A stretch of DNA of 64,000 nucleotides, taken from the NCBI GenBank assembly GCA_903909605.1, contig CAIVWH010000010.1, positions 1-64,000 on the forward strand. The letters are read 5' to 3'. The stretch's first letter is position 1, and each line of letters begins with the position of its first letter. The notes beneath the pieces are model-generated. The model was not told where the DNA came from. It made no database searches and saw only the letters and a list, made by a program, of their open reading frames with translations. A program made the position numbers and the translations under genes. This document shows positions 1 to 64,000 of this stretch, in pieces. This stretch comes from an uncultured Micrococcales bacterium. Its GTDB lineage: Bacteria > Actinomycetota > Actinomycetes > Actinomycetales > Microbacteriaceae.

Positions 1-2385
1 GGTGCAACTCGAGTCACCCGAGTGGATGCCAGCCTCCTCGATGTGCTCCATGACGCCACCAACGTAAAGTTGCTCGCCATCAAACAGCGCATCGATGTCG
101 ATTTCGATTGCGTCATCCAAGAATCGGTCGACAAGCAACGGATGGGTTGGGCCGACGATGCCCTGGTCCTTGATGCGGTCAAAGTAATCCACCAGTGACT
201 CTTGGTCGTAAACGATTTCCATACCGCGGCCGCCAAGCACGAAGCTTGGACGAACCAGCACGGGATAACCTATGCGGGCCGCGATGACTTCGGCCTCTCG
301 CAAGGTGATTGCCGTGCCGTTAGCCGGAGCAAGCAACTTAGCCTCGTCGAGAATCTTCGAGAACAGACCGCGCTCTTCGGCAAGGTCGATGGCCTCTGGC
401 GAGGTGCCGAGAATTGGAACCCCGGCTGCCTCTAGACCCTTGGCGAGGCCGAGGGCGGTTTGACCACCCAGCTGCACCACGACGCCTACCAACTCACCCG
501 ACTGAGACTCAGCGTGAATAACCTCAAGAACGTCTTCGAGGGTCAGCGGCTCAAAGTAGAGTCGGTCGCTGGTGTCGTAGTCGGTTGAAACCGTCTCTGG
601 GTTGCAGTTGATCATGATGGTTTCGAAGCCAGCTTCGCTCAGTGCAAACGATGCGTGCACGCAGCTGTAGTCGAACTCGACGCCCTGACCGATACGGTTT
701 GGCCCCGAGCCAAGGATGACCACCTTGCGACGGGACGACGGCAAGACCTCGGTCTCTTCCTCGTATGTCGAGTAGTAGTAAGGCGTCTCTGCAGGAAACT
801 CGCCGGCACAGGTATCAACGGTCTTGTAAACCGGGCGCAGACCGTGCTCGTGACGAATAACGCGAACCTCTGCCTCGGCCAGGCCGCGCAGCGCAGCAAT
901 CTGCGCATCGCTGAAGCCGTGGTCCTTGGCGTGGCGAATCAGGTCGGCATCGAGAGCCTGAGCAGATTGAATCTCGGCGGCCACCTCGTTGATCAAAACA
1001 ATCTGGTCGATGAACCAGGGGTCAATCTTGGTTGCCTCGAACACCTCGTCGATGCTGGCTCCAGCACGCAATGCCTGCTGAACAGTCACGATGCGGCCGT
1101 CTGTTGGCACCTTGGCAATCTCGAGCAGTGCGTGCTTGTCGCCCGGTTCGCCATCCCAGTGAAATGACGAGCCGCGTCGTTCAAGTGAACGCAGTGCCTT
1201 CTGCAGCGCCTGCGAGTAGTTGCGCCCCAGGGCCATGGCCTCGCCAACAGATTTCATGGTCGTGGTCAAAGTGGCGTCTGCAGCTGGGAACTTCTCGAAG
1301 GCGAAGCGCGGCACCTTCACAACGATGTAGTCGAGAGTCGGTTCGAACGAAGCCGGCGTCACCTTTGTGATGTCGTTAGGAATCTCATCAAGCGTGTAGC
1401 CGATGGCTAGCTTCGCCGCGATCTTGGCGATCGGAAAGCCGGTTGCCTTCGAGGCAAGCGCAGACGAGCGCGAGACACGAGGGTTCATCTCGATGACGAT
1501 GACACGACCATCCGAGGGGTCGACAGCAAACTGAATGTTGCAACCACCGGTATCAACGCCAACGTCACGAATGATCTGGATGCCGATGTCGCGCAGGTTT
1601 TGGAACTCGCGGTCGGTTAGCGTGAGCGCAGGCGCAACTGTGATTGAGTCGCCAGTGTGCACACCAACCGGGTCGACGTTCTCAATCGAACAGACCACGA
1701 CACAGTTATCGTTTCTGTCGCGCATCAGTTCGAGCTCATATTCCTTCCAACCGAGGATGCTCTCTTCGAGCAGCACCTCCGTGGTTGGCGAGGCTTGCAA
1801 CCCGGCACCGGCGATGCGGCGCAGGTCGGCCTCGTTGTAGGCAAAACCCGAGCCCAGGCCACCCATGGTGAATGATGGGCGAACAACCATCGGATAGCCG
1901 AGCACATCAGCGGCTGCGATGCACTCATCCATGGTGTGTGCGATCACCGACTTTGCCACGTCTGCCCCGGCATCGAGCACCAGTTGCTTGAACAACTGGC
2001 GGTCTTCGCCCTTCTTGATGGCGTCAACCTTGGCGCCGATTAGTTCAACACCGTGCTTCTCGAGTATGCCGAGCTCGTGCAGCGCCATTGCCGCGTTCAG
2101 CGCGGTTTGACCGCCGAGCGTAGGCAGAATCGCGTCTGGTCTTTCCTTGATGATGATCGACTCAATGACCTCGGGGGTAATCGGTTCGACATAGGTTGCA
2201 TCGGCAAAGTCTGGGTCAGTCATGATGGTGGCCGGGTTCGAGTTGATCAAAATCACTCGAATGCCCTCGGCGCGCAATACGCGGCAGGCCTGGGTGCCCG
2301 AGTAGTCGAACTCACACGCCTGACCGATAACGATCGGGCCAGAGCCGATTACCAGAACCGAATTGATGTCGCTACGTTTTGGCAT
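1..2385 (-). CDS. carB: Carbamoyl-phosphate synthase large subunit, 3' end cut by the window
   Basis: Makes carbamoyl phosphate from bicarbonate, ammonia and two ATP for pyrimidine and arginine synthesis; the ammonia comes from CarA. The frame starts at ATG 2385 ([17 protein letters not shown]) and stays open to base 1, giving 795 codons of a family that usually has about 1,100. The first carboxyphosphate ATP-grasp half (GSGPIVIGQ...EFDYSG) and the start of the second half ([16 protein letters not shown]) are both visible, so the missing part is the C-terminal allosteric region. It shares one base with carA (TAATG), so the two are probably translationally coupled. It is the last visible gene of the pyr operon. 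Confidence 0.97.
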
Positions 2386-3512
2386 TAGTTGCTCACCTTC
2401 GAGTTCTGAATCATCTCGACCAGGCGGTCGAAGAGGTAGCTGCTGTCGTGTGGGCCAGCCGCTGCCTCAGGGTGGTACTGCACAGAAAAGGCAGGAATGT
2501 CTACACATTCGAGACCTTCAACGCAGTCGTCGTTGAGTGATACGTGTGAAACGCGCACGCGGCCGTAGCCGTTAGGGCTCTCGACATCGTCGCGGCCCGC
2601 GATCTTCACAGCGAAGCCGTGGTTGTGTGCCGTTACCTCGACTTTGCCGGTCTTGCGGTCTAGCACCGGTTGGTTGATTCCACGGTGCCCAAATGGCAAC
2701 TTGTAGGTGTCGAATCCGAGGGCTCGTCCGAGCAGTTGATTGCCGAAGCAGATTCCAAAGAACGGGATGCGCGCATCCAAGATTTCGCGAAGCGTTGCCA
2801 CCTGACCTGCAGCAGCCTGCGGGTCACCAGGACCGTTCGAGTAGAACACGGCATCCGGGTTCCAAGCCAAAAGCGTGTTTGCGTCGGTCTTGGCACCGAA
2901 CACTCGAACCCGCAATCCGCGAGAAAGCATGTGCTCAATGGTTGAGCGCTTGATCCCCAAGTCGAGTATCGCGACCCGGCCAACCTCGCCAACCTTCGGA
3001 CCTTCCTCATAGTCCTCAGCGGTGGTGACGGTATCGCTCAGCGATAACCCGGTCATCTCTTCGCCGCCTCGAACGATCGCCAGCAGCATTTCTGGGCTTG
3101 CCTCTGACGCGGTACCGCTGAAGATGCCGGCGCGCATTGCACCCTTGTCTCGAAGGTGACGAGTCAGCGCGCGGGTGTCTATGCCGCTGATGCCCACGAT
3201 GCCGTAGTTGATCAACTCTTCTTCGAGCGACTTTTCGGCACGGAAATTGGAGACCACTCGAGACGGATCGCGCACCACATAACCGGCCACCCAAACTCTG
3301 CTTGATTCTTCATCGCGAGCGTTGACTCCGGTGTTTCCGATGTGCGGAGCGGTCTGCACCACGATTTGTCCGGCATACGAAGGATCAGTCAGCGTCTCTT
3401 GGTAGCCGGTCATGCCAGTGGCGAACACCAACTCGCCCAGGCTTCTCCCCTGTGCCCCGTAAGCCCTTCCGCGGAAAGTTCTGCCGTCTTCAAGCACCAA
3501 TACCGCGCTCAT
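2385..3512 (-). CDS. carA: Carbamoyl-phosphate synthase small (glutaminase) subunit
   Basis: Hydrolyses glutamine and channels ammonia to CarB. 375 residues, normal length. The N-terminal CarA domain (LVLEDGRTF...[11 protein letters not shown]) is followed by a class I glutamine amidotransferase domain with the nucleophile Cys in [12 protein letters not shown] and the His-Glu pair in QYHPEA. ATG 3512 is chosen ([10 protein letters not shown]) because the longer upstream reading is Arg-rich and overlaps the previous gene. It overlaps that gene by ATGA and carB by TAATG, so it sits inside a coupled pyr operon. Confidence 0.97.
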
Positions 3513-4018
3513 CGCGCACCATCCTTCTCTACCAATTGCTTTAACGCCTTTGCCAGCTCTTCGGTGTCGTCGACGCGGTCGAGACGCAGCTGGGTGATTA
3601 CCTCGGTTGCTCCGAGCAGCCATGAGATGGACAGCAGGCCATCGGCCTCAACGCTACGATCGATAGTCGCCGAGCTCCTGCCAACTTCGAGAATCAATTC
3701 AGCAGGGATGGCGAAACTCTCCTCGCCGAGACGCTCAATGCCCACGCCCCGGTCAGTGACTACGAGCTGAGCCTTGCCGCGGTACATGAGTCCGCCGGTT
3801 ACAACGCGCTCGAGCGGCTTATCGCGAAATACGGTTGCCACGTATTGCCCCTTCGCGGCTACCAGCGGCGTGCCCTGCAGGGCGGTCAGGTCAATCAGCG
3901 ATCCGAGCTCTGGGTTCTCGGTCTGAGAGCGCGACTTGCGTCGACTGCTGCGAATTGTCAGGAACACAGCAATTGCCAATATGACGATGCTGATCGCGGC
4001 CATCAAATACTTCTGCAT
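3509..4018 (-). CDS. Membrane-anchored PH-like domain protein in the pyr operon
   Basis: 169 residues. An N-terminal transmembrane helix (about residues 4-24, [20 protein letters not shown]) is followed by a basic stretch (RSSRRKSR) and a beta-rich domain of about 120 residues. It resembles the PH-like domain protein that lies between pyrC and carA in other actinobacteria; its biochemical function is not known to me. ATG 4018 shares a base with the pyrC stop (TAATG) and its own stop overlaps carA (ATGA), so it is translated as part of the pyrimidine operon. Orientation is probably a membrane anchor with a cytoplasmic domain (inference). Confidence 0.8.
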
Positions 4019-5310
4019 TAGTGGCGACCATCCTCTGCTAGTCGGCCATCGCGCACAGTGAAGTAGCCGCGATAAATCGTGTGGCGAATTTCGCCAGGAA
4101 GTTCGAGATCGGCATACGGATTGTTCTGGCCCTTGGATGCGGTGCCGCGGGAAATCTTGCGTGCCACATTTGCTGCGATGAGGGTCAGGTTTGCAATCGA
4201 GCCAACGGCAATTGGGTTGCCCTGTTCGGTGTGACCGGCGATGGCCGCCGGCGCGTGCGACAGCACCTCGGCCAGGCGCATCCAAGTCGATTTGCCTGAA
4301 TCAATCAAAACCATTTGCGCCACCGAGGCAGCTGTCTCGAGTCCAACCATGCCAAAGGCCGCTGCGTTCCATTCGCAGTCTTTCGACTCGCTTGGATGCG
4401 GGGCATGGTCGGTCGCAATGATGTCGATGGTGCCGTCGATCAACGCCTCGCGCAGTGCCGCTACATCCTCAGCAGAGCGAAGCGGAGGGTTGACCTTGTA
4501 TGTCGGATCGTAGTTTCGCGTAGATTCATCGGTAAGCAGCAGGTGGTGCGGTGTTACCTCGGCCGTTACCCGAATACCCTGCGCCTTAGCCCAGCGCACA
4601 ATCTCGACAGAGCCTTTGGTGCTGAGATGACAGACATGGATGCGAGCATCAAGCGACTGAGCAAGCAAGACGTCGCGTGCGATTATCGACTCCTCGGCAA
4701 CCGAGGGCCAGCCGGCGAGGCCAAGTTCGGCACTGACCGCTCCCGCATTCATTTGCGCTCCCTCGGTGAGTCGGGGCTCTTGGGCGTGCTGGGCAATTAC
4801 GCCATCGAAGGCCTTAACGTACTCGAGAGCTCGGCGCATCACCAGAGGATCGCTGACGCACTTGCCGTCATCACTAAACACGCGCACTCCCGCTATTGAG
4901 CGGTTCATGCTGCCAAGTTCGGCGAGGCGCTCACCAGCGAGACCGACGGTCACAGCGCCAATTGGGTAGACATCCACGTAGCCCGCGCGCTGCCCGAGCG
5001 ACCAGACCTGCTCGACAACAGCCGCGTTGTCTGCGACCGGGTTGGTGTTAGCCATTGCGTGAACGGCGGTGAAGCCACCCTTGGCTGCCGACTGTGATCC
5101 GGTGAGAACGGTCTCGCTCTGCTCGAAGCCCGGCTCGCGCAGGTGTGTGTGCAGATCGACAAAACCAGGAAGCAGGTTGAGCCCAGAGCAATCGATGATT
5201 TCGCCGCCGGAAAGCCCCTGACCAATCTCGACAATGCGGTCGCCGCTGACCTTTACATCGGCAACGGAACCATCAGGAAGGGTCGCTGCCTTCAGAACGA
5301 ACTCACTCAT
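4018..5310 (-). CDS. pyrC: Dihydroorotase
   Basis: Cyclises N-carbamoyl-L-aspartate to dihydroorotate, the third step of pyrimidine synthesis. 430 residues, typical of the class I bacterial enzyme. The amidohydrolase barrel shows the metal motif LHTHLREPG near residue 53, substrate-contacting Asn in ANTNPV, the downstream metal histidines ([15 protein letters not shown]) and the catalytic Asp in IATDHAPH. The start at ATG 5310 lies 8 bases inside pyrB, so the two genes are coupled. Confidence 0.96.
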
Positions 5311-6250
5311 GAATCTGCCTTTCCTGCGAAATCAAGTTGAACAAAACCGCCATGCGAACCGAGATGCCATTGGCAACCTGTCGAACTATTGCCGACTGCG
5401 GGCTGTCTGCTACCGAGCTGGCGATCTCTAATCCACGGTTCATCGGCCCAGGATGCATGATCACTGTCTTGTCGCTAAGCCGAGCGAACCGCTCCTCGGT
5501 CAAACCCCAGATGTTCGAGTATTCGTTCGCCGATGGGAAGAAAGCCGAGTTCATTCGCTCGAGCTGAATGCGCAGCATCATCACGACATTGGGTTTCACG
5601 GAAGCGAGGGTCTCATCCAGGTCGTAGTGCTGCAGGCCAAGGCCGCGCGGCATCAGTGTAGGCGGCGCGACTAGGTGCACCTCTGCGCCAAGGGTCTTCA
5701 GAAGATAGAGGTTTGATCGGGCAACTCGCGAGTGAGCGATGTCGCCAACGATTGCAACCTTCACTCCGTCGAGCGCTTTGCCGCGAGTCGAACCGAAACC
5801 ATGCAGGCGCTCACGCATTGTCATTGCATCGAGCAGGCCCTGCGTCGGATGTTCGTGTGTGCCGTCGCCCGCGTTAATCACGGGCACATCCGTCCAGCCG
5901 CGTTCTGCAAGAGCCTGCGGTGCCCCCGATGCCCCGTGGCGGATTACAAAGGCATCGACACCTCCGGCGGCAAGTGTCTGCGCTGTGTCTTTCAGGCTTT
6001 CACCCTTGGAAACGCTCGAGCCCTTGGCCGAGAAGTTGATCAGGTCGGCACTGAGTCGTTTTGCCGCAATCTCAAATGACACGCGAGTGCGGGTTGAGTC
6101 TTCGAAAAACAGATTGACCACAGTCTTGCCACGCAACGTTGGTAGCTTTCGCAGGCCTCTCTCGTTTACCTGAGCCATCTCGTCGCTGAGATCGAGAAGC
6201 GCAATTGCCTCGTCGCGAGTCAGGTCTTTAGTGCTGAGCAGGTGCCTCAC
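5303..6250 (-). CDS. pyrB: Aspartate carbamoyltransferase catalytic subunit
   Basis: Condenses aspartate with carbamoyl phosphate. 315 residues. The carbamoyl-phosphate loop STRTRVSFE (near residue 52) and the [11 protein letters not shown] motif are intact. No regulatory chain (pyrI) is present, as usual in actinobacteria. Its ATG overlaps the pyrR stop (ATGA) and its 3' end overlaps pyrC by 8 bases. Expression should follow pyrR through the PyrR-binding hairpin upstream. Confidence 0.96.
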
Positions 6251-6783
6251 TTCTCGATCCTCACCGAATCGTCGCCATCGACGCTGCTTAGGTGCACACG
6301 GATTTTCTCATCGCGGTTAGTCGGTAGATTCTTGCCTACGAAGTCGGCACGGATGGGCAACTCACGGTGGCCGCGATCGATAAGCACAGCCAACCTAACC
6401 GCGCGTGGGCGTCCATACTCGCGAAGGGCGTCGAGGGCTGCACGCACGGTTCGACCGCTGTTGAGCACGTCGTCCACCAGAACGACGACCTTGTCATCGA
6501 GACCACCGGCGGGAACATCCGTGGGGGTCACTTCGCGGGTTGGTTTGCGGTCGAGATCATCGCGATACATGGTGATGTCTAGGCGACCGAGAAAGTCTGC
6601 AGGCATTGCGTTGCCGTTGCGGCGAATCACCTCTGCGATGCGCTCTGCTAGAGCGACGCCGCGAGTAGGAATGCCGAGTATGACGAGATTGTCTGTGCCG
6701 TGATTGGCTTCAAGAATTTCGTGGGAAATGCGGGTAATTGCCCGACTGATGTCGTCGCTAGATAGGACGGTGCGTGATTCCAC
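6247..6783 (-). CDS. pyrR: PyrR, pyrimidine operon regulator / uracil phosphoribosyltransferase fold
   Basis: RNA-binding regulator of pyr genes that senses UMP/UTP and PRPP; many homologues also have uracil phosphoribosyltransferase activity. 178 residues. The PRPP-binding motif [14 protein letters not shown] and the GIPTRGV loop are present. GTG 6783 ([11 protein letters not shown]) is preferred to GTG 6789, because the Shine-Dalgarno AAGGAGG (6795-6789) lies 5 bases before 6783 but overlaps 6789. The stop overlaps pyrB (ATGA). It heads the operon and is immediately preceded by its own recognition hairpin, so it is probably autoregulated. Confidence 0.93.
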
Positions 6784-6788
6784 GCCCA

Positions 6789-6813
6789 CCTCCTTCTGCG
6801 CCTCTCTGGACGC
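6789..6813 (-). promoter_or_regulatory. PyrR-binding RNA hairpin with adjacent pyrR ribosome-binding site
   Basis: In the 60-base nusB-pyrR gap the minus-strand RNA reads GCGUC-CAGAGA-GGCGC (6813-6798), a five-pair stem closing the hexaloop CAGAGA. This fits the PyrR anti-antiterminator consensus ARUC-CNGNGA-GGYU, with a longer GC-rich stem here. Two bases after it comes AAGGAGG (6795-6789), the pyrR Shine-Dalgarno. No terminator or antiterminator arms are visible, so PyrR binding probably blocks ribosomes rather than causing attenuation, as reported for mycobacterial pyr leaders. Confidence 0.82.
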
Positions 6814-6843
6814 CTTTAAAGGATTGGTACTTCGTAAATACTA

Positions 6844-7257
6844 CTAGGCCTTGGTGGCCGAGATTTTGTTGAGCAGTCCGTTGATGAAGCCAGATGAATC
6901 CTCGGTCGAGTAGTCCTTGGCAAGTTCGACAGCCTCGTCGACGGCTACAGCGTCAGGCACCTGGTCGTTGAACAGGATCTCCCAGGTGGCAGCTCGCAGT
7001 ATCGCGCGGTCGAGGTTCGGCATCCTGGCCAGCGACCAGCCGTGTGCGTAGGTTTCGAGAGTCTCGTCGATTTCTGCCTGGTGCTCTGCAACGCCAGCCA
7101 CAATTGTCTTTGCGTAGTCGAAGATTTCGCGCGAGGCAGCCGGGTCTTCGGCGTGTTCAAAGGCGGCTTCGATCATTACGTCAGCCTGCTCGCCTCGCAG
7201 ATCGGAGGAAAACAGGGCGTCAACGGCCCGCTTTCGAGCCTTAGTGCGAGAACTCAC
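6844..7257 (-). CDS. nusB: Transcription antitermination factor NusB
   Basis: 137 residues. All-helical NusB fold with the family signature in NLDRAILRAATWEIL and a C-terminal SSGFINGLLNKI. It binds boxA RNA with NusE (S10) in rRNA antitermination. GTG start at 7257, three bases after the efp stop. It is followed by pyrR after 60 bases holding the PyrR hairpin, so efp-nusB may read through into the pyr genes. Confidence 0.94.
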   Translation of the reverse strand: MSSRTKARKRAVDALFSSDLRGEQADVMIEAAFEHAEDPAASREIFDYAKTIVAGVAEHQAEIDETLETYAHGWSLARMPNLDRAILRAATWEILFNDQVPDAVAVDEAVELAKDYSTEDSSGFINGLLNKISATKA

Positions 7258-7260
7258 CGG

Positions 7261-7824
7261 TTATTCGCTGATGCGACCGAGGTAGTCGCCAGTGCGAGTG
7301 TCAACCTTGACCTTGGTGCCTTGTTCTACGAACAGCGGAACGTTGATTTGGATGCCGGTCTCGAGCGTTGCTGGCTTGGTGCCACCGGTCGAACGGTCGC
7401 CCTGCAGGCCAGGTTCGGTGTAGGTGATCTCCAAAATTACCGAGGCAGGAAGTTCGACATAGATCGGGTTGCCCTCGTGAAGCGCAACTACGGCCTCCTG
7501 GTTCTCCAGCATATAGCCGCCCGCATCGCCAACGGTCTCGGCAGAGACGGTGAACTGATCGTAGTTGTCGACGTCCATGAAAACGAATCCCGAGCCATCG
7601 TTGTAAAGGAAGGTCATGTTGCGCTTGTCGACGTTGGCTGTCTCGACCTTGACACCGGCGTTGAAGGTCTTGTCGACAACCTTGCCGCTCAGAACATTCT
7701 TGAGCTTGGTGCGCACGAATGCTGGGCCCTTGCCAGGCTTCACGTGTTGGAACTCGACGACCGCCCACAGCTGTCCGTCGATGTTCAGAACCATGCCGTT
7801 CTTGAGGTCATTTGAAGTTGCCAT
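7261..7824 (-). CDS. efp: Translation elongation factor P
   Basis: Relieves ribosome stalling at polyproline. 187 residues in three domains: KOW-like N-terminal, then two OB folds ending in [10 protein letters not shown]. The loop that contacts the tRNA acceptor end is [10 protein letters not shown], with Lys32 at the usual modification site. No modifying enzyme is encoded nearby. The spacing to nusB is three bases. A possible -10 (TAGACT) lies just after the aroQ stop, giving a leader of about 33 bases. Confidence 0.96.
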
Positions 7825-7878
7825 GCGAAAGTGATCCGTTTCTTGGGGATTGAATGAAATCTGGATAAGTCTAAACGA

Positions 7879-8310
7879 CTAGCCAAGCAAGTCGAGGGCG
7901 GCCAGGTATGAGCCGGCACCGAATCCCGCGATAACCCCGGTAGCCACGCCCGAAATCACGGATGTGTGCCTGAACTCCTCGCGGCTGTGCGGATTCGAGA
8001 GGTGCACCTCGATCAGCTTGAGGCCAGCCTTGGTGACCAACGCTGCTGCGTCGCGGGTGGCATAAGAGTAGTGAGTGAAGGCTGCGGGATTCAAAACTAC
8101 GTTGGACTTGCTGTCAACGGCCTCGTGCAGCCATTTGATCAGCTCGGCTTCACTGTCGGTCTGGCGCATCTCTGCCATTAGCCCCAGGCCCTTAGCCTTG
8201 GCGAGCACCTGACGAGTCAGCTCGTCAAAGTCTGCTGAACCGTAGATTTCAGGCTCTCGTGAGCCAAGCCGCCCAAGATTTGGGCCATTGAGAATCATTA
8301 CCTTTGACAT
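7879..8310 (-). CDS. aroQ: 3-dehydroquinate dehydratase, type II
   Basis: Third step of the shikimate pathway (3-dehydroquinate to 3-dehydroshikimate). 143 residues, the type II size. MILNGPNLGRLGSREPEIYG carries the catalytic Tyr of the flexible lid; NPAAFTHYSYA and HLSNPHSREEFRHTS hold substrate-binding residues. The start at ATG 8310 lacks a clear Shine-Dalgarno but lies six bases after a TAATCT hexamer that overlaps the aroB stop, so it may have its own leaderless transcript. Confidence 0.96.
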   Translation of the reverse strand: MSKVMILNGPNLGRLGSREPEIYGSADFDELTRQVLAKAKGLGLMAEMRQTDSEAELIKWLHEAVDSKSNVVLNPAAFTHYSYATRDAAALVTKAGLKLIEVHLSNPHSREEFRHTSVISGVATGVIAGFGAGSYLAALDLLG

Positions 8311-8316
8311 GGCTAC

Positions 8317-8322
8317 AGATTA
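8317..8322 (-). promoter_or_regulatory. Candidate leaderless -10 box of aroQ, overlapping the aroB stop codon
   Basis: Minus strand TAATCT (8322-8317), then six bases (GTAGCC), then ATG of aroQ. The first three bases are the aroB stop TAA. There is no ribosome-binding site between. The geometry places the transcription start on the start codon. Confidence 0.55.
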
Positions 8323-9396
8323 CTCGGCGATCTCTTGGTAGGCGGCGAACAACATCTCGTTGGTCGGAGCGTTCATGATTGTCGGCTTGGCAATGTCATC
8401 GAGCACCACAAAGCGAAGTGCCCCTGCGCGCGACTTCTTGTCGCGTTGCATGGCCGCCAGAACCTTTTCGAACTCGGATGCTCGATACTGAGTCGGCAAT
8501 CCGAGGCTTGTGAGAATCGCGCGGTGACGGTCAACCACTTCATCAGAAAGCCGGCCCGCAAGTCGCGCCAACTCCGCGACGAACATCATGCCAATCGAAA
8601 CTGCCGCTCCATGACGCCACTGGTAGCGCTCATTGAGTTCGATTGCGTGACCCAGAGTGTGACCGTAATTCAAGATTTCGCGCAAGCCTGATTCCTTGAA
8701 GTCTTCGCCCACCACCGAAGCCTTGATTGCGATGCAGCGCTCTACGATTTCGCGAAACTCATCCGAGTTAATGTCAGTGGCCAGCACTAGGTCGGCCTCG
8801 ATAATTTCGAGGATGCGCTCATCCGCGATGAAACCGTACTTGACCACCTCGCCGAAGCCGGCGAGAAGTTCGTTGCGTGGGAGTGTCTGAAGTGTATCGA
8901 GGTCGACCAGCACAGCGGTCGGAGCGTGGAAGACGCCGACCAGGTTTTTACCCTCGGCGGTGTTCACCGCAGTTTTGCCGCCGATGGCTGCGTCGACCAT
9001 GCCGAGCAGGGTTGTCGGTACTGCAATGAACTTGACGCCGCGCAACCACGTCGCCGCCACAAAACCGGCGAGATCGGTGACCGCACCGCCGCCGAAGCCG
9101 ATGATGGCATCGCTTCGAGTGAAGTCAAGGCTGCCCAATTGTTGCCAGCAGAACGCAGCGACCTCGATGCGCTTGGCATCCTCACCGGTTGGCACCTCAA
9201 GGGCGTAGGCCTGCAAACCGGTTTCGGCGAGGGAGGCTCTGATCTCTTCGGCACTCGCCTCGAAACCCTGCGGGTAGATGAGCATGACCTTCTGCAAACC
9301 AGCCCCGAGGGTTGCTGCTAGCTCGCCGAGCAAGCCTCGCCCAACGATTACGTTGTAGGCATTTTCACCGGAGACGCTAATTACCGTGTTATTCAT
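8320..9396 (-). CDS. aroB: 3-dehydroquinate synthase
   Basis: Converts DAHP to 3-dehydroquinate using NAD and a divalent metal. 358 residues. The NAD-binding GGGAVTDLAGFVAATWLRG and metal-site motifs (EVVKYG; YGHTLGHAIE with His; RHGAAVSIGM) are intact. Its first eight bases overlap aroK, so it is coupled to it. Sits in an aroE-aroC-aroK-aroB-aroQ series; aroA and the DAHP synthase are not in the window. Confidence 0.97.
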   Translation of the reverse strand: MNNTVISVSGENAYNVIVGRGLLGELAATLGAGLQKVMLIYPQGFEASAEEIRASLAETGLQAYALEVPTGEDAKRIEVAAFCWQQLGSLDFTRSDAIIGFGGGAVTDLAGFVAATWLRGVKFIAVPTTLLGMVDAAIGGKTAVNTAEGKNLVGVFHAPTAVLVDLDTLQTLPRNELLAGFGEVVKYGFIADERILEIIEADLVLATDINSDEFREIVERCIAIKASVVGEDFKESGLREILNYGHTLGHAIELNERYQWRHGAAVSIGMMFVAELARLAGRLSDEVVDRHRAILTSLGLPTQYRASEFEKVLAAMQRDKKSRAGALRFVVLDDIAKPTIMNAPTNEMLFAAYQEIAE

Positions 9397-9892
9397 CTAG
9401 TCCGAGCCCCGCTCTGATCTCATGAACCGATTGCTTAATTGGGGCACCCGAGCAATCTACTTCGATGTCAGCCACCGACGCATACAGCTCTCGACGCTGA
9501 TCGTAAATCCGCTGCCAGTCGAGCAGACCGTTCTTCAGCAGCGGGCGGCTTCCCTGACTCAAGCGCTTAGCCATGTGAGTTCCATCGGTCGAAAGATAAA
9601 CCACCGTCGAGGTGAGCAATCTTTGACGAGTAACCGCGCTGAGCACTGCCCCGCCTCCGGTGGCAACCACTCCGGGCTCTGCGATAGCTTCGGCAACGAT
9701 GTCTTCCTCATGAGTTCGAAACGCGCCTTCGCCGTGGGCCGCGAAGTAGTGCGGGATGTCTCCGAATCTTGAAACGAAGATAGCGTCGGTATCCCTGAAT
9801 GCAAGGCCGAGTGAACTTGCGAGTTTCTTGCCAATGGTGGTCTTGCCAACCCCCATCGGGCCAACCAAGACGATCGTGTTTGAGCCGAGCAC
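9389..9892 (-). CDS. aroK: Shikimate kinase
   Basis: Phosphorylates shikimate at the 3-hydroxyl. 167 residues. Walker A is GPMGVGKTTIGKKLA; the shikimate-binding DTDAIF and GGGAV motifs and the lid RPLL region are present. Start chosen at GTG 9892 (MLGSNTIVLVGPMG), which overlaps the aroC stop as TAGTG; the longer upstream reading lies inside aroC and looks like random sequence. Coupled to aroC upstream and aroB downstream. Confidence 0.94.
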   Translation of the reverse strand: MLGSNTIVLVGPMGVGKTTIGKKLASSLGLAFRDTDAIFVSRFGDIPHYFAAHGEGAFRTHEEDIVAEAIAEPGVVATGGGAVLSAVTRQRLLTSTVVYLSTDGTHMAKRLSQGSRPLLKNGLLDWQRIYDQRRELYASVADIEVDCSGAPIKQSVHEIRAGLGLDE

Positions 9893-11091
9893 TAGTCGCC
9901 TTGGGCGATGTGAGATTTCAAAACAGCCGGGATGCTCGCGAGGTAACTTTGCAGATTGCGCTTGCACTCGGCGACAGAGTCCCCACCAAATTTCTCGAGA
10001 ACCGAATTGGCAATGACCAGGGCTACCATCGCCTCGGCTACCACTCCGGCAGCCGGAACAGCGCAGACATCGCTGCGCTGATGGTGTGCGGTGGTTGCCT
10101 CGCCGGTAGCCACGTCGATCGTTTTCAGCGCCTTAGGAACTGTGCTAATCGGCTTCATGGCTGCGCGAACCCTGATCACCTCGCCGTTTGACATGCCGCC
10201 TTCGATGCCACCGGCACGGTCCGTACTTCTAACTACAGAGTCCCCGTCTTGCACAATCTCATCATGCGCAACCGATCCCCTGCGTCGAGCGGTTTCGAAT
10301 CCGTCGCCAATTTCAACGCCCTTGATTGCCTGGATGCCCATGATTGCAGCGGCTAGTTGCGAATCGAGTCGCCTATCCCAGTGAACGAAGCTGCCGAGGC
10401 CCGGCGGGCAACCGTAAACCAAGGTCTCGACTACCCCACCGAGGGTGTCGCCGTCTTTGTGGGCCGCGTCAACTTCGTCGATCATTCGCTGTGACAGGTT
10501 CTTATCGAACGCCCGCAACGGATCTTCATCAATCGAGGTCAAATCACTTGGCTTCGGCAAAACGTAGTCGCGGCCTTGTTCAATCGAGCCGATGGCCACA
10601 GTGTGCGTGACCAGCCTGATGCCCAGTTCGCCTAGAAACTTGGCGGCAACTTCGCCGAGGGCAACTCGAGCAGCGGTCTCTCTGGCGCTTGCTCGTTCGA
10701 GAACTGGTCGGCTATCTAGAAAGGCATACTTCTGCATGCCGGTGAAATCGGCGTGACCCGGTCTTGGCCGGGTTAGTGCTTCGGCCCTGGCGCCGGTTAG
10801 TTCATGATCGACCGGGTCTGCCGACATGACTTCTTGCCACTTGGGCCACTCCGTATTGGCAATTGTGAGTGCCACCGGGCCGCCCATGGTTAGCCCGTGT
10901 CGAACCCCACCCGAGAAAGCGACTTGGTCTTCTTCAAACTTCATGCGGGCGCCGCGGCCGTAGCCGAGTCGGCGTCTAGAAAGCGCATCCTGGATGTCTT
11001 TGGTGACAACTGGAATGCCAGCAGGCAGCCCCTCAAGCACGGCAACAAGTTCGGGGCCATGCGATTCACCAGCAGTTATCCAACGCAGCAT
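9892..11091 (-). CDS. aroC: Chorismate synthase
   Basis: Forms chorismate from EPSP with reduced FMN. 399 residues. Family motifs are clear: [14 protein letters not shown] at the N-terminus, the [13 protein letters not shown] stretch, RPRPGHAD, and the C-terminal [20 protein letters not shown] 11091 is preceded by TGGCAGAAT, which could be an extended -10 six bases upstream, but this is weak. The stop overlaps the aroK start. Confidence 0.97.
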
Positions 11092-11124
11092 CTGACTATT
11101 CTGCCACGAGAGGCCACAGCGGGC

Positions 11125-11967
11125 CTAGAGCAGTCCGACAGAATCACGCATCGCGTGTATTACCGCGAGCTCGTTAAACAACTCGTGGTCCACAGAGCCT
11201 CCCGAGAACAGACGAATTTGCGCAACAGCCTGCCACAGCAGCATTTCCAATCCAGAGACAACCGGCAACTTTCGCTCGGCCCAGATTTTTGCAGCCAAGG
11301 ATGGCCAGGGATTGTAGGCAACGTCGAACAGAGCGCCTCTAGGTTTGCGCAATAGCGACTTTCGCGCTTTGACTGCGTACTCATCCAATGCCCCGGCCGG
11401 AAGCGTCGAGATCACCAAATCAGAGCCGCAAAGGGCCCCCGCGATGTTCGTGGTGGTTTTCGCCTCGAACTTGAACGCGTGCAAAGCGAAATTGGCCAAC
11501 TTGGTCAGCACATCCTCGCGCCTGGCGGCGAAGGTCAGCTTCGCATTCGGATACTCTGCTGCTACCGCGGCCAAAGCTGACTTAGCGGTGGCTCCAGAGC
11601 CGATGATTGCCACCGATTTCACATCGCCAAGTTCTGCATTTCGAAGTGCTTGGACTATGCCGAAGACATCCGTGTTGTAGGCCAGCCATTCGTGACCACT
11701 TCTGACCAGCGTGTTGGCACTGCCAAGTGTCTTCTCGAGATCGGTCGCCGCAAAAGTCGTAGCCTCTTCCTTGAGCGGTGCTGTAACGCTCACGCCAATC
11801 CAAGATGAATCCAGGCTCGAAAGCCAGTGCACGAGCGAGCCCTTGCCCACTTCGATGGCCGAGTAGTCCCAATCGTTCTTTAACACTCGATAGGCTGCCG
11901 AATGGATGGCAGGCGACTTTGACTGTGCGATTGGCGAGCCAACCACTGCCAGATGCTTATCCGCCAT
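11125..11967 (-). CDS. aroE: Shikimate dehydrogenase
   Basis: NADP-dependent reduction of 3-dehydroshikimate. 280 residues. Substrate-binding SKSPAIHSAAY, catalytic Lys in VTAPLKEEA, and Asn in NTLVRSG/AYNTDVFG are visible, followed by the nucleotide-binding IIGSGATAKSALAA. Its start overlaps the 3' end of mltG by 11 bases, so it is probably cotranscribed with the alaS-ruvX-mltG series. Spacing to aroC is 33 bases. Confidence 0.94.
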   Translation of the reverse strand: MADKHLAVVGSPIAQSKSPAIHSAAYRVLKNDWDYSAIEVGKGSLVHWLSSLDSSWIGVSVTAPLKEEATTFAATDLEKTLGSANTLVRSGHEWLAYNTDVFGIVQALRNAELGDVKSVAIIGSGATAKSALAAVAAEYPNAKLTFAARREDVLTKLANFALHAFKFEAKTTTNIAGALCGSDLVISTLPAGALDEYAVKARKSLLRKPRGALFDVAYNPWPSLAAKIWAERKLPVVSGLEMLLWQAVAQIRLFSGGSVDHELFNELAVIHAMRDSVGLL

Positions 11968-12988
11968 AGCCCGGATTCGCTCTCATCCATGCCTGCCACT
12001 GTTTGACTGCCACCTCGTGCTGGGCATAGGTCTCGCTAAATACTGTCTCGCCCGTGGCCAGGTTGATGGCGCAGAAGTAAAGCCACTTTCCCTCAGCAGG
12101 ATGCAGCGCCGCGTCAATAGCGATGGACCCCGGCGCACTAATCGGACCAATTGGCAGCCCGGCGTGCAGATAGGTGTTGTAGCCGTTGGCGCTTGCTCGA
12201 TCTGCAGCAGAGGTTGAAACGGTGTTGCCGCTTACTCCGTAGCTGACTGTCGCGTCAGACTGCAGGTTCATCCCAGCCGCAATTCGATTCAGAAAGACCC
12301 GTGAGATTTTGTAGAAGTCGGGAGTCTGGCGACCCTCCTTCTGCACCACTGACGCGAGAGTCAACACCCTGTGCCACTGGGCCGCCGGCACCGAATAGCG
12401 GCGCAGTTCTTGCTTGGTGCGATCTACCATCGCCGCTAGCATTTGGAGCGCGCTCTGACTCGGGTCAAAAGAATAGGTGGCGGGAAACAGCCAACCCTCG
12501 GCGCTGACCTCTCCGCTTGGCACTCCGATTGCGCCGAGATCAGCCGCGGTTTGCTGAAACTGCGAAACCGAGATGCCGGTTGCAGCGCTCAGTGCGCTGA
12601 AGGTGTTGGAGAGGCGGTAGCCCTCCTTGATGACTACAACCTCGCTGATCCTGTTGCGCTCATCACCCAGCGCAGTCAGCGCAGAGAGAGAACTCATTTC
12701 GAGTCGCATCGAATAGGTGCCCGGATAGAAGGTCTGATTTCGAGCAATTAGCAAACCATAGACAATGTGAAAGCTCTTGACGATATCGGCCTTGACTAAC
12801 GCATTTGCAACGTCGGTTCCTGTTTCGCCAGGATGAATCACCAGCGTCACGCTTCCGTGACCGCCCCCGGCGAAGTCGGCACCGGTCACTTGATCCCAGA
12901 GGTTGCGCACCGAGGCCCTGTTCGCATAGCCGAGTGCTAGCACAACGACGAGCAGCGCCGTGAGCACAAACAATCTGCGTTTACGCAT
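11957..12988 (-). CDS. mltG: Endolytic murein transglycosylase MltG
   Basis: Inner-membrane lytic transglycosylase thought to end glycan-strand growth. 343 residues: a short basic cytoplasmic tail, one transmembrane helix (about residues 5-22), then a LysM-like and YceG catalytic region. The Lys-Glu pair in ASVVQKEGR carries the catalytic Glu, and VFLNRIAAGMNLQSDATVSYG follows as in the family. ATG 12988 (MRKRRLF) has AAAGGA eight bases upstream and overlaps ruvX by eight bases; an in-frame TTG at 13006 is less likely. Confidence 0.94.
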   Translation of the reverse strand: MRKRRLFVLTALLVVVLALGYANRASVRNLWDQVTGADFAGGGHGSVTLVIHPGETGTDVANALVKADIVKSFHIVYGLLIARNQTFYPGTYSMRLEMSSLSALTALGDERNRISEVVVIKEGYRLSNTFSALSAATGISVSQFQQTAADLGAIGVPSGEVSAEGWLFPATYSFDPSQSALQMLAAMVDRTKQELRRYSVPAAQWHRVLTLASVVQKEGRQTPDFYKISRVFLNRIAAGMNLQSDATVSYGVSGNTVSTSAADRASANGYNTYLHAGLPIGPISAPGSIAIDAALHPAEGKWLYFCAINLATGETVFSETYAQHEVAVKQWQAWMRANPGYGG

Positions 12989-13448
12989 CGATGTAATCCT
13001 TTGCAAGTTGAGCCGTTACTTCGCCAGTTCGACGTTCGACTTCAAGGGCATGTTCGAGTATGACGGTAGCGGCGGCAGAATCGATGAAAGCACGCTGGTC
13101 TTTAGTTGATTTGCCAGCGTTGGACAGTGCCTTACTAGCCATGCTGGTGGTCAATCGCTCATCGATTAGGTAGATAGGAACATCGGTGACAGATGCCAGC
13201 TGCTTGGCCAAAGCAACGGCATCCCTGGTTGACTCTGTTGACTCACCACGAAGATTTATCGGTAAGCCCACGTACACGCCTGTAGCTTCAACCTCGATAA
13301 CGACCTTCAACATCTCTTCTACGGCCAGCTCGTCGGCGGCACGTTTGATGTGCTCTGCAGGGCTGGCCAGGATTGCGTGAAAGTCAGAAACGGCTACACC
13401 GATGCGGGCCTTACCGACATCGAACGCGATTCGGCGTCCGGTCTGCAA
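12981..13448 (-). CDS. ruvX: RuvX/YqgF, Holliday junction resolvase-like 16S rRNA processing nuclease
   Basis: 155 residues with an RNase H-like fold: FDVGKARIGVAVSD at the N-terminus, GLPINLRGE, IYLIDERLTTSMA and the final Asp region DSAAATVILE. Family members mature pre-16S rRNA 5' ends. The start is TTG 13448, placed directly after the alaS stop TAA and in the same frame with no gap. There is no room for an alternative start. The order alaS-ruvX-mltG-aroE is conserved in actinobacteria. Confidence 0.92.
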   Translation of the reverse strand: MQTGRRIAFDVGKARIGVAVSDFHAILASPAEHIKRAADELAVEEMLKVVIEVEATGVYVGLPINLRGESTESTRDAVALAKQLASVTDVPIYLIDERLTTSMASKALSNAGKSTKDQRAFIDSAAATVILEHALEVERRTGEVTAQLAKDYIDA

Positions 13449-16106
13449 TTAGCCTGCCAGCTCGCTCTTGATCGCAGCCATTGCGGCATCAATCTTGGTG
13501 CCGTCTGTTCCGCCACCCTGCGCGATGTCGTCCTTGCCGCCGCCTCCGCCACCGAGCACAGCGCTCGCTGCACGAACCAGGGCGCCAGCCTTTACGCCAG
13601 AAGCCTGAGCCTGCTTGGTGATAGCTACTACCAGCATCGGCTTGTCGTTGATGGTGGCGAACAGTGCTGCAACTGCATCCTGGTTCTGCATTGCATCTCT
13701 TAGCTGCAGAGTCAGCGTTCTGAGATCGTCGACCGAGTCCAGAACACCAAAGTTCTCGCAGGCGAAACGAGACGTGCCAACAGTGGTTGATTTGGCAATT
13801 ACCTCTGGAAGTTGCTGCGCGAGTGAGGCTGCCTGAAGTTGAGCCAGTTTGCGCTGAGCAACACGTAGCTCCTCTAGGCTTGCGGCCAGTCGATCTTCGA
13901 GACCGTCGCGATTCGTTTTCGCCAGGTCGGTAAGTCGTGAAACCAGTGCTCGTTCAGCAGCCAAAGCCCTAAATGCTTCGAAGCCGACAAGCGCCTCTAG
14001 TCGACGCGAACCACTTCCGACAGAAGCCTCGCCAATTAGCGAAACCAACCCAATCTGGGATGACCGCGAAACGTGAGTTCCGCCGCAAAGCTCGCGCGAC
14101 CAGGGGCCGCCGATCTGGATCACTCGTACGCTCTCGTCGTAGGTTTCGCCGAAAAGTGCGACTGCGCCCCATTGCTTGGCCTCTGGCAGTGACATGTGCT
14201 GTGCCGATACTGCGAGGTCGCGGCGAATGGCGAGGTTGGTTACCTCTTCGATTTCGCTCTTGGTATCGGCGCTTAGAGCCTGAGCCCAAGCGAAGTCGAG
14301 GCGTAGGTAGCCCGGCTTGTTGTATGAGCCGCTCTGAAGTGCGGTTGGCCCAAGCACCTGACGCAGTGCCGCGTGTACCACGTGGGTGCCCGAGTGGGCT
14401 TGCGCGGCTCCGATGCGCCAGTCTTCGTCGACCTTGGTGGCAGCGATTGCACCTGCGTGAACCTCACCTGAGCGCACCAAAACCTTGTGACTGACTAGGC
14501 CCTTGACTGGCTTTTGAACATCCAAAACTTCGAGCTCGAAGCCGTTTCCAGAAATAATTCCGGCGTCAGAGTCCTGCCCGCCCGACTCTGCGTAGAACGA
14601 GGTGGTGTCCAGAATTATCTCGGCGATCTGACCTTCGCCAACCGTGCTAACACTCGAACCATTGGAAATTAGCCCAAGAACTTTGCCCTCGCTGACGAGT
14701 TCCTCGTAGCCGGTGAACTTGGTCACGCCCAACTGACGGAATTCGCTATAGACCGAGAGGTCGGTGCCGCCCAGCTTCTTCTCACGAGCATCTGCCTTCG
14801 CGCGTTGCTTCTGCTCATTCATCAGCGCTGTGAAGCCATCGCGGTCAACTGAAAGCCCACTCTCCTCTGCTATCTCGAGAGTTAGATCGATTGGGAAACC
14901 GTATGTGTCGTGAAGCAAGAACGCAGCGTCGCCGCCGATCTGTTGGCTCCCGGCACCCTTGGCCGAACCGATTGCCTCTTCAAGCACGGCAGTGCCAGAA
15001 GTCAGTGTGCGCAAAAACGCTTCTTCTTCAGCGATCACCGTGCGCAGGATGCGCTCGAAGTCGGTTTCAAGTTCTGGGTATGCCGACTTCATAGCATCCT
15101 TTGACACCGTGAAAAGTTGTGCGAATACCGGGCGATCGACGCCAAGAAGGCGCATGGCCCGGATGGTGCGGCGAAGCAGACGTCGCAGAACATAGCCGCG
15201 TCCGTCGTTGCCAGGGGTCACGCCATCTCCGATGAGCATCAGAGCACTTCGCACGTGATCCGCGATAACGCGAAGGCGAACGTCGTTGGTTTCATCGCTG
15301 CCGTAGCGAATCGCGGCGAGTTGTGCAGCCAGATCTAGAACAGGGCGAACCTGATCGATTTCGTAGAGGTTCTCGACTCCCTGCAACAGAAACGCAACAC
15401 GTTCCAAGCCCATGCCGGTGTCGATGTTCTTCTTCGGCAGTTCCCCGAGAATCTCGAAATCGTCCTTGCCTATACCCTTGCCGCGCTCGTACTGCATGAA
15501 GACGAGGTTCCAAATTTCGATGTAGCGATCTTCGTCGGCTTCCGGGCCACCCTCAATGCCGTAGGCAGGGCCGCGGTCGTAGTAAATCTCAGAGCATGGT
15601 CCCGCAGGGCCTGGTTGTCCGGTTGACCAGTAGTTGTCCTTCATTCCACGACGCTGGATGCGCTCCATCGGAATATCAGCAATCTCTCGCCAGATTGCAA
15701 TCGACTCGTCATCATCCTTGTAAACGGTTACCCATAACTTGGCCGGTTCAATTCCCAAGCAACCTGATTCGCGTGAACCGGTTAGAAACTCCCAAGCGAA
15801 GCTGATCGCATCACGCTTGAAGTAGTCACCAAATGAAAAGTTTCCATTCATCTGGAAGAACGTGCCGTGACGAGTGGTCTTGCCAACCTCGTCGATGTCT
15901 AGCGTGCGAATGCACTTTTGCACGCTCGTGGCGCGAGGAAAAGGAGCGGGAACCAATCCGCTCATGTATGGAATGAATGGGACCATGCCGGCAACTGTGA
16001 ACAGCAGCGACGGGTCTTCGCTGATCAGCGAAGCGCTAGGTACTACAGCGTGGCCCTTGTTCTCGAAGAATTCGAGCCACCGCCGTCTAATTTCGGCGGT
16101 CTGCAT
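13449..16106 (-). CDS. alaS: Alanyl-tRNA synthetase
   Basis: 885 residues, full length. Domains in order: class II catalytic core (residues 1-250; FFENKGHAVVPSASL, GNFSFGDYFK), tRNA-recognition domain, editing domain with the zinc site (HSGTHVVHAALR, and C/H in ELCGGTHVSRSSQIG), then coiled coil and C-Ala domain with the Gly-rich GGGGGGKDD. The ATG shares its A with the stop of the upstream 89-codon gene (TAATG). Confidence 0.98.
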   Translation of the reverse strand: MQTAEIRRRWLEFFENKGHAVVPSASLISEDPSLLFTVAGMVPFIPYMSGLVPAPFPRATSVQKCIRTLDIDEVGKTTRHGTFFQMNGNFSFGDYFKRDAISFAWEFLTGSRESGCLGIEPAKLWVTVYKDDDESIAIWREIADIPMERIQRRGMKDNYWSTGQPGPAGPCSEIYYDRGPAYGIEGGPEADEDRYIEIWNLVFMQYERGKGIGKDDFEILGELPKKNIDTGMGLERVAFLLQGVENLYEIDQVRPVLDLAAQLAAIRYGSDETNDVRLRVIADHVRSALMLIGDGVTPGNDGRGYVLRRLLRRTIRAMRLLGVDRPVFAQLFTVSKDAMKSAYPELETDFERILRTVIAEEEAFLRTLTSGTAVLEEAIGSAKGAGSQQIGGDAAFLLHDTYGFPIDLTLEIAEESGLSVDRDGFTALMNEQKQRAKADAREKKLGGTDLSVYSEFRQLGVTKFTGYEELVSEGKVLGLISNGSSVSTVGEGQIAEIILDTTSFYAESGGQDSDAGIISGNGFELEVLDVQKPVKGLVSHKVLVRSGEVHAGAIAATKVDEDWRIGAAQAHSGTHVVHAALRQVLGPTALQSGSYNKPGYLRLDFAWAQALSADTKSEIEEVTNLAIRRDLAVSAQHMSLPEAKQWGAVALFGETYDESVRVIQIGGPWSRELCGGTHVSRSSQIGLVSLIGEASVGSGSRRLEALVGFEAFRALAAERALVSRLTDLAKTNRDGLEDRLAASLEELRVAQRKLAQLQAASLAQQLPEVIAKSTTVGTSRFACENFGVLDSVDDLRTLTLQLRDAMQNQDAVAALFATINDKPMLVVAITKQAQASGVKAGALVRAASAVLGGGGGGKDDIAQGGGTDGTKIDAAMAAIKSELAG

Positions 16107-16375
16107 TATTTGGCCGCTGGTTTCTTGGTGGCAGGCTTTTTAGCTGCTGGCTTCTTCGCAGCCGCCTTCGCTGCAGGCTTCTTGACTGTGGCGCGCGCTG
16201 GCTTACTCAGCTCGGTTTCGCGCTCTTTGAAACCCTCGCTTAGTGCGGCGCCCAAGTCGCGGGCCCGCTTGGCGGCGTCGTCGAGCATCGCCTGCGCCTG
16301 CGGATCTTCTGCCACGCGCTTGGCAACTGCAAGTCCAGCGGCAATGCCGGTTGCAAACCAAAGAAACTTCTTCAT
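16106..16375 (-). CDS. Small membrane protein with Lys/Ala/Pro repeat tail
   Basis: 89 residues. An N-terminal hydrophobic helix (LWFATGIAAGLAVAKRVA) is followed by a short amphipathic stretch and, from about residue 60, a tail built of KKPAAK-type repeats. This position (between a DUF948 gene and alaS) commonly holds such a small protein in actinobacteria. Function unknown. The tail resembles those of YajC and RpoD in this window and could bind nucleic acid or ribosomes electrostatically (inference). It overlaps alaS by one base. Confidence 0.75.
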   Translation of the reverse strand: MKKFLWFATGIAAGLAVAKRVAEDPQAQAMLDDAAKRARDLGAALSEGFKERETELSKPARATVKKPAAKAAAKKPAAKKPATKKPAAK

Positions 16376-16381
16376 GACGAC

Positions 16382-16732
16382 CTACTTCTTCCTGCCCATG
16401 ATGACGCTGCGCAGACCCTGGGTGAGACCAGCAATCTTCAGCAGCGGAGCACCAACAGAGGCACTGAACACTGCAACCAGCGACTTTACGTTGGTGGACA
16501 CCTCGACGAGGTTTTCAGAAATGAGGTCGACCTTAGCCAACTGCTTGTTGGTCTGGGTGACCGTGGTGGTGACTTCAGTGAGTAGCGGAGCGACCGAATC
16601 GTTGAGTTCGCGAACAGAATCGCGAGCCTCGTCGATTAGACCGCCGAGTTTAATTAGCGGAACAGCAATGAAAAGCACGAGCAGAACAAATCCGCCGGCT
16701 GCAATCAGTGCTGCGATCTCTCCGCCACTCAT
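16382..16732 (-). CDS. DUF948-family membrane protein
   Basis: 116 residues. One transmembrane helix (about 5-28, IAALIAAGGFVLLVLFIAVPLI) followed by a coiled-coil-like segment rich in Thr, Leu and Lys (DSVRELNDSVAPLLTEVTTTV), which matches DUF948. Function unknown. Together with the next small gene it separates rpsD from alaS, and spacings of 12 and 6 bases point to one transcript. Confidence 0.82.
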   Translation of the reverse strand: MSGGEIAALIAAGGFVLLVLFIAVPLIKLGGLIDEARDSVRELNDSVAPLLTEVTTTVTQTNKQLAKVDLISENLVEVSTNVKSLVAVFSASVGAPLLKIAGLTQGLRSVIMGRKK

Positions 16733-16744
16733 CCGAAGGCCTAC

Positions 16745-17374
16745 TTATCGAGCTGCGTAGTACTCAACAACGAGCTGAACTTCACAGGTAACTGGAACTT
16801 CAGCGCGCTTTGGGCGACGTACGAGGGTTGCGTGCAGCTTGTCTAGTTGAACATCAAGGTAGCCAGGCACTGGAGGCAGTACATCGACATGGCCTCCCAT
16901 GGCAGCTACCTGGAATGGCTCAGTTAGTTCACTCTTTGCGTGAACGTGAATCATCTGACCAGGCTTGACGCGGAACGAAGGGCGGTCGATGCGCTCACCG
17001 TTTACGAGAATGTGGCGGTGAACAACCATCTGACGTGCCTGCGCAATGGTGCGAGCGAAGCCGGCGCGAAGTACGAGTGCGTCGAGACGCATTTCGAGAA
17101 GCTCAACCAGGTTTTCACCGGTAAGGCCTTCCTGACGCTTAGCCTCTTCAAAAGTCTTGCGAAGCTGAGCCTCACGCATTCCGTACTGAGCGCGCAGACG
17201 CTGCTTCTCGCGAAGACGAACGGCGAAGTCGCTGTCGGCCTTCTTCTTGTTGCGTCCGTGCTGGCCTGGGCCGAATGGGCGCTTCTCCAGATATTTGGCA
17301 GCCTTTGGAGTCAAGGCAATGCCGAGTGAGCGAGACAAACGAGTCTTGCTACGAGTACGTGTGGTCTTTGACAC
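16745..17374 (-). CDS. rpsD: 30S ribosomal protein S4
   Basis: Primary 16S rRNA binder. 209 residues with the N-terminal TRSKTRLSRSLG segment, helical region, and an S4 RNA-binding domain (MRLDALVLRAGFARTIAQARQMVVHRHILVNG). GTG start at 17374 with AAAGGA four bases upstream. The N-terminal zinc-binding cysteines of some S4 proteins are absent, which is the C-minus form. S4 is a translational autorepressor in other bacteria, and this gene has a structured leader. Confidence 0.97.
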   Translation of the reverse strand: MSKTTRTRSKTRLSRSLGIALTPKAAKYLEKRPFGPGQHGRNKKKADSDFAVRLREKQRLRAQYGMREAQLRKTFEEAKRQEGLTGENLVELLEMRLDALVLRAGFARTIAQARQMVVHRHILVNGERIDRPSFRVKPGQMIHVHAKSELTEPFQVAAMGGHVDVLPPVPGYLDVQLDKLHATLVRRPKRAEVPVTCEVQLVVEYYAAR

Positions 17375-17535
17375 GTGTTCCTTTCATGGGATTAATCCCA
17401 ATAGCGATTTCTATTCACAAAAGCGGATCGAGAGGTCGAACCTTTTGCCACGGATTCGCCTGGCTATTAGGCAAACCGCACCGCTTCTCAACGTTCAGCC
17501 GATTGTTGAGAAAAGTCGGCAACCTTGCGAGTTTA
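17375..17535 (-). promoter_or_regulatory. rpsD promoter and structured 5' leader, possible S4-responsive pseudoknot
   Basis: An extended -10 (TGATAAACT, hexamer 17535-17530) starts a leader of about 150 bases. Near its 5' end GCCGA (17520-17516) can pair with TCGGC (17502-17498), and the loop TTCTCAAC (17512-17505) with GTTGAGAA (17492-17485). The stems interleave with linkers of 2-5 bases, as in an H-type pseudoknot. A 12-base palindrome GGGATTAATCCC (17399-17388) lies just before the Shine-Dalgarno. S4 binds pseudoknots in its own mRNA leader in other bacteria. Apart from these elements I see nothing in the 198-base gap. Confidence 0.55.
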
Positions 17536-17572
17536 TCAGCGGAGTTCTGCCCAAATAAAGGGTTTCAGCGAA

Positions 17573-18904
17573 CTATTTGCCTTTGAAGGCACGGATGATT
17601 TGCCGCAGCTTCGAGTGACGAGCACCAATCTCGGCCTCAGCTCCTAGCGCCTTTGGTTGGTAGTAACGAGCTGAGCTCAAAGCGTCGTCAAGATAGGCCT
17701 GTTCCACCACTGCCCTGGGGTCATCGTGTGGGTAGACATAGGGCTGGCCAGTGCCGGATGAATCTGCCGCCTTCGATAACGCCGAACTGCGCAGGCCGGC
17801 CGGTACCTTGCCGATTTTGCCGACCCGGATGTCTTCAATTGCAGAGTTAATGGCGTTGTACGCCGTGTTTGATTTTGGCGCTAGGGCCAGGTAAATCGTG
17901 GCCTCGGCAAGTGGAATGCGACCCTCGGGCATCCCGATTTTGGCAACCGCCTCTGCCGCGGAAACCGCAAGCGAAAGTGCGGCCGGATCTGCCAGGCCGA
18001 TGTCCTCGGCTGCCAAAATGATCAGCCTTCTGGAGATGAACCTTGGGTCTTCCCCACCCTCGATCATTCTCGCCAGGTAATGAATGGCGGCGTCGGCATC
18101 GCTGCCTCGAACCGACTTGATGAATGCGCTGATCACGTCGTAGTGCTGATCCCCATCCTTGTCGAAGCGAACCAAGGCTTTGTCAATCGCAATTTCGATG
18201 TCGGTGGCAAGGATTGCTGACGACTTGCGAGCCTCTGCCGCCAAGGCAGAGGCCTCCAGCACAGTAAGTGCTCGCCTGGCATCCCCGCTGGCCAAAGTGG
18301 CAATCTGCGTCAATTGCTCGTGCTCAACCGAAAACGTGCCATTAAGTCCCCGAGGGCTGCTGACCGCCCGCTCGAGCAGGGTTGTGATGTCGTCAACGGT
18401 CAACGAATCCAATGTCAGCAAAAGCGAGCGCGAGAGAAGCGGCGAAATCACGCTGTATGACGGGTTCTCGGTGGTCGCTGCAACCAGCACCACCCAGCCA
18501 CCTTCGACGCCCGGCAGCAGCGCATCCTGCTGGGCCTTCGTGAATCGGTGAATTTCATCGAGAAACAAGATGGTGCTTTGGCCGAAGCCGTCCCGGTCGG
18601 TGCGGGCTTTCTCCATCGCCTCCCGAACATCCTTGACGCCAGCTGTTATGGCGCTCAGTTCGATGAACCGCCGGCCCGAACTATTTGCAAGTGCCTTAGC
18701 GATCGAGGTCTTGCCGGTTCCCGGCGGGCCCCAGAGGATGACGCTGGTGGTGCCAATCGTGCTGGCCTGGTCAATCGGTTCCGCAAGCTTGCGAAGCGGC
18801 GAACCTGGCTTCAAAAGGTGCTGCTGGCCGACGATTTCGTCAATGCTTTGGGGGCGCATCCGGCTAGCCAGTGGCGCAAGGCTAGAGAATGCTGCAGAAG
18901 TCAT
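17573..18904 (-). CDS. rarA: Replication-associated recombination protein A (RarA/MgsA AAA+ ATPase)
   Basis: Clamp-loader-like ATPase acting at stalled replication forks. 443 residues. The AAA+ domain has Walker A GPPGTGKTS, Walker B LFLDEIHR and sensor ATTENPSYSV; a helical tetramerisation domain follows (GEDPRFISRRLIILAAEDIGLADP...) with the conserved YVYPHDDP near the C-terminus. ATG 18904 has no Shine-Dalgarno; a TAACCT hexamer lies six bases upstream. Confidence 0.95.
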   Translation of the reverse strand: MTSAAFSSLAPLASRMRPQSIDEIVGQQHLLKPGSPLRKLAEPIDQASTIGTTSVILWGPPGTGKTSIAKALANSSGRRFIELSAITAGVKDVREAMEKARTDRDGFGQSTILFLDEIHRFTKAQQDALLPGVEGGWVVLVAATTENPSYSVISPLLSRSLLLTLDSLTVDDITTLLERAVSSPRGLNGTFSVEHEQLTQIATLASGDARRALTVLEASALAAEARKSSAILATDIEIAIDKALVRFDKDGDQHYDVISAFIKSVRGSDADAAIHYLARMIEGGEDPRFISRRLIILAAEDIGLADPAALSLAVSAAEAVAKIGMPEGRIPLAEATIYLALAPKSNTAYNAINSAIEDIRVGKIGKVPAGLRSSALSKAADSSGTGQPYVYPHDDPRAVVEQAYLDDALSSARYYQPKALGAEAEIGARHSKLRQIIRAFKGK

Positions 18905-18910
18905 GAGGCA

Positions 18911-18916
18911 AGGTTA
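18911..18916 (-). promoter_or_regulatory. Candidate leaderless -10 box of rarA
   Basis: Minus strand TAACCT (18916-18911), then six bases (TGCCTC), then the rarA ATG. No ribosome-binding site is present. A TTTAGA sequence 16 bases further upstream could serve as the -35. Confidence 0.5.
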
Positions 18917-18933
18917 CCTGCCAAAGAGCCGTC

Positions 18934-18939
18934 TAAACT
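18934..18939 (+). promoter_or_regulatory. Candidate -10 box of the cyclophilin gene
   Basis: TAAACT on the plus strand, about 27 bases before GTG 18966. The implied leader is about 20 bases and contains the Shine-Dalgarno GAAAGGGA. No convincing -35 is seen, so this is tentative. Confidence 0.35.
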
Positions 18940-18965
18940 TGACGAGATTGTTTGAAAGGGAAACC

Positions 18966-19796
18966 GTGGCTTCGAAGAAGAAACAGCAGAATCTATTCAA
19001 GGGCGCCGAAGGCAAGTTGGCCGCCTACGAGGCAAAGCAGGCAGAGGGGCAAGCTCGAATTGCTCGTCGTAGCCGCGACAATCGCATCGCAATCATCGCT
19101 GGCATTGCCGCCCTGCTGATCGCTGGCATTTCGCAGGTTAGTTACTCGCTCGTGCACCCAAGTCCAAAGTCGACAGGTGCCGTAACCGCTGCTCCTAGCG
19201 AAAGCGCATCGGCCACGCCAAGTAGCAGTTCCTCTCCAGCGTCTGCAAGCCCAAGTGCCTCGACCAATCCGCTTGTGCCAAACCCTGCAATCGCGCAGAA
19301 CCGCCTTTGGAACGGCACCATGCAGGTCAACAACGCCACCCTGGGTATCCAGCTTTTTGGCAACAAAGCGCCACAGGCCACAGCGAACTTCATCTCGCTG
19401 GTAAACAAGGGCTTTTACAAGGGCGTCACCTGCCACCGACTAACCACGTCGGGAATCTACGTGCTGCAGTGTGGAGATCCAAAGGGTGACGGCACTGGCG
19501 GCCCGGGCTACTCATTCGGGCCAATCGAGAACGTGCCAGCGGCGAACGCACAGGGCATCGCCACCTATAAGACCGGCTACCTTGCCATGGCAAATGCTGG
19601 CACCCCTGATTCGAACGGCTCGCAGTTCTTCATCGTCTACAAGGATTCGCCGCTCTCGCCGGCCTACACAGTATTCGGTCAAATCACCTCGGGCCTCTCG
19701 GGCCTGAACCCAATCATCAAGGCCGGTGTGGCTGACGGATCTGGCGATGGCAAGCCAGCTGTGCCTACCACCCTTGGCGCTATCAAACTAAACTAA
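18966..19796 (+). CDS. Membrane-anchored cyclophilin-type peptidyl-prolyl isomerase
   Basis: 276 residues. A basic cytoplasmic tail (1-40), one transmembrane helix (about 41-63), a Ser/Ala/Pro-rich linker (71-100), then a cyclophilin domain from about residue 115 with NFISLVNKGFYKGVTCHR, GDPKGDGTGGPGY and NGSQFFIVYKDSPL. The anchor places it on the outer face of the membrane, where it may assist folding of secreted proteins. GTG 18966 is chosen for its Shine-Dalgarno (GAAAGGGA); frames further upstream run antisense to rarA. The active-site Arg sits in CHRLTTSG. Confidence 0.92.
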   Translation: MASKKKQQNLFKGAEGKLAAYEAKQAEGQARIARRSRDNRIAIIAGIAALLIAGISQVSYSLVHPSPKSTGAVTAAPSESASATPSSSSSPASASPSASTNPLVPNPAIAQNRLWNGTMQVNNATLGIQLFGNKAPQATANFISLVNKGFYKGVTCHRLTTSGIYVLQCGDPKGDGTGGPGYSFGPIENVPAANAQGIATYKTGYLAMANAGTPDSNGSQFFIVYKDSPLSPAYTVFGQITSGLSGLNPIIKAGVADGSGDGKPAVPTTLGAIKLN

Positions 19797-19849
19797 AGAA
19801 ATCACCCGCGTAAACGAACGCAATCTGCGTCTGGCATAAGGAGCTACCC

Positions 19850-21079
19850 ATGACTAACAAGTACGGTCGAGTCGATTCAGAGAACTATGTGTATGTTTTC
19901 GAGCTCGGATCAGAACGCAAGGTCGGGCAGTATCCAAACGTTTCGCCAGACGAGGCACTCGCATTCTTCGAGCGCAAGTTTGCCGACCTCGAAGCCCAGG
20001 TTCGCATCCTTGAGCAACGCATCGCAAACAATGTCGATGCCGCCAACATCGTGAAGCAGCACCAAAAACTAACAACCGACCTCGTTGAGCCCGCTGCCGT
20101 GGGAGATCTGAACTCGCTGCGCAGCCGAGTCGCGGCTCTCGCCCCGAAAATTGCCGAGCTGGGCATCAAGCGCCAGGCCGCCAACAGGGAGGCAAGCGCC
20201 AAGGCCCTGGAGTCTCGCATCGCGATTGCCGTTGCGGCCGAGGAAATTGCGAACCAGGATGCAGCCAAGACTCAGTGGAAGCAATCCGCCGAAAAGATGA
20301 CCGCTCTTTTCACCCAGTGGCAGGAAATCCAAAAGTCTGGCGGTCGCGTAAACAAGTCAGATGCCGACCCAATCTGGAAGCGTTTTTCGCTGGCTCGAAG
20401 CCGTTTCGAGACCGACAAGCGTGCCTACTTCGCTTCGCTAGATGCAACCAACAAGGCGGTTCGCGCCAAGAAGAATGCCATCGTTGAAGAAGCCGAGAAA
20501 CTCGCCGCATCGGGCAGTGACTCTGTTGTTGAATACCGCAAACTTCTGGACCAGTGGAAGACTTCGGGCCGCACGCCTGGCAAATCAGATGACGCGCTCT
20601 GGGCACGGTTCAAGGCAGCCGGCGACACCATCCACAGTAAGCGTCAAGAGACTGCTGTTGTAGAAAACGGCGAGCAGTCTGCAAACCTTGAGGCCAAGCT
20701 GGCATTGCTAGCTCAGTATTCATCCATCGATCCGAAGTCCAACCTTGCTCAGGCAAAGCAGAGCCTTTTGGAGTTGCAGAAGAAGTTCGAAAAGATCGGA
20801 CGAGTTCCAAAGGACAAGATTCGCTCTGTAGAGGACAAGCTACGTGCGATTGAGTCGAAGGTGCGCGAGGCCGAGCAAGATCACTGGCGCAAGACCGACC
20901 CCGCTTCGATTGAGCGCAGCAATTCGATGGTTGCTCAACTTGAAGAGGGCATCGCAAAACTTGAGGCAGAGCTTGAGGCTGCAAAGAAGAGTGGCAACGA
21001 AAAGTCGATCAAGCAGGCTACCGAGGCACTTGAGGCTCGAAAGTCTTGGTTGGCTGCTGTCGTTGCGGCTAGCAAGTAA
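19850..21079 (+). CDS. DUF349-repeat coiled-coil protein
   Basis: 409 residues, charged and almost entirely helical. After a short N-terminal segment (YVYVFELGSERKVGQYP) come DUF349 repeats marked by W..K.A..MTALFTQWQEIQKSGGRVNKSDADPIWKRF and a second copy around residue 230 (LLDQWKTSGRTPGKSDDALWARFKAAGD). The C-terminus is a long coiled coil. It stands next to rel and rarA in many actinobacteria. Function unknown. Shine-Dalgarno AAGGAG lies 8 bases upstream. A short inverted repeat (ACGCA-ATC-TGCGT) lies in the leader. Confidence 0.88.
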   Translation: MTNKYGRVDSENYVYVFELGSERKVGQYPNVSPDEALAFFERKFADLEAQVRILEQRIANNVDAANIVKQHQKLTTDLVEPAAVGDLNSLRSRVAALAPKIAELGIKRQAANREASAKALESRIAIAVAAEEIANQDAAKTQWKQSAEKMTALFTQWQEIQKSGGRVNKSDADPIWKRFSLARSRFETDKRAYFASLDATNKAVRAKKNAIVEEAEKLAASGSDSVVEYRKLLDQWKTSGRTPGKSDDALWARFKAAGDTIHSKRQETAVVENGEQSANLEAKLALLAQYSSIDPKSNLAQAKQSLLELQKKFEKIGRVPKDKIRSVEDKLRAIESKVREAEQDHWRKTDPASIERSNSMVAQLEEGIAKLEAELEAAKKSGNEKSIKQATEALEARKSWLAAVVAASK

Positions 21080-21103
21080 CAGTCGAAAGCCTCTTGCCTA
21101 CCG

Positions 21104-21117
21104 CTTAGAGCTCTAAG
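21104..21117. repeat. 14-bp perfect palindrome between convergent DUF349 gene and rel
   Basis: CTTAGAGCTCTAAG reads the same on both strands and contains the rel stop codon. It is the only structure in the 33-base convergent gap. It lacks a U-tract, so it is not a standard intrinsic terminator. Confidence 0.5.
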
Positions 21118-23362
21118 TGTTGTTCACTCGATAGACATCGTAAACGGCTTCAATTCTGCGCACCGCATTGAGCAAGTGTTCCAGGGCTCCTGAGTCGCCC
21201 ATCTCAAAGACAAAGCGGCTTAGGGCTACCCTGTCGCTTCGAGTCGATACTGATGCCGAGAGAATGTTGACGTGATGCTCGCTGAGCACTCGAGTCACGT
21301 CGCTCAGCAGGCCGGAGCGATCGAGGGCTTCAATTTGAATTTGAACCAGGAACAGCGCCTTCGAGTTTGGTGCCCAAGACACCTCCATGATTCGCTCTGG
21401 TTCTAGAAGCAGTTGGGCTGCGTTCTTGCAGTCGGTTCTGTGCACAGAGACCCCGCTTCCTCGAGTTACGAACCCAAGGATGTCGTCGCCTGGCACCGGA
21501 GTGCAGCACCTGGCAAGCTTCGCCATCACATCGGCATCGCCCTTGACCAAGATTCCGGCGTCATTGCTTCTCTCGCGATTGAATCCGCGCGGTTTGGTTG
21601 GAAGCTCGAATACAGCTTCTGCGTCGTCTGAGTCGGTAGCAATTGAAGCAGTCAGCTTTTCAACGACCTGTTGCGCCGAGACGTGGCCCTCCCCAACGGC
21701 TGCAAAAAGTGCCTCGACATCGCTCAACCGAAGATCCTGTGCCAATTTCAGCAGCGACTCGCTGGACATCATCTTCTGCAGCGGTTGGTTGTGCTTGCGA
21801 AGCGCCCTGGCAATTGACTCTCGACCTTGCTCGATCGCATCCTCGCGTCGCTCTGCGCTGAACCAAGCCTTGATCTTGGCCTTGGCGCGCGGCGATTGAA
21901 CAAAGTTGAGCCAGTCCTTTGAAGGGGCAGCCTCGGGTGATTTGCTTGTGAAAATCTCCACTACGTCGCCGCTGTTAAGCGGAGTGTCTAGCGGGACCAG
22001 GCGACCGTTCACTTTCGCGCCCATGGTGCGGTGCCCGACATCCGTGTGCACTGCGTAGGCGAAGTCAACCGATGTTGAACCGCCGGCCAAGCCAATTACC
22101 TTGCCCTTTGGCGTGAAGACGTAGACCTCTTTTGCACCGATCTCAAAACGAAGCGCGTCGAGGAACTCGCCAGGGTCTTGGGTCTCGGCCTGCCAGTCGG
22201 TCAAATGCTTCAGCCAGGTCATGTCTTCTTCGCTGACCTCACCGCTGGTGCCGACCTGCTCCTTGTACTTCCAGTGGGCAGCGACACCGTACTCTGCGCG
22301 CTGGTGCATTTCGTTGGTGCGAATTTGAATCTCTACAGTTCGACCACCGGGGCCGATGACCGTGGTGTGCAGCGACTGATACAGGTTGAACTTCGGCATC
22401 GCGATGTAATCCTTGAATCGTCCCTGCACCGGGTTCCACCGGGCGTGAATCGCACCGAGCACCGCATAACAATCACGCACTGAGCCAACAAGAACCCGGA
22501 TGCCCACCAAGTCGTAGATGTCGTCGAACTCTCGACCGCGAACCACCATTTTTTGGTAAATCGAGTAATACTGCTTCGGGCGGCCGGCGACCGAACCCTT
22601 GACCTTGTTCTCGCGCAGATCGCTCTCTATCTCGGCGATCACGCCATCGATGTATTGCTCACGTTGAGGGGCGCGCTGCGAAACCAGGTTGACGATTTCC
22701 TCATAGACCTTGGGATAGAGCACCGAGAACGAGATATCCTCCAGCTCCCATTTGATGGTGTTGATACCGAGTCGATGCGCTAGAGGTGCGTAGATTTCCA
22801 GCGTCTCCTGCGCCTTGCGCCGAGCCGATTCGATTGGTACAAAACCCCAAGTTCGGGCATTGTGCAGTCGATCGGCCAGTTTGATGACCAAGACTCGAAT
22901 GTCTCGCGACATCGCAACGACCATTTTGCGCACGGTCTCTGCCTGAGCGTGGTCGCCGACCTTGACTTTGTCGAGTTTGGTTACCCCATCAACCAGCATC
23001 GACACTTCGGCACCGAACTCTTTGCCCAGCTGCTCGAGGCTGTAGTCGGTGTCCTCGACGGTGTCATGCAATAGCGCTGCAGCTATGGCAACCGCTCCAA
23101 TTCCCAAATCGGCAAGGATTTGAGCAACTGCAAGTGGATGGGTGATGTATGGCTCGCCGCTCTTTCGATTCTGCCCGCGGTGTGCCTCCTCGGCGGTCGC
23201 GAAGGCTCGCTCAATCAGTGCCAGATCACTTTTGGGGTGGTTGGATCGAACAACACGGATGAGCTCATTAAGCTCACGCTGGTAAGGCCCGCTTTTGCCG
23301 AACAGCCTAGGCAGACGGTCGCGCAGCGAACTGATGCTACTGGTTGGCGATGCGTCTGTCAT
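21113..23362 (-). CDS. rel: Bifunctional (p)ppGpp synthetase/hydrolase
   Basis: Stringent-response enzyme. 749 residues in the usual order: HD hydrolase domain (AALLHDTVEDTD intact), synthetase domain (about 240-350; GRPKQYYSIYQKMV and ARWNPVQGRFKDYIAMPKFNLYQSLHTTV), TGS domain (VYVFTPKGKVIGLAGGSTSVDFAYAVH), zinc-finger/helical linker with CCTPVPGD, and a C-terminal ACT domain. Both active sites look functional. ATG 23362 has TAGGAG about 7 bases upstream. The single Rel is typical of actinobacteria. Confidence 0.97.
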   Translation of the reverse strand: MTDASPTSSISSLRDRLPRLFGKSGPYQRELNELIRVVRSNHPKSDLALIERAFATAEEAHRGQNRKSGEPYITHPLAVAQILADLGIGAVAIAAALLHDTVEDTDYSLEQLGKEFGAEVSMLVDGVTKLDKVKVGDHAQAETVRKMVVAMSRDIRVLVIKLADRLHNARTWGFVPIESARRKAQETLEIYAPLAHRLGINTIKWELEDISFSVLYPKVYEEIVNLVSQRAPQREQYIDGVIAEIESDLRENKVKGSVAGRPKQYYSIYQKMVVRGREFDDIYDLVGIRVLVGSVRDCYAVLGAIHARWNPVQGRFKDYIAMPKFNLYQSLHTTVIGPGGRTVEIQIRTNEMHQRAEYGVAAHWKYKEQVGTSGEVSEEDMTWLKHLTDWQAETQDPGEFLDALRFEIGAKEVYVFTPKGKVIGLAGGSTSVDFAYAVHTDVGHRTMGAKVNGRLVPLDTPLNSGDVVEIFTSKSPEAAPSKDWLNFVQSPRAKAKIKAWFSAERREDAIEQGRESIARALRKHNQPLQKMMSSESLLKLAQDLRLSDVEALFAAVGEGHVSAQQVVEKLTASIATDSDDAEAVFELPTKPRGFNRERSNDAGILVKGDADVMAKLARCCTPVPGDDILGFVTRGSGVSVHRTDCKNAAQLLLEPERIMEVSWAPNSKALFLVQIQIEALDRSGLLSDVTRVLSEHHVNILSASVSTRSDRVALSRFVFEMGDSGALEHLLNAVRRIEAVYDVYRVNNT

Positions 23363-23413
23363 TGGGAAACTCCTAGAAGTGAGTTTACCTATCGCCCAGC
23401 GCTGCTAAACGAT

Positions 23414-24388
23414 CTAGGCTCGCGAAGCGATTACCTTCTCGGCGGCCTTTGCATACTTCGGCTCCTTCTCACGGAACTGCGAGTAAATCGGCGCAGCGAT
23501 GAAGATGGTCGAGTAGGTGCCGATGATGATACCGATGAACAGTGCCAACGAAATGTCGCGCAGGGTTCCAGCGCCAAGCAAGGTCGCTCCAATGAACAGA
23601 ATTGCCGCTACCGGCAAGACCGCCACTACCGAAGTGTTGATCGAACGAACCAGAGTCTGGTTGATGGCTAGGTTGACGCGCTCTGCGAAAGTTGCGGTCT
23701 CGCTGAATTCAACTTCAAATGTGTTTTCGCGAATTTTGTCGAAGACAACCACGGTGTCATAGAGCGAGTAGCCGAGGATGGTGAGGAACCCAATGACGGC
23801 AGCTGGCGTCACTTCAAAGCCGAGTGCACCGTAGATTCCAGCGGTGATGATCAAGTCGTGAATCAGAGCGATCATGGCGGCGGCCGACATCTTTAGCGTG
23901 CGGAAGTAGATCGCCATCAAAATCGCAGCCAAAACGATGAAGACAATTAGACCGTTCAGGGCCTTGCCCGTTACGTCGGAACCCCAGTTGGCACCAATGA
24001 ACGATGATGCAACCTTTGAGCTGTCAACGTTGTAGGCCTTTGCGAGGGCTACACGAACAGCCTCTGAGTTAACGTCTGAGAGCTCCTGAGTTTGAACACG
24101 CAGTGACGAGGTGCCGACAGCGGTTACGACTGGCTCAGAATTCGGAACCACAGTGTGAACCGCGTCAATTGCTGTCTGCTGGGTGGTCTGCGAAACGCCA
24201 TCAAGTCGGAATTCACTTCCGCCGCGGAAGTCGATGCCGAGATTGAACCCGCCTCGTAGCATAGGGAGAATCACGGCAAGCGCAATCATCACAACTGCAA
24301 CCACATAGAAGTACTTGCGACGCCCTACGAAGTTGATCGAGCGCTGGCCGTTGTAGAGAGCGTTTCCAAGGTCGCTGAACTTTGACAT
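23414..24388 (-). CDS. secF: Protein translocase subunit SecF
   Basis: Works with SecD to pull secreted proteins through SecYEG using the proton gradient. 324 residues with six transmembrane helices and a periplasmic loop between the first two. Motifs: NFVGRRKYFYVVA at the N-terminus, GIDFRGGSEF after the first helix, and ALIHDLIITAGIYGALGFEVTPA / FLTILGYSLYDTVVVFDKIREN in the membrane core. Overlaps secD by one base (TAATG type). Confidence 0.97.
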   Translation of the reverse strand: MSKFSDLGNALYNGQRSINFVGRRKYFYVVAVVMIALAVILPMLRGGFNLGIDFRGGSEFRLDGVSQTTQQTAIDAVHTVVPNSEPVVTAVGTSSLRVQTQELSDVNSEAVRVALAKAYNVDSSKVASSFIGANWGSDVTGKALNGLIVFIVLAAILMAIYFRTLKMSAAAMIALIHDLIITAGIYGALGFEVTPAAVIGFLTILGYSLYDTVVVFDKIRENTFEVEFSETATFAERVNLAINQTLVRSINTSVVAVLPVAAILFIGATLLGAGTLRDISLALFIGIIIGTYSTIFIAAPIYSQFREKEPKYAKAAEKVIASRA

Positions 24389-26121
24389 TAGTCGTTGCCT
24401 TCCTGGCTCTTAGCCGCCTTGCGTTCGGCAATCGTTTGGCGCTTTGCGGCCTCCTTCGAAGCCTTGCCGCGCTTTGCGTCGCTAACACTCTCTGAGACGT
24501 TGAACTTGCCGCGACCCACGTAGGCGGTAGCCGCGAAGGTCTTCACATCGAAACCAGACCACTTGTGACCTGAAGCGAAGTATTGAACCTGTGCAAGCAG
24601 CTCAAGCATCGGGTGGGTGAACAGAGTTACAACCAAGAGGTCGATCAAAGTGGTTAGTCCGAGAGTGTAGGCGAAGCCTCGAACACTTCCGACGGTCAGC
24701 AGATACAGCACAACAGCTGAAAGCAGGCTGACACCATCTGAGACAAGGATGGTGCGAATCGCACGCTTCCACCCGGCCTCCACCGCTGCGTTAAGAGGTC
24801 GACCGTCGCGAAGCTCGTCACGAACGCGCTCGAAGTAAACGATGAAGGAGTCGGCCGTGATTCCGATTGCCACAATCAAACCGGCGATACCCGACAGTGA
24901 GAGGCGGTACCCCTGTCGCCAAGAAAGCAATGCGATAACCAGGTATGTGATCACGGCAGCCACGACGAGCGAACCAATCGTGACGATTGCAAGGCTTCGG
25001 TATTGGAATACCGAGTAAATAACCACAAGCAAAAGGCCGATTAGGCCCGCAAGCAAACCGCCCTGAAGAGAGGCCGAACCAAGAGTTGCCGAGATGTTTT
25101 CCTGACTCTGCACCTGGAAGCCAAATGGCAGCGAGCCATACTTCAACTGGTCGGCAAGCGCCTTGGAGCTTTCGGCAGTGAACGAACCGGTGATTTGAGC
25201 GTTGCCGTTAGCGATGACGGCCTGAGTTGCAGGTGCGGTGATGACGTAGCCGTCGATCGTAACTGCGAACTGGTTGCGAGGCGATGAAAGCGATACCAAA
25301 CGCTTGGTCACAGCGGCAAAAATGTTGGTGCCGTTGCCATCGAACGAGAGGTTTACGGCCCAGGTATTGGTTGAAGCGCCAGTTGAGGTCGTTACGGTGC
25401 CCGCATCCGCGTTCGAAATGTTGGTTCCGTCAAGCTCGACAGGGCCGAGCAAGAACTTTTGATAACGACTGCTATCACAGGTGATCAGCGGCTTGGTTGG
25501 GTCGTCGACCTGACCCGGCTTGCGGAATTCAGTTGCACAGTTCAGCGAATTGAACTGGGTGCGAAGCGCAGGGCTTACCCAGTTGGTGTCGCTTGCGTCG
25601 GTTGGCGTGGCGGTTGGAGTTGGCGCGGCACTTGCAGCTGGAGTGGCACTCGGCTTGGCAGCTGCCTTAGCTGAAGGGCTTGCGGTTGCCGAGGTGTTTC
25701 CGCCAATTGTCGTGGTTGCTCCCGAGTCAGAGAGAATGACTGGGCGGAATTCGAGCTTGGCGCTGCTCTTGATCAAAGTGAGTGTTTGCTCACTAGGAGT
25801 GCCAGGGATTTCAACGACGATGTTGTTGTCGCTGGATGTGGTAATCGTGGCCTCAGACACACCAGTCGAGTCGATTCGCTGACGAATGATCGAAACTGCC
25901 TGCTGCAGCTGTTCTTGAGTTACCTTCTGACCTTCGCCAACGGTCGGCGAAAGAATGATCGAGGTTCCACCCTGCAGGTCTAGTGCCAATTGCGGTGCGA
26001 ATGTGGCACCCGCCTGCTTGGTCACCAGCCCGAGACCAATGATAGCCGCGAAGGTAATTGCGAGGGTAAGGAGCCAAGCTAGGCGCTTACGCGCGATCTT
26101 GGTAACCGATGAAACAGCCAA
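24388..26121 (-). CDS. secD: Protein translocase subunit SecD
   Basis: 577 residues. First transmembrane helix, then LALDLQGGTSIILSPTV, a large periplasmic domain, and five C-terminal helices with GIAGLIVAIGITADSFIVYFERVRDE. The periplasmic domain carries an Ala/Pro/Thr-rich low-complexity insertion (about residues 143-178), a common actinobacterial variation. The start is TTG 26121 with AAGGA in the leader; no better start is seen. The charged C-terminal tail (KRGKASKEAAKRQ) is cytoplasmic. Confidence 0.96.
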   Translation of the reverse strand: MAVSSVTKIARKRLAWLLTLAITFAAIIGLGLVTKQAGATFAPQLALDLQGGTSIILSPTVGEGQKVTQEQLQQAVSIIRQRIDSTGVSEATITTSSDNNIVVEIPGTPSEQTLTLIKSSAKLEFRPVILSDSGATTTIGGNTSATASPSAKAAAKPSATPAASAAPTPTATPTDASDTNWVSPALRTQFNSLNCATEFRKPGQVDDPTKPLITCDSSRYQKFLLGPVELDGTNISNADAGTVTTSTGASTNTWAVNLSFDGNGTNIFAAVTKRLVSLSSPRNQFAVTIDGYVITAPATQAVIANGNAQITGSFTAESSKALADQLKYGSLPFGFQVQSQENISATLGSASLQGGLLAGLIGLLLVVIYSVFQYRSLAIVTIGSLVVAAVITYLVIALLSWRQGYRLSLSGIAGLIVAIGITADSFIVYFERVRDELRDGRPLNAAVEAGWKRAIRTILVSDGVSLLSAVVLYLLTVGSVRGFAYTLGLTTLIDLLVVTLFTHPMLELLAQVQYFASGHKWSGFDVKTFAATAYVGRGKFNVSESVSDAKRGKASKEAAKRQTIAERKAAKSQEGND

Positions 26122-26139
26122 AACTTTTCCTTTGGTGAC

Positions 26140-26529
26140 TTACTTCTTGGTTGAGGTCTTTGGTGCTGGCTTGGCAGCCGGCTTCTTCACAGCCACCGCG
26201 CGAGCTGCCGGCTTCTTCGCTGCTGGGGCAACTGCTGCTGACTTTGCAGCAGGTTTCTTAGCGACCGGTGCAACAGGTGCGTTGGCCTCTACCTGACGAA
26301 CCGCGAGGCGGTTAACCTCGAGGCGGGTTCCTGGGGTGGTCTCGATTGTGACTCGGGCCTCGTCCACGCTCACAACGTTGCCGTAGATGCCGCTGGTCAG
26401 CATTACGTAGGCACCTGGCACAACGGTGTCCTGAAGCTTCTGAGCCTGAGCTTTGCGCTTCTTGTTGTTGGTGAACATGAAAACGATCATCACTGCAAGA
26501 ACAGCGAAAAGGAAAATGTTAGAAGCCAC
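26140..26529 (-). CDS. yajC: Preprotein translocase accessory subunit YajC with Lys/Ala/Pro tail
   Basis: 129 residues. A single N-terminal membrane helix (IFLFAVLAVMIVFMF) followed by the YajC core (NNKKRKAQAQKLQDTVVPGAYVMLTSGIYGNV). From about residue 90 it continues into a KKPAAK-type repeat tail that normal YajC lacks. GTG start at 26529. A TATTTT hexamer about 24 bases upstream lies inside the U-tract of the ruvB terminator and could be the -10 of the yajC-secD-secF operon. Confidence 0.92.
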   Translation of the reverse strand: MASNIFLFAVLAVMIVFMFTNNKKRKAQAQKLQDTVVPGAYVMLTSGIYGNVVSVDEARVTIETTPGTRLEVNRLAVRQVEANAPVAPVAKKPAAKSAAVAPAAKKPAARAVAVKKPAAKPAPKTSTKK

Positions 26530-26552
26530 GGGCTAACCGACTTTCATTCGAC

Positions 26553-26575
26553 AAAATAAATGCGCCTCAGGCGCA
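26553..26575 (-). terminator. Intrinsic terminator after ruvB
   Basis: Minus-strand RNA forms UGCGCC-UGA-GGCGCA (26575-26561), a six-pair GC-rich hairpin with a three-base loop, followed at once by UUUAUUUUG. It lies ten bases after the ruvB stop and ends the ruvC-ruvA-ruvB transcript before yajC. Confidence 0.85.
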
Positions 26576-26584
26576 CCTAGACAA

Positions 26585-27604
26585 TCATAGGTCAAACAGG
26601 CTTGCCGCCTGGGCAGGTGTGGCCAGCCCGAGGTGCTGGTATGCCCTGCTGGTAGCCTGACGGCCCTTGGGGGTTCTGATGACCAAGCCCGCTCGCACCA
26701 GGAACGGCTCGACTACCGCCTCGATGGTGTCTGGCTCCTCGCCAACAGATACGGCAATCGTAGAAATGCCCACTGCTCGCCCGGCATAGTGCCCACAGAG
26801 CACCCGCAAGACCTCGCGGTCGAGACGATCTAGCCCAAGCCCGTCGACCTCGAACAGGTTCAGACCTTGGATTGCCATTTCGAGCCCAATAGGCCCGGAG
26901 CCCTCGACAAGCCCAAAGTCCCTGACTCTTCGAAGCAATCGGTTGGCAATTCGCGGTGTGCCTCTGCTTCGCAGCGCGATCGCCTCAATCGCCTCACGCT
27001 GAATTCTCACGTCGAGTCTGGTAGCGGTGCGAGTGATGACCTCGGCCAGCTCTTCGTCCGAGTAAAACTCCAGGTTGGCTGTGAACCCAAAACGGTCGCG
27101 AAGCGGGCTAGCCAGCATTCCCGAACGCGTGGTGGCACCAACAAGAGTGAATGGAGCAAGTTCCAGAGGCACGCTCGTGGCCCCAGCGCCCTTACCGACC
27201 ATGATGTCGATGCGGAAATCCTCCATCGCTAGGTAGAGCATCTCTTCGGCGGTGCGAGCCATGCGGTGAATTTCGTCGATAAATAAAACTTCGCCGGGTG
27301 CCAGTGATGAGAGCACCGCCGCAAGATCGCCTGCGTGTTGAATCGCTGGCCCCGAGGTCAATCGCAGATTCGCACCGGTTTCGTTGGCGATGATCATTGC
27401 CAAAGTGGTCTTGCCAAGGCCTGGCGGCCCGGCGAGCAGTATGTGATCAGGATTGCGGGACTGGATTCGAGCGGCCTCGATGATTAGCGAGATCTGTTTG
27501 CGAACAGTTTCCTGCCCGACGAATTCATCGAGGCTCTGTGGCCTGAGCGATGCCTCAAAGGCCAGTTCGCTTGACTCCAAGCCTGGATCGGTTAGATCAG
27601 ACAT
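26585..27604 (-). CDS. ruvB: Holliday junction branch-migration helicase RuvB
   Basis: 339 residues. AAA+ motor with Walker [11 protein letters not shown], Walker B LFIDEIHR, sensor GATTRSGML and arginine-finger region PLRDRFG, then the winged-helix C-terminal domain ([17 protein letters not shown]). Overlaps ruvA by one base. Last gene before an intrinsic terminator. Confidence 0.98.
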
Positions 27605-28173
27605 CAGCTCTTGCCTAGTTCGATGAGCGCGGCGCGAACTATGGTGGCGACGTCTGCGTTCGGGTTGGCGGTGCGTGCTGTTTTAATCGCGGCCGCCGCG
27701 GATTTCTCGTGCCAACCCAGCCTCGTGAGGCTCTCCAGGATGCTCTTCTCCATGTCGTCTGTTGAACCAGAGGTCGACTTCAACTTGCCAGCCAGGGTTA
27801 CCGCAATGAGCTTGGCGGTCTTTGCTCCAACGCCACTTACCTTTTGAAAAGTCTCAGCCTCTTCATTAGCCACGGCTCCGGCAATCTGCTCTGGTGTCAG
27901 TGACGAAAGTATGGAGAGCGCAAGCTTTGGGCCGACCCCGGTGACACTTCGGAGCAGGTCGAAGAGCGAGAGCTGCTCTGCAGAGTCAAAGCCGAAAAGT
28001 GAGAATGCATCCTCGCGCACAATCAGTGCGGTGTGGACGGTGAGTGACTTGCCAATCTCGGCGCTCGCCAGCAGAGAAATTGGAACGTTCACCAGATAGC
28101 CAACTCCAGAGACGTCAAGAATGAGGCTCTGCGGGCCCTTGCCCTGAACTGTTCCGGTCAGCGATGCGATCAC
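27604..28173 (-). CDS. ruvA: Holliday junction branch-migration protein RuvA
   Basis: 189 residues. N-terminal OB fold ([26 protein letters not shown]), two helix-hairpin-helix motifs ([17 protein letters not shown] and [17 protein letters not shown]) and a small C-terminal RuvB-contacting domain. GTG start at 28173 lacks a Shine-Dalgarno, but a TAGCCT hexamer lies six bases upstream, so ruvAB may also be made from an internal leaderless promoter. Confidence 0.96.
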
Positions 28174-28179
28174 CCAAAA

Positions 28180-28185
28180 AGGCTA
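28180..28185 (-). promoter_or_regulatory. Candidate internal leaderless -10 box of ruvA
   Basis: Minus strand TAGCCT (28185-28180), six bases (TTTTGG), then GTG of ruvA. It lies in the 19-base ruvC-ruvA gap, and no ribosome-binding site is present. Confidence 0.45.
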
Positions 28186-28192
28186 ATCGCTG

Positions 28193-28750
28193 CTACCTAG
28201 TTTTCTTGGATGCCGCTTCGGCGTCTGCCCAAGCTCTTTGCGCTCTAGTCAATGGCTTGGATTCAACGAATGCACTTGGACGCCATCCCGCAGTTATCGC
28301 GATTGCAAGTGCGTCTGCACTGTCGGCTGGCTTGGGAATCTCATTCAACCGAAGCAGCTTGGTCACCATGGTTCCAACCTGAGCCTTGTTGGCCCTGCCA
28401 TTGCCGGTGACCGCTGCTTTCACTTCGGATGGGGTGTGAAACTGCAACGGAATGTTGTGCTTGGCCGAAAGGTAGAGAATCACCCCGCTAATTTGGGCTA
28501 CCCCCATTACGCTTCTGAGGTTGGCCTGCGCGAACACCCTTTCAAGTGCGATCAGGTCTGGCTTGTGGGTCGAGAGTTGCTGCTCGATCACTTCTGCGAT
28601 CTGAATCAGTCTGGTCGGAAGTTCATCCTTGGGGCTTGTGGTGATTGTTTCAACCGCGATGAACTTCAGCGAGCGATTGGCCGAGACCTCGACAATCGCC
28701 AAACCACAGCGAGTAAGCCCTGGGTCTATGCCAAGTACTCGCCTAGCCAA
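28193..28750 (-). CDS. ruvC: Holliday junction resolvase RuvC
   Basis: Nuclease that cuts Holliday junctions. 185 residues. The acidic catalytic residues are in place: Asp in LGIDPGLTRCG, Glu in IALERVFAQ, and the Lys/Asp-containing C-terminal SADALAIAI. Starts three bases after the yebC stop. In operon with ruvA and ruvB. Confidence 0.96.
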   Translation of the reverse strand: MARRVLGIDPGLTRCGLAIVEVSANRSLKFIAVETITTSPKDELPTRLIQIAEVIEQQLSTHKPDLIALERVFAQANLRSVMGVAQISGVILYLSAKHNIPLQFHTPSEVKAAVTGNGRANKAQVGTMVTKLLRLNEIPKPADSADALAIAITAGWRPSAFVESKPLTRAQRAWADAEAASKKTR

Positions 28751-28753
28751 GAG

Positions 28754-29512
28754 TTATTCACTCTCTAGCTGAGCAAGCACGTCCGCACTCAGGTCGAAGT
28801 TCGAGTAGACGTTTTGAACGTCATCAAGATCTTCGAGGGCATCGATGAGATCAATGACCTTGCGCGCAGTATCAACATCAACCTGAAGCGGCAGAGATGA
28901 CACAAACTCGGCGTCGGCACTTTCGTAATCGAAACCTGCAGCCTGCAGGGCCGTGCGAACAGCGACCATTGAACTTGGATCGGTGGTCAGCACAAATTGC
29001 TCGCCACGATCTTCAATGTCTTCGATGCCCACTTCGAGAACAGCCTCAAGAATCGCGTCTTCGGTTGTGGTCGCAGTCTTGTTGACCACGATGATGCCCT
29101 TGCGGCTGAACTGGTAAGAAACGCTGCCGGGGTCTGCCATGGTGCCGTGGTTGCGAGTCATCGCAAGACGAACCTCAGCCGCGGCGCGGTTCTTGTTGTC
29201 GGTGAGGCACTCGACAAGAACGGCAACTCCGTTGGGACCGTAACCCTCATACATGATGGTCAGATACTCGATCGCCTCGCCGCCAACTCCGGCACCGCGC
29301 TTGATTGCGCGATCGATGTTGTCGTTTGGCAGGGATGACTTGCGGCCCTTCTGCACAGCGTCGTACAAAGCGGGATTGCCATCGAGGTCTGTGCCGCCGA
29401 GGCGGGCAGCCACTTCGATGTTCTTAATCAACTTGGCAAACAGCTTGGCGCGCTTGGCGTCGATTGCTGCCTTTTTGTGTTTGGTTGTCGCCCATTTGGA
29501 GTGGCCGGACAT
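28754..29512 (-). CDS. YebC/PmpR-family protein (TACO1-like)
   Basis: 252 residues. The N-terminal signature [23 protein letters not shown] and [18 protein letters not shown] are clear. Members have been described both as DNA-binding regulators and as translation factors that ease ribosome stalling, so the role is not settled. ATG 29512 has GGGAG upstream; the longer reading is antisense-like sequence across pdxT. The order pdxT-yebC-ruvC is conserved in actinobacteria. Confidence 0.94.
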
Positions 29513-29555
29513 GATGCTCCCGAGTTCGGTTTTGGTCTTTGGAAAGTTTAGTTTG

Positions 29556-30137
29556 CTAACCGATGCTTCGCAGAAACAGCTCGTGAACCGCAGCCTCGCC
29601 GACCATTTCAGGGTGAAAAGAGATTCCCATGGCATTACCCTGGCGAACTCCGACGATGCGGCCATCTGGCAAAGTGGCAATGACTTCGGCGGCCGGCCCA
29701 ACACTGGCAATAATCGGGGCTCGGATGAAGGCCGCGTGAATCGGGTGATCTATGCCCTTGACGTTCAGATCAATTTCGAATGAATCGTTCTGATTGCCAA
29801 ATGCGTTGCGCTCGACCACGGCATCAATGCCACCAAAGGGCTTCTGCCCGCTGGCTGAATTCACAATTTCACTGCTCAGCATGATCAGCCCGGCGCAGGT
29901 TCCAAAGACTGGAAGGCCCTCAGCGATGACATCCTTGATTGGTTGATAGAGACCGAAAATCTCACTCAATTTGTAGATGGTGGTCGATTCGCCGCCTGGG
30001 ATGACCAGGCCATCTATCGCTTGTAACGCTGCGAGAGTCTTTACTTCTGAAACTGAGCAGTCGAGTGTCTCAAGAATTGCTACGTGCTCGCGCACATCCC
30101 CCTGAAGCGCGAGAACACCGATGCGCTTGGTGCTCAA
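29556..30137 (-). CDS. pdxT: Pyridoxal 5'-phosphate synthase glutaminase subunit PdxT
   Basis: Provides ammonia to PdxS. 193 residues. Class I glutaminase triad intact: Cys in [11 protein letters not shown], His and Glu in SFHPEM. GGESTT forms the oxyanion region. The start is TTG 30137, directly after the pdxS stop TAA and in the same frame with zero spacing, so translation is probably by re-initiation. Confidence 0.95.
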
Positions 30138-31034
30138 TTACCAGCCGCGCTCGGCCAAACGGTGCGGCGCTGGCAGATCGCTCACGTTGATGCCGACCAT
30201 CGCTTCGCCGAGACCGCGCGACACCTCGGCCAAAACCGCTGGGTCGTTGAAGTACGTGGTTGCTTTAACGATTGCCTTGGCGCGGGCAATCGGATCGCCC
30301 GATTTGAAGATGCCAGAGCCAACGAAAACGCCGTCTGCTCCGAGCTGCATCATCATGGCTGCGTCGGCTGGAGTAGCAACTCCGCCGGCGACGAACATGA
30401 CAACCGGAAGCTTGCCAGTCTTAGCAACTTCGCGAACCAATTCGTAAGGCGCCTGAAGTTCCTTTGCGGCTACGTAGAGTTCATCCTCGGTCTTGGCAGC
30501 AAGTGCGCGAATCTCACTCGAGATTGTGCGGATGTGCTTGGTTGCCTCCGAGACGTCGCCGGTGCCTGCCTCGCCCTTCGAGCGAATCATTGCGGCACCC
30601 TCGGTGATGCGACGAAGCGCCTCGCCCAGGTTGGTAGCGCCGCAAACGAAAGGAACAGTGAAGTTCCACTTGTCGATGTGGTTGACGTAGTCGGCAGGTG
30701 AAAGCACCTCGGACTCGTCGATGTAGTCGACGCCTAGCGACTGAAGAATTTGAGCCTCAACGAAATGACCGATGCGGGCTTTGGCCATGACCGGAATCGA
30801 AACCGCATTGATGATGCCATCGATCATGTCTGGATCGCTCATGCGCGAAACGCCACCCTGAGCACGGATGTCTGCTGGCACTCGCTCGAGCGCCATGACC
30901 GCCACCGCTCCCGCGTCTTCGGCAATCTTCGCCTGCTCGACTGTGACGACATCCATGATGACGCCGCCCTTGAGCATTTCGGCAAGGCCGCGCTTGACTA
31001 GAGATGATCCGGTGGTTGGTTTGTTATCGCTCAT
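30138..31034 (-). CDS. pdxS: Pyridoxal 5'-phosphate synthase subunit PdxS
   Basis: Builds PLP from ribose 5-phosphate, glyceraldehyde 3-phosphate and ammonia. 298 residues, TIM barrel. The conserved [18 protein letters not shown], catalytic Lys in [11 protein letters not shown], and [11 protein letters not shown] are present. ATG 31034 lacks a Shine-Dalgarno; TGATAAAGT, an extended -10 whose TG belongs to the stop codon of the HIT gene, lies six bases upstream. Confidence 0.97.
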
Positions 31035-31040
31035 AGGGCA

Positions 31041-31046
31041 ACTTTA
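31041..31046 (-). promoter_or_regulatory. Candidate leaderless extended -10 of pdxS
   Basis: Minus strand TGA-TAAAGT-TGCCCT-ATG: the HIT gene stop TGA provides the TGn of an extended -10, the hexamer TAAAGT spans 31046-31041, and the pdxS ATG follows after six bases. Confidence 0.5.
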
Positions 31047-31580
31047 TCAGCCGAATTTGAGCCAGTTTGAGGCGATTTCCTCGCGAACCTCGCCGAGCAG
31101 TCTTGGCAGAGCTTTGGTCTCGGCAATGATTGGAAAAAAGTTGGAGTCGTGTCGCCAACGCGGAACGATGTGCTGGTGCAGGTGCCCGGCAATGCCGGCG
31201 CCGGCAACCTCTCCCTGGTTCATGCCGATGTTGAACCCGTGGCAGTGGCTGGTTCCGCTAAGCACCCGCATGGCCTGCTGGGTTAGCTCGGCGATCTCGG
31301 CAACCTCTTCTTTGGTTGCTTGGTCGTAGGTTGCTACGTGGCGGTAGGGACAAACCAGCAGGTGGCCTGAATTGTAAGGAAACAGGTTGAGCAGCACGAA
31401 TCCGGTTTCGCCGCGATGAACGATCAGCGATGTCTCGTCATCCTTGCCGGGGGCGAGACAAAACGGGCACTCGTGTTCTTCTGGCTGCTGCCCATTCTGG
31501 ATGTAGACCAGCCGGTGCGGAGTCCAAAGGTGCTGAAACGCATTCGGCACGCCTGGTAGATCCGCAGCGTTTTCGAGCAT
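31047..31580 (-). CDS. HIT-family nucleotide phosphorylase/hydrolase
   Basis: 177 residues. The histidine triad is HLHQHIVPRW, and an N-terminal C-x2-C (ECPFCLAP) suggests a zinc site. It resembles the actinobacterial diadenosine tetraphosphate phosphorylase/HIT protein found after thrS. The ATG shares a base with the thrS stop. In mycobacteria this gene is followed by pgsA; here pdxS follows directly. Confidence 0.88.
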   Translation of the reverse strand: MLENAADLPGVPNAFQHLWTPHRLVYIQNGQQPEEHECPFCLAPGKDDETSLIVHRGETGFVLLNLFPYNSGHLLVCPYRHVATYDQATKEEVAEIAELTQQAMRVLSGTSHCHGFNIGMNQGEVAGAGIAGHLHQHIVPRWRHDSNFFPIIAETKALPRLLGEVREEIASNWLKFG

Positions 31581-33568
31581 TAGACCTGAGCCTTGCTATC
31601 GATTGCCTTCAAGATTCGCTCAATGGCCCCAGCAACCGGGATGCCGTTTTGTTGAGTGCCATCGAGGAATCGGAACGAAATTGCATTCGAATCTCGGTCT
31701 TGTCCACCGGCGATAAGCATGAACGGAACCTTGGCCTTGGTGTGGTTCAAGATCTTCTTTTGCATGCGGTCATCAGAGTGGTCAACGGTGATGCGAACAC
31801 CCTTCGCACGCAACTGGGTTGCAATCTCGTCGAGGTAAGGCGCAAACTCATCTGCAACCGGGATGCCGACAACCTGAACCGGAGCCAACCATGCTGGGAA
31901 GTGACCGGCGTAGTGCTCGGTGAGAACTCCGAAGAAGCGTTCGACCGAACCGAACAGGGCGCGGTGAATCATGATTGGACGCTGACGAGTTCCGTCGGGC
32001 GCCGTGTACTCAAGGTCGAAACGCTGGGGCAGGTTGAAATCGAGTTGAATGGTCGACATCTGCCAGGTTCGTCCGATTGCATCCCGGGCCTGAACCGAAA
32101 TCTTCGGACCGTAGAACGCAGCGCCTCCTGGGTCCGGCACTAATTCCAATCCGGACTGAAGCGCAACTTTTTCGAGGGTTGCGGTGGCGCTCTGCCAAAT
32201 CGAGTCGTCGCCAACGAATTTCGGGTTGCCGGCTTCCTTGGTAGAGAGCTCCAGGTAGAAGTCATCCAAGCCGTAGTCGCGAAGCAGGCCGAGCACGAAG
32301 TTGAGCACGTTGGTTAGCTCGGACTCCATTGTCTCTGGCGTGACGAACAAGTGAGCGTCGTCCTGGGTCATGCCGCGAACGCGCGTTAGGCCGTGCAGCG
32401 TGCCGCTTTTCTCGTAGCGGTAAACCGACCCAAACTCGAAAAGTCGCAGAGGCAGATCACGATAGCTACGGCTCTGCGACTTGAAAATCAAAATGTGGAA
32501 CGGGCAGTTCATCGGCTTGAGGTAGTAATCCTGCCCCTGCTTGCGAACTACACCCTGCTCATCGATTTCCTCATCGAGGCGCATCGGAGGGAACATACCG
32601 TCTGCGTACCACTGAAGATGGCCAGATGCCTCAAACAGGTGCGACTTGGTGATGTGTGGCGAATAGACGAACTCGTAACCGGATTCCTCGTGGCGTTTGC
32701 GCGAGTAGTCCTCCATCACTCGACGCATAGTGCCGCCCTTGGGGTGGAACACTGCCAGACCGGAACCGATTTCTTCGGGGAACGAGAACAGGTCGAGCTC
32801 GGCTCCGAGGCGTCGGTGATCGCGCTTGGCAGCCTCCTCTAGTCGCTCCTGGTGGGCCCTCAGCTCATCCTTGGATGGCCAGGCTGTGCCATAAATTCTC
32901 TGCAGCTGCTTGTTCTTCTCGTTGCCTCGCCAATAGGCAGCTGCAACGCGGGTTAGCGCGAATGCCTGGCCAATCATGCGAGTGTTTGGCAAGTGTGGCC
33001 CGCGGCAAAGATCTTTCCAAATTGTGTTTCCGGTGGCTGGGTCGATGTTGTCGTAAATCGTGAGTTCGCCAGCGCCAACCTCGGCGGCGCCGTCGCCGAC
33101 ATCCGAACCCTTCAATCCAATTAGTTCGAGCTTGTATGGCTCGCTCGCAAGTTCGACTCGAGCATCTCCGTCGTTGGTAACCCGGCGAACGAAACGCTGG
33201 CCAGATTGAATGATCTTCTGCATCTGCTTTTCGAGCGCGCGCAAATCCTCTGGCGTGAACGGTTGGTCGACATCAAAGTCGTAGTAAAAGCCGTCTGTGA
33301 CCGGTGGGCCGATGCCGAGTTTCGCCTCGGGATTGATGTTCTGCACCGCCTGAGCAAGAACGTGAGCGGCAGAGTGGCGAAGTATGTTGAGGCCATCTGG
33401 CGAACCAATTGAGACGCCTTCGATCTGGTCGCCATCTTGAAGCTTGTGGGCCAGGTCGCGAAGTTCGCCGCCAACCCTCATGGCAACAATGGTCTTTTCG
33501 GTGAACAGCTTGAAGCCATCGGAACCTGCATCGACTTCAACCGGTTGCCCGTTTACTTTGACCTGCAC
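31580..33568 (-). CDS. thrS: Threonyl-tRNA synthetase
   Basis: 662 residues. Order: TGS domain ([14 protein letters not shown]), N2 editing-like domain with [11 protein letters not shown], class II catalytic core with zinc ligands in MNCPFHI and [13 protein letters not shown], and anticodon-binding domain ([13 protein letters not shown]). GTG 33568 is chosen because AGAGGA lies six bases upstream; a TTG at 33592 is in frame but coincides with the promoter. A -10 hexamer TAGAAT sits at 33597-33592. Confidence 0.96.
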
Positions 33569-33591
33569 TTCGAATCCTCTCGATTTCGCCA

Positions 33592-33601
33592 ATTCTAATC
33601 T
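33592..33601. promoter_or_regulatory. Back-to-back -10 boxes between thrS and the VIT transporter gene
   Basis: Minus strand TAGAAT (33597-33592) fits a thrS promoter with a 17-base leader containing its Shine-Dalgarno. Plus strand TAATCT (33596-33601) faces the other way and shares the central TA. Whether the plus-strand box is used is unclear, because the VIT gene also has a weak extended -10 (TGGTTTCAT) six bases before its ATG. Confidence 0.4.
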
Positions 33602-33658
33602 GCGTGTTTAGGTGAGCCTTGCTAGAGATTCACTGGTTTGTTCTGGTTTCATTGCCGG

Positions 33659-34408
33659 ATGAGCGATAACAGCATCCCGAACCTCCCCGCCCTAGACGAG
33701 GCAGTCATGGCCAGTGATGAGTTCCAAAAGGTCTCAATGTCGTCAAAGTTGAACTGGCTTCGAGCCGGAGTGCTAGGTGCCAATGACGGAATCGCCTCTA
33801 CCGCGGGCATGGTCATGGGAGTAGCTGGAGCGAACCCGAACAACACACCGGCCATTCTGATCGCCGGCGTTGCGGCGCTGGTTGCCGGATCAATTTCAAT
33901 GGCTGGCGGCGAGTACACCTCGGTGAGCGCCCAGAAAGACTCAGAGATGGCCGCCCTCGAAATCGAGCGGGCCGAACTTACAGCAAACCCGGAGGCCGAG
34001 CTCCGTGAACTCGCCTTTTTCTACGAGCAAAAGGGCCTGAGCCTCGAAACCGCGATGCAGGTCGCTCGAGAACTTACCGACAAGGATGCCTTGCGCGCTC
34101 ACGCCGAAGCAGAACTCGGCATCGAGATTGGCAACCACGCCAGCCCAAGCCAGGCGGCGATTTCATCATTCGTTGCCTTCTCGGCAGGCTCTTTGCTTCC
34201 GCTACTTGCAGTTCTGGCACCTCCTGCCGCATGGCGCATCCCGGTCACCGTTGTGGCCGTTGTCATCGCATTGGCACTGACCGGATACCTAGGGTCCAAA
34301 ATCGGTGGAGCCCGCCCCGGTCGAGCCATGCTTCGCAACGTTGTCATCTCTGTAGCCGCAATGGGCATCACCTACGGAATCGGCATGCTCGTGGGCAGAA
34401 ACGTCTAA
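33659..34408 (+). CDS. VIT1/CCC1-family iron or manganese transporter
   Basis: 249 residues. Family motifs: LNWLRAGVLGANDGIASTAGMVMGVAGA in the first helix, GSISMAGGEYTSVSAQKDSE with conserved Gly/Glu, and a Glu-rich cytoplasmic insert (about residues 95-160) that binds metal in relatives, then three C-terminal helices. It probably exports or buffers Fe2+ or Mn2+. ATG 33659 (MSDNSIPNL) is chosen over an upstream in-frame start in the likely promoter; no Shine-Dalgarno is seen. Confidence 0.9.
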   Translation: MSDNSIPNLPALDEAVMASDEFQKVSMSSKLNWLRAGVLGANDGIASTAGMVMGVAGANPNNTPAILIAGVAALVAGSISMAGGEYTSVSAQKDSEMAALEIERAELTANPEAELRELAFFYEQKGLSLETAMQVARELTDKDALRAHAEAELGIEIGNHASPSQAAISSFVAFSAGSLLPLLAVLAPPAAWRIPVTVVAVVIALALTGYLGSKIGGARPGRAMLRNVVISVAAMGITYGIGMLVGRNV

Positions 34409-34414
34409 GCAACG

Positions 34415-34420
34415 TAATAT
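34415..34420 (+). promoter_or_regulatory. Leaderless -10 box of mqo
   Basis: TAATAT (five of six bases match TATAAT when compared by position except the inner pair) ends seven bases before GTG 34428, with no Shine-Dalgarno between. It lies in the 19-base gap after the VIT gene stop. Confidence 0.6.
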
Positions 34421-34427
34421 CGAAGGC

Positions 34428-35900
34428 GTGCCGAAGCCAGAAAAAGTCAATGTTGCCCTAGTCGGTGGCGGCATCATGAGCGCTACCCTGGCGACCTTCC
34501 TAAAACTGCTCGATCCTTCCCTAAAGCTTTCGATCTACGAGCGCTTGGATGAGGTCGCCCTCGAATCTTCAAACCCCTGGAACAACGCAGGCACCGGCCA
34601 CGCAGCTCTCTGCGAGTTGAACTATATGCCCGACAGCAAGGATGGTTCGCTGCCATCGCCGACTAAGGCAATTCAAATCAACGAGCAGTTTCAACTCTCT
34701 CGCCAGTTCTGGAGTTACCTGGTTGAAAAGAAGATTCTCGGCGACCCGAGCACCTTCATCCATGCAGCGCCGCACATGACTTTCGTTCGCGGCGACAAGG
34801 ACGTCGACTACCTTGCACGACGCGCGAAGTCGCTTCAGGGCCAACCCCTGTTCGCTGGTTTTGAGTTCACCACCGATCACAAAAAGATTGGTCAATGGGC
34901 ACCTCTGCTCGTGGCCGGTCGAAACCCAAACGAGAAGATTGCGGCCACCCGCATCTCAAGTGGCACTGATGTCGATTTCGGAGCAATCACTCGTCAACTG
35001 GTTTCACACCTTCGCATCCAAGGAGTTGCGACACAAACCAACTCCGAAGTTGTCGGTGTCCGTCGCATCCCAGAAGGCTGGCACCTGACAGTCAAAGACA
35101 CAAAGACCGGTGAAAAGCGCTACGTTCTTGCCGACAAGGTTTTTGTCGGCGCCGGCGGATGGGCTTTGAAACTTCTGCAGAAGGCTCACATTCCTGAGGC
35201 CAAAGGCTACGGACTCTTCCCCGTCAGTGGTTCGTTCCTGCAGACCACGAATCCAAAAATTGTTGCCAAGCACCAGGCCAAGGTCTACTCACAGGCCAGT
35301 GTTGGAGCGCCGCCGATGTCGGTGCCACACCTCGACACTCGAGTTGTTGACGGGCAGGCTTCTTTACTGTTCGGGCCGTTCGCGGGAGCAATTCCAAAGT
35401 TCCTGAAGTATGGTTCACTGCTTGACCTGCCAAAGGCAATCCGGCCTTCGAATGTCATCCCTTACCTCTCAGTCGCGGTTCGCAATCTGGGCCTGATCAG
35501 GTACCTGGTCACCGAGTTACTCAAGTCAAAGGCCACCCAGTTCCAGTCGCTTCGTGATTTTGCACCCGAGTCCAAGCCCGAGGATTGGAAGCTAATCGTT
35601 GCCGGCCAGCGTGCGCAGGTCATCAAGCGTGATCCAAAAGGTGGCGGAACTCTCCAGTTTGGAACCGAGGTCGTCTCAAGCGCCGATGGCACAATCGCCG
35701 GGCTGCTCGGTGCATCTCCCGGCGCGTCGACCTCTGTGCACATCATGCTCGACGTGCTGCAGCGCTGTTTCGCCGATGAGTTTCCAACTTGGCACAAGTC
35801 ACTTCAAAAGATGATCCCAACTTTGGGCAAAGACATCAACGCAGATAAAAAGCTCGCCGCAGATGTGCTGAAGCGCACTGCAAAAGCTTTAAAGCTTTAG
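34428..35900 (+). CDS. mqo: Malate:quinone oxidoreductase
   Basis: FAD enzyme at the inner membrane face that oxidises malate to oxaloacetate and reduces quinone. 490 residues, usual length. The dinucleotide-binding VALVGGGIMSATLATFLK is at the N-terminus, followed by ESSNPWNNAGTGHAALCELNY, a family signature. GTG start 34428 is set by the leaderless promoter. Its stop overlaps the convergent gene by four bases. Confidence 0.97.
   Translation: MPKPEKVNVALVGGGIMSATLATFLKLLDPSLKLSIYERLDEVALESSNPWNNAGTGHAALCELNYMPDSKDGSLPSPTKAIQINEQFQLSRQFWSYLVEKKILGDPSTFIHAAPHMTFVRGDKDVDYLARRAKSLQGQPLFAGFEFTTDHKKIGQWAPLLVAGRNPNEKIAATRISSGTDVDFGAITRQLVSHLRIQGVATQTNSEVVGVRRIPEGWHLTVKDTKTGEKRYVLADKVFVGAGGWALKLLQKAHIPEAKGYGLFPVSGSFLQTTNPKIVAKHQAKVYSQASVGAPPMSVPHLDTRVVDGQASLLFGPFAGAIPKFLKYGSLLDLPKAIRPSNVIPYLSVAVRNLGLIRYLVTELLKSKATQFQSLRDFAPESKPEDWKLIVAGQRAQVIKRDPKGGGTLQFGTEVVSSADGTIAGLLGASPGASTSVHIMLDVLQRCFADEFPTWHKSLQKMIPTLGKDINADKKLAADVLKRTAKALKL
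35883..35898. repeat. 16-bp perfect palindrome at the mqo 3' end
   Basis: AAAGCTTTAAAGCTTT, two AAAGCTTT units, encodes the last residues of Mqo and overlaps both convergent stop codons. It may be chance in an AT-rich Lys/Ala/Leu tail. Confidence 0.45.
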
Positions 35901-36550
35901 TTGCCGGGTTTCGCGCTCGGCTTAGGAGTCGGCTTCTCAACCCTGATCTGATCAAACACGGGGTTCAGCGTCGCATAATTTCCGACTTCGAGGCGAACAT
36001 GCAGGCCATTCGACGCCGACCAATCGCGATAAACCTTGATGTAGGCATTCAAGTCGAGTAGACCCGAGTTTTTGCAGAAGAACCACTTGCCGTCACCAGG
36101 GGTCCAGAACCCTTGCTGCTCACTGACTTGGAATGGTGAATAATCACCGTGAGTCAAGGCGACATATCGGCGATGAATTTGATCGACGTAGAAGGCTCGA
36201 TAGTCGTATCGTTCCGGTCGAAGTTTTGCCGTGAAGCCTGACTGCCAAAATGGGTAGACGGTCATGTCACTGACCTTGCAGTAGCCGCACAAACCTGGCT
36301 GCGTTTGCGACACAACAGTGACATCTGGGCAGGCAATGGCAACACTCTTAGCGTCAAACGAAGCTGCGCTAGCGATGAACTTCTCGAGTTTTTCGCCACT
36401 CACCGCCGAGAATCCCTGCGATTTGTAATAGTCGGGAATGGGTGGGTCGCTCGGAGGCAGATTGGCGATGACCGTGATAACGGCAATTGGAATCAACATC
36501 ACGACGAGGCCGATAAGCGCCGGGCGAATGTGTCTTTTGAAAAAATCCAT
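35897..36550 (-). CDS. Unrecognised membrane-anchored protein with a cysteine-containing outer domain
   Basis: 217 residues. A short basic N-terminus, one transmembrane helix (about 10-32, ALIGLVVMLIPIAVITVIANL), then an extracytoplasmic domain with Cys in IACPDV, the pair in LCGYCKV, and one in WFFCKNSG, rich in aromatic residues (YDYRAFYVDQIHRRY, GFWTPGDGKWFF). The tail is KPTPKPSAKPGN. I do not recognise the family. The four cysteines could form disulfides or bind a metal (inference). ATG 36550 lies only seven bases after a stem-loop that follows tRNA-Val, with no clear Shine-Dalgarno, so it may be read through from the tRNA operon. Confidence 0.7.
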   Translation of the reverse strand: MDFFKRHIRPALIGLVVMLIPIAVITVIANLPPSDPPIPDYYKSQGFSAVSGEKLEKFIASAASFDAKSVAIACPDVTVVSQTQPGLCGYCKVSDMTVYPFWQSGFTAKLRPERYDYRAFYVDQIHRRYVALTHGDYSPFQVSEQQGFWTPGDGKWFFCKNSGLLDLNAYIKVYRDWSASNGLHVRLEVGNYATLNPVFDQIRVEKPTPKPSAKPGN

Positions 36551-36557
36551 AACGTTT

Positions 36558-36571
36558 GGGGCTAGTGCCCC
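36558..36571 (-). other. Stem-loop directly after tRNA-Val
   Basis: GGGGC-ACUA-GCCCC in the minus-strand RNA begins at the base after the tRNA CCA end. There is no immediate U-tract; a run of six U occurs 11 bases later, inside the next coding sequence. It could be a processing signal or a weak terminator. Confidence 0.5.
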
Positions 36572-36646
36572 TGGTGGTCGATACTGGGATCGAACCAGTG
36601 ACCCCTTCCATGTCAAGGAAGTGCGCTACCGCTGCGCCAATCGACC
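36572..36646 (-). tRNA. tRNA-Val (GAC)
   Basis: 75 bases with an encoded CCA. Acceptor arms GGTCGAT/ATCGACC pair fully, discriminator A. The anticodon arm is CTTCC-TTGACAT-GGAAG, giving anticodon GAC; the T arm contains GGTTCGATCCC. Last of the three-tRNA transcript. Confidence 0.96.
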
Positions 36647-36659
36647 GTTAGGTGTTTCG

Positions 36660-36730
36660 AGGTGAAGACGGGATTTGAACCCGTGTAGACGGCTTTGCAG
36701 GCCGCTGCCTCGCCTCTCGGCCACTCCACC
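36660..36730 (-). tRNA. tRNA-Cys (GCA)
   Basis: 71 bases. Acceptor GGTGGAG pairs with CTTCACC with one G-T pair, discriminator T. The anticodon arm GCGGC-CTGCAAA-GCCGT gives anticodon GCA; the T arm has GGTTCAAATCC. CCA is not encoded (CGA follows). Middle gene of the cluster. Confidence 0.95.
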
Positions 36731-36768
36731 GTGCGAGCTCCCGCGAGCTAAAGCTCGAGTTTTACCCG

Positions 36769-36841
36769 AGCGGATGACGAGATTCGAACTCGCGACCCCA
36801 ACCTTGGCAAGGTTGTGCTCTACCAACTGAGCCACATCCGC
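36769..36841 (-). tRNA. tRNA-Gly (GCC)
   Basis: 73 bases. Acceptor GCGGATG/CATCCGC, discriminator T. Anticodon arm CAACC-TTGCCAA-GGTTG gives anticodon GCC; T arm has AGTTCGAATCT. CCA is not encoded. First gene of the Gly-Cys-Val cluster, an order common in actinobacteria. Confidence 0.96.
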
Positions 36842-36865
36842 ATGGTTCCTTGCGAAACCTCGAAA

Positions 36866-36895
36866 ATCCTAACCCAGAATCCCGCGGTTTGGCAA
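36866..36895 (-). promoter_or_regulatory. Promoter of the tRNA-Gly-Cys-Val operon
   Basis: TTGCCA (36895-36890) and TAGGAT (36871-36866) on the minus strand are 18 bases apart, the best sigma-A-type pair in the window. Transcription would start about 20 bases before tRNA-Gly. Confidence 0.75.
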
Positions 36896-36914
36896 CCTCA
36901 CCACGCGCAGGGTT

Positions 36915-36920
36915 TAGCCT
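36915..36920 (+). promoter_or_regulatory. Candidate leaderless -10 box of the small membrane protein gene
   Basis: TAGCCT on the plus strand ends six bases before ATG 36927, with no Shine-Dalgarno. It supports 36927 over the in-frame ATG at 36933. Confidence 0.45.
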
Positions 36921-36926
36921 TTAGAG

Positions 36927-37166
36927 ATGCTGATGGTGAATAAAACCAGTTGGCCAGACGTGATACTGGCCGCCTGCTTCGTTTTACTCGCGGTCGCGAT
37001 GCTGCTTGGAACCTTTTATTTTGGCGGCGCATATGTTTTCTCAAACATAAAAGAACGCTGGGCCGAGTACAGCGTCAAAAAGCGGATCACGGTAATTAGC
37101 CGGATCGTGGTGACGCTCACCGTCATCACCGTTCTGGCAATACTGTCAGCTCAAAAACTTCACTAG
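36927..37166 (+). CDS. Small two-helix membrane protein, unrecognised
   Basis: 79 residues with two hydrophobic segments (about 10-36 and 57-75) separated by a charged loop (NIKERWAEYSVKKR). I do not recognise a family. Its stop overlaps the 3' end of the convergent ammonium transporter gene by four bases. The coding potential is supported by the helix pattern with positively charged inner loop and by a leaderless-type promoter, but no homologue can be named. Confidence 0.6.
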   Translation: MLMVNKTSWPDVILAACFVLLAVAMLLGTFYFGGAYVFSNIKERWAEYSVKKRITVISRIVVTLTVITVLAILSAQKLH

Positions 37167-38440
37167 CTGCTGCGCCAGGTCCAGCGTGGGTCTTCCCCAC
37201 CGTAGGCTGACTGACCGTGCTGCAGCAGGTCGACCCCGGCAATCTCATCCATGGTTGAAATTCGAAAGCCAATGGTCTTCTGTATCGCCTGTGCAATCAA
37301 CCAAGATGCAACGAACGCAAAGACACCAACCGCCACGCAGCCGATCGTCTGCCTGCCGAGTTGCGCAGCACCTGCACCTTGGATGAGTCCGACATTGTTG
37401 CCGACCAAACCAATAAAAAGTGTGCCTACCAGTCCAGCAACCAGATGCACACCAACCACATCGAGCGAGTCATCGAAGCCAAGAGAGAACTTCAGTTCGA
37501 TGGCAAGCGCGCAGACCACTCCAACGATTGCGCCCAACACCAGAGCCCAAATTGGTGTGATGAACGCACAGGCCGGAGTGATCGCGACGGCGCCGGCAAC
37601 GGCACCGGATGCAACGCCAATTGCGGTTGCTTTCCTGTGTGCAATCTTCTCGTAGACCGCCCAGCTGAGCATCGCTCCGGACGGCGCGGCCAGAGTATTT
37701 ATGAAGGCGAGAGAGGCCGTTCCATCGGCGGCGAGTTCGCTTCCCGCGTTGAAACCAAGCCAGCCGAACCAAAGAATCGCGACGCCAATCAAGACCAGCG
37801 GCACGTTGTGGGGCGCGTGCATCCCCTTGCTGAAGCCAAAGCGCTTGCCGACAACGAGCGCAACCGCGAGAGCCGATGCCCCGGATGAGACCTCAACGAC
37901 CGTTCCACCAGCAAAGTCGAGAAGGCCCACGTTGTGCACCAACCAGCCGCCCGAAACTACCTTGCCGTTGTCTGACTTGAAGTTGAAAACCCAGGATGCC
38001 ACTGGGAAATAGACGATGGTTGCCCAAAGGGCAGCGAACAACATCCAGGAACCAAATTTGGCTCGGTCGGCGATTGCTCCCGAGATAAGGGCCACCGTGA
38101 TTATCGCGAAGGTGCCCTGAAAGCCGCCAAACACCATCGGGAAGCCATCGCCAGCCAACGAAGACTTCAGGGCATCAGCGAAAAACAGTTTGCCGGGTTC
38201 GAAGCCAAAGACGCCGGGCCAACCGATGAATCCCCCAGCGGTCGGGTCGCCGAAGGAAACGGCATAACCGTAGAAAATCCAGAGCACCGCGATCAACCCC
38301 AGAGAGCCAATCGACATCATCATCATCGAAACAACGCTCTGCACGCGAACTAGGCCACCATAGAAAAATGCCAGTCCAGGGGTCATGAACAAGACAAGGG
38401 CCGAACAGGTGATCAGAAAGAATGTTGCGTCGTGGTGCAT
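37163..38440 (-). CDS. amt: Ammonium transporter, paralogue with Glu in place of the first twin-His residue
   Basis: 425 residues, 11 membrane helices. Amt signatures are clear: MTPGLAFFYGGLV, AIADRAKFGSW, LDFAGGT and a C-terminal FRISTMDEIAGVD tail. Asp175 matches the essential E. coli AmtB Asp160. At the place of AmtB His168, where one expects VVHINAG, this protein reads VVEVSSG, with Glu183; the second pore His (His332, VVGVHLVAG) is kept. Its own leaderless-type promoter and a terminator upstream separate it from the second copy. No GlnK gene is adjacent. Confidence 0.95.
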   Translation of the reverse strand: MHHDATFFLITCSALVLFMTPGLAFFYGGLVRVQSVVSMMMMSIGSLGLIAVLWIFYGYAVSFGDPTAGGFIGWPGVFGFEPGKLFFADALKSSLAGDGFPMVFGGFQGTFAIITVALISGAIADRAKFGSWMLFAALWATIVYFPVASWVFNFKSDNGKVVSGGWLVHNVGLLDFAGGTVVEVSSGASALAVALVVGKRFGFSKGMHAPHNVPLVLIGVAILWFGWLGFNAGSELAADGTASLAFINTLAAPSGAMLSWAVYEKIAHRKATAIGVASGAVAGAVAITPACAFITPIWALVLGAIVGVVCALAIELKFSLGFDDSLDVVGVHLVAGLVGTLFIGLVGNNVGLIQGAGAAQLGRQTIGCVAVGVFAFVASWLIAQAIQKTIGFRISTMDEIAGVDLLQHGQSAYGGEDPRWTWRSS

Positions 38441-38446
38441 TGGGGA

Positions 38447-38452
38447 ATCCTA
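38447..38452 (-). promoter_or_regulatory. Leaderless -10 box of the first amt gene
   Basis: Minus strand TAGGAT (38452-38447), six bases (TCCCCA), then ATG 38440. It lies after the amt terminator, so the two amt genes are separate units. Confidence 0.5.
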
Positions 38453-38466
38453 TTCAAGTCAAACGC

Positions 38467-38503
38467 GCCAAAACGGGAACAACCAAATAGGTTGCTCCCG
38501 TTT
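38467..38503 (-). terminator. Intrinsic terminator between the two amt genes
   Basis: Minus RNA AAACGGGAGCAACC (38503-38490), loop UAUUU, then GGUUGUUCCCGUUU (38484-38471): 14 pairs with a single G-U, followed by a short U run (GUUUUGG). The stem is strong, the U-tract only four long. It begins nine bases after the stop of the upstream amt gene. Confidence 0.75.
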
Positions 38504-38512
38504 AGCGTGAAA

Positions 38513-39787
38513 TTAGCCGCGGTCTGAACCGAAGGCGTATGCCTCTTCGCCGTGAACCACGGTGTCGATTCCGGCAATCTCGTCTTCTGCCTTGACTCGG
38601 AAACCGATGGTCTTTTCTACAACCCAGCCAATTGCGTATGCCATCACAAAGCTGTAGACCAATACCGCTCCTGCACCGAGTGCTTGAGCGAAGAACTGGT
38701 GGAAACCAAAACCGAAGGCCGCTCCAACACCTCGACCGAAAATGCCAATCCAAAGGGTTCCGACGATGCCGCCAACCAGGTGGATGCCAACAACATCGAG
38801 AGAGTCATCGAAGCCCAGGGCAAACTTCAGATCAATGGCTAGAGCGCAGAGAGCACCGGCAACCAAACCGAGAAGAAGGCCCCACATCGGGTCGAGTTGG
38901 GCGCAGGCAGGAGTAATTGCGACGAGCCCAGCGACCGCACCGGATGCTGCACCAATCGAGGTCGCTTTACCGTGCTTGAACTTCTCGACAATGATCCAAC
39001 CGAGCATCGCTGCAGCTGGCGCGCCAATTGTGTTGATGAAGGCAATTGAAGCGATTCCGTCGGCTGCAATCTCGCTGCCCGAGTTGAAGCCGAACCAGCC
39101 GAACCAAAGCAGTGCAGCACCGAGCAGGGTCAGTGGCACGTTGTGTGGTTGGTGCATCCCCTTTGAAAAGCCAAAGCGCTTACCAAGGATGAGCGCCAGC
39201 GCCAAACCGGCGGCCCCGGCGTTGATGTGCACTGCCGTTCCACCGGCGAAGTCGATTACGCCCAGATCCTTGACAATCCAGCCACCGTCTACGACCTTGC
39301 CGTTAGCCATCGTGAAGTTGAAGACCCAGTTTGCAACCGGGAAGTAGACCAGGGTGGCCCAGACGCCGGCGAAGACCATCCAGGCACCAAACTTTGCTCG
39401 GTCGGCGATGGCGCCGGAGATGAGCGCGACCGTGATGATTGCGAAGGTGGCCTGGAAGGAAACGAAGGCAAGAGATGGATAGGTAGCGCCGGCAACCGGG
39501 TTCAATGCGTCATGCACCTGCTGCTGTAAACCGATGAAGTTTGTGTCGATGCCGAACCAGCCGTCGATACCGTGGAAGGTTGACGTGCCGCCGTTCGAAA
39601 ACGCGATCGCGTAGCCGTAAACGACCCACAAGACGGCAATTAGTCCGAGTGAGCCGAAGCTCAGCATCATCATGCTCACAACGCTCTTGGCCTTAACCAT
39701 GCCGCCATAGAAGAACGCCAAGCCTGGCGTCATGAGCAGCACGAGTGCCGCCGAAATCAAAACAAACGCGGTGTTGCCCTGGTCCAT
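38513..39787 (-). CDS. amt: Ammonium transporter, canonical twin-His paralogue
   Basis: 424 residues, closely similar to its neighbour. The pore motif is canonical: Asp179 in IDFAGGTAVHINAG with His187, and His336 in VVGIHLVGG. The C-terminal tail FRVKAEDEIAGIDTVVHGEEAY follows the Amt consensus. Compared with the neighbour it has a longer second periplasmic loop (TSTFHGIDGWFGIDTNFIG). AGAGG lies six bases before ATG 39787, so it is leadered, with a likely operator region in front. Confidence 0.96.
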   Translation of the reverse strand: MDQGNTAFVLISAALVLLMTPGLAFFYGGMVKAKSVVSMMMLSFGSLGLIAVLWVVYGYAIAFSNGGTSTFHGIDGWFGIDTNFIGLQQQVHDALNPVAGATYPSLAFVSFQATFAIITVALISGAIADRAKFGAWMVFAGVWATLVYFPVANWVFNFTMANGKVVDGGWIVKDLGVIDFAGGTAVHINAGAAGLALALILGKRFGFSKGMHQPHNVPLTLLGAALLWFGWFGFNSGSEIAADGIASIAFINTIGAPAAAMLGWIIVEKFKHGKATSIGAASGAVAGLVAITPACAQLDPMWGLLLGLVAGALCALAIDLKFALGFDDSLDVVGIHLVGGIVGTLWIGIFGRGVGAAFGFGFHQFFAQALGAGAVLVYSFVMAYAIGWVVEKTIGFRVKAEDEIAGIDTVVHGEEAYAFGSDRG

Positions 39788-39837
39788 TTCATACCTCTTT
39801 CGTCTGAAACCCTTAGGTCTGCGACCAGTTTGCAGAG

Positions 39838-39888
39838 ACGAAGTTTCACGAAGAGGCGTGACTTGTTACGAAGATGTAAAAGTTACAT
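39838..39888 (-). promoter_or_regulatory. Candidate operator: three phased CTTCGT boxes plus an ATGTAA dyad upstream of amt
   Basis: On the minus strand CTTCGT occurs three times (starting at plus positions 39838, 39848 and 39868), 10 and 20 bases apart, so on one helix face. Next to them, ATGTAA-AAG-TTACAT (39874-39888, plus strand) is a 15-base dyad overlapping the zapE stop. Within the array, GTAAC and GTGAAAC resemble half-sites of actinobacterial GlnR boxes, but the spacing does not match the published box. Confidence 0.4.
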
Positions 39889-40884
39889 GGCGGCTAGTGC
39901 GCCCAGGCGACTGACGGCTCGAAGGTACTTCTTGCGAAAGCCACCCTCAATGTGCTCCACCCGAAACAGTTTGGTGGTGTCAACGCCAGCACCCCGGATG
40001 GCCACCTGCTCTTCGTATGCCCTATCGACAAAGGACACGAATCTGAGCGCATCCGACTGGTCTTGAATCACCTTGGTGCCGATGAGCCCTAGGCGATCTA
40101 GCCCCTTAACCAAAACCCCATAGTTCGATGGATGCACACGGGAAAGATGCTTTAGCAGCTCGCTGAAGTCATCCTTGGCAACGTGCTTTGCACCATGAAG
40201 CCAGGAGTCGATTTGCTTCTCATCGAATTCACCGGCTGAAACCTCGGTGGGACGATGCCTGTGGTCTTCACCTTCGATGCGAATCATCTGAAAGCGGTCG
40301 CTGATTCCTAGAATTTCGCGTTGGAAGTCAGCGGCAGCAAAGCGCCCCTCGCCGAGTGCGTTTGGTGGAGTGTTTGAGGTGGCAGCAAATCGGGTGCTGC
40401 CGCTGAGCTCATTGAGCAATCGAGACATCATCATGGTGTCACCTGGATCATCCAGTTCAAACTCGTCGATGCAGAGCAATTCGTATTTCGAGAGGGCCTG
40501 AACAGCTTCGGCAAAACCGAGTGCGCCGATCAGTGACGTATAAGAAATGAACGCCCCGAAGGCCTTTCGACCAGCAAACGAGTGATATGCGGCTGCTAGC
40601 AGGTGCGTCTTGCCAACCCCGAAACCGCCATCCAGGTAAATGCCCGCGGGCAGTTCAGACTTGCCAAACAGGCCCTTGCGCTCTCGTTTGCCGAGAGCGA
40701 AGTCCTGGGCGGTTTTCGAAGCCGTGCTCTGTGATGGGTATTCGCTGTGCGGCAGATAGTTTTTGAAGCTGGCCTTGGCAAACTCGCGAGGTGGAACTAG
40801 GTCGCCAAGCAAGGCGGCCGTGGTTGGCTGAGGCACTCGGGCACAGACCGATTCAAATGCTTGGTTTGCCAATTCTTTCCTCAC
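39883..40884 (-). CDS. zapE: Cell division protein ZapE (AFG1-like ATPase)
   Basis: 333 residues. P-loop GGFGVGKTHL, Walker B LLCIDEFELDDPGD and the FAATSNTPPNAL sensor follow the AFG1/ZapE family. In E. coli ZapE helps FtsZ ring constriction. GTG 40884 is used here; TTG 40872 (MANQAFESV) is possible too, because GAGGAAAG lies just before it. It diverges from sseA, with which it shares a symmetric -10 box. Confidence 0.9.
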   Translation of the reverse strand: MRKELANQAFESVCARVPQPTTAALLGDLVPPREFAKASFKNYLPHSEYPSQSTASKTAQDFALGKRERKGLFGKSELPAGIYLDGGFGVGKTHLLAAAYHSFAGRKAFGAFISYTSLIGALGFAEAVQALSKYELLCIDEFELDDPGDTMMMSRLLNELSGSTRFAATSNTPPNALGEGRFAAADFQREILGISDRFQMIRIEGEDHRHRPTEVSAGEFDEKQIDSWLHGAKHVAKDDFSELLKHLSRVHPSNYGVLVKGLDRLGLIGTKVIQDQSDALRFVSFVDRAYEEQVAIRGAGVDTTKLFRVEHIEGGFRKKYLRAVSRLGALAAM

Positions 40885-40910
40885 CGTTGGCGCGATTGCG
40901 AGCCGTCAAT

Positions 40911-40917
40911 TAGCCTA
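40911..40917. promoter_or_regulatory. Shared symmetric -10 box between zapE and sseA
   Basis: The 7-mer TAGCCTA gives TAGCCT on plus (40911-40916) for sseA and TAGGCT on minus (40917-40912) for zapE. The implied leaders are about 27 and 20-33 bases. Confidence 0.45.
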
Positions 40918-40949
40918 AGTGGGTAAATCAAGAAAGCGGAGCCTCTTAG

Positions 40950-41849
40950 ATGCCAGTCGAACTAGATTCAAACCCGGAATTCGCAGAATACGCACATCCG
41001 GAGGTCCTCGTTTCCACTGATTGGCTTGCTGACAATCTGGGCAAACCCGGCTTAGTGGTCGTCGAATCCGACGAAGACGTTTTACTCTATGCAACCGGCC
41101 ACATCCAAGGCGCCGTCAAAATTGACTGGCACACCGACCTGAACGACCCAGTTCTGCGCGACTACCTGCAGGGCAAGGAGTTCGCCGCTTTGCTATCAAG
41201 TCGCGGCATCAAGCGCGACGACACCGTGGTTATCTATGGCGATAACAAGAACTGGTGGGCGACCTATGCGCTTTGGGTGTTCAAGCTTTTCGGTCACCAA
41301 GATGTTCGCATCCTGGATGGCGGTCGCGAGGTCTGGATCGCAGAGGGTCGCCAAATCACGACCGAGGTCACCGTTGTCGAACCGAGCGATTACCCGGTGA
41401 TTGTGAGAGACGACAGCAAATTGCGCGCTTTCCGCGATGACGTTCTCGCGCACCTTGGTGGCCCGCTGGTCGACGTTCGCAGCCCTCAGGAGTACACCGG
41501 CGAGCGTACCCACATGCCTAACTACCCCGAGGAGGGCGCACTTCGCGGCGGTCACATTCCAGGCGCGGCTTCGATCCCATGGTCAAAGGCTGCGCAGGAG
41601 AACGGGCGCTTTAGATCTCGCGCCGAGTTGAACGAACTGTATCTGGAGACCGAGCAACTCGACCCGACTGCCGCCACTATCGCCTACTGTCGCATTGGCG
41701 AACGAAGCAGCCACACCTGGTTCGTTCTCACCTACTTGCTCGGCTTTAGCAATGTGCGCAACTATGACGGCTCATGGACAGAATGGGGTTCGCTGGTTCG
41801 CGTTCCGATTGCCGTAGGACCAGAGCGCGGAAGCTACGCAGCAAGCTAA
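40950..41849 (+). CDS. sseA: Sulfurtransferase (tandem rhodanese), SseA type
   Basis: 299 residues, two rhodanese domains. The N-terminal domain ([25 protein letters not shown]) is inactive; the C-terminal domain has the active-site Cys in [14 protein letters not shown], typical of thiosulfate sulfurtransferases. It is directly followed, with no gap and in frame (TAAATG), by a SufE gene, a pairing common in actinobacteria, suggesting sulfur hand-off to SufE. Confidence 0.94.
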
Positions 41850-42275
41850 ATGTCGCTTACCTCAAACGCCCAGCAATCCATTGAAGAGCTAGCCTCGGTT
41901 TCCGAGACAGACCGGCTTGAGGTTCTCATTGAATACGCGGATGCACTCCCCGACTTGCCTGCTCGATACAGCGAACATCCCGATCTGCTCGAACGCGTTG
42001 AGGAATGCCAGTCACCGGTTTTTCTTTTTGTTGAAGTGAACGACGGAAGAGTCGAACTCTTTTTGACCGCTCCAAAGGAGGCGCCAACCACTCGCGCGTT
42101 CGCCAGCATCCTGCACAAGGCGCTCGACTCTCAATCGGTAGAGACGGTGCTCGGATTCGACGATGATTTTCCCGAGCGCCTCGGTTTGACCCGATTGGTC
42201 AGCCCGCTTCGCATGCGGGGCATCCGCGGGATGCTTGCTCGCATCAAGAGGCAAGTTGCCGAGAAGTCGCAATGA
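41850..42275 (+). CDS. SufE-family sulfur acceptor
   Basis: 141 residues. The SufE fold is recognised by LIEYADALPDLPARY, the acceptor Cys in VEECQSPVFL, and LHKALDSQSVETVLGF. It accepts persulfide sulfur, probably from SseA or a cysteine desulfurase outside the window. The ATG follows the sseA stop immediately, and its own stop overlaps the next start (ATGA). Confidence 0.9.
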   Translation: MSLTSNAQQSIEELASVSETDRLEVLIEYADALPDLPARYSEHPDLLERVEECQSPVFLFVEVNDGRVELFLTAPKEAPTTRAFASILHKALDSQSVETVLGFDDDFPERLGLTRLVSPLRMRGIRGMLARIKRQVAEKSQ

Positions 42276-42832
42276 CCGTCAGCCAATTCGGCCCGTGGCA
42301 AGGTTTGCGACTTGCCATGGTGGTTGGCACTGATGGGCTCTCGCGCGGAAGCGATGGCACCAGCCACAGCGTGAGTAACCCTGAAGACCGTGCCCAACTT
42401 ATGGCGCTTCGGGCACTGGCCGACCTGATTGTCACCGATGCAAATACTGCCGAGCGTGAGGGCTACCGCCAGTCGAAACTGGCCCCAATCCAGGTTTGGT
42501 CGAGAAACCCGGGGGCCCGCACTTGGCGCCCAATTGAGGCGGCGGGTGGCCAGCCCGTGAACTTGATCGATAGCTCTGATCTACCCAGGGCAGTGCAGCA
42601 ACTCGGGCCTGGCGCGGTGCTTCTGGAAACCGGCCCGAACCTCAGTCGATTGCTGATGCCGTGGATGGGTTCACTGGCTATAACTGTTCCCACCCGAGAT
42701 GTCGAGGTTGCTAGGCGGGCGACTCTGGATCTGCTTGCGAACCTAGCAGCAGACTTGAATGAGTGGGAGGCGACTTGGAGCCTAGGTGAAAGCAATAGCT
42801 ATGCTCTTTTCGCGCGGCGTGGCAGACGTTGA
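42272..42832 (+). CDS. RibD C-terminal/dihydrofolate-reductase-fold protein
   Basis: 186 residues. GLRLAMVVGTDGLSRGSDGTSHSVSNPEDRAQLMALRALADLIVTDANTA looks like the start of the pyrimidine reductase (RibD C-terminal) domain. The protein is shorter than typical relatives (about 230), and the nucleotide-binding part after VQQLGPGAVLLETGPNLSRLL is compressed, so the substrate is uncertain. Overlaps the sufE gene by four bases. Confidence 0.7.
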   Translation: MTVSQFGPWQGLRLAMVVGTDGLSRGSDGTSHSVSNPEDRAQLMALRALADLIVTDANTAEREGYRQSKLAPIQVWSRNPGARTWRPIEAAGGQPVNLIDSSDLPRAVQQLGPGAVLLETGPNLSRLLMPWMGSLAITVPTRDVEVARRATLDLLANLAADLNEWEATWSLGESNSYALFARRGRR

Positions 42833-42849
42833 AGCGCTAATCCCGCCAA

Positions 42850-42855
42850 TATTCT
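42850..42855 (+). promoter_or_regulatory. Candidate leaderless -10 box of the DUF3000 gene
   Basis: TATTCT, then six bases (GAACAG), then GTG 42862. No Shine-Dalgarno. A TTGAAG 15 bases upstream could act as -35. Confidence 0.5.
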
Positions 42856-42861
42856 GAACAG

Positions 42862-43431
42862 GTGACCGAGAACAAGTTGAGCCCTGAATTTCAGGCGGCG
42901 GAGCACACCCTGCGGGTGGCGTTTCAGCGCAGCGAACTCGACATTCAACAGATTCCCGCGCCCAAGGAAATTGCCGAGAGTTCGATTGCCTTTGCAGCCT
43001 CGGTGAAGACCGAGCAAGACCACGATCACTCGCCCGCGGGAACCGGACGCTTTGTGCTGTTCTGGTCACCCGAACCGCAGGAAAACTGGACCACGCGATT
43101 TCGCATCGTTGTGTATGCACGAGCACCTCTCGAGAGCGACATCGGTACGCAAGAAGACAGTTCAGAACTTACCTGGGCCTGGATGCTCGACTCCTTGAAA
43201 TTTGCTGGAGCCGAGTTCAGTGCTCTTGCGGGCACGACGACGCGGATTATTTCGAACGGCCACGGTGACCTAGCGAGCGAAAACCAGCATGCCGAGATTG
43301 AGCTGCGAGCAAGTTGGTCTCCGCACGGCACCGAGATGGGCCAGCACTTCGAGGCGTGGCAAAACCTGATTTGCGCGATGTCGGCACTTTCGATTGCACC
43401 TGGCATCGAGAAACTCGACCGCCTCGCCTAG
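42862..43431 (+). CDS. DUF3000 protein
   Basis: 189 residues. Recognised as the actinobacterial DUF3000 family by FWSPEPQENWTTRFRIVVYARAPLE and the C-terminal HFEAWQNLICAMSALSIAPGIEKLDRLA. No function is known; it always seems to sit near RNase D. GTG 42862 is set by the leaderless-type promoter; rnd follows after three bases. Confidence 0.9.
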   Translation: MTENKLSPEFQAAEHTLRVAFQRSELDIQQIPAPKEIAESSIAFAASVKTEQDHDHSPAGTGRFVLFWSPEPQENWTTRFRIVVYARAPLESDIGTQEDSSELTWAWMLDSLKFAGAEFSALAGTTTRIISNGHGDLASENQHAEIELRASWSPHGTEMGQHFEAWQNLICAMSALSIAPGIEKLDRLA

Positions 43432-43434
43432 TTC

Positions 43435-44691
43435 ATGCCAGATAACGAACTCACTGCCCTTCTCAAGCCTCGCCGCGAAGTGGTTTTCGTCGATACTGCA
43501 GAATCTTTGGCCGATTGCGTGGCTGAACTGGCAACGCATTCGGGTGAGTTCGCTCTGGATGCGGAGCGCGCATCCGGTTTCAAATATTCTCAACGCGCCT
43601 ATTTGATTCAAATCAGCCGGAGAAGCTCAAAGCTTTACCTAATTGACCCCATCGCAATTGCGCCGGGCGGAGGCGTGGAGAGTTTCAGCGAACTTGAGAA
43701 ACTTCTCGCTACAGATACTTGGATTCTGCACGCGGCAACGCAAGACTTGGGCTGCCTCGCCGAGCTAGGGCTACGACCAACTTCCATATTTGATACCGAA
43801 CTTGGTTCACGACTCACCGGACTGGAGCGCGTCGGGCTAGGCGCGGTTGTCGAGCACTACCTCAACCTTCGACTGGCCAAGGAGCACTCGGCTGTCGATT
43901 GGTCGAAACGTCCGCTTGAGGCCTCTTGGCTCGACTATGCGGCCCTGGATGTCGATGTGATGCACGAGGTTATGGACGGCGTGCGTGGTGACTTAGCAGC
44001 CGAAGACAAGGCCGCCTGGGCGGCCGAGGAGTTTCAAGCACTTCTGAGTTTTGCACCAAAACCACCCAAGGTCGATCGCTGGCGCGGCACAACTGGCTTG
44101 CACGACGTGAAGGATCAGCGAGGCCTTGCGGTGGCTCGGGAACTTTGGCAAGCGCGCGAGGATCTCGGTCGCAAACTCGATGTTTCACCCGGTCGACTCA
44201 TCCCGGATGTTTCAATTAGCCACGTGGCAAAGACGCTTCCACGCTCCAGGCCGATTCTCGCTGCCGACAAATCTTTCCACGGCCGTGCCTCGCGAAACTA
44301 CCTAGACACCTGGTGGGATGCGGTAAGCCGCGGGCTGGAAACCACTGATCTACCCCCGATTCGGGTGGCGGCCACCGGAATCCCAAACCACCGAAACTGG
44401 CCGAATAAGTTCCCGAAGGCGGCTGCTCGCCTGTCTTTGGCGCGCACCGGACTAGCCGAACTTGCAAAGCAGCTGAAATTGCCGGTGGAGAATTTGATTT
44501 CACCCGAACCGGTGAGACAGGTCTGTTGGATTGAACGCGATGACGCTGACTTAGATGCGCTAACGCAGGAACTTCTTGCGCTTGGCGTTCGCAATTGGCA
44601 GGCGAAATTCGCCGCGCCGATACTTATTGCTGCGATTCAGAAGGCTGACGTGGAATTGACTCGTCAAGAGCCCGAGCGAACGGAACCTTAG
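43435..44691 (+). CDS. rnd: Ribonuclease D with HRDC domains
   Basis: 3'-5' exonuclease for stable RNA maturation. 418 residues. DEDD nuclease motifs: Asp-Ala-Glu in FALDAERASGF, Asp in LHAATQDLGCLAELGL and the Tyr-Asp in DYAALDVDVM. HRDC modules follow (WRGTTGLHDVKDQRGLAVARELWQAREDLG...). The tail runs 68 bases into the convergent dxs gene. Confidence 0.93.
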   Translation: MPDNELTALLKPRREVVFVDTAESLADCVAELATHSGEFALDAERASGFKYSQRAYLIQISRRSSKLYLIDPIAIAPGGGVESFSELEKLLATDTWILHAATQDLGCLAELGLRPTSIFDTELGSRLTGLERVGLGAVVEHYLNLRLAKEHSAVDWSKRPLEASWLDYAALDVDVMHEVMDGVRGDLAAEDKAAWAAEEFQALLSFAPKPPKVDRWRGTTGLHDVKDQRGLAVARELWQAREDLGRKLDVSPGRLIPDVSISHVAKTLPRSRPILAADKSFHGRASRNYLDTWWDAVSRGLETTDLPPIRVAATGIPNHRNWPNKFPKAAARLSLARTGLAELAKQLKLPVENLISPEPVRQVCWIERDDADLDALTQELLALGVRNWQAKFAAPILIAAIQKADVELTRQEPERTEP

Positions 44692-46558
44692 CTCCCAGCA
44701 CCTGCGCGACGATGTCCTGCGCAATGGTTTTTGCATCGAGCCCCACTTGGCGCAGTATCTCTGAGCGTGACGCGTGTTCGAGGAATTCATCCGGCAAGCC
44801 AAGTTCGTTTAGCGGAGTATCAATCTGGGCAGCGCGCAATGACTGACGAATGCGCGTGCCAATTCCGCCAACTTTGACGCCATCCTCGATTGAGACAACG
44901 AGTCGGTGTTTAGCCGAAAGCTCGATGACGCTTGGCGCAACCGGCACCATCCAACGCGGGTCAATTACCGTAGCGCCGATGCCCTGAGCTGCAAGTAGCG
45001 CTGCCACCTCAAGTGCGGTGGTTGCCATAGAACCAACCGGAACCAGCAAAACATCCTTGGCTGCAGACTCAAGCAGAATGTCGACGCCATCGGTCGTTCG
45101 CCTGATTGCCGGGATATCCTGCCCGACCGAACCCTTGCCGAAACGAATCATGGTCGGAGCATCATCTACCTTGACTGCCTCGACAAGCAATTCCCGCAGT
45201 CGAGTCTCGTCACGAGGAGAAGACATTCGGATGTTCGGAACTACTTGGAACAGCGCGAGATCCCACTGTCCGTGGTGACTTGCGCCATCGGGGCCGGTCA
45301 CTCCCGCCCTGTCGAGCACGAAGGTCACGCCCTCTTTGTGCAGGGCCACATCCATGATGACCTGGTCGAGAGCGCGGTTCATAAACGTGGCGTAGACCGC
45401 GACGACGGGATGAAGCCCGCCAAAGGCCATACCGGCAGCCGAAGTGACGGCGTGCTGCTCGGCGATGCCTACGTCGAAGGTGCGATCGGGGAATCGCTTA
45501 GAGAACGGGCCAAAGCCAACAGGGTTCAACATCGCACCGGTGACGGCAACGATCCTGCCATCTTCTTCGCCAAGTTTTAGCAGCTCGTCGCCAAAGACCT
45601 TTGTCCATGAGTTTGTCGACTCTTCGAGCGACTCGCCTGTCTCAGGGTTGATCTGCCCAACTGCATGGAACTGGTCGGCCTCGTTCAAGACGGCAGGATC
45701 ATAACCTTTACCCTTTTGAGTGATCACGTGGACTATCACCGGGTAGCCATAATTTTTAGCCTGCTGCAGCGCGGTTTCGACCTGCTCGAGGTTGTGCCCG
45801 TCGATTGGCCCAACGTACTTGAGGTCGAGGTTAGGGAACATCGACTTAGGCGTGGTGGCGTTGAAAAGACCCTTGCCTGCGCCACGAGCTACGTTCCAAA
45901 CCATGCGTCCAATAGGGCCGAACTTGGCGAACACGTCACGACTAAGGCTATAAAGCTTGCGGTACGACTGCTGGGTGCGAATTCCATTGAGCGTTCTAGC
46001 AAGCCCGCCGATTGTCGGAGCATAACTGCGACCATTGTCGTTGACGATGATCACCAATCGCCGATTGTTGTCGTGCGAAATATTGTTGAGCGCCTCCCAG
46101 GCCATACCACCGGTCAGTGCTCCGTCACCGATTACTGCAACAACGAAACGTTCATCCTGGCCGGTGATTTTGTAGGCCTTGGCGATGCCGTCTGCCCAAG
46201 ATAGCGACGAGGATGCGTGTGACGACTCGACTATGTCGTGAACACTCTCAGCTCGCTGCGGATAGCCTGCGATGCCGTTCTTCTGGCGAAGGGCCGTGAA
46301 GTCCTTACGGCCAGTGAGCAATTTGTGCACGTAGCTTTGGTGACCGGTGTCGAAGATGAAACTGTCCTTCGGCGACTCGAAGACACGGTGCATAGCGATT
46401 GTGGTTTCTACCATCCCAAGGTTTGGCCCAAGGTGGCCACCCGTCTTTGCAACCGAAGAAATCAGGTATGCGCGAATGTCGGAGGCTAACTCGATGAGTT
46501 CAGCCTGACTAAGACTCTTCAGGTCTTCAGGGCCGTTTACTCCATCGAGAATCGTCAT
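44624..46558 (-). CDS. dxs: 1-deoxy-D-xylulose-5-phosphate synthase
   Basis: First step of the MEP isoprenoid pathway. 644 residues. Thiamine-diphosphate motif [16 protein letters not shown]...[15 protein letters not shown], and the transketolase-like second half ([30 protein letters not shown]) are intact. The ATG has no Shine-Dalgarno; TAGTCT six bases upstream overlaps the acnA stop. The last 22 codons lie antisense to rnd. Confidence 0.97.
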
Positions 46559-46564
46559 TTGGAA

Positions 46565-46570
46565 AGACTA
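46565..46570 (-). promoter_or_regulatory. Candidate leaderless -10 box of dxs, overlapping the acnA stop codon
   Basis: Minus strand TAGTCT (46570-46565), six bases (TTCCAA), then ATG of dxs. The first three bases are the acnA stop TAG. The arrangement is the same as aroB-aroQ. Confidence 0.55.
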
Positions 46571-49246
46571 AGCCACCAAACTTCTCAACACGTACTGCAA
46601 AATTCCGCCGTTACGGTAGTAATCCGCTTCTCCAGGTGTGTCAATTCGAACTACCGCGTCGAACTCAACGACAGGCTTGCCTTCTTCAGAGTGGCTAGAT
46701 GGCCTAGCAACTACCCGAACCGTCTTTGGCGTGACACCGGCGTTCAGCTTATCGATACCGGTGATGTCAAACACCTCGGTTCCGTCAAGCCCGAGCGAGT
46801 CGGCGGTCTGTCCGGCTGGGAACTGCAGGGGCAAGACACCCATGCCGATCAGGTTGCTTCGGTGGATGCGCTCGAACGACTCTGTGATCACGGCGCGAAC
46901 ACCGAGCAAGCTGGTGCCCTTGGCGGCCCAGTCACGAGATGAACCCGAACCATATTCCTTGCCACCGAGGATCACCAGCGGAGTCGCCTCTGCCTGGTAG
47001 TTCGTCGATGCATCGAAGATGAACGCCTGCGGAGCATCCGGCTTGGTGAAGTCGCGGGTGTATCCGCCCTCTACGCCATTCAACAGCTGGTTCTTCAGTC
47101 GGATGTTCGCGAAAGTTCCACGAATCATCACCTCGTGATTTCCGCGACGGGAGCCATACGAGTTGAAGTCGACGCGTGAGATTCCGTGTTCGGTTAGGTA
47201 CTTACCAGCTGGAGAGTCGGCCTTTATCGAACCAGCTGGGCTGATGTGATCGGTGGTAACCGAGTCGCCGAGCTTTGCAAGAACTCGAGCAGAGTGAATG
47301 TCGGTAACCGGCGAAGGGGTTTTGTTCATTCCGTCGAAGTATGGGGCCTTGCGCACATAAGTCGACTTCTCATCCCATTCAAAGACGGCGCCCTCAGGGG
47401 TAGGAATTGCCTTCCAACGTGCATCGCCGTCGAACACACCGGCGTATTGGGTCTTGAACATTTCAGAGTTGATCGACGAATCGATGGTGCGCTGAACCTC
47501 ATCTGGAGTTGGCCAGATGTCTGCGAGGAACACATCGTTTCCGCTGTGATCCTTGCCAAGTGCCTCGTGCTCAAAGTCGAAGTCCATGGTGCCGGCAAGC
47601 GAGTACGCGATAACGAGAGGCGGAGACGCAAGGTAGTTCATCTTGACGTCGGGGTTGATGCGACCCTCGAAGTTTCTGTTGCCAGATAGCACGGCGGTAA
47701 CTGCAAGGTCGTTTGCGTTAATAGCCGCAGAGATGTTCTCATCGAGCGGGCCGGAGTTTCCGATACAGGTTGTGCATCCGTAACCAACCAGGTTGAAGCC
47801 GAGTGCATCCAACGAATCAGTCAAACCCGCCTTGTGGTAATACTCGGTGACAACCTTTGACCCTGGTGCAAGCGAAGTCTTAACCCACGGCTTCGCCTTC
47901 AGCCCCTTCTCGACGGCCTTCTGGGCCAGGATGCCCGCGGCCAACATCACCGAAGGGTTCGAGGTGTTGGTGCAAGAGGTAATCGAGGCGATGCTCACAT
48001 AGCCGTTGTCGATGGTGAAGCTCTCCCCTTCAACCTTGGCCGGCTTGTTTCGCTCTGCCGAGTAGGTAGGAAGCACATCCTCGAAAGCCTTCTTGGCGTT
48101 TGTGAGAACGATGCGGTCTTGTGGGCGCTTTGGGCCGGCGATAGAAGGAACGACGGTCGAGAGGTCGAGTTCGAGGTATTCGCTGAAGCGAGGCTCGATG
48201 CTCGGGTCGTGCCAAAGCCCCTGCGCCTTGCTGTAAGCCTCAACCAGGTCGATTTGCTCCTGGCTGCGACCGGTGATGCGAAGGTAGTCAAGGGTGACCT
48301 GGTCGATTGGGAATATGGCAACGGTCGAACCGAACTCCGGTGACATGTTGCCGATCGTTGCTCGGTTGGCAAGCGGCACCGAGGTGACACCTTCGCCATA
48401 GAACTCCACAAACTTTCCAACCACGCCGTGCTTGCGAAGCAGCTCGGTGATTGTCAGCACGACGTCGGTTGCGGTTGCCCCTGTAGGAATCTGGCCGGTT
48501 AGCTTGAAACCAACCACCTTTGGAATCAACATTGAAACCGGCTGGCCCAACATCGCAGCCTCGGCCTCGATGCCACCAACACCCCAGCCGAGCACACCTA
48601 GACCATTCACCATGGTTGTGTGCGAGTCGGTACCGACACAGCTGTCTGGGTAAGCCTGGAGCTCTCCGCCAACTTCGCGGGTCATCACTGTGCGAGCAAG
48701 GTATTCGATGTTTACCTGGTGCACAATTCCCGTGCCAGGAGGAACAACCTTGAAGTCATCGAAGGCGGTCTGTCCCCAACGCAGGAATTGGTAGCGCTCG
48801 CCGTTGCGCTGGTATTCGAATTCAACGTTCTTTTCAAAAGCATCCGGCGAACCTGCAACATCAATGACAACCGAGTGGTCAATCACCAGTTCGGCAGGAG
48901 CAAGCGGGTTGATCCGCTTCGGGTCGCCGCCAAGCTCGGCAACGGCCTCGCGCATTGTTGCCAGGTCAACCACGCAAGGAACGCCGGTGAAGTCCTGCAT
49001 GATGACGCGTGCGGGCGTGAACTGGATCTCGGTGTCTGGCTCCACGGAAGGATTCCAATTGACCAGTGCATCAATGTGACCCTTGGTGATGTTGGCGCCA
49101 TCCTCGGTGCGCAGAAGGTTCTCGAGCAGAATCTTGAGGCTGTATGGCAGGGTCTTCGCATCGACAGAGTCGAGTCTGAAGATCTTGTAGGACTTGTCAC
49201 CCACCTTGAGGGTCGAAGCAGCGTTGAAGCTATTTACCTTTGACAT
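46568..49246 (-). CDS. acnA: Aconitate hydratase A
   Basis: 892 residues. Iron-sulfur cysteines are in [13 protein letters not shown] and [13 protein letters not shown]; the C-terminal swivel domain has [17 protein letters not shown]. Converts citrate to isocitrate in the TCA cycle. ATG 49246 has AAGGA seven bases upstream. A possible -10 (TAATTT) about 35 bases upstream lies in the 80-base gap to the next gene, where nothing else is visible. Confidence 0.97.
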
Positions 49247-49326
49247 GCCTGGTCCTTATTGATTGCTAGTGCCTACAGCAAAATTACCAGACCGAATCCT
49301 GTGGAAACCGACAAAGCAGCGCCAAT

Positions 49327-50040
49327 CTAGGGCTTGCTTGCGCTCTCGTTCTGCGTGTCTGGCGCGCCTGTATTTGGTGCCCTGCGCCTAAAAACTCCTC
49401 GGATGAGCAACCAGCAAAGCCACAGCCCGCAGGCATACAGAGGCAGCCCAAGAATCAGCTTGGCAATGGCCAGGGACTCCAGTTGATTAGAGAAATACAG
49501 CGGCAACTCGACGATTAGGCGGATAGCGAAGATGCTGGTGGCAACCAACGTTGCCGCGCTGAATATCCGCATCTCGTATTTGTTCTTGCGCCACTCGAGC
49601 TTTTCCCCGATTGCGAATCCCACAATGAGGCCAAAAATCGGGTACCTAACCAGTACCGAGAGACCCAAGACCGCCCCATAGGAAAAGTTGGTGATGAACC
49701 CGGTAATGAAGTAGTCGCGCCCTGATCCGCCGTTGCGCAAGGCCAGAAAGGCTGCGATGGCAATTCCTGCAAGGCCAACCAAGGCATTGAGAAGTGACTG
49801 TCGTCGAACGGCTCGCGCCAAGATAAACGCGGATGATGAAACCACTCCGCTGATTACAGCCGCGACCTGACTTCTGAAAATTGCGAAAACCAGAACAAAG
49901 ATGGTGCCAGGCACAATCGATTCAAGAATTCCCTGCAGGCCGCCCATCCCAGACAGAAGTGACTTGCTATCGAGTTGGTGAACGCCGTCGACTTCGCGAA
50001 TTCCCAGTCTGTCGGCGACGACCTTTCTTTGCTGGCTCAA
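49327..50040 (-). CDS. DUF3159 membrane protein
   Basis: 237 residues with about six transmembrane helices. GGLQGILESIVPGTIFVLVF at the N-terminus and EKLEWRKNKYEMRIFSAATLVATSIFAIRLIVE fit DUF3159. The start TTG 50040 overlaps the DUF3710 stop (TTGA). Function unknown; the dut-DUF3710-DUF3159 order is conserved in actinobacteria. The C-terminus is hydrophilic. Confidence 0.88.
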   Translation of the reverse strand: MSQQRKVVADRLGIREVDGVHQLDSKSLLSGMGGLQGILESIVPGTIFVLVFAIFRSQVAAVISGVVSSSAFILARAVRRQSLLNALVGLAGIAIAAFLALRNGGSGRDYFITGFITNFSYGAVLGLSVLVRYPIFGLIVGFAIGEKLEWRKNKYEMRIFSAATLVATSIFAIRLIVELPLYFSNQLESLAIAKLILGLPLYACGLWLCWLLIRGVFRRRAPNTGAPDTQNESASKP

Positions 50041-50609
50041 GATTGAGTCAATCCCGGAGGGATGACCGAACCAGTTGGCACATTCAGCGACAGTGGTTCG
50101 TTCGGTGGCAGTGGCTCATTTCCTCGAACCACGACTACTGAGCGAAACAGCTCAACGATCTCTGCCTCGGACCGAATGTCGCCAAGTGCGGCGCCCGAAA
50201 TCTCCCCACGCAGCATCCAGCGCGGGCCATCGAAGCCGACGTATCGGGCCAATCGGTAACCCGATGGTCGGCCTTGTTCGTCGACAAGCGGCAACTTTGC
50301 ATCGAGGTGTACGCCGAGAGCGCCAACGGATTCCTCTGAACTACCGCCCTCTTCTTGAATGCGGGTGGCTATCGCTGCACGAACCTCAGTCCAGATTCCG
50401 TCATTCTTCGGCGCGGCCACGGCAGAGAGCTTGAGCTTTGAGCCATTGCAGTCGAGAGTAATAAAAAGAACTCGACCCGACGCGGGCTCGATCTCAACCG
50501 AGATAGTGACATCGGCACGTGGCTCGATTCGCAGGGCGCCGAAATCGACGTAAGGCCTGATTTCTTGAAGATCATCAGAGTCGAATGGACCCAGTGCAGA
50601 GTGGTGCAT
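50037..50609 (-). CDS. DUF3710 protein
   Basis: 190 residues, soluble. The pattern GPFDSDDL...YVDFGALRIEPR and RYVGFDGPRWMLRGEISGAA fits DUF3710, always next to dut in actinobacteria. Function unknown. Its ATG shares a base with the dut stop (TAATG). Confidence 0.9.
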   Translation of the reverse strand: MHHSALGPFDSDDLQEIRPYVDFGALRIEPRADVTISVEIEPASGRVLFITLDCNGSKLKLSAVAAPKNDGIWTEVRAAIATRIQEEGGSSEESVGALGVHLDAKLPLVDEQGRPSGYRLARYVGFDGPRWMLRGEISGAALGDIRSEAEIVELFRSVVVVRGNEPLPPNEPLSLNVPTGSVIPPGLTQS

Positions 50610-51043
50610 TAGTTGACTCCGGTTGAGCCAAAACCACCTTCACCGCGGTGGCTGTCTGGTAGCTTCTCGACGCGAATCCACTTCGCGGCCTCAACCTGCT
50701 GAATGACAAGCTGAGCGATGCGGTCGCCGATTTTGATTTCGAAATCATTGTGTTTGTCGGTGTTCAGAAGAGTCACCTTGATCTCACCCCTGTAGGCGGC
50801 GTCAACGGTGCCCGGCGCATTGAGCACCGTAATGCCGAACTTTGCCGATAACCCAGAACGCGGATGCACGAGGCCTACGTATCCGTCTGGAAGGGCAATG
50901 GCAATGCCGGTTGCGACCGTTCGGCGTTCACCAGCAGGGATGACAAGGGCCTCTGCGGCGCGAAGATCTGCGCCGGCATCACCTGGGTGTGCGTATTCAG
51001 GCACATCGGAGGTGGTGACTATGAGAACTGGAACTTCTTTCAT
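50609..51043 (-). CDS. dut: dUTP diphosphatase
   Basis: 144 residues. Trimeric dUTPase motifs in order: HPGDAGADLRAAE, HPRSGLSAKFGITVLNAPGTVDAAYRGEI, GDRIAQLVIQ and RGEGGFGSTG. Limits uracil in DNA. ATG 51043 is chosen; longer readings are antisense to DUF3093. The leader is about seven bases from the shared symmetric -10 box. Confidence 0.96.
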   Translation of the reverse strand: MKEVPVLIVTTSDVPEYAHPGDAGADLRAAEALVIPAGERRTVATGIAIALPDGYVGLVHPRSGLSAKFGITVLNAPGTVDAAYRGEIKVTLLNTDKHNDFEIKIGDRIAQLVIQQVEAAKWIRVEKLPDSHRGEGGFGSTGVN

Positions 51044-51055
51044 CCCGATTGAGCG

Positions 51056-51062
51056 TAGTCTA
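51056..51062. promoter_or_regulatory. Shared symmetric -10 box between dut and the DUF3093 gene
   Basis: The 7-mer TAGTCTA reads TAGTCT on plus (51056-51061), seven bases before ATG 51069 (leaderless), and TAGACT on minus (51062-51057), driving dut. The two starts of translation are only 25 bases apart. Confidence 0.55.
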
Positions 51063-51068
51063 AAAAGC

Positions 51069-51557
51069 ATGAGCCCCACCCCGCGCTTTTCAGAATGGCA
51101 GCTGCCAAATTTCTCATCTTTCTTGCCGCATCTGCTGATTGCACCAGCAATCTGGATGACCCTCGCCCCTTTCAATGGCCAGATCGGTGCGATTGTTGGA
51201 GTGGCCCTGACGGCGGCCACCGTTGCGCTTCGGTTTGCGGTTGCGCGGCGAATCATCGTTACCGACACAGTGCTTCAACTTGGTAAGGCAACTCTGCCCC
51301 TGGAGTTCATCGGCAGAGCCGAGGCAATCGCAAAAGAGGATCAGTTCTTCGCGCGCGGAGCCCTAGCCGACCACCGGGCCTTTTTCCAACTCAAGTCTGG
51401 TCTGCCAGAACTGGTGAGAATCGAAATTACCGACCCGAGCGATCCGACGCCCTACGCGCTGGTGTCATGCCGGAAATCGAGCGAACTCATCGCCGCTTTA
51501 AATGCATCCAAGAAGGCAGAAGCCGCTAAGTCAACTAAGCGCAGTCGAGGCAAATAG
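51069..51557 (+). CDS. DUF3093 membrane protein
   Basis: 162 residues. Two membrane helices (about residues 18-52) followed by a PH-like domain (ARRIIVTDTVLQLGKATLPLEFIGRAEAI) and a Lys-rich tail. Fits DUF3093. Function unknown. ATG 51069 is supported by the leaderless promoter. Its last 23 bases overlap the convergent DUF4193 gene. Confidence 0.88.
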   Translation: MSPTPRFSEWQLPNFSSFLPHLLIAPAIWMTLAPFNGQIGAIVGVALTAATVALRFAVARRIIVTDTVLQLGKATLPLEFIGRAEAIAKEDQFFARGALADHRAFFQLKSGLPELVRIEITDPSDPTPYALVSCRKSSELIAALNASKKAEAAKSTKRSRGK

Positions 51558-51822
51558 GGCCGTACTTGCCCTTTTTGTTTGACTTCATCGACTTGTGCTT
51601 CACGATGAAGCACTCGCTGCAGGTGAACTCGTCGGTCTGTGGCGGGATGACCATGACCTCAAGGGCCTCGTCAATTAGCTGTTCGCGCTCGTGGTCCTCG
51701 GCAATTCCGTCTTCCTCAACATCGATGATCGACGGAGAAGTCGGCTTGGTGCTCTGCTTGATGGCATCCAAAGACTCGTGATCATCGTCAGTCTTCTTGG
51801 GTGCATCGTAGTCCGCGGCCAT
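51535..51822 (-). CDS. DUF4193 zinc-ribbon protein
   Basis: 95 residues. An acidic N-terminal half (DDDHESLDAIKQSTK...DVEEDGIAED) precedes a zinc-ribbon with FTCSECF and ICLDCA. Fits DUF4193, an actinobacteria-specific family with unknown role. ATG 51822 has AAGGAAAGG five bases upstream; the longer reading is an artefact. Confidence 0.92.
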   Translation of the reverse strand: MAADYDAPKKTDDDHESLDAIKQSTKPTSPSIIDVEEDGIAEDHEREQLIDEALEVMVIPPQTDEFTCSECFIVKHKSMKSNKKGKYGPICLDCA

Positions 51823-51979
51823 TTGAACCTTTCCTTGCGCAAGCGCGCCTAGTTTGCTACCTAATGTTCGAAAAATCAAACTCGCCACGCTGGAGTGTTT
51901 AAATCCAGCCTCAAGTTCTCGCTCGCAAATCCGCCGGGTTCTGCGGCTTAGATGGCAAACTTTCTGGCAGGAGGCCCCG

Positions 51980-52969
51980 ATGCACGAACTACGCCTAAGC
52001 GGCGCCGATGGCGATTTTCTGAATCTAGAGAGCCAGGATGGCCAGCGCTTCAAATTGGCAATCGATGAGCCGTTGAAGTCCGCCGTTCGAAACCACACGA
52101 CCTTCGATAAGACCTCGCTCACTCTTACCCCGCGTGAGATTCAGGCAGAGATTCGCGCCGGAGCAACGGTCGAAGAATTGGTCAAACGCTGGAATGACCC
52201 GATCGAATACGTCGCAAAGTTCGCACAGCCGATCATCGATGAATTGGGCCACATTGTTCACGCGGCCAAGGCCGTTCGCATTTCGATTGCCGGCGACCGC
52301 TACAACGAAGTGAGCCACACCGAATTCGGAGACATCATTGCTACCCGTCTCGATGCAAGTGGGGCACGCGCAGTTTCCTGGAATGCATCCCGCGATGAAA
52401 GTGGCACCTGGCGCGTCAGCGTCAACTACTCGCTAGGCGGAGAGGAAGGTCAGGCGATCTGGAGTTTTGATCCTCGCAAGCTAATCCTCTCTCCGGAGAA
52501 TCAGAACGCAATCGCTCTGTCAACTCAAAACAGCCTGAATGCACCTACCCAGAAGAAACTCGCTGCTGTTGAGTCGCCGGCGCAGCTGACTGAACAACTC
52601 GAAGACACAATCCAAGTTGACACCGTTGTGCCACTCGGTCGTTCAAGTGAGCGCAATCTGACGACTGCTACTGCAGTTGAGAACGAAGACCTAGCGACGA
52701 CCTCAGATCTTCTTGATGCGCTCAAGAAAAAGCGCGCTGGACGCGAGCATCCCTCGACACAGACCTTTGAGATTGACGTTGCCCAGTCTCTAACTATTTC
52801 TGAGGCGGAAGCCAGTGCGGCACCTGTCGAAGAGACTCAGGATTCAGCTCATCTGCAGGAGGCTGAGCAGGAGCCAGCGCCAAGGCCTGCGCCAGTTCGG
52901 CGCAACGCCCGCCCGTCAATTCCGAGCTTCGACGAAATCGTTCAGGGCACTAAGTCGGAAGACGAATAG
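51980..52969 (+). CDS. sepH: Cell division protein SepH
   Basis: Actinobacterial FtsZ partner. 329 residues. N-terminal DUF3071 domain (MHELRLSGADGDFLNLESQ...LTPREIQAEIRAGATVEEL) contains the helix-turn-helix-like part; the C-terminal third is low-complexity and acidic, ending in [16 protein letters not shown] 51980 has GGAGG upstream. The last 28 bases overlap the convergent phosphodiesterase gene. Confidence 0.92.
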   Translation: MHELRLSGADGDFLNLESQDGQRFKLAIDEPLKSAVRNHTTFDKTSLTLTPREIQAEIRAGATVEELVKRWNDPIEYVAKFAQPIIDELGHIVHAAKAVRISIAGDRYNEVSHTEFGDIIATRLDASGARAVSWNASRDESGTWRVSVNYSLGGEEGQAIWSFDPRKLILSPENQNAIALSTQNSLNAPTQKKLAAVESPAQLTEQLEDTIQVDTVVPLGRSSERNLTTATAVENEDLATTSDLLDALKKKRAGREHPSTQTFEIDVAQSLTISEAEASAAPVEETQDSAHLQEAEQEPAPRPAPVRRNARPSIPSFDEIVQGTKSEDE

Positions 52970-54063
52970 TAGACACCCAGTCGAATCAGCGGAACCTCTA
53001 GCTCCATTGGGCTTAGCCCGCCGTGCTGTCCGATCATGCGCATCGAAGCAGCCTTAGAGAGACCGCGGTGATAGACCGCGTGGCCATCGCCCGCAAGCAA
53101 AACCAGGTCTGGAAGCAACTCGGGCTCGTGCCTAAGACTCGAGCCGAACAAACCGCTCTCAAACATCTCTTCGGCGGAGAGCACCTGCCCCCTGTCAACC
53201 AGCCAGCGTTGCAGTCTCTCTCGCAACTCTGGCGAAGATTCTGCAAAGTAGAGATAACCGGCCCTCGGGTCGCCGCCGAGACTTAGGAGTTCATCCGTGC
53301 TGAAAATTTCGTCAAGAAAGATGTGCCCGGTTGAATCGACATCAACGACGCCGTGATCTGCAACAACCAGAACTCCAACTTGATCGCCCACATTTCGCAG
53401 CAACCAACCCAGGGCAGCATCAAGTTCGGCTACTAACTCAGACCAGGTTTGGCTCTGCCACCCCATCGAGTGAGCGCACTGGTCGAGCTCTGGCACATAC
53501 AGGTAACTAACCACGGCCGATTCCTTCGCCAGTTCTGCGGCCAGTTTGAATCGATCAAGGATGCTCGACCCGAAGTAATGGGTCGCGCCGTGCATCGTTG
53601 CTCGGGTGAATCCGCTATCGGCATAGGCCTTAAGCGTGATTGCGTTCATCCGGTGCGATGCGGAGAGCGGCTCCTGCTTCAGGTAGTCCAAAATCGAGTA
53701 CTTATCCATGCCAGTGAGCAGGTTATTTTCGACCTCGGCTGCCCTGTCGAAAATTCGATAGCCGAACAGTCCATGTTCCGCAGGAGCGACTCCGGTTGCG
53801 AGCGAAGTGATGCTCGCCACCGTGGATGATGGAAAGCCCGCCGTGAGACCTGAGGCTAGTGAACCCGAAGACAGGTTTGGCGCGAACTGCGCACGCGCCT
53901 GAAGGTTATTTCGCCCAAGTCCGTCAACCATCACTACGACGACATGTTCTGCCTTGGCCAGATTCAGCGGATTCGAGGTACCAGTTAGCGAGGCAAAGGC
54001 CGACGGCAACACGTGGCGGATGTCCCCTAGGCTGTCGGGGCTCGCAGGTAGCATCGTAGGCAT
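52942..54063 (-). CDS. Alkaline phosphatase-superfamily nucleotide pyrophosphatase/phosphodiesterase-like protein
   Basis: 373 residues. Metal and nucleophile motifs: [12 protein letters not shown], nucleophile Thr region [24 protein letters not shown], and [13 protein letters not shown]. Substrate not predictable. No signal peptide is clear, so it is probably cytoplasmic. ATG 54063 or 54054 may be the start. It lies head-to-head with parC, 15 bases apart, and next to sepH as in other Microbacteriaceae. Confidence 0.85.
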
Positions 54064-54078
54064 CCGACCAAGTTTTAC

Positions 54079-56508
54079 ATGACAGACAAGATGACAACAG
54101 CAGAATCTAGCAACGAGAAAATCGTCGACATCGATCTCTCAAAAGAGATGCAGGATTCCTTCCTCGAATACTCCTATTCGGTCATCTACGCTCGCGCCCT
54201 GCCGGATGCCCGCGATGGCCTCAAACCCGTGCAGCGCCGCATTGTTTACATGATGGGCGAAATGGGCCTTCGCCCTGATCGCGGTCACGTCAAATCCGCC
54301 CGAGTAACCGGCGAAGTGATGGGCAAGCTGCACCCGCACGGCGATGGCGCCATTTATGACGCGCTTGTTCGTATGGCCCAACCATTCACCTTGCGACAGC
54401 CTCTGGTCGACGGCCACGGAAACTTTGGCTCGCTCGACGATGGCCCTGCGGCGGCGCGATATACCGAAGCGCGACTATCGGCAGCTGCGTTGCTGATGAA
54501 TGAATCGCTGGATGAAGATGTAGTCAACTTCAAACCAAACTACGACGCACAGTTGACCGAACCCGAGGTTCTTCCGGCCGCCTACCCCAATTTGCTTGTC
54601 AATGGCGCCTCTGGAATCGCTGTGGGCATGGCGACAAACATGCCCCCGCACAATCTGCGCGAGGTGATCGCGGCTGCGCGTTTCCTTCTCGCCAACCCAG
54701 ATGCCACGCTCAAGCAGCTGATGAAACATGTTCCAGGCCCAGACCTACCAACCGGCGGCATCATCATGGGCCTCGACGGCGTCAAGGATGCCTACGAAAC
54801 CGGGCGAGGAACTTTCAAGACTCGCGCCCGCGTTTCAATCGAGAGCGTGAGCCCAAGAAAGCTCGGCATCGTAGTAACCGAACTGCCGTATCTAATCGGC
54901 CCCGAGAAGGTCATCGAGAAGATTAAAGACGGAGTCAACGGCAAGAAGTTGCTCGGCATCGCAGACGTAACAGACCTCACCGACCGCACAAATGGTATGA
55001 AGCTGGTGATTGAGCTCAAGACCGGCTTTGACCCTCAGGTAGTGCTCGATTTGCTCTATCGCTTCACTCCAATGGAAGACAGCTTCGGCATCAACAACGT
55101 AGCTCTGGTTGAAGGCCGGCCCGCCACCCTTGGCCTCAAAGAAATGCTGCGCGTCTACCTCGACCACCGCCTCGAGGTAACCAAGCGACGCACCGTGAAT
55201 CGCCTTGGCAAGCGCGAAGCCAGACTGCACCTGGTTGAAGGGTTGCTGATTGCCACCCTAAACATCGATGAGGTGATCGAGGTCATCAGGGCCAGCGATG
55301 AGGTCGATCGGGCTCGCCAACGTTTGATGCAGGTGTTTGACCTGACAGAAATTCAGGCTGAATACATCCTTGAACTTCGTCTGCGCCGCCTCACCAAGTT
55401 CTCTCAGATCGAACTTGAGAATGAAAAGGCGCAGTTGCTCTCCGAGATCAAAGACCTGAAGCGCATCCTGGCAAGCAAAGAGGCCTTGGATGACCTGGTC
55501 TCGAACGAACTCGCAGAAGTCGCGCAGAAGTATGGCGACTCCAGGCGAACCACCTTGATTGCCGACTTCGAAGAGGTAAAGCCGGTAGCAGTTGCCAAGA
55601 TCGCCGGCATGGATGCACAACTCGCCGACTCTCCCACCACCATCCGCATGACCACCTCTGGCCTCATCTCCCGCTTCGACGCCGCCGAAGATTCCACAGT
55701 GACTGGGGCCAAGCGAAAGCGCCACGATGCGCTTGCTCGCAAGTTCACAGCCACCACCAGAAGCGATATCGGTTTCGTGACGAATCGCGGTCGAATCATC
55801 CGAATCCACGCGGCAGACATCCCAGCCACTAGCGACCCTACCGACTATGCCAGCGGTGTGAAGAGTTCCGAATTCTTGGGGCTAGATAAAAAAGAAAGCG
55901 TGCTGCACGCCTTCGTTCTCGACGACAAGGCGCAACTTGCCATCGGAACAAAGCAGGGAACCGTTAAGCGCCTGACCGCCGACTGGGCCAACAAGAACGG
56001 CTTCGAGGTCATTGCACTCAAACCTGGCGATGAACTGGTCGGGGCATGCGAGGCGACAGATTCCGACGAATTGGTCTTCGTGACGGCGCAGGCACAACTT
56101 CTAAGATTTAAGGCCGACTCGGTTCGCCCGCAGGGCCGCGGCGCCGCCGGCGTGGCAGGCATCAACCTCGCCAAGGATGACCAGGTCATCTACTTCTCGG
56201 CAATTGGTGGAGACGCAGTTGTAGTCACTGCCGCAAACTACTCGGGCGCTCTTGCCGGCGCAGACCCGGGCAGCGTCAAGGTCACCGACTTCGCTGAGTT
56301 TCCTGCCAAGGGGCGCGCTACAGGTGGAGTGCGAGCTCACAAGTTCATTCGCAATGAAGACCAGCTCTACTTTGCCTGGGTTGGCGATGGCCACTGCCTC
56401 GCCGCCGCCTCGGATGGCAAGCCACTCGATCTAAAACTCGAGCCTGCTAAGAGAGATGCGAGTGGCACCAAATTGCAAACCGCGATTGGTGCTATCGGCA
56501 TCGCTTAG
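54079..56508 (+). CDS. parC: DNA topoisomerase IV subunit A
   Basis: 809 residues. Type IIA topoisomerase breakage-reunion subunit: catalytic Tyr128 in [30 protein letters not shown] and [12 protein letters not shown]. The C-terminal beta-pinwheel lacks a clear GyrA box (only QGRGAAG), which supports ParC over GyrA. At the Ser83-equivalent quinolone position there is Gly90 ([10 protein letters not shown]). ATG 54079 is used; ATG 54091 is a possible alternative. It converges with parE, which is unusual, since the two genes are usually co-directional. Confidence 0.9.
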
Positions 56509-56556
56509 CCTGCTGACGCTTTTAGAACTTCCAAGCGCGACAGCACAGAGCGACTA

Positions 56557-58638
56557 TTAGGCGTCGATTCGCTCACGTTCGAAGCTGTCGGCTGAATCGA
56601 TGATGAAATCACGACGAGGTGCAACCTCGTTGCCCATCAGCAGCTCGAATACCTTGTCTGCCTGCTCGGCCTGCTCCATTCGAACTCGACGCAGGGTGCG
56701 GTGTGCGCGGTCCATCGTGGTTTCCGCCAGCTGATCCGCATCCATCTCGCCGAGACCCTTGTAGCGCTGTATTGGGTCTTTGTAGCGCTTTCCAGACTTC
56801 TCCAGCTTCACCAGCAACTGCTCTAGCTCTTGCTGGGAATAGGTGTAGAGAACATCGTTTGCCTTCGAACCGGGGTTGATTACCTCGACCCGGTGTAGCG
56901 GCGGGACTGCGGCAAAAACTCGTCCGTCTTCAATCAGTGGTCGCATGTATCGATAGATGAGAGTCAGCAGCAAGGTTCGAATGTGAGCGCCGTCAACATC
57001 CGCGTCGCTCATCAGGATGATCTTGCCGTAGCGAGCAAGTTCGAGTTCGAAACTGCGGCCGCTGCCTGCCCCGACCACCTGGATGATTGATGCGCACTCG
57101 GCGTTTGAAAGCATGTCGGAAACCGAGGCCTTCTGCACATTCAGGATCTTTCCGCGAATTGGCAAAACAGCCTGGAACTCGCTATTTCGGGCAAGCTTCA
57201 CGGTACCTAGCGCCGAATCACCCTCAACGATGAACAACTCGCTGTCGGCTGTGTCGGTGGTTCGGCAATCGACCAATTTGGTCGGCAGCGAGGACGACTC
57301 GAGAGCGTTCTTGCGACGCTGCGTCTCCTTGTGCGCTCTGGCAGAGATTCGAGACTTCATCTCGGCGACAATCTTGTCGAACAGAATCGCAGTCTGCGCT
57401 TTGTCGTCGCGCTTGGAACTGTTGATGCGATCTGTCAAAGTCTTGGTGACCACGTTGGCAACGATGTTTCGAACCGCTGGAGTGCCGAGCACCTCTTTGG
57501 TCTGCCCCTCGAATTGCGGTTCGGCTAGGCGAACAGTGACGACCGCGGTGAGGCCGGCGAGGATGTCTTCCTTTTCGACCTTGTCGTTACCAGCCTTCAA
57601 TTTGCGAGCGTTTGCTTCGATGTGCCCACGGATGGTTTTGAGAAGCGCCTGCTCGAAACCGGCAATATGACTGCCACCCTTTGGCGTCGAGATGATGTTT
57701 ACGAACGACTTGACCACCGTGTCGTAACCGCTGCCCCATCGAACGGCGATGTCGACTTCGCAGTTGCGAGTGACCTCACGACTGACCATGTTGCCCGATT
57801 CATCCAACACTGGGATGGTCTCGGTGAAATCGCCCGACCCGCTGAGCCGCCAGGTGCTGGTAATCGGGTTGTCGCTGGCAAGGTAGTTCGCAAATTCGAC
57901 AATCCCGCCGGCGAAGCGGAAGTCTTGCTTGGTCGATTTCCCGTCGCGCTGATCATCGACGGTGATGCCTAACCCTGGCACCAGGAACGCCGTTTGTCGC
58001 GCCCTTGCAGAAAGCTCATCGATGCTGAATTGGGCATCCTTGACAAAGATTTGTGGGTCGCCCCAATATCGCACTCGAGTGCCGGTAACACCCTTTGGAG
58101 CCTTGCCGATTACCCGAAGCTCGCTAGCTTCATCGAAGGGCTTGAACGGATTGCCTGGCTTGATGCCCTTGGCGTCATCAAACACGCCTGGTTCGCCACG
58201 GCGGAAGGACATCGCGTAGGTCTTGCCATCGCGATCTACCTCGACGTCGAGACGCTCACTCAACGCGTTGACCACAGACGCACCCACTCCGTGCAAGCCG
58301 CCAGAGGCCGCGTATGAACCACTGCCGAACTTTCCTCCGGCATGCAGCTTGGTGAAAACAACCTCGACACCGGTAAGCCCAGTCTTTGGCTCGATGTCAA
58401 CCGGGATGCCGCGGGCCTTGTCGCGAACCTCAACGCTGCCGTCCTTGTGCAGGGTCACATCGATCTGATTGCCAAAGCCCGCAAGGGCCTCGTCAACGGA
58501 GTTGTCGATGATTTCCCAAACGCAGTGCATCAGGCCGCGGGAATCGGTCGAACCGATGTACATTCCTGGGCGCTTGCGAACAGCCTCTAAACCCTCGAGA
58601 ACTGAGAGGTGGCGGGCTGAGTATTCGCTTTTGGACAC
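56557..58638 (-). CDS. parE: DNA topoisomerase IV subunit B
   Basis: 693 residues. GHKL ATPase domain (VLEGLEAVRKRPGMYIGS, ETIDNSVDEALAG-like EIIDNSVDEALAG, GGLHGVGASVVNALS), transducer, and TOPRIM (IVEGDSALGTVKLARN, LMSDADVDGAHI). GTG 58638 has no Shine-Dalgarno apart from an overlapping GAGG; a TATCCT box lies six bases upstream. Tail-to-tail with parC across 48 bases holding no clear terminator. Confidence 0.93.
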   Translation of the reverse strand: MSKSEYSARHLSVLEGLEAVRKRPGMYIGSTDSRGLMHCVWEIIDNSVDEALAGFGNQIDVTLHKDGSVEVRDKARGIPVDIEPKTGLTGVEVVFTKLHAGGKFGSGSYAASGGLHGVGASVVNALSERLDVEVDRDGKTYAMSFRRGEPGVFDDAKGIKPGNPFKPFDEASELRVIGKAPKGVTGTRVRYWGDPQIFVKDAQFSIDELSARARQTAFLVPGLGITVDDQRDGKSTKQDFRFAGGIVEFANYLASDNPITSTWRLSGSGDFTETIPVLDESGNMVSREVTRNCEVDIAVRWGSGYDTVVKSFVNIISTPKGGSHIAGFEQALLKTIRGHIEANARKLKAGNDKVEKEDILAGLTAVVTVRLAEPQFEGQTKEVLGTPAVRNIVANVVTKTLTDRINSSKRDDKAQTAILFDKIVAEMKSRISARAHKETQRRKNALESSSLPTKLVDCRTTDTADSELFIVEGDSALGTVKLARNSEFQAVLPIRGKILNVQKASVSDMLSNAECASIIQVVGAGSGRSFELELARYGKIILMSDADVDGAHIRTLLLTLIYRYMRPLIEDGRVFAAVPPLHRVEVINPGSKANDVLYTYSQQELEQLLVKLEKSGKRYKDPIQRYKGLGEMDADQLAETTMDRAHRTLRRVRMEQAEQADKVFELLMGNEVAPRRDFIIDSADSFERERIDA

Positions 58639-58644
58639 CTCGAA

Positions 58645-58650
58645 AGGATA
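58645..58650 (-). promoter_or_regulatory. Candidate leaderless -10 box of parE
   Basis: Minus strand TATCCT (58650-58645), six bases (TTCGAG), then GTG of parE. Confidence 0.5.
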
Positions 58651-58773
58651 CCTGCGGCCGCCTACAAAGCCTTGGATTTGAAGCGTGGCTGGAAATTCGC
58701 AGATAGCGAAATAGGGTGAAATCGGCAATAAATTGTCGGGGGTCTGTGTTCAGATAGAGGCCGAGAGGAATTA

Positions 58774-58992
58774 ATGTCTACTGCTGAACTTGAGAACGAA
58801 ACCGAAACTCCACGTGAGTTGAACGCACTCGATCGTTGCGACATCTGTGGCGCACAGGCGTATGTGCGAGTCGAACTATCGACCGGCGAACTTCTCTTCT
58901 GCGCACACCACGCAAACGAGAAGCGTGCTGCCATTGAGCCTATTGCTATTGCCTGGCACGACGAGACCTCAAAGCTCGAATCTTCGAAGTAA
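58774..58992 (+). CDS. DUF7455 small zinc-binding protein
   Basis: 72 residues. The core ALDRCDICGAQAYVRVELSTGELLFCAHHANE has C-x2-C and C-x-H-H, likely a zinc site. Fits DUF7455, a small actinobacterial family usually near sigma factor and topoisomerase genes. Function unknown. Shine-Dalgarno AGAGGA lies 5 bases before ATG 58774. Confidence 0.88.
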   Translation: MSTAELENETETPRELNALDRCDICGAQAYVRVELSTGELLFCAHHANEKRAAIEPIAIAWHDETSKLESSK

Positions 58993-59002
58993 TTTCAACG
59001 AA

Positions 59003-59638
59003 CTAGTTAGCTGCGATCTCTGTCGCTAGCTCAATCGCCGCTTTGGCTAGAGCAGCCACTTGGCTAAATCGTTTCCCATCGACTTCGCCTTGCGCAGCTC
59101 GAACCTCGGGGCGAAGCGCAACCACTCTTCCGAGAATTCTGTCTGCAAGCCACAGATTCTTGGCGAGCAATGGGCCATGCAGTGCAGACCCAATCAAGTT
59201 TTCACTCAACAGCAGATTCTCTAAAAGCAGGTCGGTGTTTTTATAACCCGCAAGAACGTGCCCGTCGAAATCTTCGACGACGAAATTAGAGAACCGCTCA
59301 TCCAGTCGCTCAATTGTCGATGGCAACGCCGGCAAGAGGCCGTGCAGGGCGGCGAAGCCGCTGTTGATGGCGATCACCTGCGTGCCCTGCTGCACCCACT
59401 GCTCAATAGCGGGTATCAGAGCCTTCAGTGCCGGGTAGGCCTGGCGCCAAGCTGCGCTTGAACCATGTCCGATAAGCACCACATCGGGGCGCTCCTGGGG
59501 CAAACCTGCTCCGAGGCCCACCTTCTCAAACGTGACGCTGAGGCCACCCCACTGCGCACGGCGCTGCAGAATCAGCAGGTTGCCGGCATCACCGTTGAGG
59601 TCGAGGTGTTCAGGAAACAACTGGAGCAGGCGGATCAT
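59003..59638 (-). CDS. GatD-like amidotransferase subunit lacking the catalytic cysteine
   Basis: 211 residues, about 30-40 fewer than usual GatD. The frame is that of the CobQ/GatD-type glutaminase: LFPEHLDLNGDAGNLLILQRRAQW at the N-terminus and SALHGPLLAKNLWLADRIL with the His (His154) at the end. But the nucleophile elbow, normally AVCGGYQLLG, reads AINSGFAALHG, so Asn92 stands where the Cys is expected, and the whole protein has no cysteine. GGGQD is GHGSS, and the GFENHGG motif is GYKNTD. It cannot hydrolyse glutamine by the known mechanism. Start ATG overlaps murT (ATGA), so the two are made together. Confidence 0.85.
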   Translation of the reverse strand: MIRLLQLFPEHLDLNGDAGNLLILQRRAQWGGLSVTFEKVGLGAGLPQERPDVVLIGHGSSAAWRQAYPALKALIPAIEQWVQQGTQVIAINSGFAALHGLLPALPSTIERLDERFSNFVVEDFDGHVLAGYKNTDLLLENLLLSENLIGSALHGPLLAKNLWLADRILGRVVALRPEVRAAQGEVDGKRFSQVAALAKAAIELATEIAAN

Positions 59639-60897
59639 CGTTGAACCTCGTCTGGACTCGTGAAGCCAAGATGCCTGCGCAGGCGACGCATTGCGTCTGC
59701 ACTGAAAACGACGGTGCGGATACCCGATTTAGGCTCTGGCAGGGACATGAACTTGTCGATGGCGGCGAACAAGTCTGGCTCGACATCATCGACAGCAATG
59801 TTTTCATAAATCAAGCGAAGGCCAAGCTCTGCATAGTTGTAGCCGCTGATTATGTCCACGTGGGTCAAGCGTGAAAGATCTACAGTCCACATCCAAGAAG
59901 GGTCATGTACGTCTCGCCCAATGGCAATCATTAGTCGGTCGAGCGGAAGTTCCAGGTTTTCCAGATTCAATTGGAAAGAAGTCGGGTTTTGCACGAGAAC
60001 AAACTCCACCGGCTTGCCCTGAATCTCCACGATTTCGCCGCGAGCGAATACCGGTGGCAACTCTGCCATTACCTTTTCGGCGAGCTCCAGATCGAATTCG
60101 GCACCGAGAAGTTCGCGCGCAGTGGCGATAGCTGCAACCGCATCGAGGGCATAGTGAGTACCGCGGTTTGGCAGCTCAAAGATCATCTCGCGCTCCCCCA
60201 ATCGCACCATGCATCGACGATCATTCAGCGACACCACTTCGGCCGAAACTGTCGGCCGGGCAATTTCCTCGAGATAGGTCGGGGCTACCCCGAGGTCATC
60301 GCCGTGCAGCACATCTGGCGAAACCCCGAAGTATGACTTCTCAGGAGGGTGAATTTCAGCATCAATCAACAGGATGTTCTGATCATCCGCGTTCATCAGC
60401 ACACTCTGGGTTGCGCGAGCCGCGACGTTTGCCAACTTCTCCCGCACTAACGCAGGGTCAACAAAGCGGTCTAACTGGTCTTCGAGAACATTGAGCAGAG
60501 TCACGAGTCGAGGCGCCACCTCCGCACTCAGCGTGTCGGCGTGAGCCTCGTCAACTTCGAGAATCGCAATGTCGCCTGGAATCTTTCCGAAGAGATTGCT
60601 CTGTTCAACTATCGACGAGAAGAATCCCTGTCGAATGTTTGCCGTGGTTGGATTTGTGAACACCTCTAGGCCGTGTGCCCTGGCGATCGCGACAACCATT
60701 TTTGTCGTGGTCGACTTTCCGGCTGAGCCAGTGACAATCACTAGCCCCTGCGGGAAGGCACCAAGTGTCTTTGCCAGAAGTCCGGGAGCCAGCTTGCTCA
60801 ACAACAGGCCTGGAGCGGCAGAGCCCCCGCCAGGACGAAAACGACGGATAGCCCTTCGCGCCAAGCGACTAATCAGGATCGCAGGCAGGTAAAACAC
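59635..60897 (-). CDS. MurT-like Mur ligase without the zinc ribbon
   Basis: 420 residues. Mur ligase family: a membrane-proximal hydrophobic N-terminus, P-loop TGSAGKSTTTK (57-66), ILEVDEAHADT (112-122), HYALDAVAAIATA (248-260), FARGEIVEIQGKP (284-296) and the DUF1727-type C-terminus with GRDVHDPSWMWTVD. In the middle, where MurT normally has two C-x2-C pairs, residues 190-222 are short and contain no cysteine. Family MurT activates the D-Glu alpha-carboxyl of lipid II. GTG start, three bases after rpoD, without Shine-Dalgarno; a TACTCT five bases upstream may be a weak leaderless box. Confidence 0.88.
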   Translation of the reverse strand: MFYLPAILISRLARRAIRRFRPGGGSAAPGLLLSKLAPGLLAKTLGAFPQGLVIVTGSAGKSTTTKMVVAIARAHGLEVFTNPTTANIRQGFFSSIVEQSNLFGKIPGDIAILEVDEAHADTLSAEVAPRLVTLLNVLEDQLDRFVDPALVREKLANVAARATQSVLMNADDQNILLIDAEIHPPEKSYFGVSPDVLHGDDLGVAPTYLEEIARPTVSAEVVSLNDRRCMVRLGEREMIFELPNRGTHYALDAVAAIATARELLGAEFDLELAEKVMAELPPVFARGEIVEIQGKPVEFVLVQNPTSFQLNLENLELPLDRLMIAIGRDVHDPSWMWTVDLSRLTHVDIISGYNYAELGLRLIYENIAVDDVEPDLFAAIDKFMSLPEPKSGIRTVVFSADAMRRLRRHLGFTSPDEVQR

Positions 60898-60900
60898 TTT

Positions 60901-62709
60901 TTAGAGTACGTCCATGAAGTCTCGGAGCAACTGCGCCCTAGAAGGGTGCTGCAGCTTCTGCATGGTCTTTGATTCGATTTGGCGAATTCGCTCACGGGTC
61001 ACGCCTAGCTCTTCACCAATCTGGTCAAGGGTCTTGGCGATACCGTCGACCAGGCCGTAACGTGACTTGATGACTTTCGCCTCTCGCTCGGTAAGGCCCT
61101 GCAGCAGGCGCTCAATCGCTTCATTGCGGGCACGAGTGACCGAAGCCTCAACAGGCGATACCGCCTCGACGTCTTCGATCAGGTCGCCGAATTCGCTGTC
61201 GCCATCTTCGCCAAGCGGAGTCGAAAGCGAGATTGGTTCGCGACCATACTTCTGCACCTCGACTACCTTTTCAGGTGTCATGTCGAGCTCGTGCGCGAGC
61301 TCTTCTGGCGTCGGTTCGCGGCCGAGATCCTGAAGCAACTGACGTTGAACGCGCGAGAGCTTGTTGATCACTTCAACCATGTGAACCGGGATGCGGATAG
61401 TGCGAGCCTGGTCAGCCATTGCGCGAGTGATTGCCTGACGAATCCACCAGGTTGCGTAGGTAGAGAACTTGAAGCCCTTGGTGTAGTCAAACTTCTCGAC
61501 CGCACGAATCAATCCGAGGTTTCCCTCTTGAATCAAATCGAGGAACTGCATACCTCTACCGGTGTAGCGCTTCGCGAGCGAAACAACCAAACGAAGGTTT
61601 GCCTCGAGCAAGTGCGCCTTCGCGCGGCGGCCATCCTTGACCACCCAGCGCAGATCCTCGGTCATTGTCTTGCTTAGGCGCTTGTCGGTAGCCAATTTCT
61701 CTTCTGCGAAAAGACCGGCTTCGATGCGCATCGCGAGATCAACTTCGAGCTCTGCATTTAGCAGTGCAACCTTTCCGATCTGCTTCAGGTAATCCTTTAC
61801 AGAGTCGTTGGTTGCCCCTGGAATCGCGATTGTCTGAATCGCGATGTCGTCTTCTTTGTTCTTGAAGAGCAAAACACCTTCAGGATGCTCGTCTTCATCT
61901 TCTTCGTCGTCCTCGACCACCAGCGGAACAGCCGCTACCGCCTCGGCAACAATCTCTTCGACTGCAAGGTCGTCGCTGTCAACTACAACGACATCATCGT
62001 CTAGTTCATCGTCGTCTTCAGGAAGATCTGACCCCTTTGCACCCTTGACCGCCTTGGCTGGCTTGGCCTTTCCGGCCGGCTTTACCGCTGGGCCAGTGCT
62101 CTTGACTGTTGCTGGCTTGGTGGTTTTAGATTCCTTGGCGGCCGGCTTGGTGGCTGCCTTTGTCGGCTTGACAGCTGGCTTGGCGGCGGTCTTCGTTGCG
62201 GTCTTAACGGCCGGCTTGGCGACAGGTTTGGCTGATGACTTTGTGACTGGCTTGGCGGCAGCCTTGGCAGCGGGCTTCGCCGCCGTTTTGGTTGCTGCTT
62301 TGGCGGCTGGTTTGGCTACAGGCTTGGTGGCCTTAACGATTGGCTTCGCGGTCGACTTCGCGGCTGGCTTCGCTGCCGGTTTAGCAGTGGTCTTCGCTAC
62401 CGGCTTGGCGGTTGGCTTAGTTGCAGGCTTGCTGGCCTTAACGGCTTCCTTGGCTGTTGCCTTGGCGGCCGGCTTGGTAGCTGCTTTGGCTACGGGCTTA
62501 GAAGCAGCCTTGGCAGCTGGCTTCACGGCCGGCTTAGTTGCTGGTTTGGCTGATGGTTTAGCAGCGGTTTTGGCCGCAGGCCCAGCGGCTGGCTTACCGC
62601 TCTTTGGAGTTGAAACTGAAATGGTCTTTCCCTTTACTGGTGCCGACTTAGCCTTGCTTCCACCCAGGAGGCCACTCAAGAATCCGCGCTTATTACTCGG
62701 TTGAGCCAT
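60901..62709 (-). CDS. rpoD: Primary RNA polymerase sigma factor
   Basis: 602 residues. Residues 1-36 are a short head, 37-226 a Lys/Ala/Pro/Thr repeat region, 231-277 an acidic segment, then region 1.2 (about 300-335), region 2 ([57 protein letters not shown]), region 3, and region 4 ([24 protein letters not shown]). The region 2.4 sequence is that of the housekeeping HrdB/SigA group. Shine-Dalgarno GGAGG precedes ATG 62709. MurT-GatD-like genes follow on the same transcript. Confidence 0.96.
62032..62601 (-). repeat. Lys/Ala/Pro repeat segment of rpoD
   Basis: About 190 codons of imperfect AAKPAAKPA-type units in rpoD residues 37-226. At DNA level the plus strand shows recurring GGCTTGGC/GGCTTCG words. 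Length in this region probably varies between strains. The long open frame on the other strand here is a by-product of the repeat. Confidence 0.85.
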
Positions 62710-62803
62710 TTTGCCTCCAGTGATATACGGGTGATCGTTCTGGTGTTTCGGGCATAACTTGGACCCATGTCAAGTCCTTGCGGATCGACTGGGTCTTGGT
62801 GCA

Positions 62804-62809
62804 ATTATG
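62804..62809 (-). promoter_or_regulatory. Candidate extended -10 promoter of rpoD
   Basis: Minus strand TGC-CATAAT (hexamer 62809-62804) gives a leader of about 88 bases. A second weak hexamer TATATC lies 15-20 bases before the ATG. No clear -35 accompanies either. Confidence 0.45.
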
Positions 62810-62863
62810 GCAGCAAATACGGACATTTGCCCGATTTAGCCACACCTGCCCTAGCGGAAACAG

Positions 62864-62905
62864 AAAATTCGGGCCCTTTATTCCTAGCGTCTAAGCGCAA
62901 GGCCC
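62864..62905 (-). terminator. Weak intrinsic terminator after the MFS gene
   Basis: Minus RNA GGGCCUU (62905-62899) can pair with AAGGGCCC (62878-62871) with one bulged G, followed by GAAUUUUC. The loop is about 20 bases and the U run four long. The rest of the 223-base MFS-rpoD gap holds the rpoD promoter; the short open frame on the plus strand there has no coding character. Confidence 0.4.
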
Positions 62906-62932
62906 AGACCTACAGCTCGAGCTCGGCTTCGG

Positions 62933-64000
62933 CTAGACCGGATGAGTCCTGCGTGTTCGCGCCCGCTCGATTAGGTACATGACCAGCCCGAAGCCCACCA
63001 CCAAGATTTGCACGGCCAAGGCCAAACGGAATCCTCCGAAAGTGAAAGCCGATGCTGAGCCGGTTGAACGCTGAACGCCGTCCAGGATGAGGCCGGCTAG
63101 CCACATCATGGTGAAAGTTGCCAGGAAGCCACCGACGTTGATGAAACCGTTTGCCGAGCCAAGTCGCTCACTCGGAATGAAGCCGCGCGAGAAGTCCATC
63201 GCCAGCATGCTGCCCGAACCACCCATGGAGATGATCACGACGAGCAGCACCAGCAGCCATCCGGGGGCCTGAACCGGAAGACATGCGAACACAATCCAGA
63301 TTGCAATTATTGACATTGCGATGGTTAGAACTACCCGTGCCCGCCACTGCGGTTTGTGCTCTGCAATCCAACCGAGGCAAACGCCCCAGACCAGAGAAAG
63401 CACCATTTGCATCGTGAGCAGCGCGGATGCGAACTGCCGACTTTGTCCTTCGCCCGCAACTAAAAATGGAACACCCCACAGCAGAGCGAACACCGAACCA
63501 CTTGATTGAAGAGTGAAGTGAATCCAGAAACTCATCCGAGTTCCCGAGAATCGAATGTTCTCGACAAGCAGGCTCATCGAATGTCGAATGCTCATCGCTC
63601 GAAGCGGTGATGAATCCGTGCCTGACTGATTTCTGACTAAAAGTGAAACCAGGATGAGGCCGATAAGCACAACACTCGATGCGATCTCGAACGCAGTTGT
63701 CCAACCAAAGTTGGCAAGTGCAATCGCAAAGGGTATTGCGCTTGCTACCTGACCGAGTTGCCCAAGAGCGGCAAGGTTCTGTTGCGTGCGACCGGCAACG
63801 CGAGATGGCGACCAGGCAACAACCAACCGCAGAAGCGAAATGAATGTGAAAGCATCGCCAAGCCCGACCATCGCTCGCCCCAGATAGGCGGCGTTGATGT
63901 CGCCGGCATTTGCCACTAAGAGCTGGCCGCAAAACATGCCAACCGCGCCAACCTGCAGCAGCACCTTTGCGCCGAATCGATCAAGCAGAATGCCAACGGG
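62933..64000 (-). CDS. Major facilitator superfamily transporter, N-terminus beyond the window
   Basis: 355 visible codons, 5' end cut at base 64000. The first visible residues are PVGILLDRFGAKVLL, the MFS motif A between helices 2 and 3, so about 50-60 residues are missing. Ten further hydrophobic segments follow. The central loop and the helix GLILVSLLV mark the mid-point; the end is RARTRRTHPV. Substrate unknown. Similar to nitrate/oxalate-like or drug exporters only at the fold level. Confidence 0.85.
   Translation of the reverse strand, partial: PVGILLDRFGAKVLLQVGAVGMFCGQLLVANAGDINAAYLGRAMVGLGDAFTFISLLRLVVAWSPSRVAGRTQQNLAALGQLGQVASAIPFAIALANFGWTTAFEIASSVVLIGLILVSLLVRNQSGTDSSPLRAMSIRHSMSLLVENIRFSGTRMSFWIHFTLQSSGSVFALLWGVPFLVAGEGQSRQFASALLTMQMVLSLVWGVCLGWIAEHKPQWRARVVLTIAMSIIAIWIVFACLPVQAPGWLLVLLVVIISMGGSGSMLAMDFSRGFIPSERLGSANGFINVGGFLATFTMMWLAGLILDGVQRSTGSASAFTFGGFRLALAVQILVVGFGLVMYLIERARTRRTHPV

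Follow-up and report, generated by a model that had tools for sequence, protein, structure and literature searches.

A MurT/GatD-like gene pair behind sigA in the window, the whole stretch of DNA analysed here (64,000 nucleotides from an uncultured Micrococcales bacterium of the Microbacteriaceae, a sizeable family whose members live in soil and water), is probably an amino-acid ligase that takes part in the synthesis of group-B peptidoglycan and was derived from the MurT/GatD amidotransferase, with the GatD subunit as a structural partner. The GatD-like protein has lost its glutaminase nucleophile, a loss shared by all pairs read from the same MurT clade. Racemase halves are often encoded beside the ligase in relatives, and a diaminobutyrate transaminase in three genomes.

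The MurT/GatD-like pair

The positions of the two genes, their neighbours and the active-site codons are listed in Table 1. An earlier note on this DNA, made from the sequence alone, had described both frames as open and coupled, and the two open frames were found to overlap by 4 nucleotides. The note had also placed an asparagine at the GatD nucleophile of a protein that lacks cysteine and keeps its C-terminal histidine. This was borne out by a phmmer alignment, in which Asn92 pairs with the cysteine of S. aureus GatD (5n9m/6gs2); His154 is retained and the whole protein contains zero cysteines. It scored 17.8 bits against the GatD domain PF07685, which is below the curated cut-off of 27, and 42 bits against the NCBIfam equivalog for GatD, where the cut-off is 400.

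The MurT-like protein was just above the cut-off of 25 for MurT_C (PF08353), with 28.2 bits in the genome search and 25 bits in the protein search, and scored 80.8 bits against the NCBIfam equivalog for MurT, which has a cut-off of 800. As the note had read it, the protein has no C-x2-C pair and retains the P-loop, the EVDEA and FARGE motifs and the Asp of DPSWMW; it contains one cysteine. The suggestion that the missing zinc ribbon is a sign of repurposing was rejected, since such losses are ordinary: 31 of the 46 MurTs from outside the family with a readable Cys-bearing GatD also lack C-x2-C.

Table 1. Features of the ligase slot and its borders in the window.
Feature	Position	Strand	Description
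GyrB/ParE-like subunit	56557..58728	(-)	Usual right border of the slot; in 77/80 named stretches
DUF7455 (PF24254)	58774..58992	(+)	Small conserved protein, encoded between slot and gyrase/topoisomerase gene
gatD-like	59003..59638	(-)	211 aa; glutaminase nucleophile replaced (Asn92), without Cys; proposed structural partner
GatD His154 codon	59177..59179	(-)	Column of S. aureus His189; His present
GatD Arg115 codon	59294..59296	(-)	Column of S. aureus Arg128, by motif reading
GatD Asn92 codon	59363..59365	(-)	Aligned with the catalytic Cys94 of S. aureus
murT-like	59635..60897	(-)	420 aa, starts with GTG; contains the Mur ligase middle domain and MurT_C; proposed to ligate an amino acid to the D-Glu alpha-carboxyl
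ATGA overlap	59635..59638	(-)	murT stop/gatD start; likely translational coupling
MurT Asp332 codon	59902..59904	(-)	Column of S. aureus Asp349, by motif
MurT P-loop TGSAGKS	60712..60732	(-)	
sigA	60901..62709	(-)	Gene of the principal sigma factor, immediately upstream of murT; forms the conserved left border of the slot

A search for an intact second murT/gatD, which had been proposed as a check, found no such pair with the profiles PF08353 and PF07685 in the genome to which the window belongs (1.34 Mb, 97.97% complete). The sole match to PF08353 was the window MurT, and three candidates for a second GatD that matched PF07685 were rejected as PurQ, PdxT and HisH by reading their sequences. 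Because PF07685 misses even the GatD of the window when the genome is searched, an equally divergent second GatD without a MurT could escape this search.

Loss of the cysteine in the Microbacteriaceae

The replacement of the nucleophile is a family trait and more than a chance event, as the cysteine is missing in all 96 pairs read from the same MurT clade, here referred to as class III. The nucleophile column contains Gly in 70, Ala in 16, Asn in 5, Ser in 4 and Thr in 1 of these pairs; two odd long branches with Gly and Asn at this position (L038 and L040) were excluded from the class before counting. Among 396 genomes of the order, class III MurTs were confined to the Microbacteriaceae, and the cysteine is retained in all 46 GatDs that could be read in the other families. 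The cysteine is also missing in 79/79 readable named class III loci (80 in total), a set that was picked by its class III MurTs and partly shares its DNA with the 96 pairs. The active-site motifs of the class III MurTs are retained with class-specific changes (the loop before the catalytic Asp, N to D, T to D/E), and the column of Asp332 holds Asp in 96/96.

A second Cys-less MurT/GatD lineage in the same slot is class II (12/12). The two classes are separate Cys-less lineages in the MurT tree, which would point to two independent losses of the cysteine; the GatD tree does not sharply separate them and does not by itself require two losses. In family genomes, 22 of the 131 pairs read keep the cysteine, four of them alongside a Cys-less pair in the same genome. 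A Cys pair only was found in 18 of 199 family genomes and neither a MurT nor a CofE-like ligase in nine, giving 27/199 without a slot ligase, a point against the proposed function. Pfam MurT_C was rejected as a census tool because it missed 62 of the 199 genomes; alignment A1 (E<=1e-20) recovered 26 of these and not the other 36, and four genomes with A1 E-values between 1e-24 and 1e-33 (G005, G053, G099, G123) were left unclassified.

Both murT and gatD are under purifying selection in the relatives, with dN/dS <1 for each gene in every one of the 15 pairs for which dS was finite (14 class III, 1 class II); the two pairs that contain the MurT of the window had saturated dS. The dN/dS of gatD exceeded that of murT in 14 of the 15 pairs. 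These values agree with the earlier claim that GatD is retained and not decaying.

A slot behind sigA with exchangeable ligases

The ligase gene follows directly on sigA in 88/90 readable class III, 12/12 class II and 23/23 readable CofE-like cases, while sigA was in the stretch of none of the 22 Cys-bearing family pairs. The CofE-like ligase (E<1e-100) was identified in 27 of 36 MurT-less family genomes as compared to 0 of 163 MurT-bearing ones, three of which (G053, G123, G147) have weaker CofE-like matches (1e-37 to 1e-45). Both solutions, MurT/GatD and CofE-like, occur within ten genus groups. On a sigA tree with weak support, the CofE label required 15 changes, of which 5 are forced by starred branches, with 135 of 142 rows left after seven long or truncated rows were dropped; all 142 rows gave 16 changes, 7 of them forced. 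In 19 slot-ligase-less or odd genomes, the DNA upstream of the gyrase gene contained no MurT or CofE-like match except a weak 29-bit one in L327; 15 of the 19 had a recognisable sigA. Genes in these stretches, and in some of the other slot stretches, were called by a crude codon-position rule that missed sigA in part of them.

Split racemases and EctB beside the ligase

Two complementary alanine-racemase halves are often located beside either ligase, one with the PLP lysine and without the Tyr hairpin, the other with the Tyr but lacking the lysine and the greater part of the barrel. Of 40 testable genomes, 39 have racemase beta at most 5 kb away from the ligase, which is MurT in 32 and CofE-like in 7. 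The count takes rows with a match that starts at profile position <=20 and excludes G020, G100 and G134, whose long frames are probably whole racemases, as well as the second rows of G077, G140 and G192, of which the G140 row is a whole racemase of 370 aa. A strict link between racemase and ligase was rejected, as the split racemase is present in the stretch of 31/80 named class III loci; it was not seen in the stretch of the other 49, for example in Curtobacterium, Clavibacter and Agromyces. EctB, a diaminobutyrate transaminase, is encoded beside the ligase in three genomes, G177 (MurT), G057 and G020 (both CofE-like). Neither a split racemase nor EctB was found above cut-off in the window's own genome, which counts against the proposal with regard to the supply of D-Dab.

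Cell wall types of the bearers

Group-B peptidoglycan, reportedly treated by Schleifer and Kandler in 1972, has been a taxonomic marker for decades; in walls of this group, the D-Glu alpha-carboxyl is, reportedly by the same authors, needed for the bridge. Published descriptions state a group-B wall for six bearer genera (Rhodoluna, Subtercola, Agreia, Frondihabitans, Agromyces and Clavibacter); for the bearer genus Microbacterium, the comparison covers the wall diamino acids only. Wall type and gene pair were compared at the level of the genus, with a match of species and strain for Rhodoluna lacicola only, for which a B2beta wall with D-Ala-D-Dab is described and in which GatD has Ala at the nucleophile. 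Bearers of the proposed bridge ligase therefore include organisms whose group-B walls have been published. The expectation that the cysteine loss tracks with this wall type held in so far as the loss is widespread in the family, including the six group-B genera; the 22 family pairs that keep the cysteine, whose bearers may or may not have group-B walls, speak against a simple rule. A link between MurT subclass and bridge diamino acid was dropped for lack of a simple match: one loop type is common to Curtobacterium, Frigoribacterium and Agreia.

Proposed function and alternatives

We infer that MurT would bind the lipid-linked or UDP-linked stem peptide and, with ATP, activate the alpha-carboxyl of D-Glu at position 2 to an acyl phosphate, on which the amino group of a free amino acid would replace the ammonia of the amidase. 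The incoming amino acid would most likely be the bridge diamino acid (D-Dab in Rhodoluna), or possibly Gly where Gly comes first. GatD would not hydrolyse glutamine and would be retained as an obligatory structural partner. In published work on S. aureus, MurT alone is inactive and the GatD variants C94G, C94S and C94A have lost the use of glutamine, but C94G together with MurT still amidates with NH3 at pH 8.5, which shows that a GatD with Gly for Cys can support MurT.

The latter activity, and the fact that Gly is the commonest natural replacement, would also suit an amidase that uses free ammonia to make D-isoglutamine on stems that are not cross-linked. We regard this as unlikely: the S. 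aureus variant had no NH3 activity at pH 7.5, the group-B carboxyl is required for the bridge, and neither the racemase and EctB neighbours nor the exchange with a CofE-like ligase fits ammonia, the named CofE relatives being users of L-glutamate by their family names. The earlier note had proposed a repurposed ligase for either an amino acid or free ammonia; the racemase and diamino-acid genes and the swap for another amide ligase in relatives favour the former and fit the latter less well.

The same chemistry might instead be directed at an acceptor other than peptidoglycan, such as a teichoic acid, a cofactor or a lipid, as the CofE-like proteins have non-wall relatives, e.g., the F420 ligases. 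This too seems improbable, because MurT relatives act on lipid II, the locus in relatives has diamino-acid chemistry of the kind found in the walls of the family, and class III was confined to this family among the 396 genomes of the order. It is very improbable that glutamine is still the donor, through another residue or through a glutaminase in trans that feeds ammonia to MurT. The His and Arg columns of GatD are often kept in class III (64/96 and 90/96), but the His is lost in 32/96, no replacement cysteine is conserved near the elbow (5/96 have one in the surrounding stretch, at differing positions), and the S. aureus substitutions abolish glutamine use. A dying amidase, to which the lost catalytic residue, the low Pfam score of GatD and its faster evolution might point, is already contradicted by the purifying selection, by an open GatD frame beside 96/96 class III MurTs and by the fixed place and coupling of the pair.

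For the amino-acid ligase that we favour, a wider hypothesis can be formulated, to which we give an even chance: the slot behind sigA may be a group-B bridge locus, in which the bridge-amino-acid step was repeatedly taken by three ligases, i.e., two separately arisen MurT/pseudo-GatD lineages and the CofE-like protein, and in many genera is supplied by a heterodimeric racemase, in which the lysine of one subunit and the tyrosine of the other would make up a single active site. The literature listings searched yielded no paper that names an enzyme by which the bridge is linked to the alpha-carboxyl of D-Glu. The gene pair and its CofE-like replacement are specific candidates for this step, and the racemase is a specific candidate beside them. 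If true, the pair would be a clear natural case of a glutamine amidotransferase that dropped its glutaminase to become an amino-acid ligase while retaining the dead subunit.

Comparison with known systems

The closest comparison is with the MurT/GatD lipid II isoglutaminyl synthase of S. aureus, S. pneumoniae and M. tuberculosis, with which the window pair shares both subunits, the gene coupling, the Mur ligase middle domain, MurT_C, the P-loop, the equivalent of Asp349 and GatD similarity over most of the length. It differs in the missing glutaminase nucleophile, in the changed loop before the catalytic Asp, in scores far under the NCBIfam cut-offs and in the location of pairs of this type behind sigA, where they are exchangeable with a CofE-like ligase; it also lacks the zinc ribbon, as do many actinobacterial MurTs with a Cys-bearing GatD. 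The proposed chemistry, in which a carboxyl of the stem peptide is joined to an amino acid by an amide bond at the expense of ATP, is that of MurE, MurF and other Mur ligases, but the window protein groups with MurT and not with MurE/F by sequence and, by analogy, would need its GatD partner. CofE, the F420-0:gamma-glutamyl ligase (PF01996), belongs to another Pfam family than MurT; its CofE-like form in the slot of 27 relatives would perform the same step, and the three slot versions scanned gave 40 bits, 25.6 bits and no match against a cut-off of 180.65 bits for true CofE. The racemase neighbours in many relatives resemble alanine racemase, Alr (PF01168/PF00842), but are split into complementary halves.

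The gene pair in the window

The earlier note had described a GatD-like protein with a dead nucleophile beside a MurT-like partner, and had proposed that the pair may act as a ligase coupling an amino acid (or free ammonia) to the D-Glu alpha-carboxyl of group-B peptidoglycan, with GatD as structural partner. The description was confirmed: the window GatD has Asn92 in place of S. aureus Cys94, contains no cysteine and retains His154; in MurT, the EVDEA and ARGE stretches are conserved together with the P-loop and the DPSWMW Asp; and the two genes are joined by an ATGA overlap. In Pfam searches, MurT_C and Mur_ligase_M were at or over the cut-off in MurT, while GATase_3 was under it in GatD (17.8 vs. 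27 bits). The NCBIfam equivalogs were matched at 80.8 bits for MurT (cut-off 800) and at 42 bits for GatD (cut-off 400). A profile search of the window's own genome (1.34 Mb, 97.97% complete) for a second murT/gatD recovered this one MurT only, and the three GATase_3 matches appear from their sequences to be PurQ, PdxT and HisH. The missing zinc ribbon, which the note had taken as a special sign, is nothing special, since MurTs paired with a Cys-bearing GatD are mostly ribbon-less too.

Features at the MurT/GatD-like pair of the window
Feature	Positions	Strand	Remark
sigA	60901-62709	minus	
murT-like	59635-60897	minus	GTG start
gatD-like	59003-59638	minus	
small DUF7455 gene		plus	after gatD-like
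GyrB/ParE-like gene			beyond the DUF7455 gene

Loss of the catalytic cysteine in Microbacteriaceae

MurT_C was present in 137 of 199 Microbacteriaceae genomes, and GatD could be read in 131 pairs, of which 95 were window-like (class III), 12 had His at the nucleophile (class II), 22 had Cys and two were odd (L038, L040). A further window-like pair, L142, came from the order search and brings class III to 96 pairs from 93 genomes. Their nucleophile column holds Gly (70), Ala (16), Asn (5), Ser (4) or Thr (1); 64 have His in the His column, and 90 have Arg in the Arg128 column. All 68 Cys pairs from the family and the order carry the full set of Cys, His, Arg and Tyr across the four columns. Outside the family, in the same order, Cys was retained in all 46 readable GatDs (47 loci, one ended by the contig edge). 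Run against 396 genomes from the order, the profile for class III MurT gave at least 564.9 bits in Microbacteriaceae alone, and no other family exceeded 425.6 bits. Loss of the Cys is a trait of the family. Counted against the proposal, four genomes (G054, G066, G124, G163) contain both types, Cys and class III.

GTDB genomes were also scanned with the alignment of class III MurTs (A1), which gave 400 named relatives. Among the best 80 of the 400, 76 carry names of Microbacteriaceae or its genera, and the Cys was absent from 79 of 79 readable GatDs; this is not independent evidence, since likeness to class III MurTs was the basis of selection and 16 or more of the loci duplicate DNA already present in the other set. 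One locus, labeled Planococcus sp. APC 4015 (L182), bears a Microbacteriaceae sigA-murT-gatD-gyrase island, and the record is probably mislabeled or contaminated. The pair is also kept in a single-contig genome of 0.93 Mb (L090 in G015), with Ser in the nucleophile column and nine Cys elsewhere in GatD.

In the MurT tree, all 96 class III proteins fall into one clade (SH-aLRT 100), nested inside Cys-bearing, mostly ribbon-less MurTs. Class II forms a separate clade elsewhere (support 99), adjoined by L038 and L040 on long branches, and Microbacteriaceae Cys pairs are interspersed with Cys pairs from elsewhere in the order. The two Cys-less classes are less well separated in the GatD tree than in the MurT tree. 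Both genes are under selection in relatives, with dN/dS below 1 in all 15 pairs with finite dS (14 class III, one class II; 17 compared) and a range of 0.05 to 0.51 for GatD; MurT dS was saturated in both pairs that include the window.

Of the 64 MurT columns conserved in the Cys class, 32 are retained by 90% or more of the class III proteins, including the P-loop lysine, E114, D116, E117, D140, R144, R286 and D332 (window numbering). The last is the Asp349 equivalent, kept in 96 of 96 despite loss of its proposed triad partner Cys. Eleven columns are retained in less than 30%; the changes include (L108 numbering) P-loop T58 to Ser, R139 to V, I or T, N262 to D, R369 to K, T414 to D or E, and an altered loop ahead of the catalytic Asp, which also carries a deletion. 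Judged from the alignment, this pattern fits an unaltered ATP site with a remodeled side for the incoming nucleophile.

Exchange with a CofE-like ligase behind sigA

Of the 90 class III stretches containing sigA (96 in total), 88 have murT immediately after it, the remaining two being 594 and 862 bp away; class II murT follows sigA immediately in 12 of 12. No sigA was found in the stretch of Cys pairs (0/22 in the family, 0/46 outside), and seven Cys pairs viewed with wider flanks lay in unrelated genomic places.

In the MurT-less genomes examined (A1 best E above 1e-20), this slot is occupied by an F420_ligase protein (Pfam PF01996; about 235 aa) that is distant from true CofE (L266, L268, L269, L271, L272, L286-L312). 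At E <1e-100, it was found in 27 of 36 MurT-less genomes and in none of the 163 others (Fisher p = 5.5e-26, uncorrected for relatedness), directly behind sigA in all 23 readable stretches of 27. Ten genus groups hold a genome with the CofE-like gene plus a second one with MurT, of class III in nine groups and of class II in one, and the CofE label changes 15 times on a weakly supported sigA tree, 5 changes being forced by well-supported branches. Because two unrelated ligases have so frequently replaced each other at one place, they most likely do the same job. Weaker CofE-like matches (1e-37 to 1e-45) occur in three MurT-bearing genomes (G053, G123, G147). In G053 and G123 (L285, L313, L335), the MurT frame is 606-724 aa long and coincides in position with a CofE-like match of about 1e-44; the two ligase types may be fused or may overlap there.

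Split racemases and other neighbors

An alanine-racemase-like half, alpha, was present in the stretch of 31 of the best 80 of 400 named loci, accompanied in 30 by its partner, beta, and in one ended by the contig edge; the pairs fall between L143 and L218 (e.g., L160:8021-9771). All 18 aligned alphas have the PLP lysine but not the hairpin bearing the catalytic tyrosine. This tyrosine is retained in all 21 aligned betas, whose barrel is truncated and whose lysine column is Arg (17), Ala (1), in a missing segment (2) or unalignable (1). Pfam showed complementary truncations in the scanned pairs. Since the lysine and tyrosine of an alanine racemase active site are contributed by different subunits, the two halves look, from their sequences, like an obligate heterodimer. 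Of at least 43 family genomes with a clear beta, 39 have it less than 5 kb from the ligase (32 adjoining class III MurT, 7 the CofE-like gene), one has it far off and three have it on a different contig.

Diaminobutyrate transaminase exceeded the EctB cut-off in 35 of the 199 family genomes; it adjoins MurT/GatD in G177 and is part of the CofE-like island in G057 and G020. An ATP-grasp protein (PF14397), possibly a second bridge ligase, was seen in one class II island and in several islands from genomes lacking MurT (L267, L268, L270, L272 by Pfam; L283, L309 by similarity). The window's own slot contains no racemase halves, EctB-type transaminase or ATP-grasp protein, and a search of its genome gave neither split racemase nor EctB above the cut-off, which we count against the proposal (D-Dab supply).

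Relation to group-B walls

According to Schleifer and Kandler, group-B bridges reportedly begin at the D-Glu alpha-carboxyl. Of the expected tracking of Cys loss with this wall type, it was seen that Cys-less pairs occur in group-B genera; 22 of 131 family pairs keep Cys, which speaks against a simple rule. The strain-level match is Rhodoluna lacicola MWH-Ta8 (G010), of the window's genus, with Ala in the nucleophile column and a B2beta wall with Dab from which D-Ala-D-Dab was recovered (PMC4156110). By genus, Cys-less pairs in named loci match the walls given for Subtercola and Agreia (B2gamma) and Frondihabitans (B2beta; PMC5945732), Agromyces aureus (B2gamma; PMC5217419) and Clavibacter (B2gamma; PMC5358740). 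For Microbacterium, the published data used here give the diamino acids D-Orn, L-Lys or Dab (PMC10757982).

Counted against the proposal are 18 family genomes with a Cys pair only and nine with neither ligase (four more were left unclassified). The region preceding gyrase was read in 19 genomes (12 Cys-only, six with neither, and G005; L316-L334), with sigA recognized in 15 of them; MurT- and CofE-like matches were absent except for a weak one of 29 bits in L327. If these genomes have group-B walls, another enzyme must perform the step. Among the open-access matches listed, no paper dealt with Cys-less GatD or a split alanine racemase in Microbacteriaceae, or with a group-B bridge ligase.

Comparison with MurT/GatD of S. 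aureus

In S. aureus, MurT alone was inactive, and MurT with GatD C94G lost the use of glutamine and kept NH3-dependent amidation at pH 8.5 (PMC3266927); a Gly-bearing GatD is therefore a proven support for MurT without glutaminase. C94S and C94A were likewise dead for glutamine (PMC6113224, PMC5871853), so that complex or fold survives with Ser or Ala at this position. In the simplest next step, a free amino acid would replace ammonia as the source of the amino group that MurT accepts. The CofE-like exchange, the transaminase and the racemase halves all speak for an amino acid as the incoming group.
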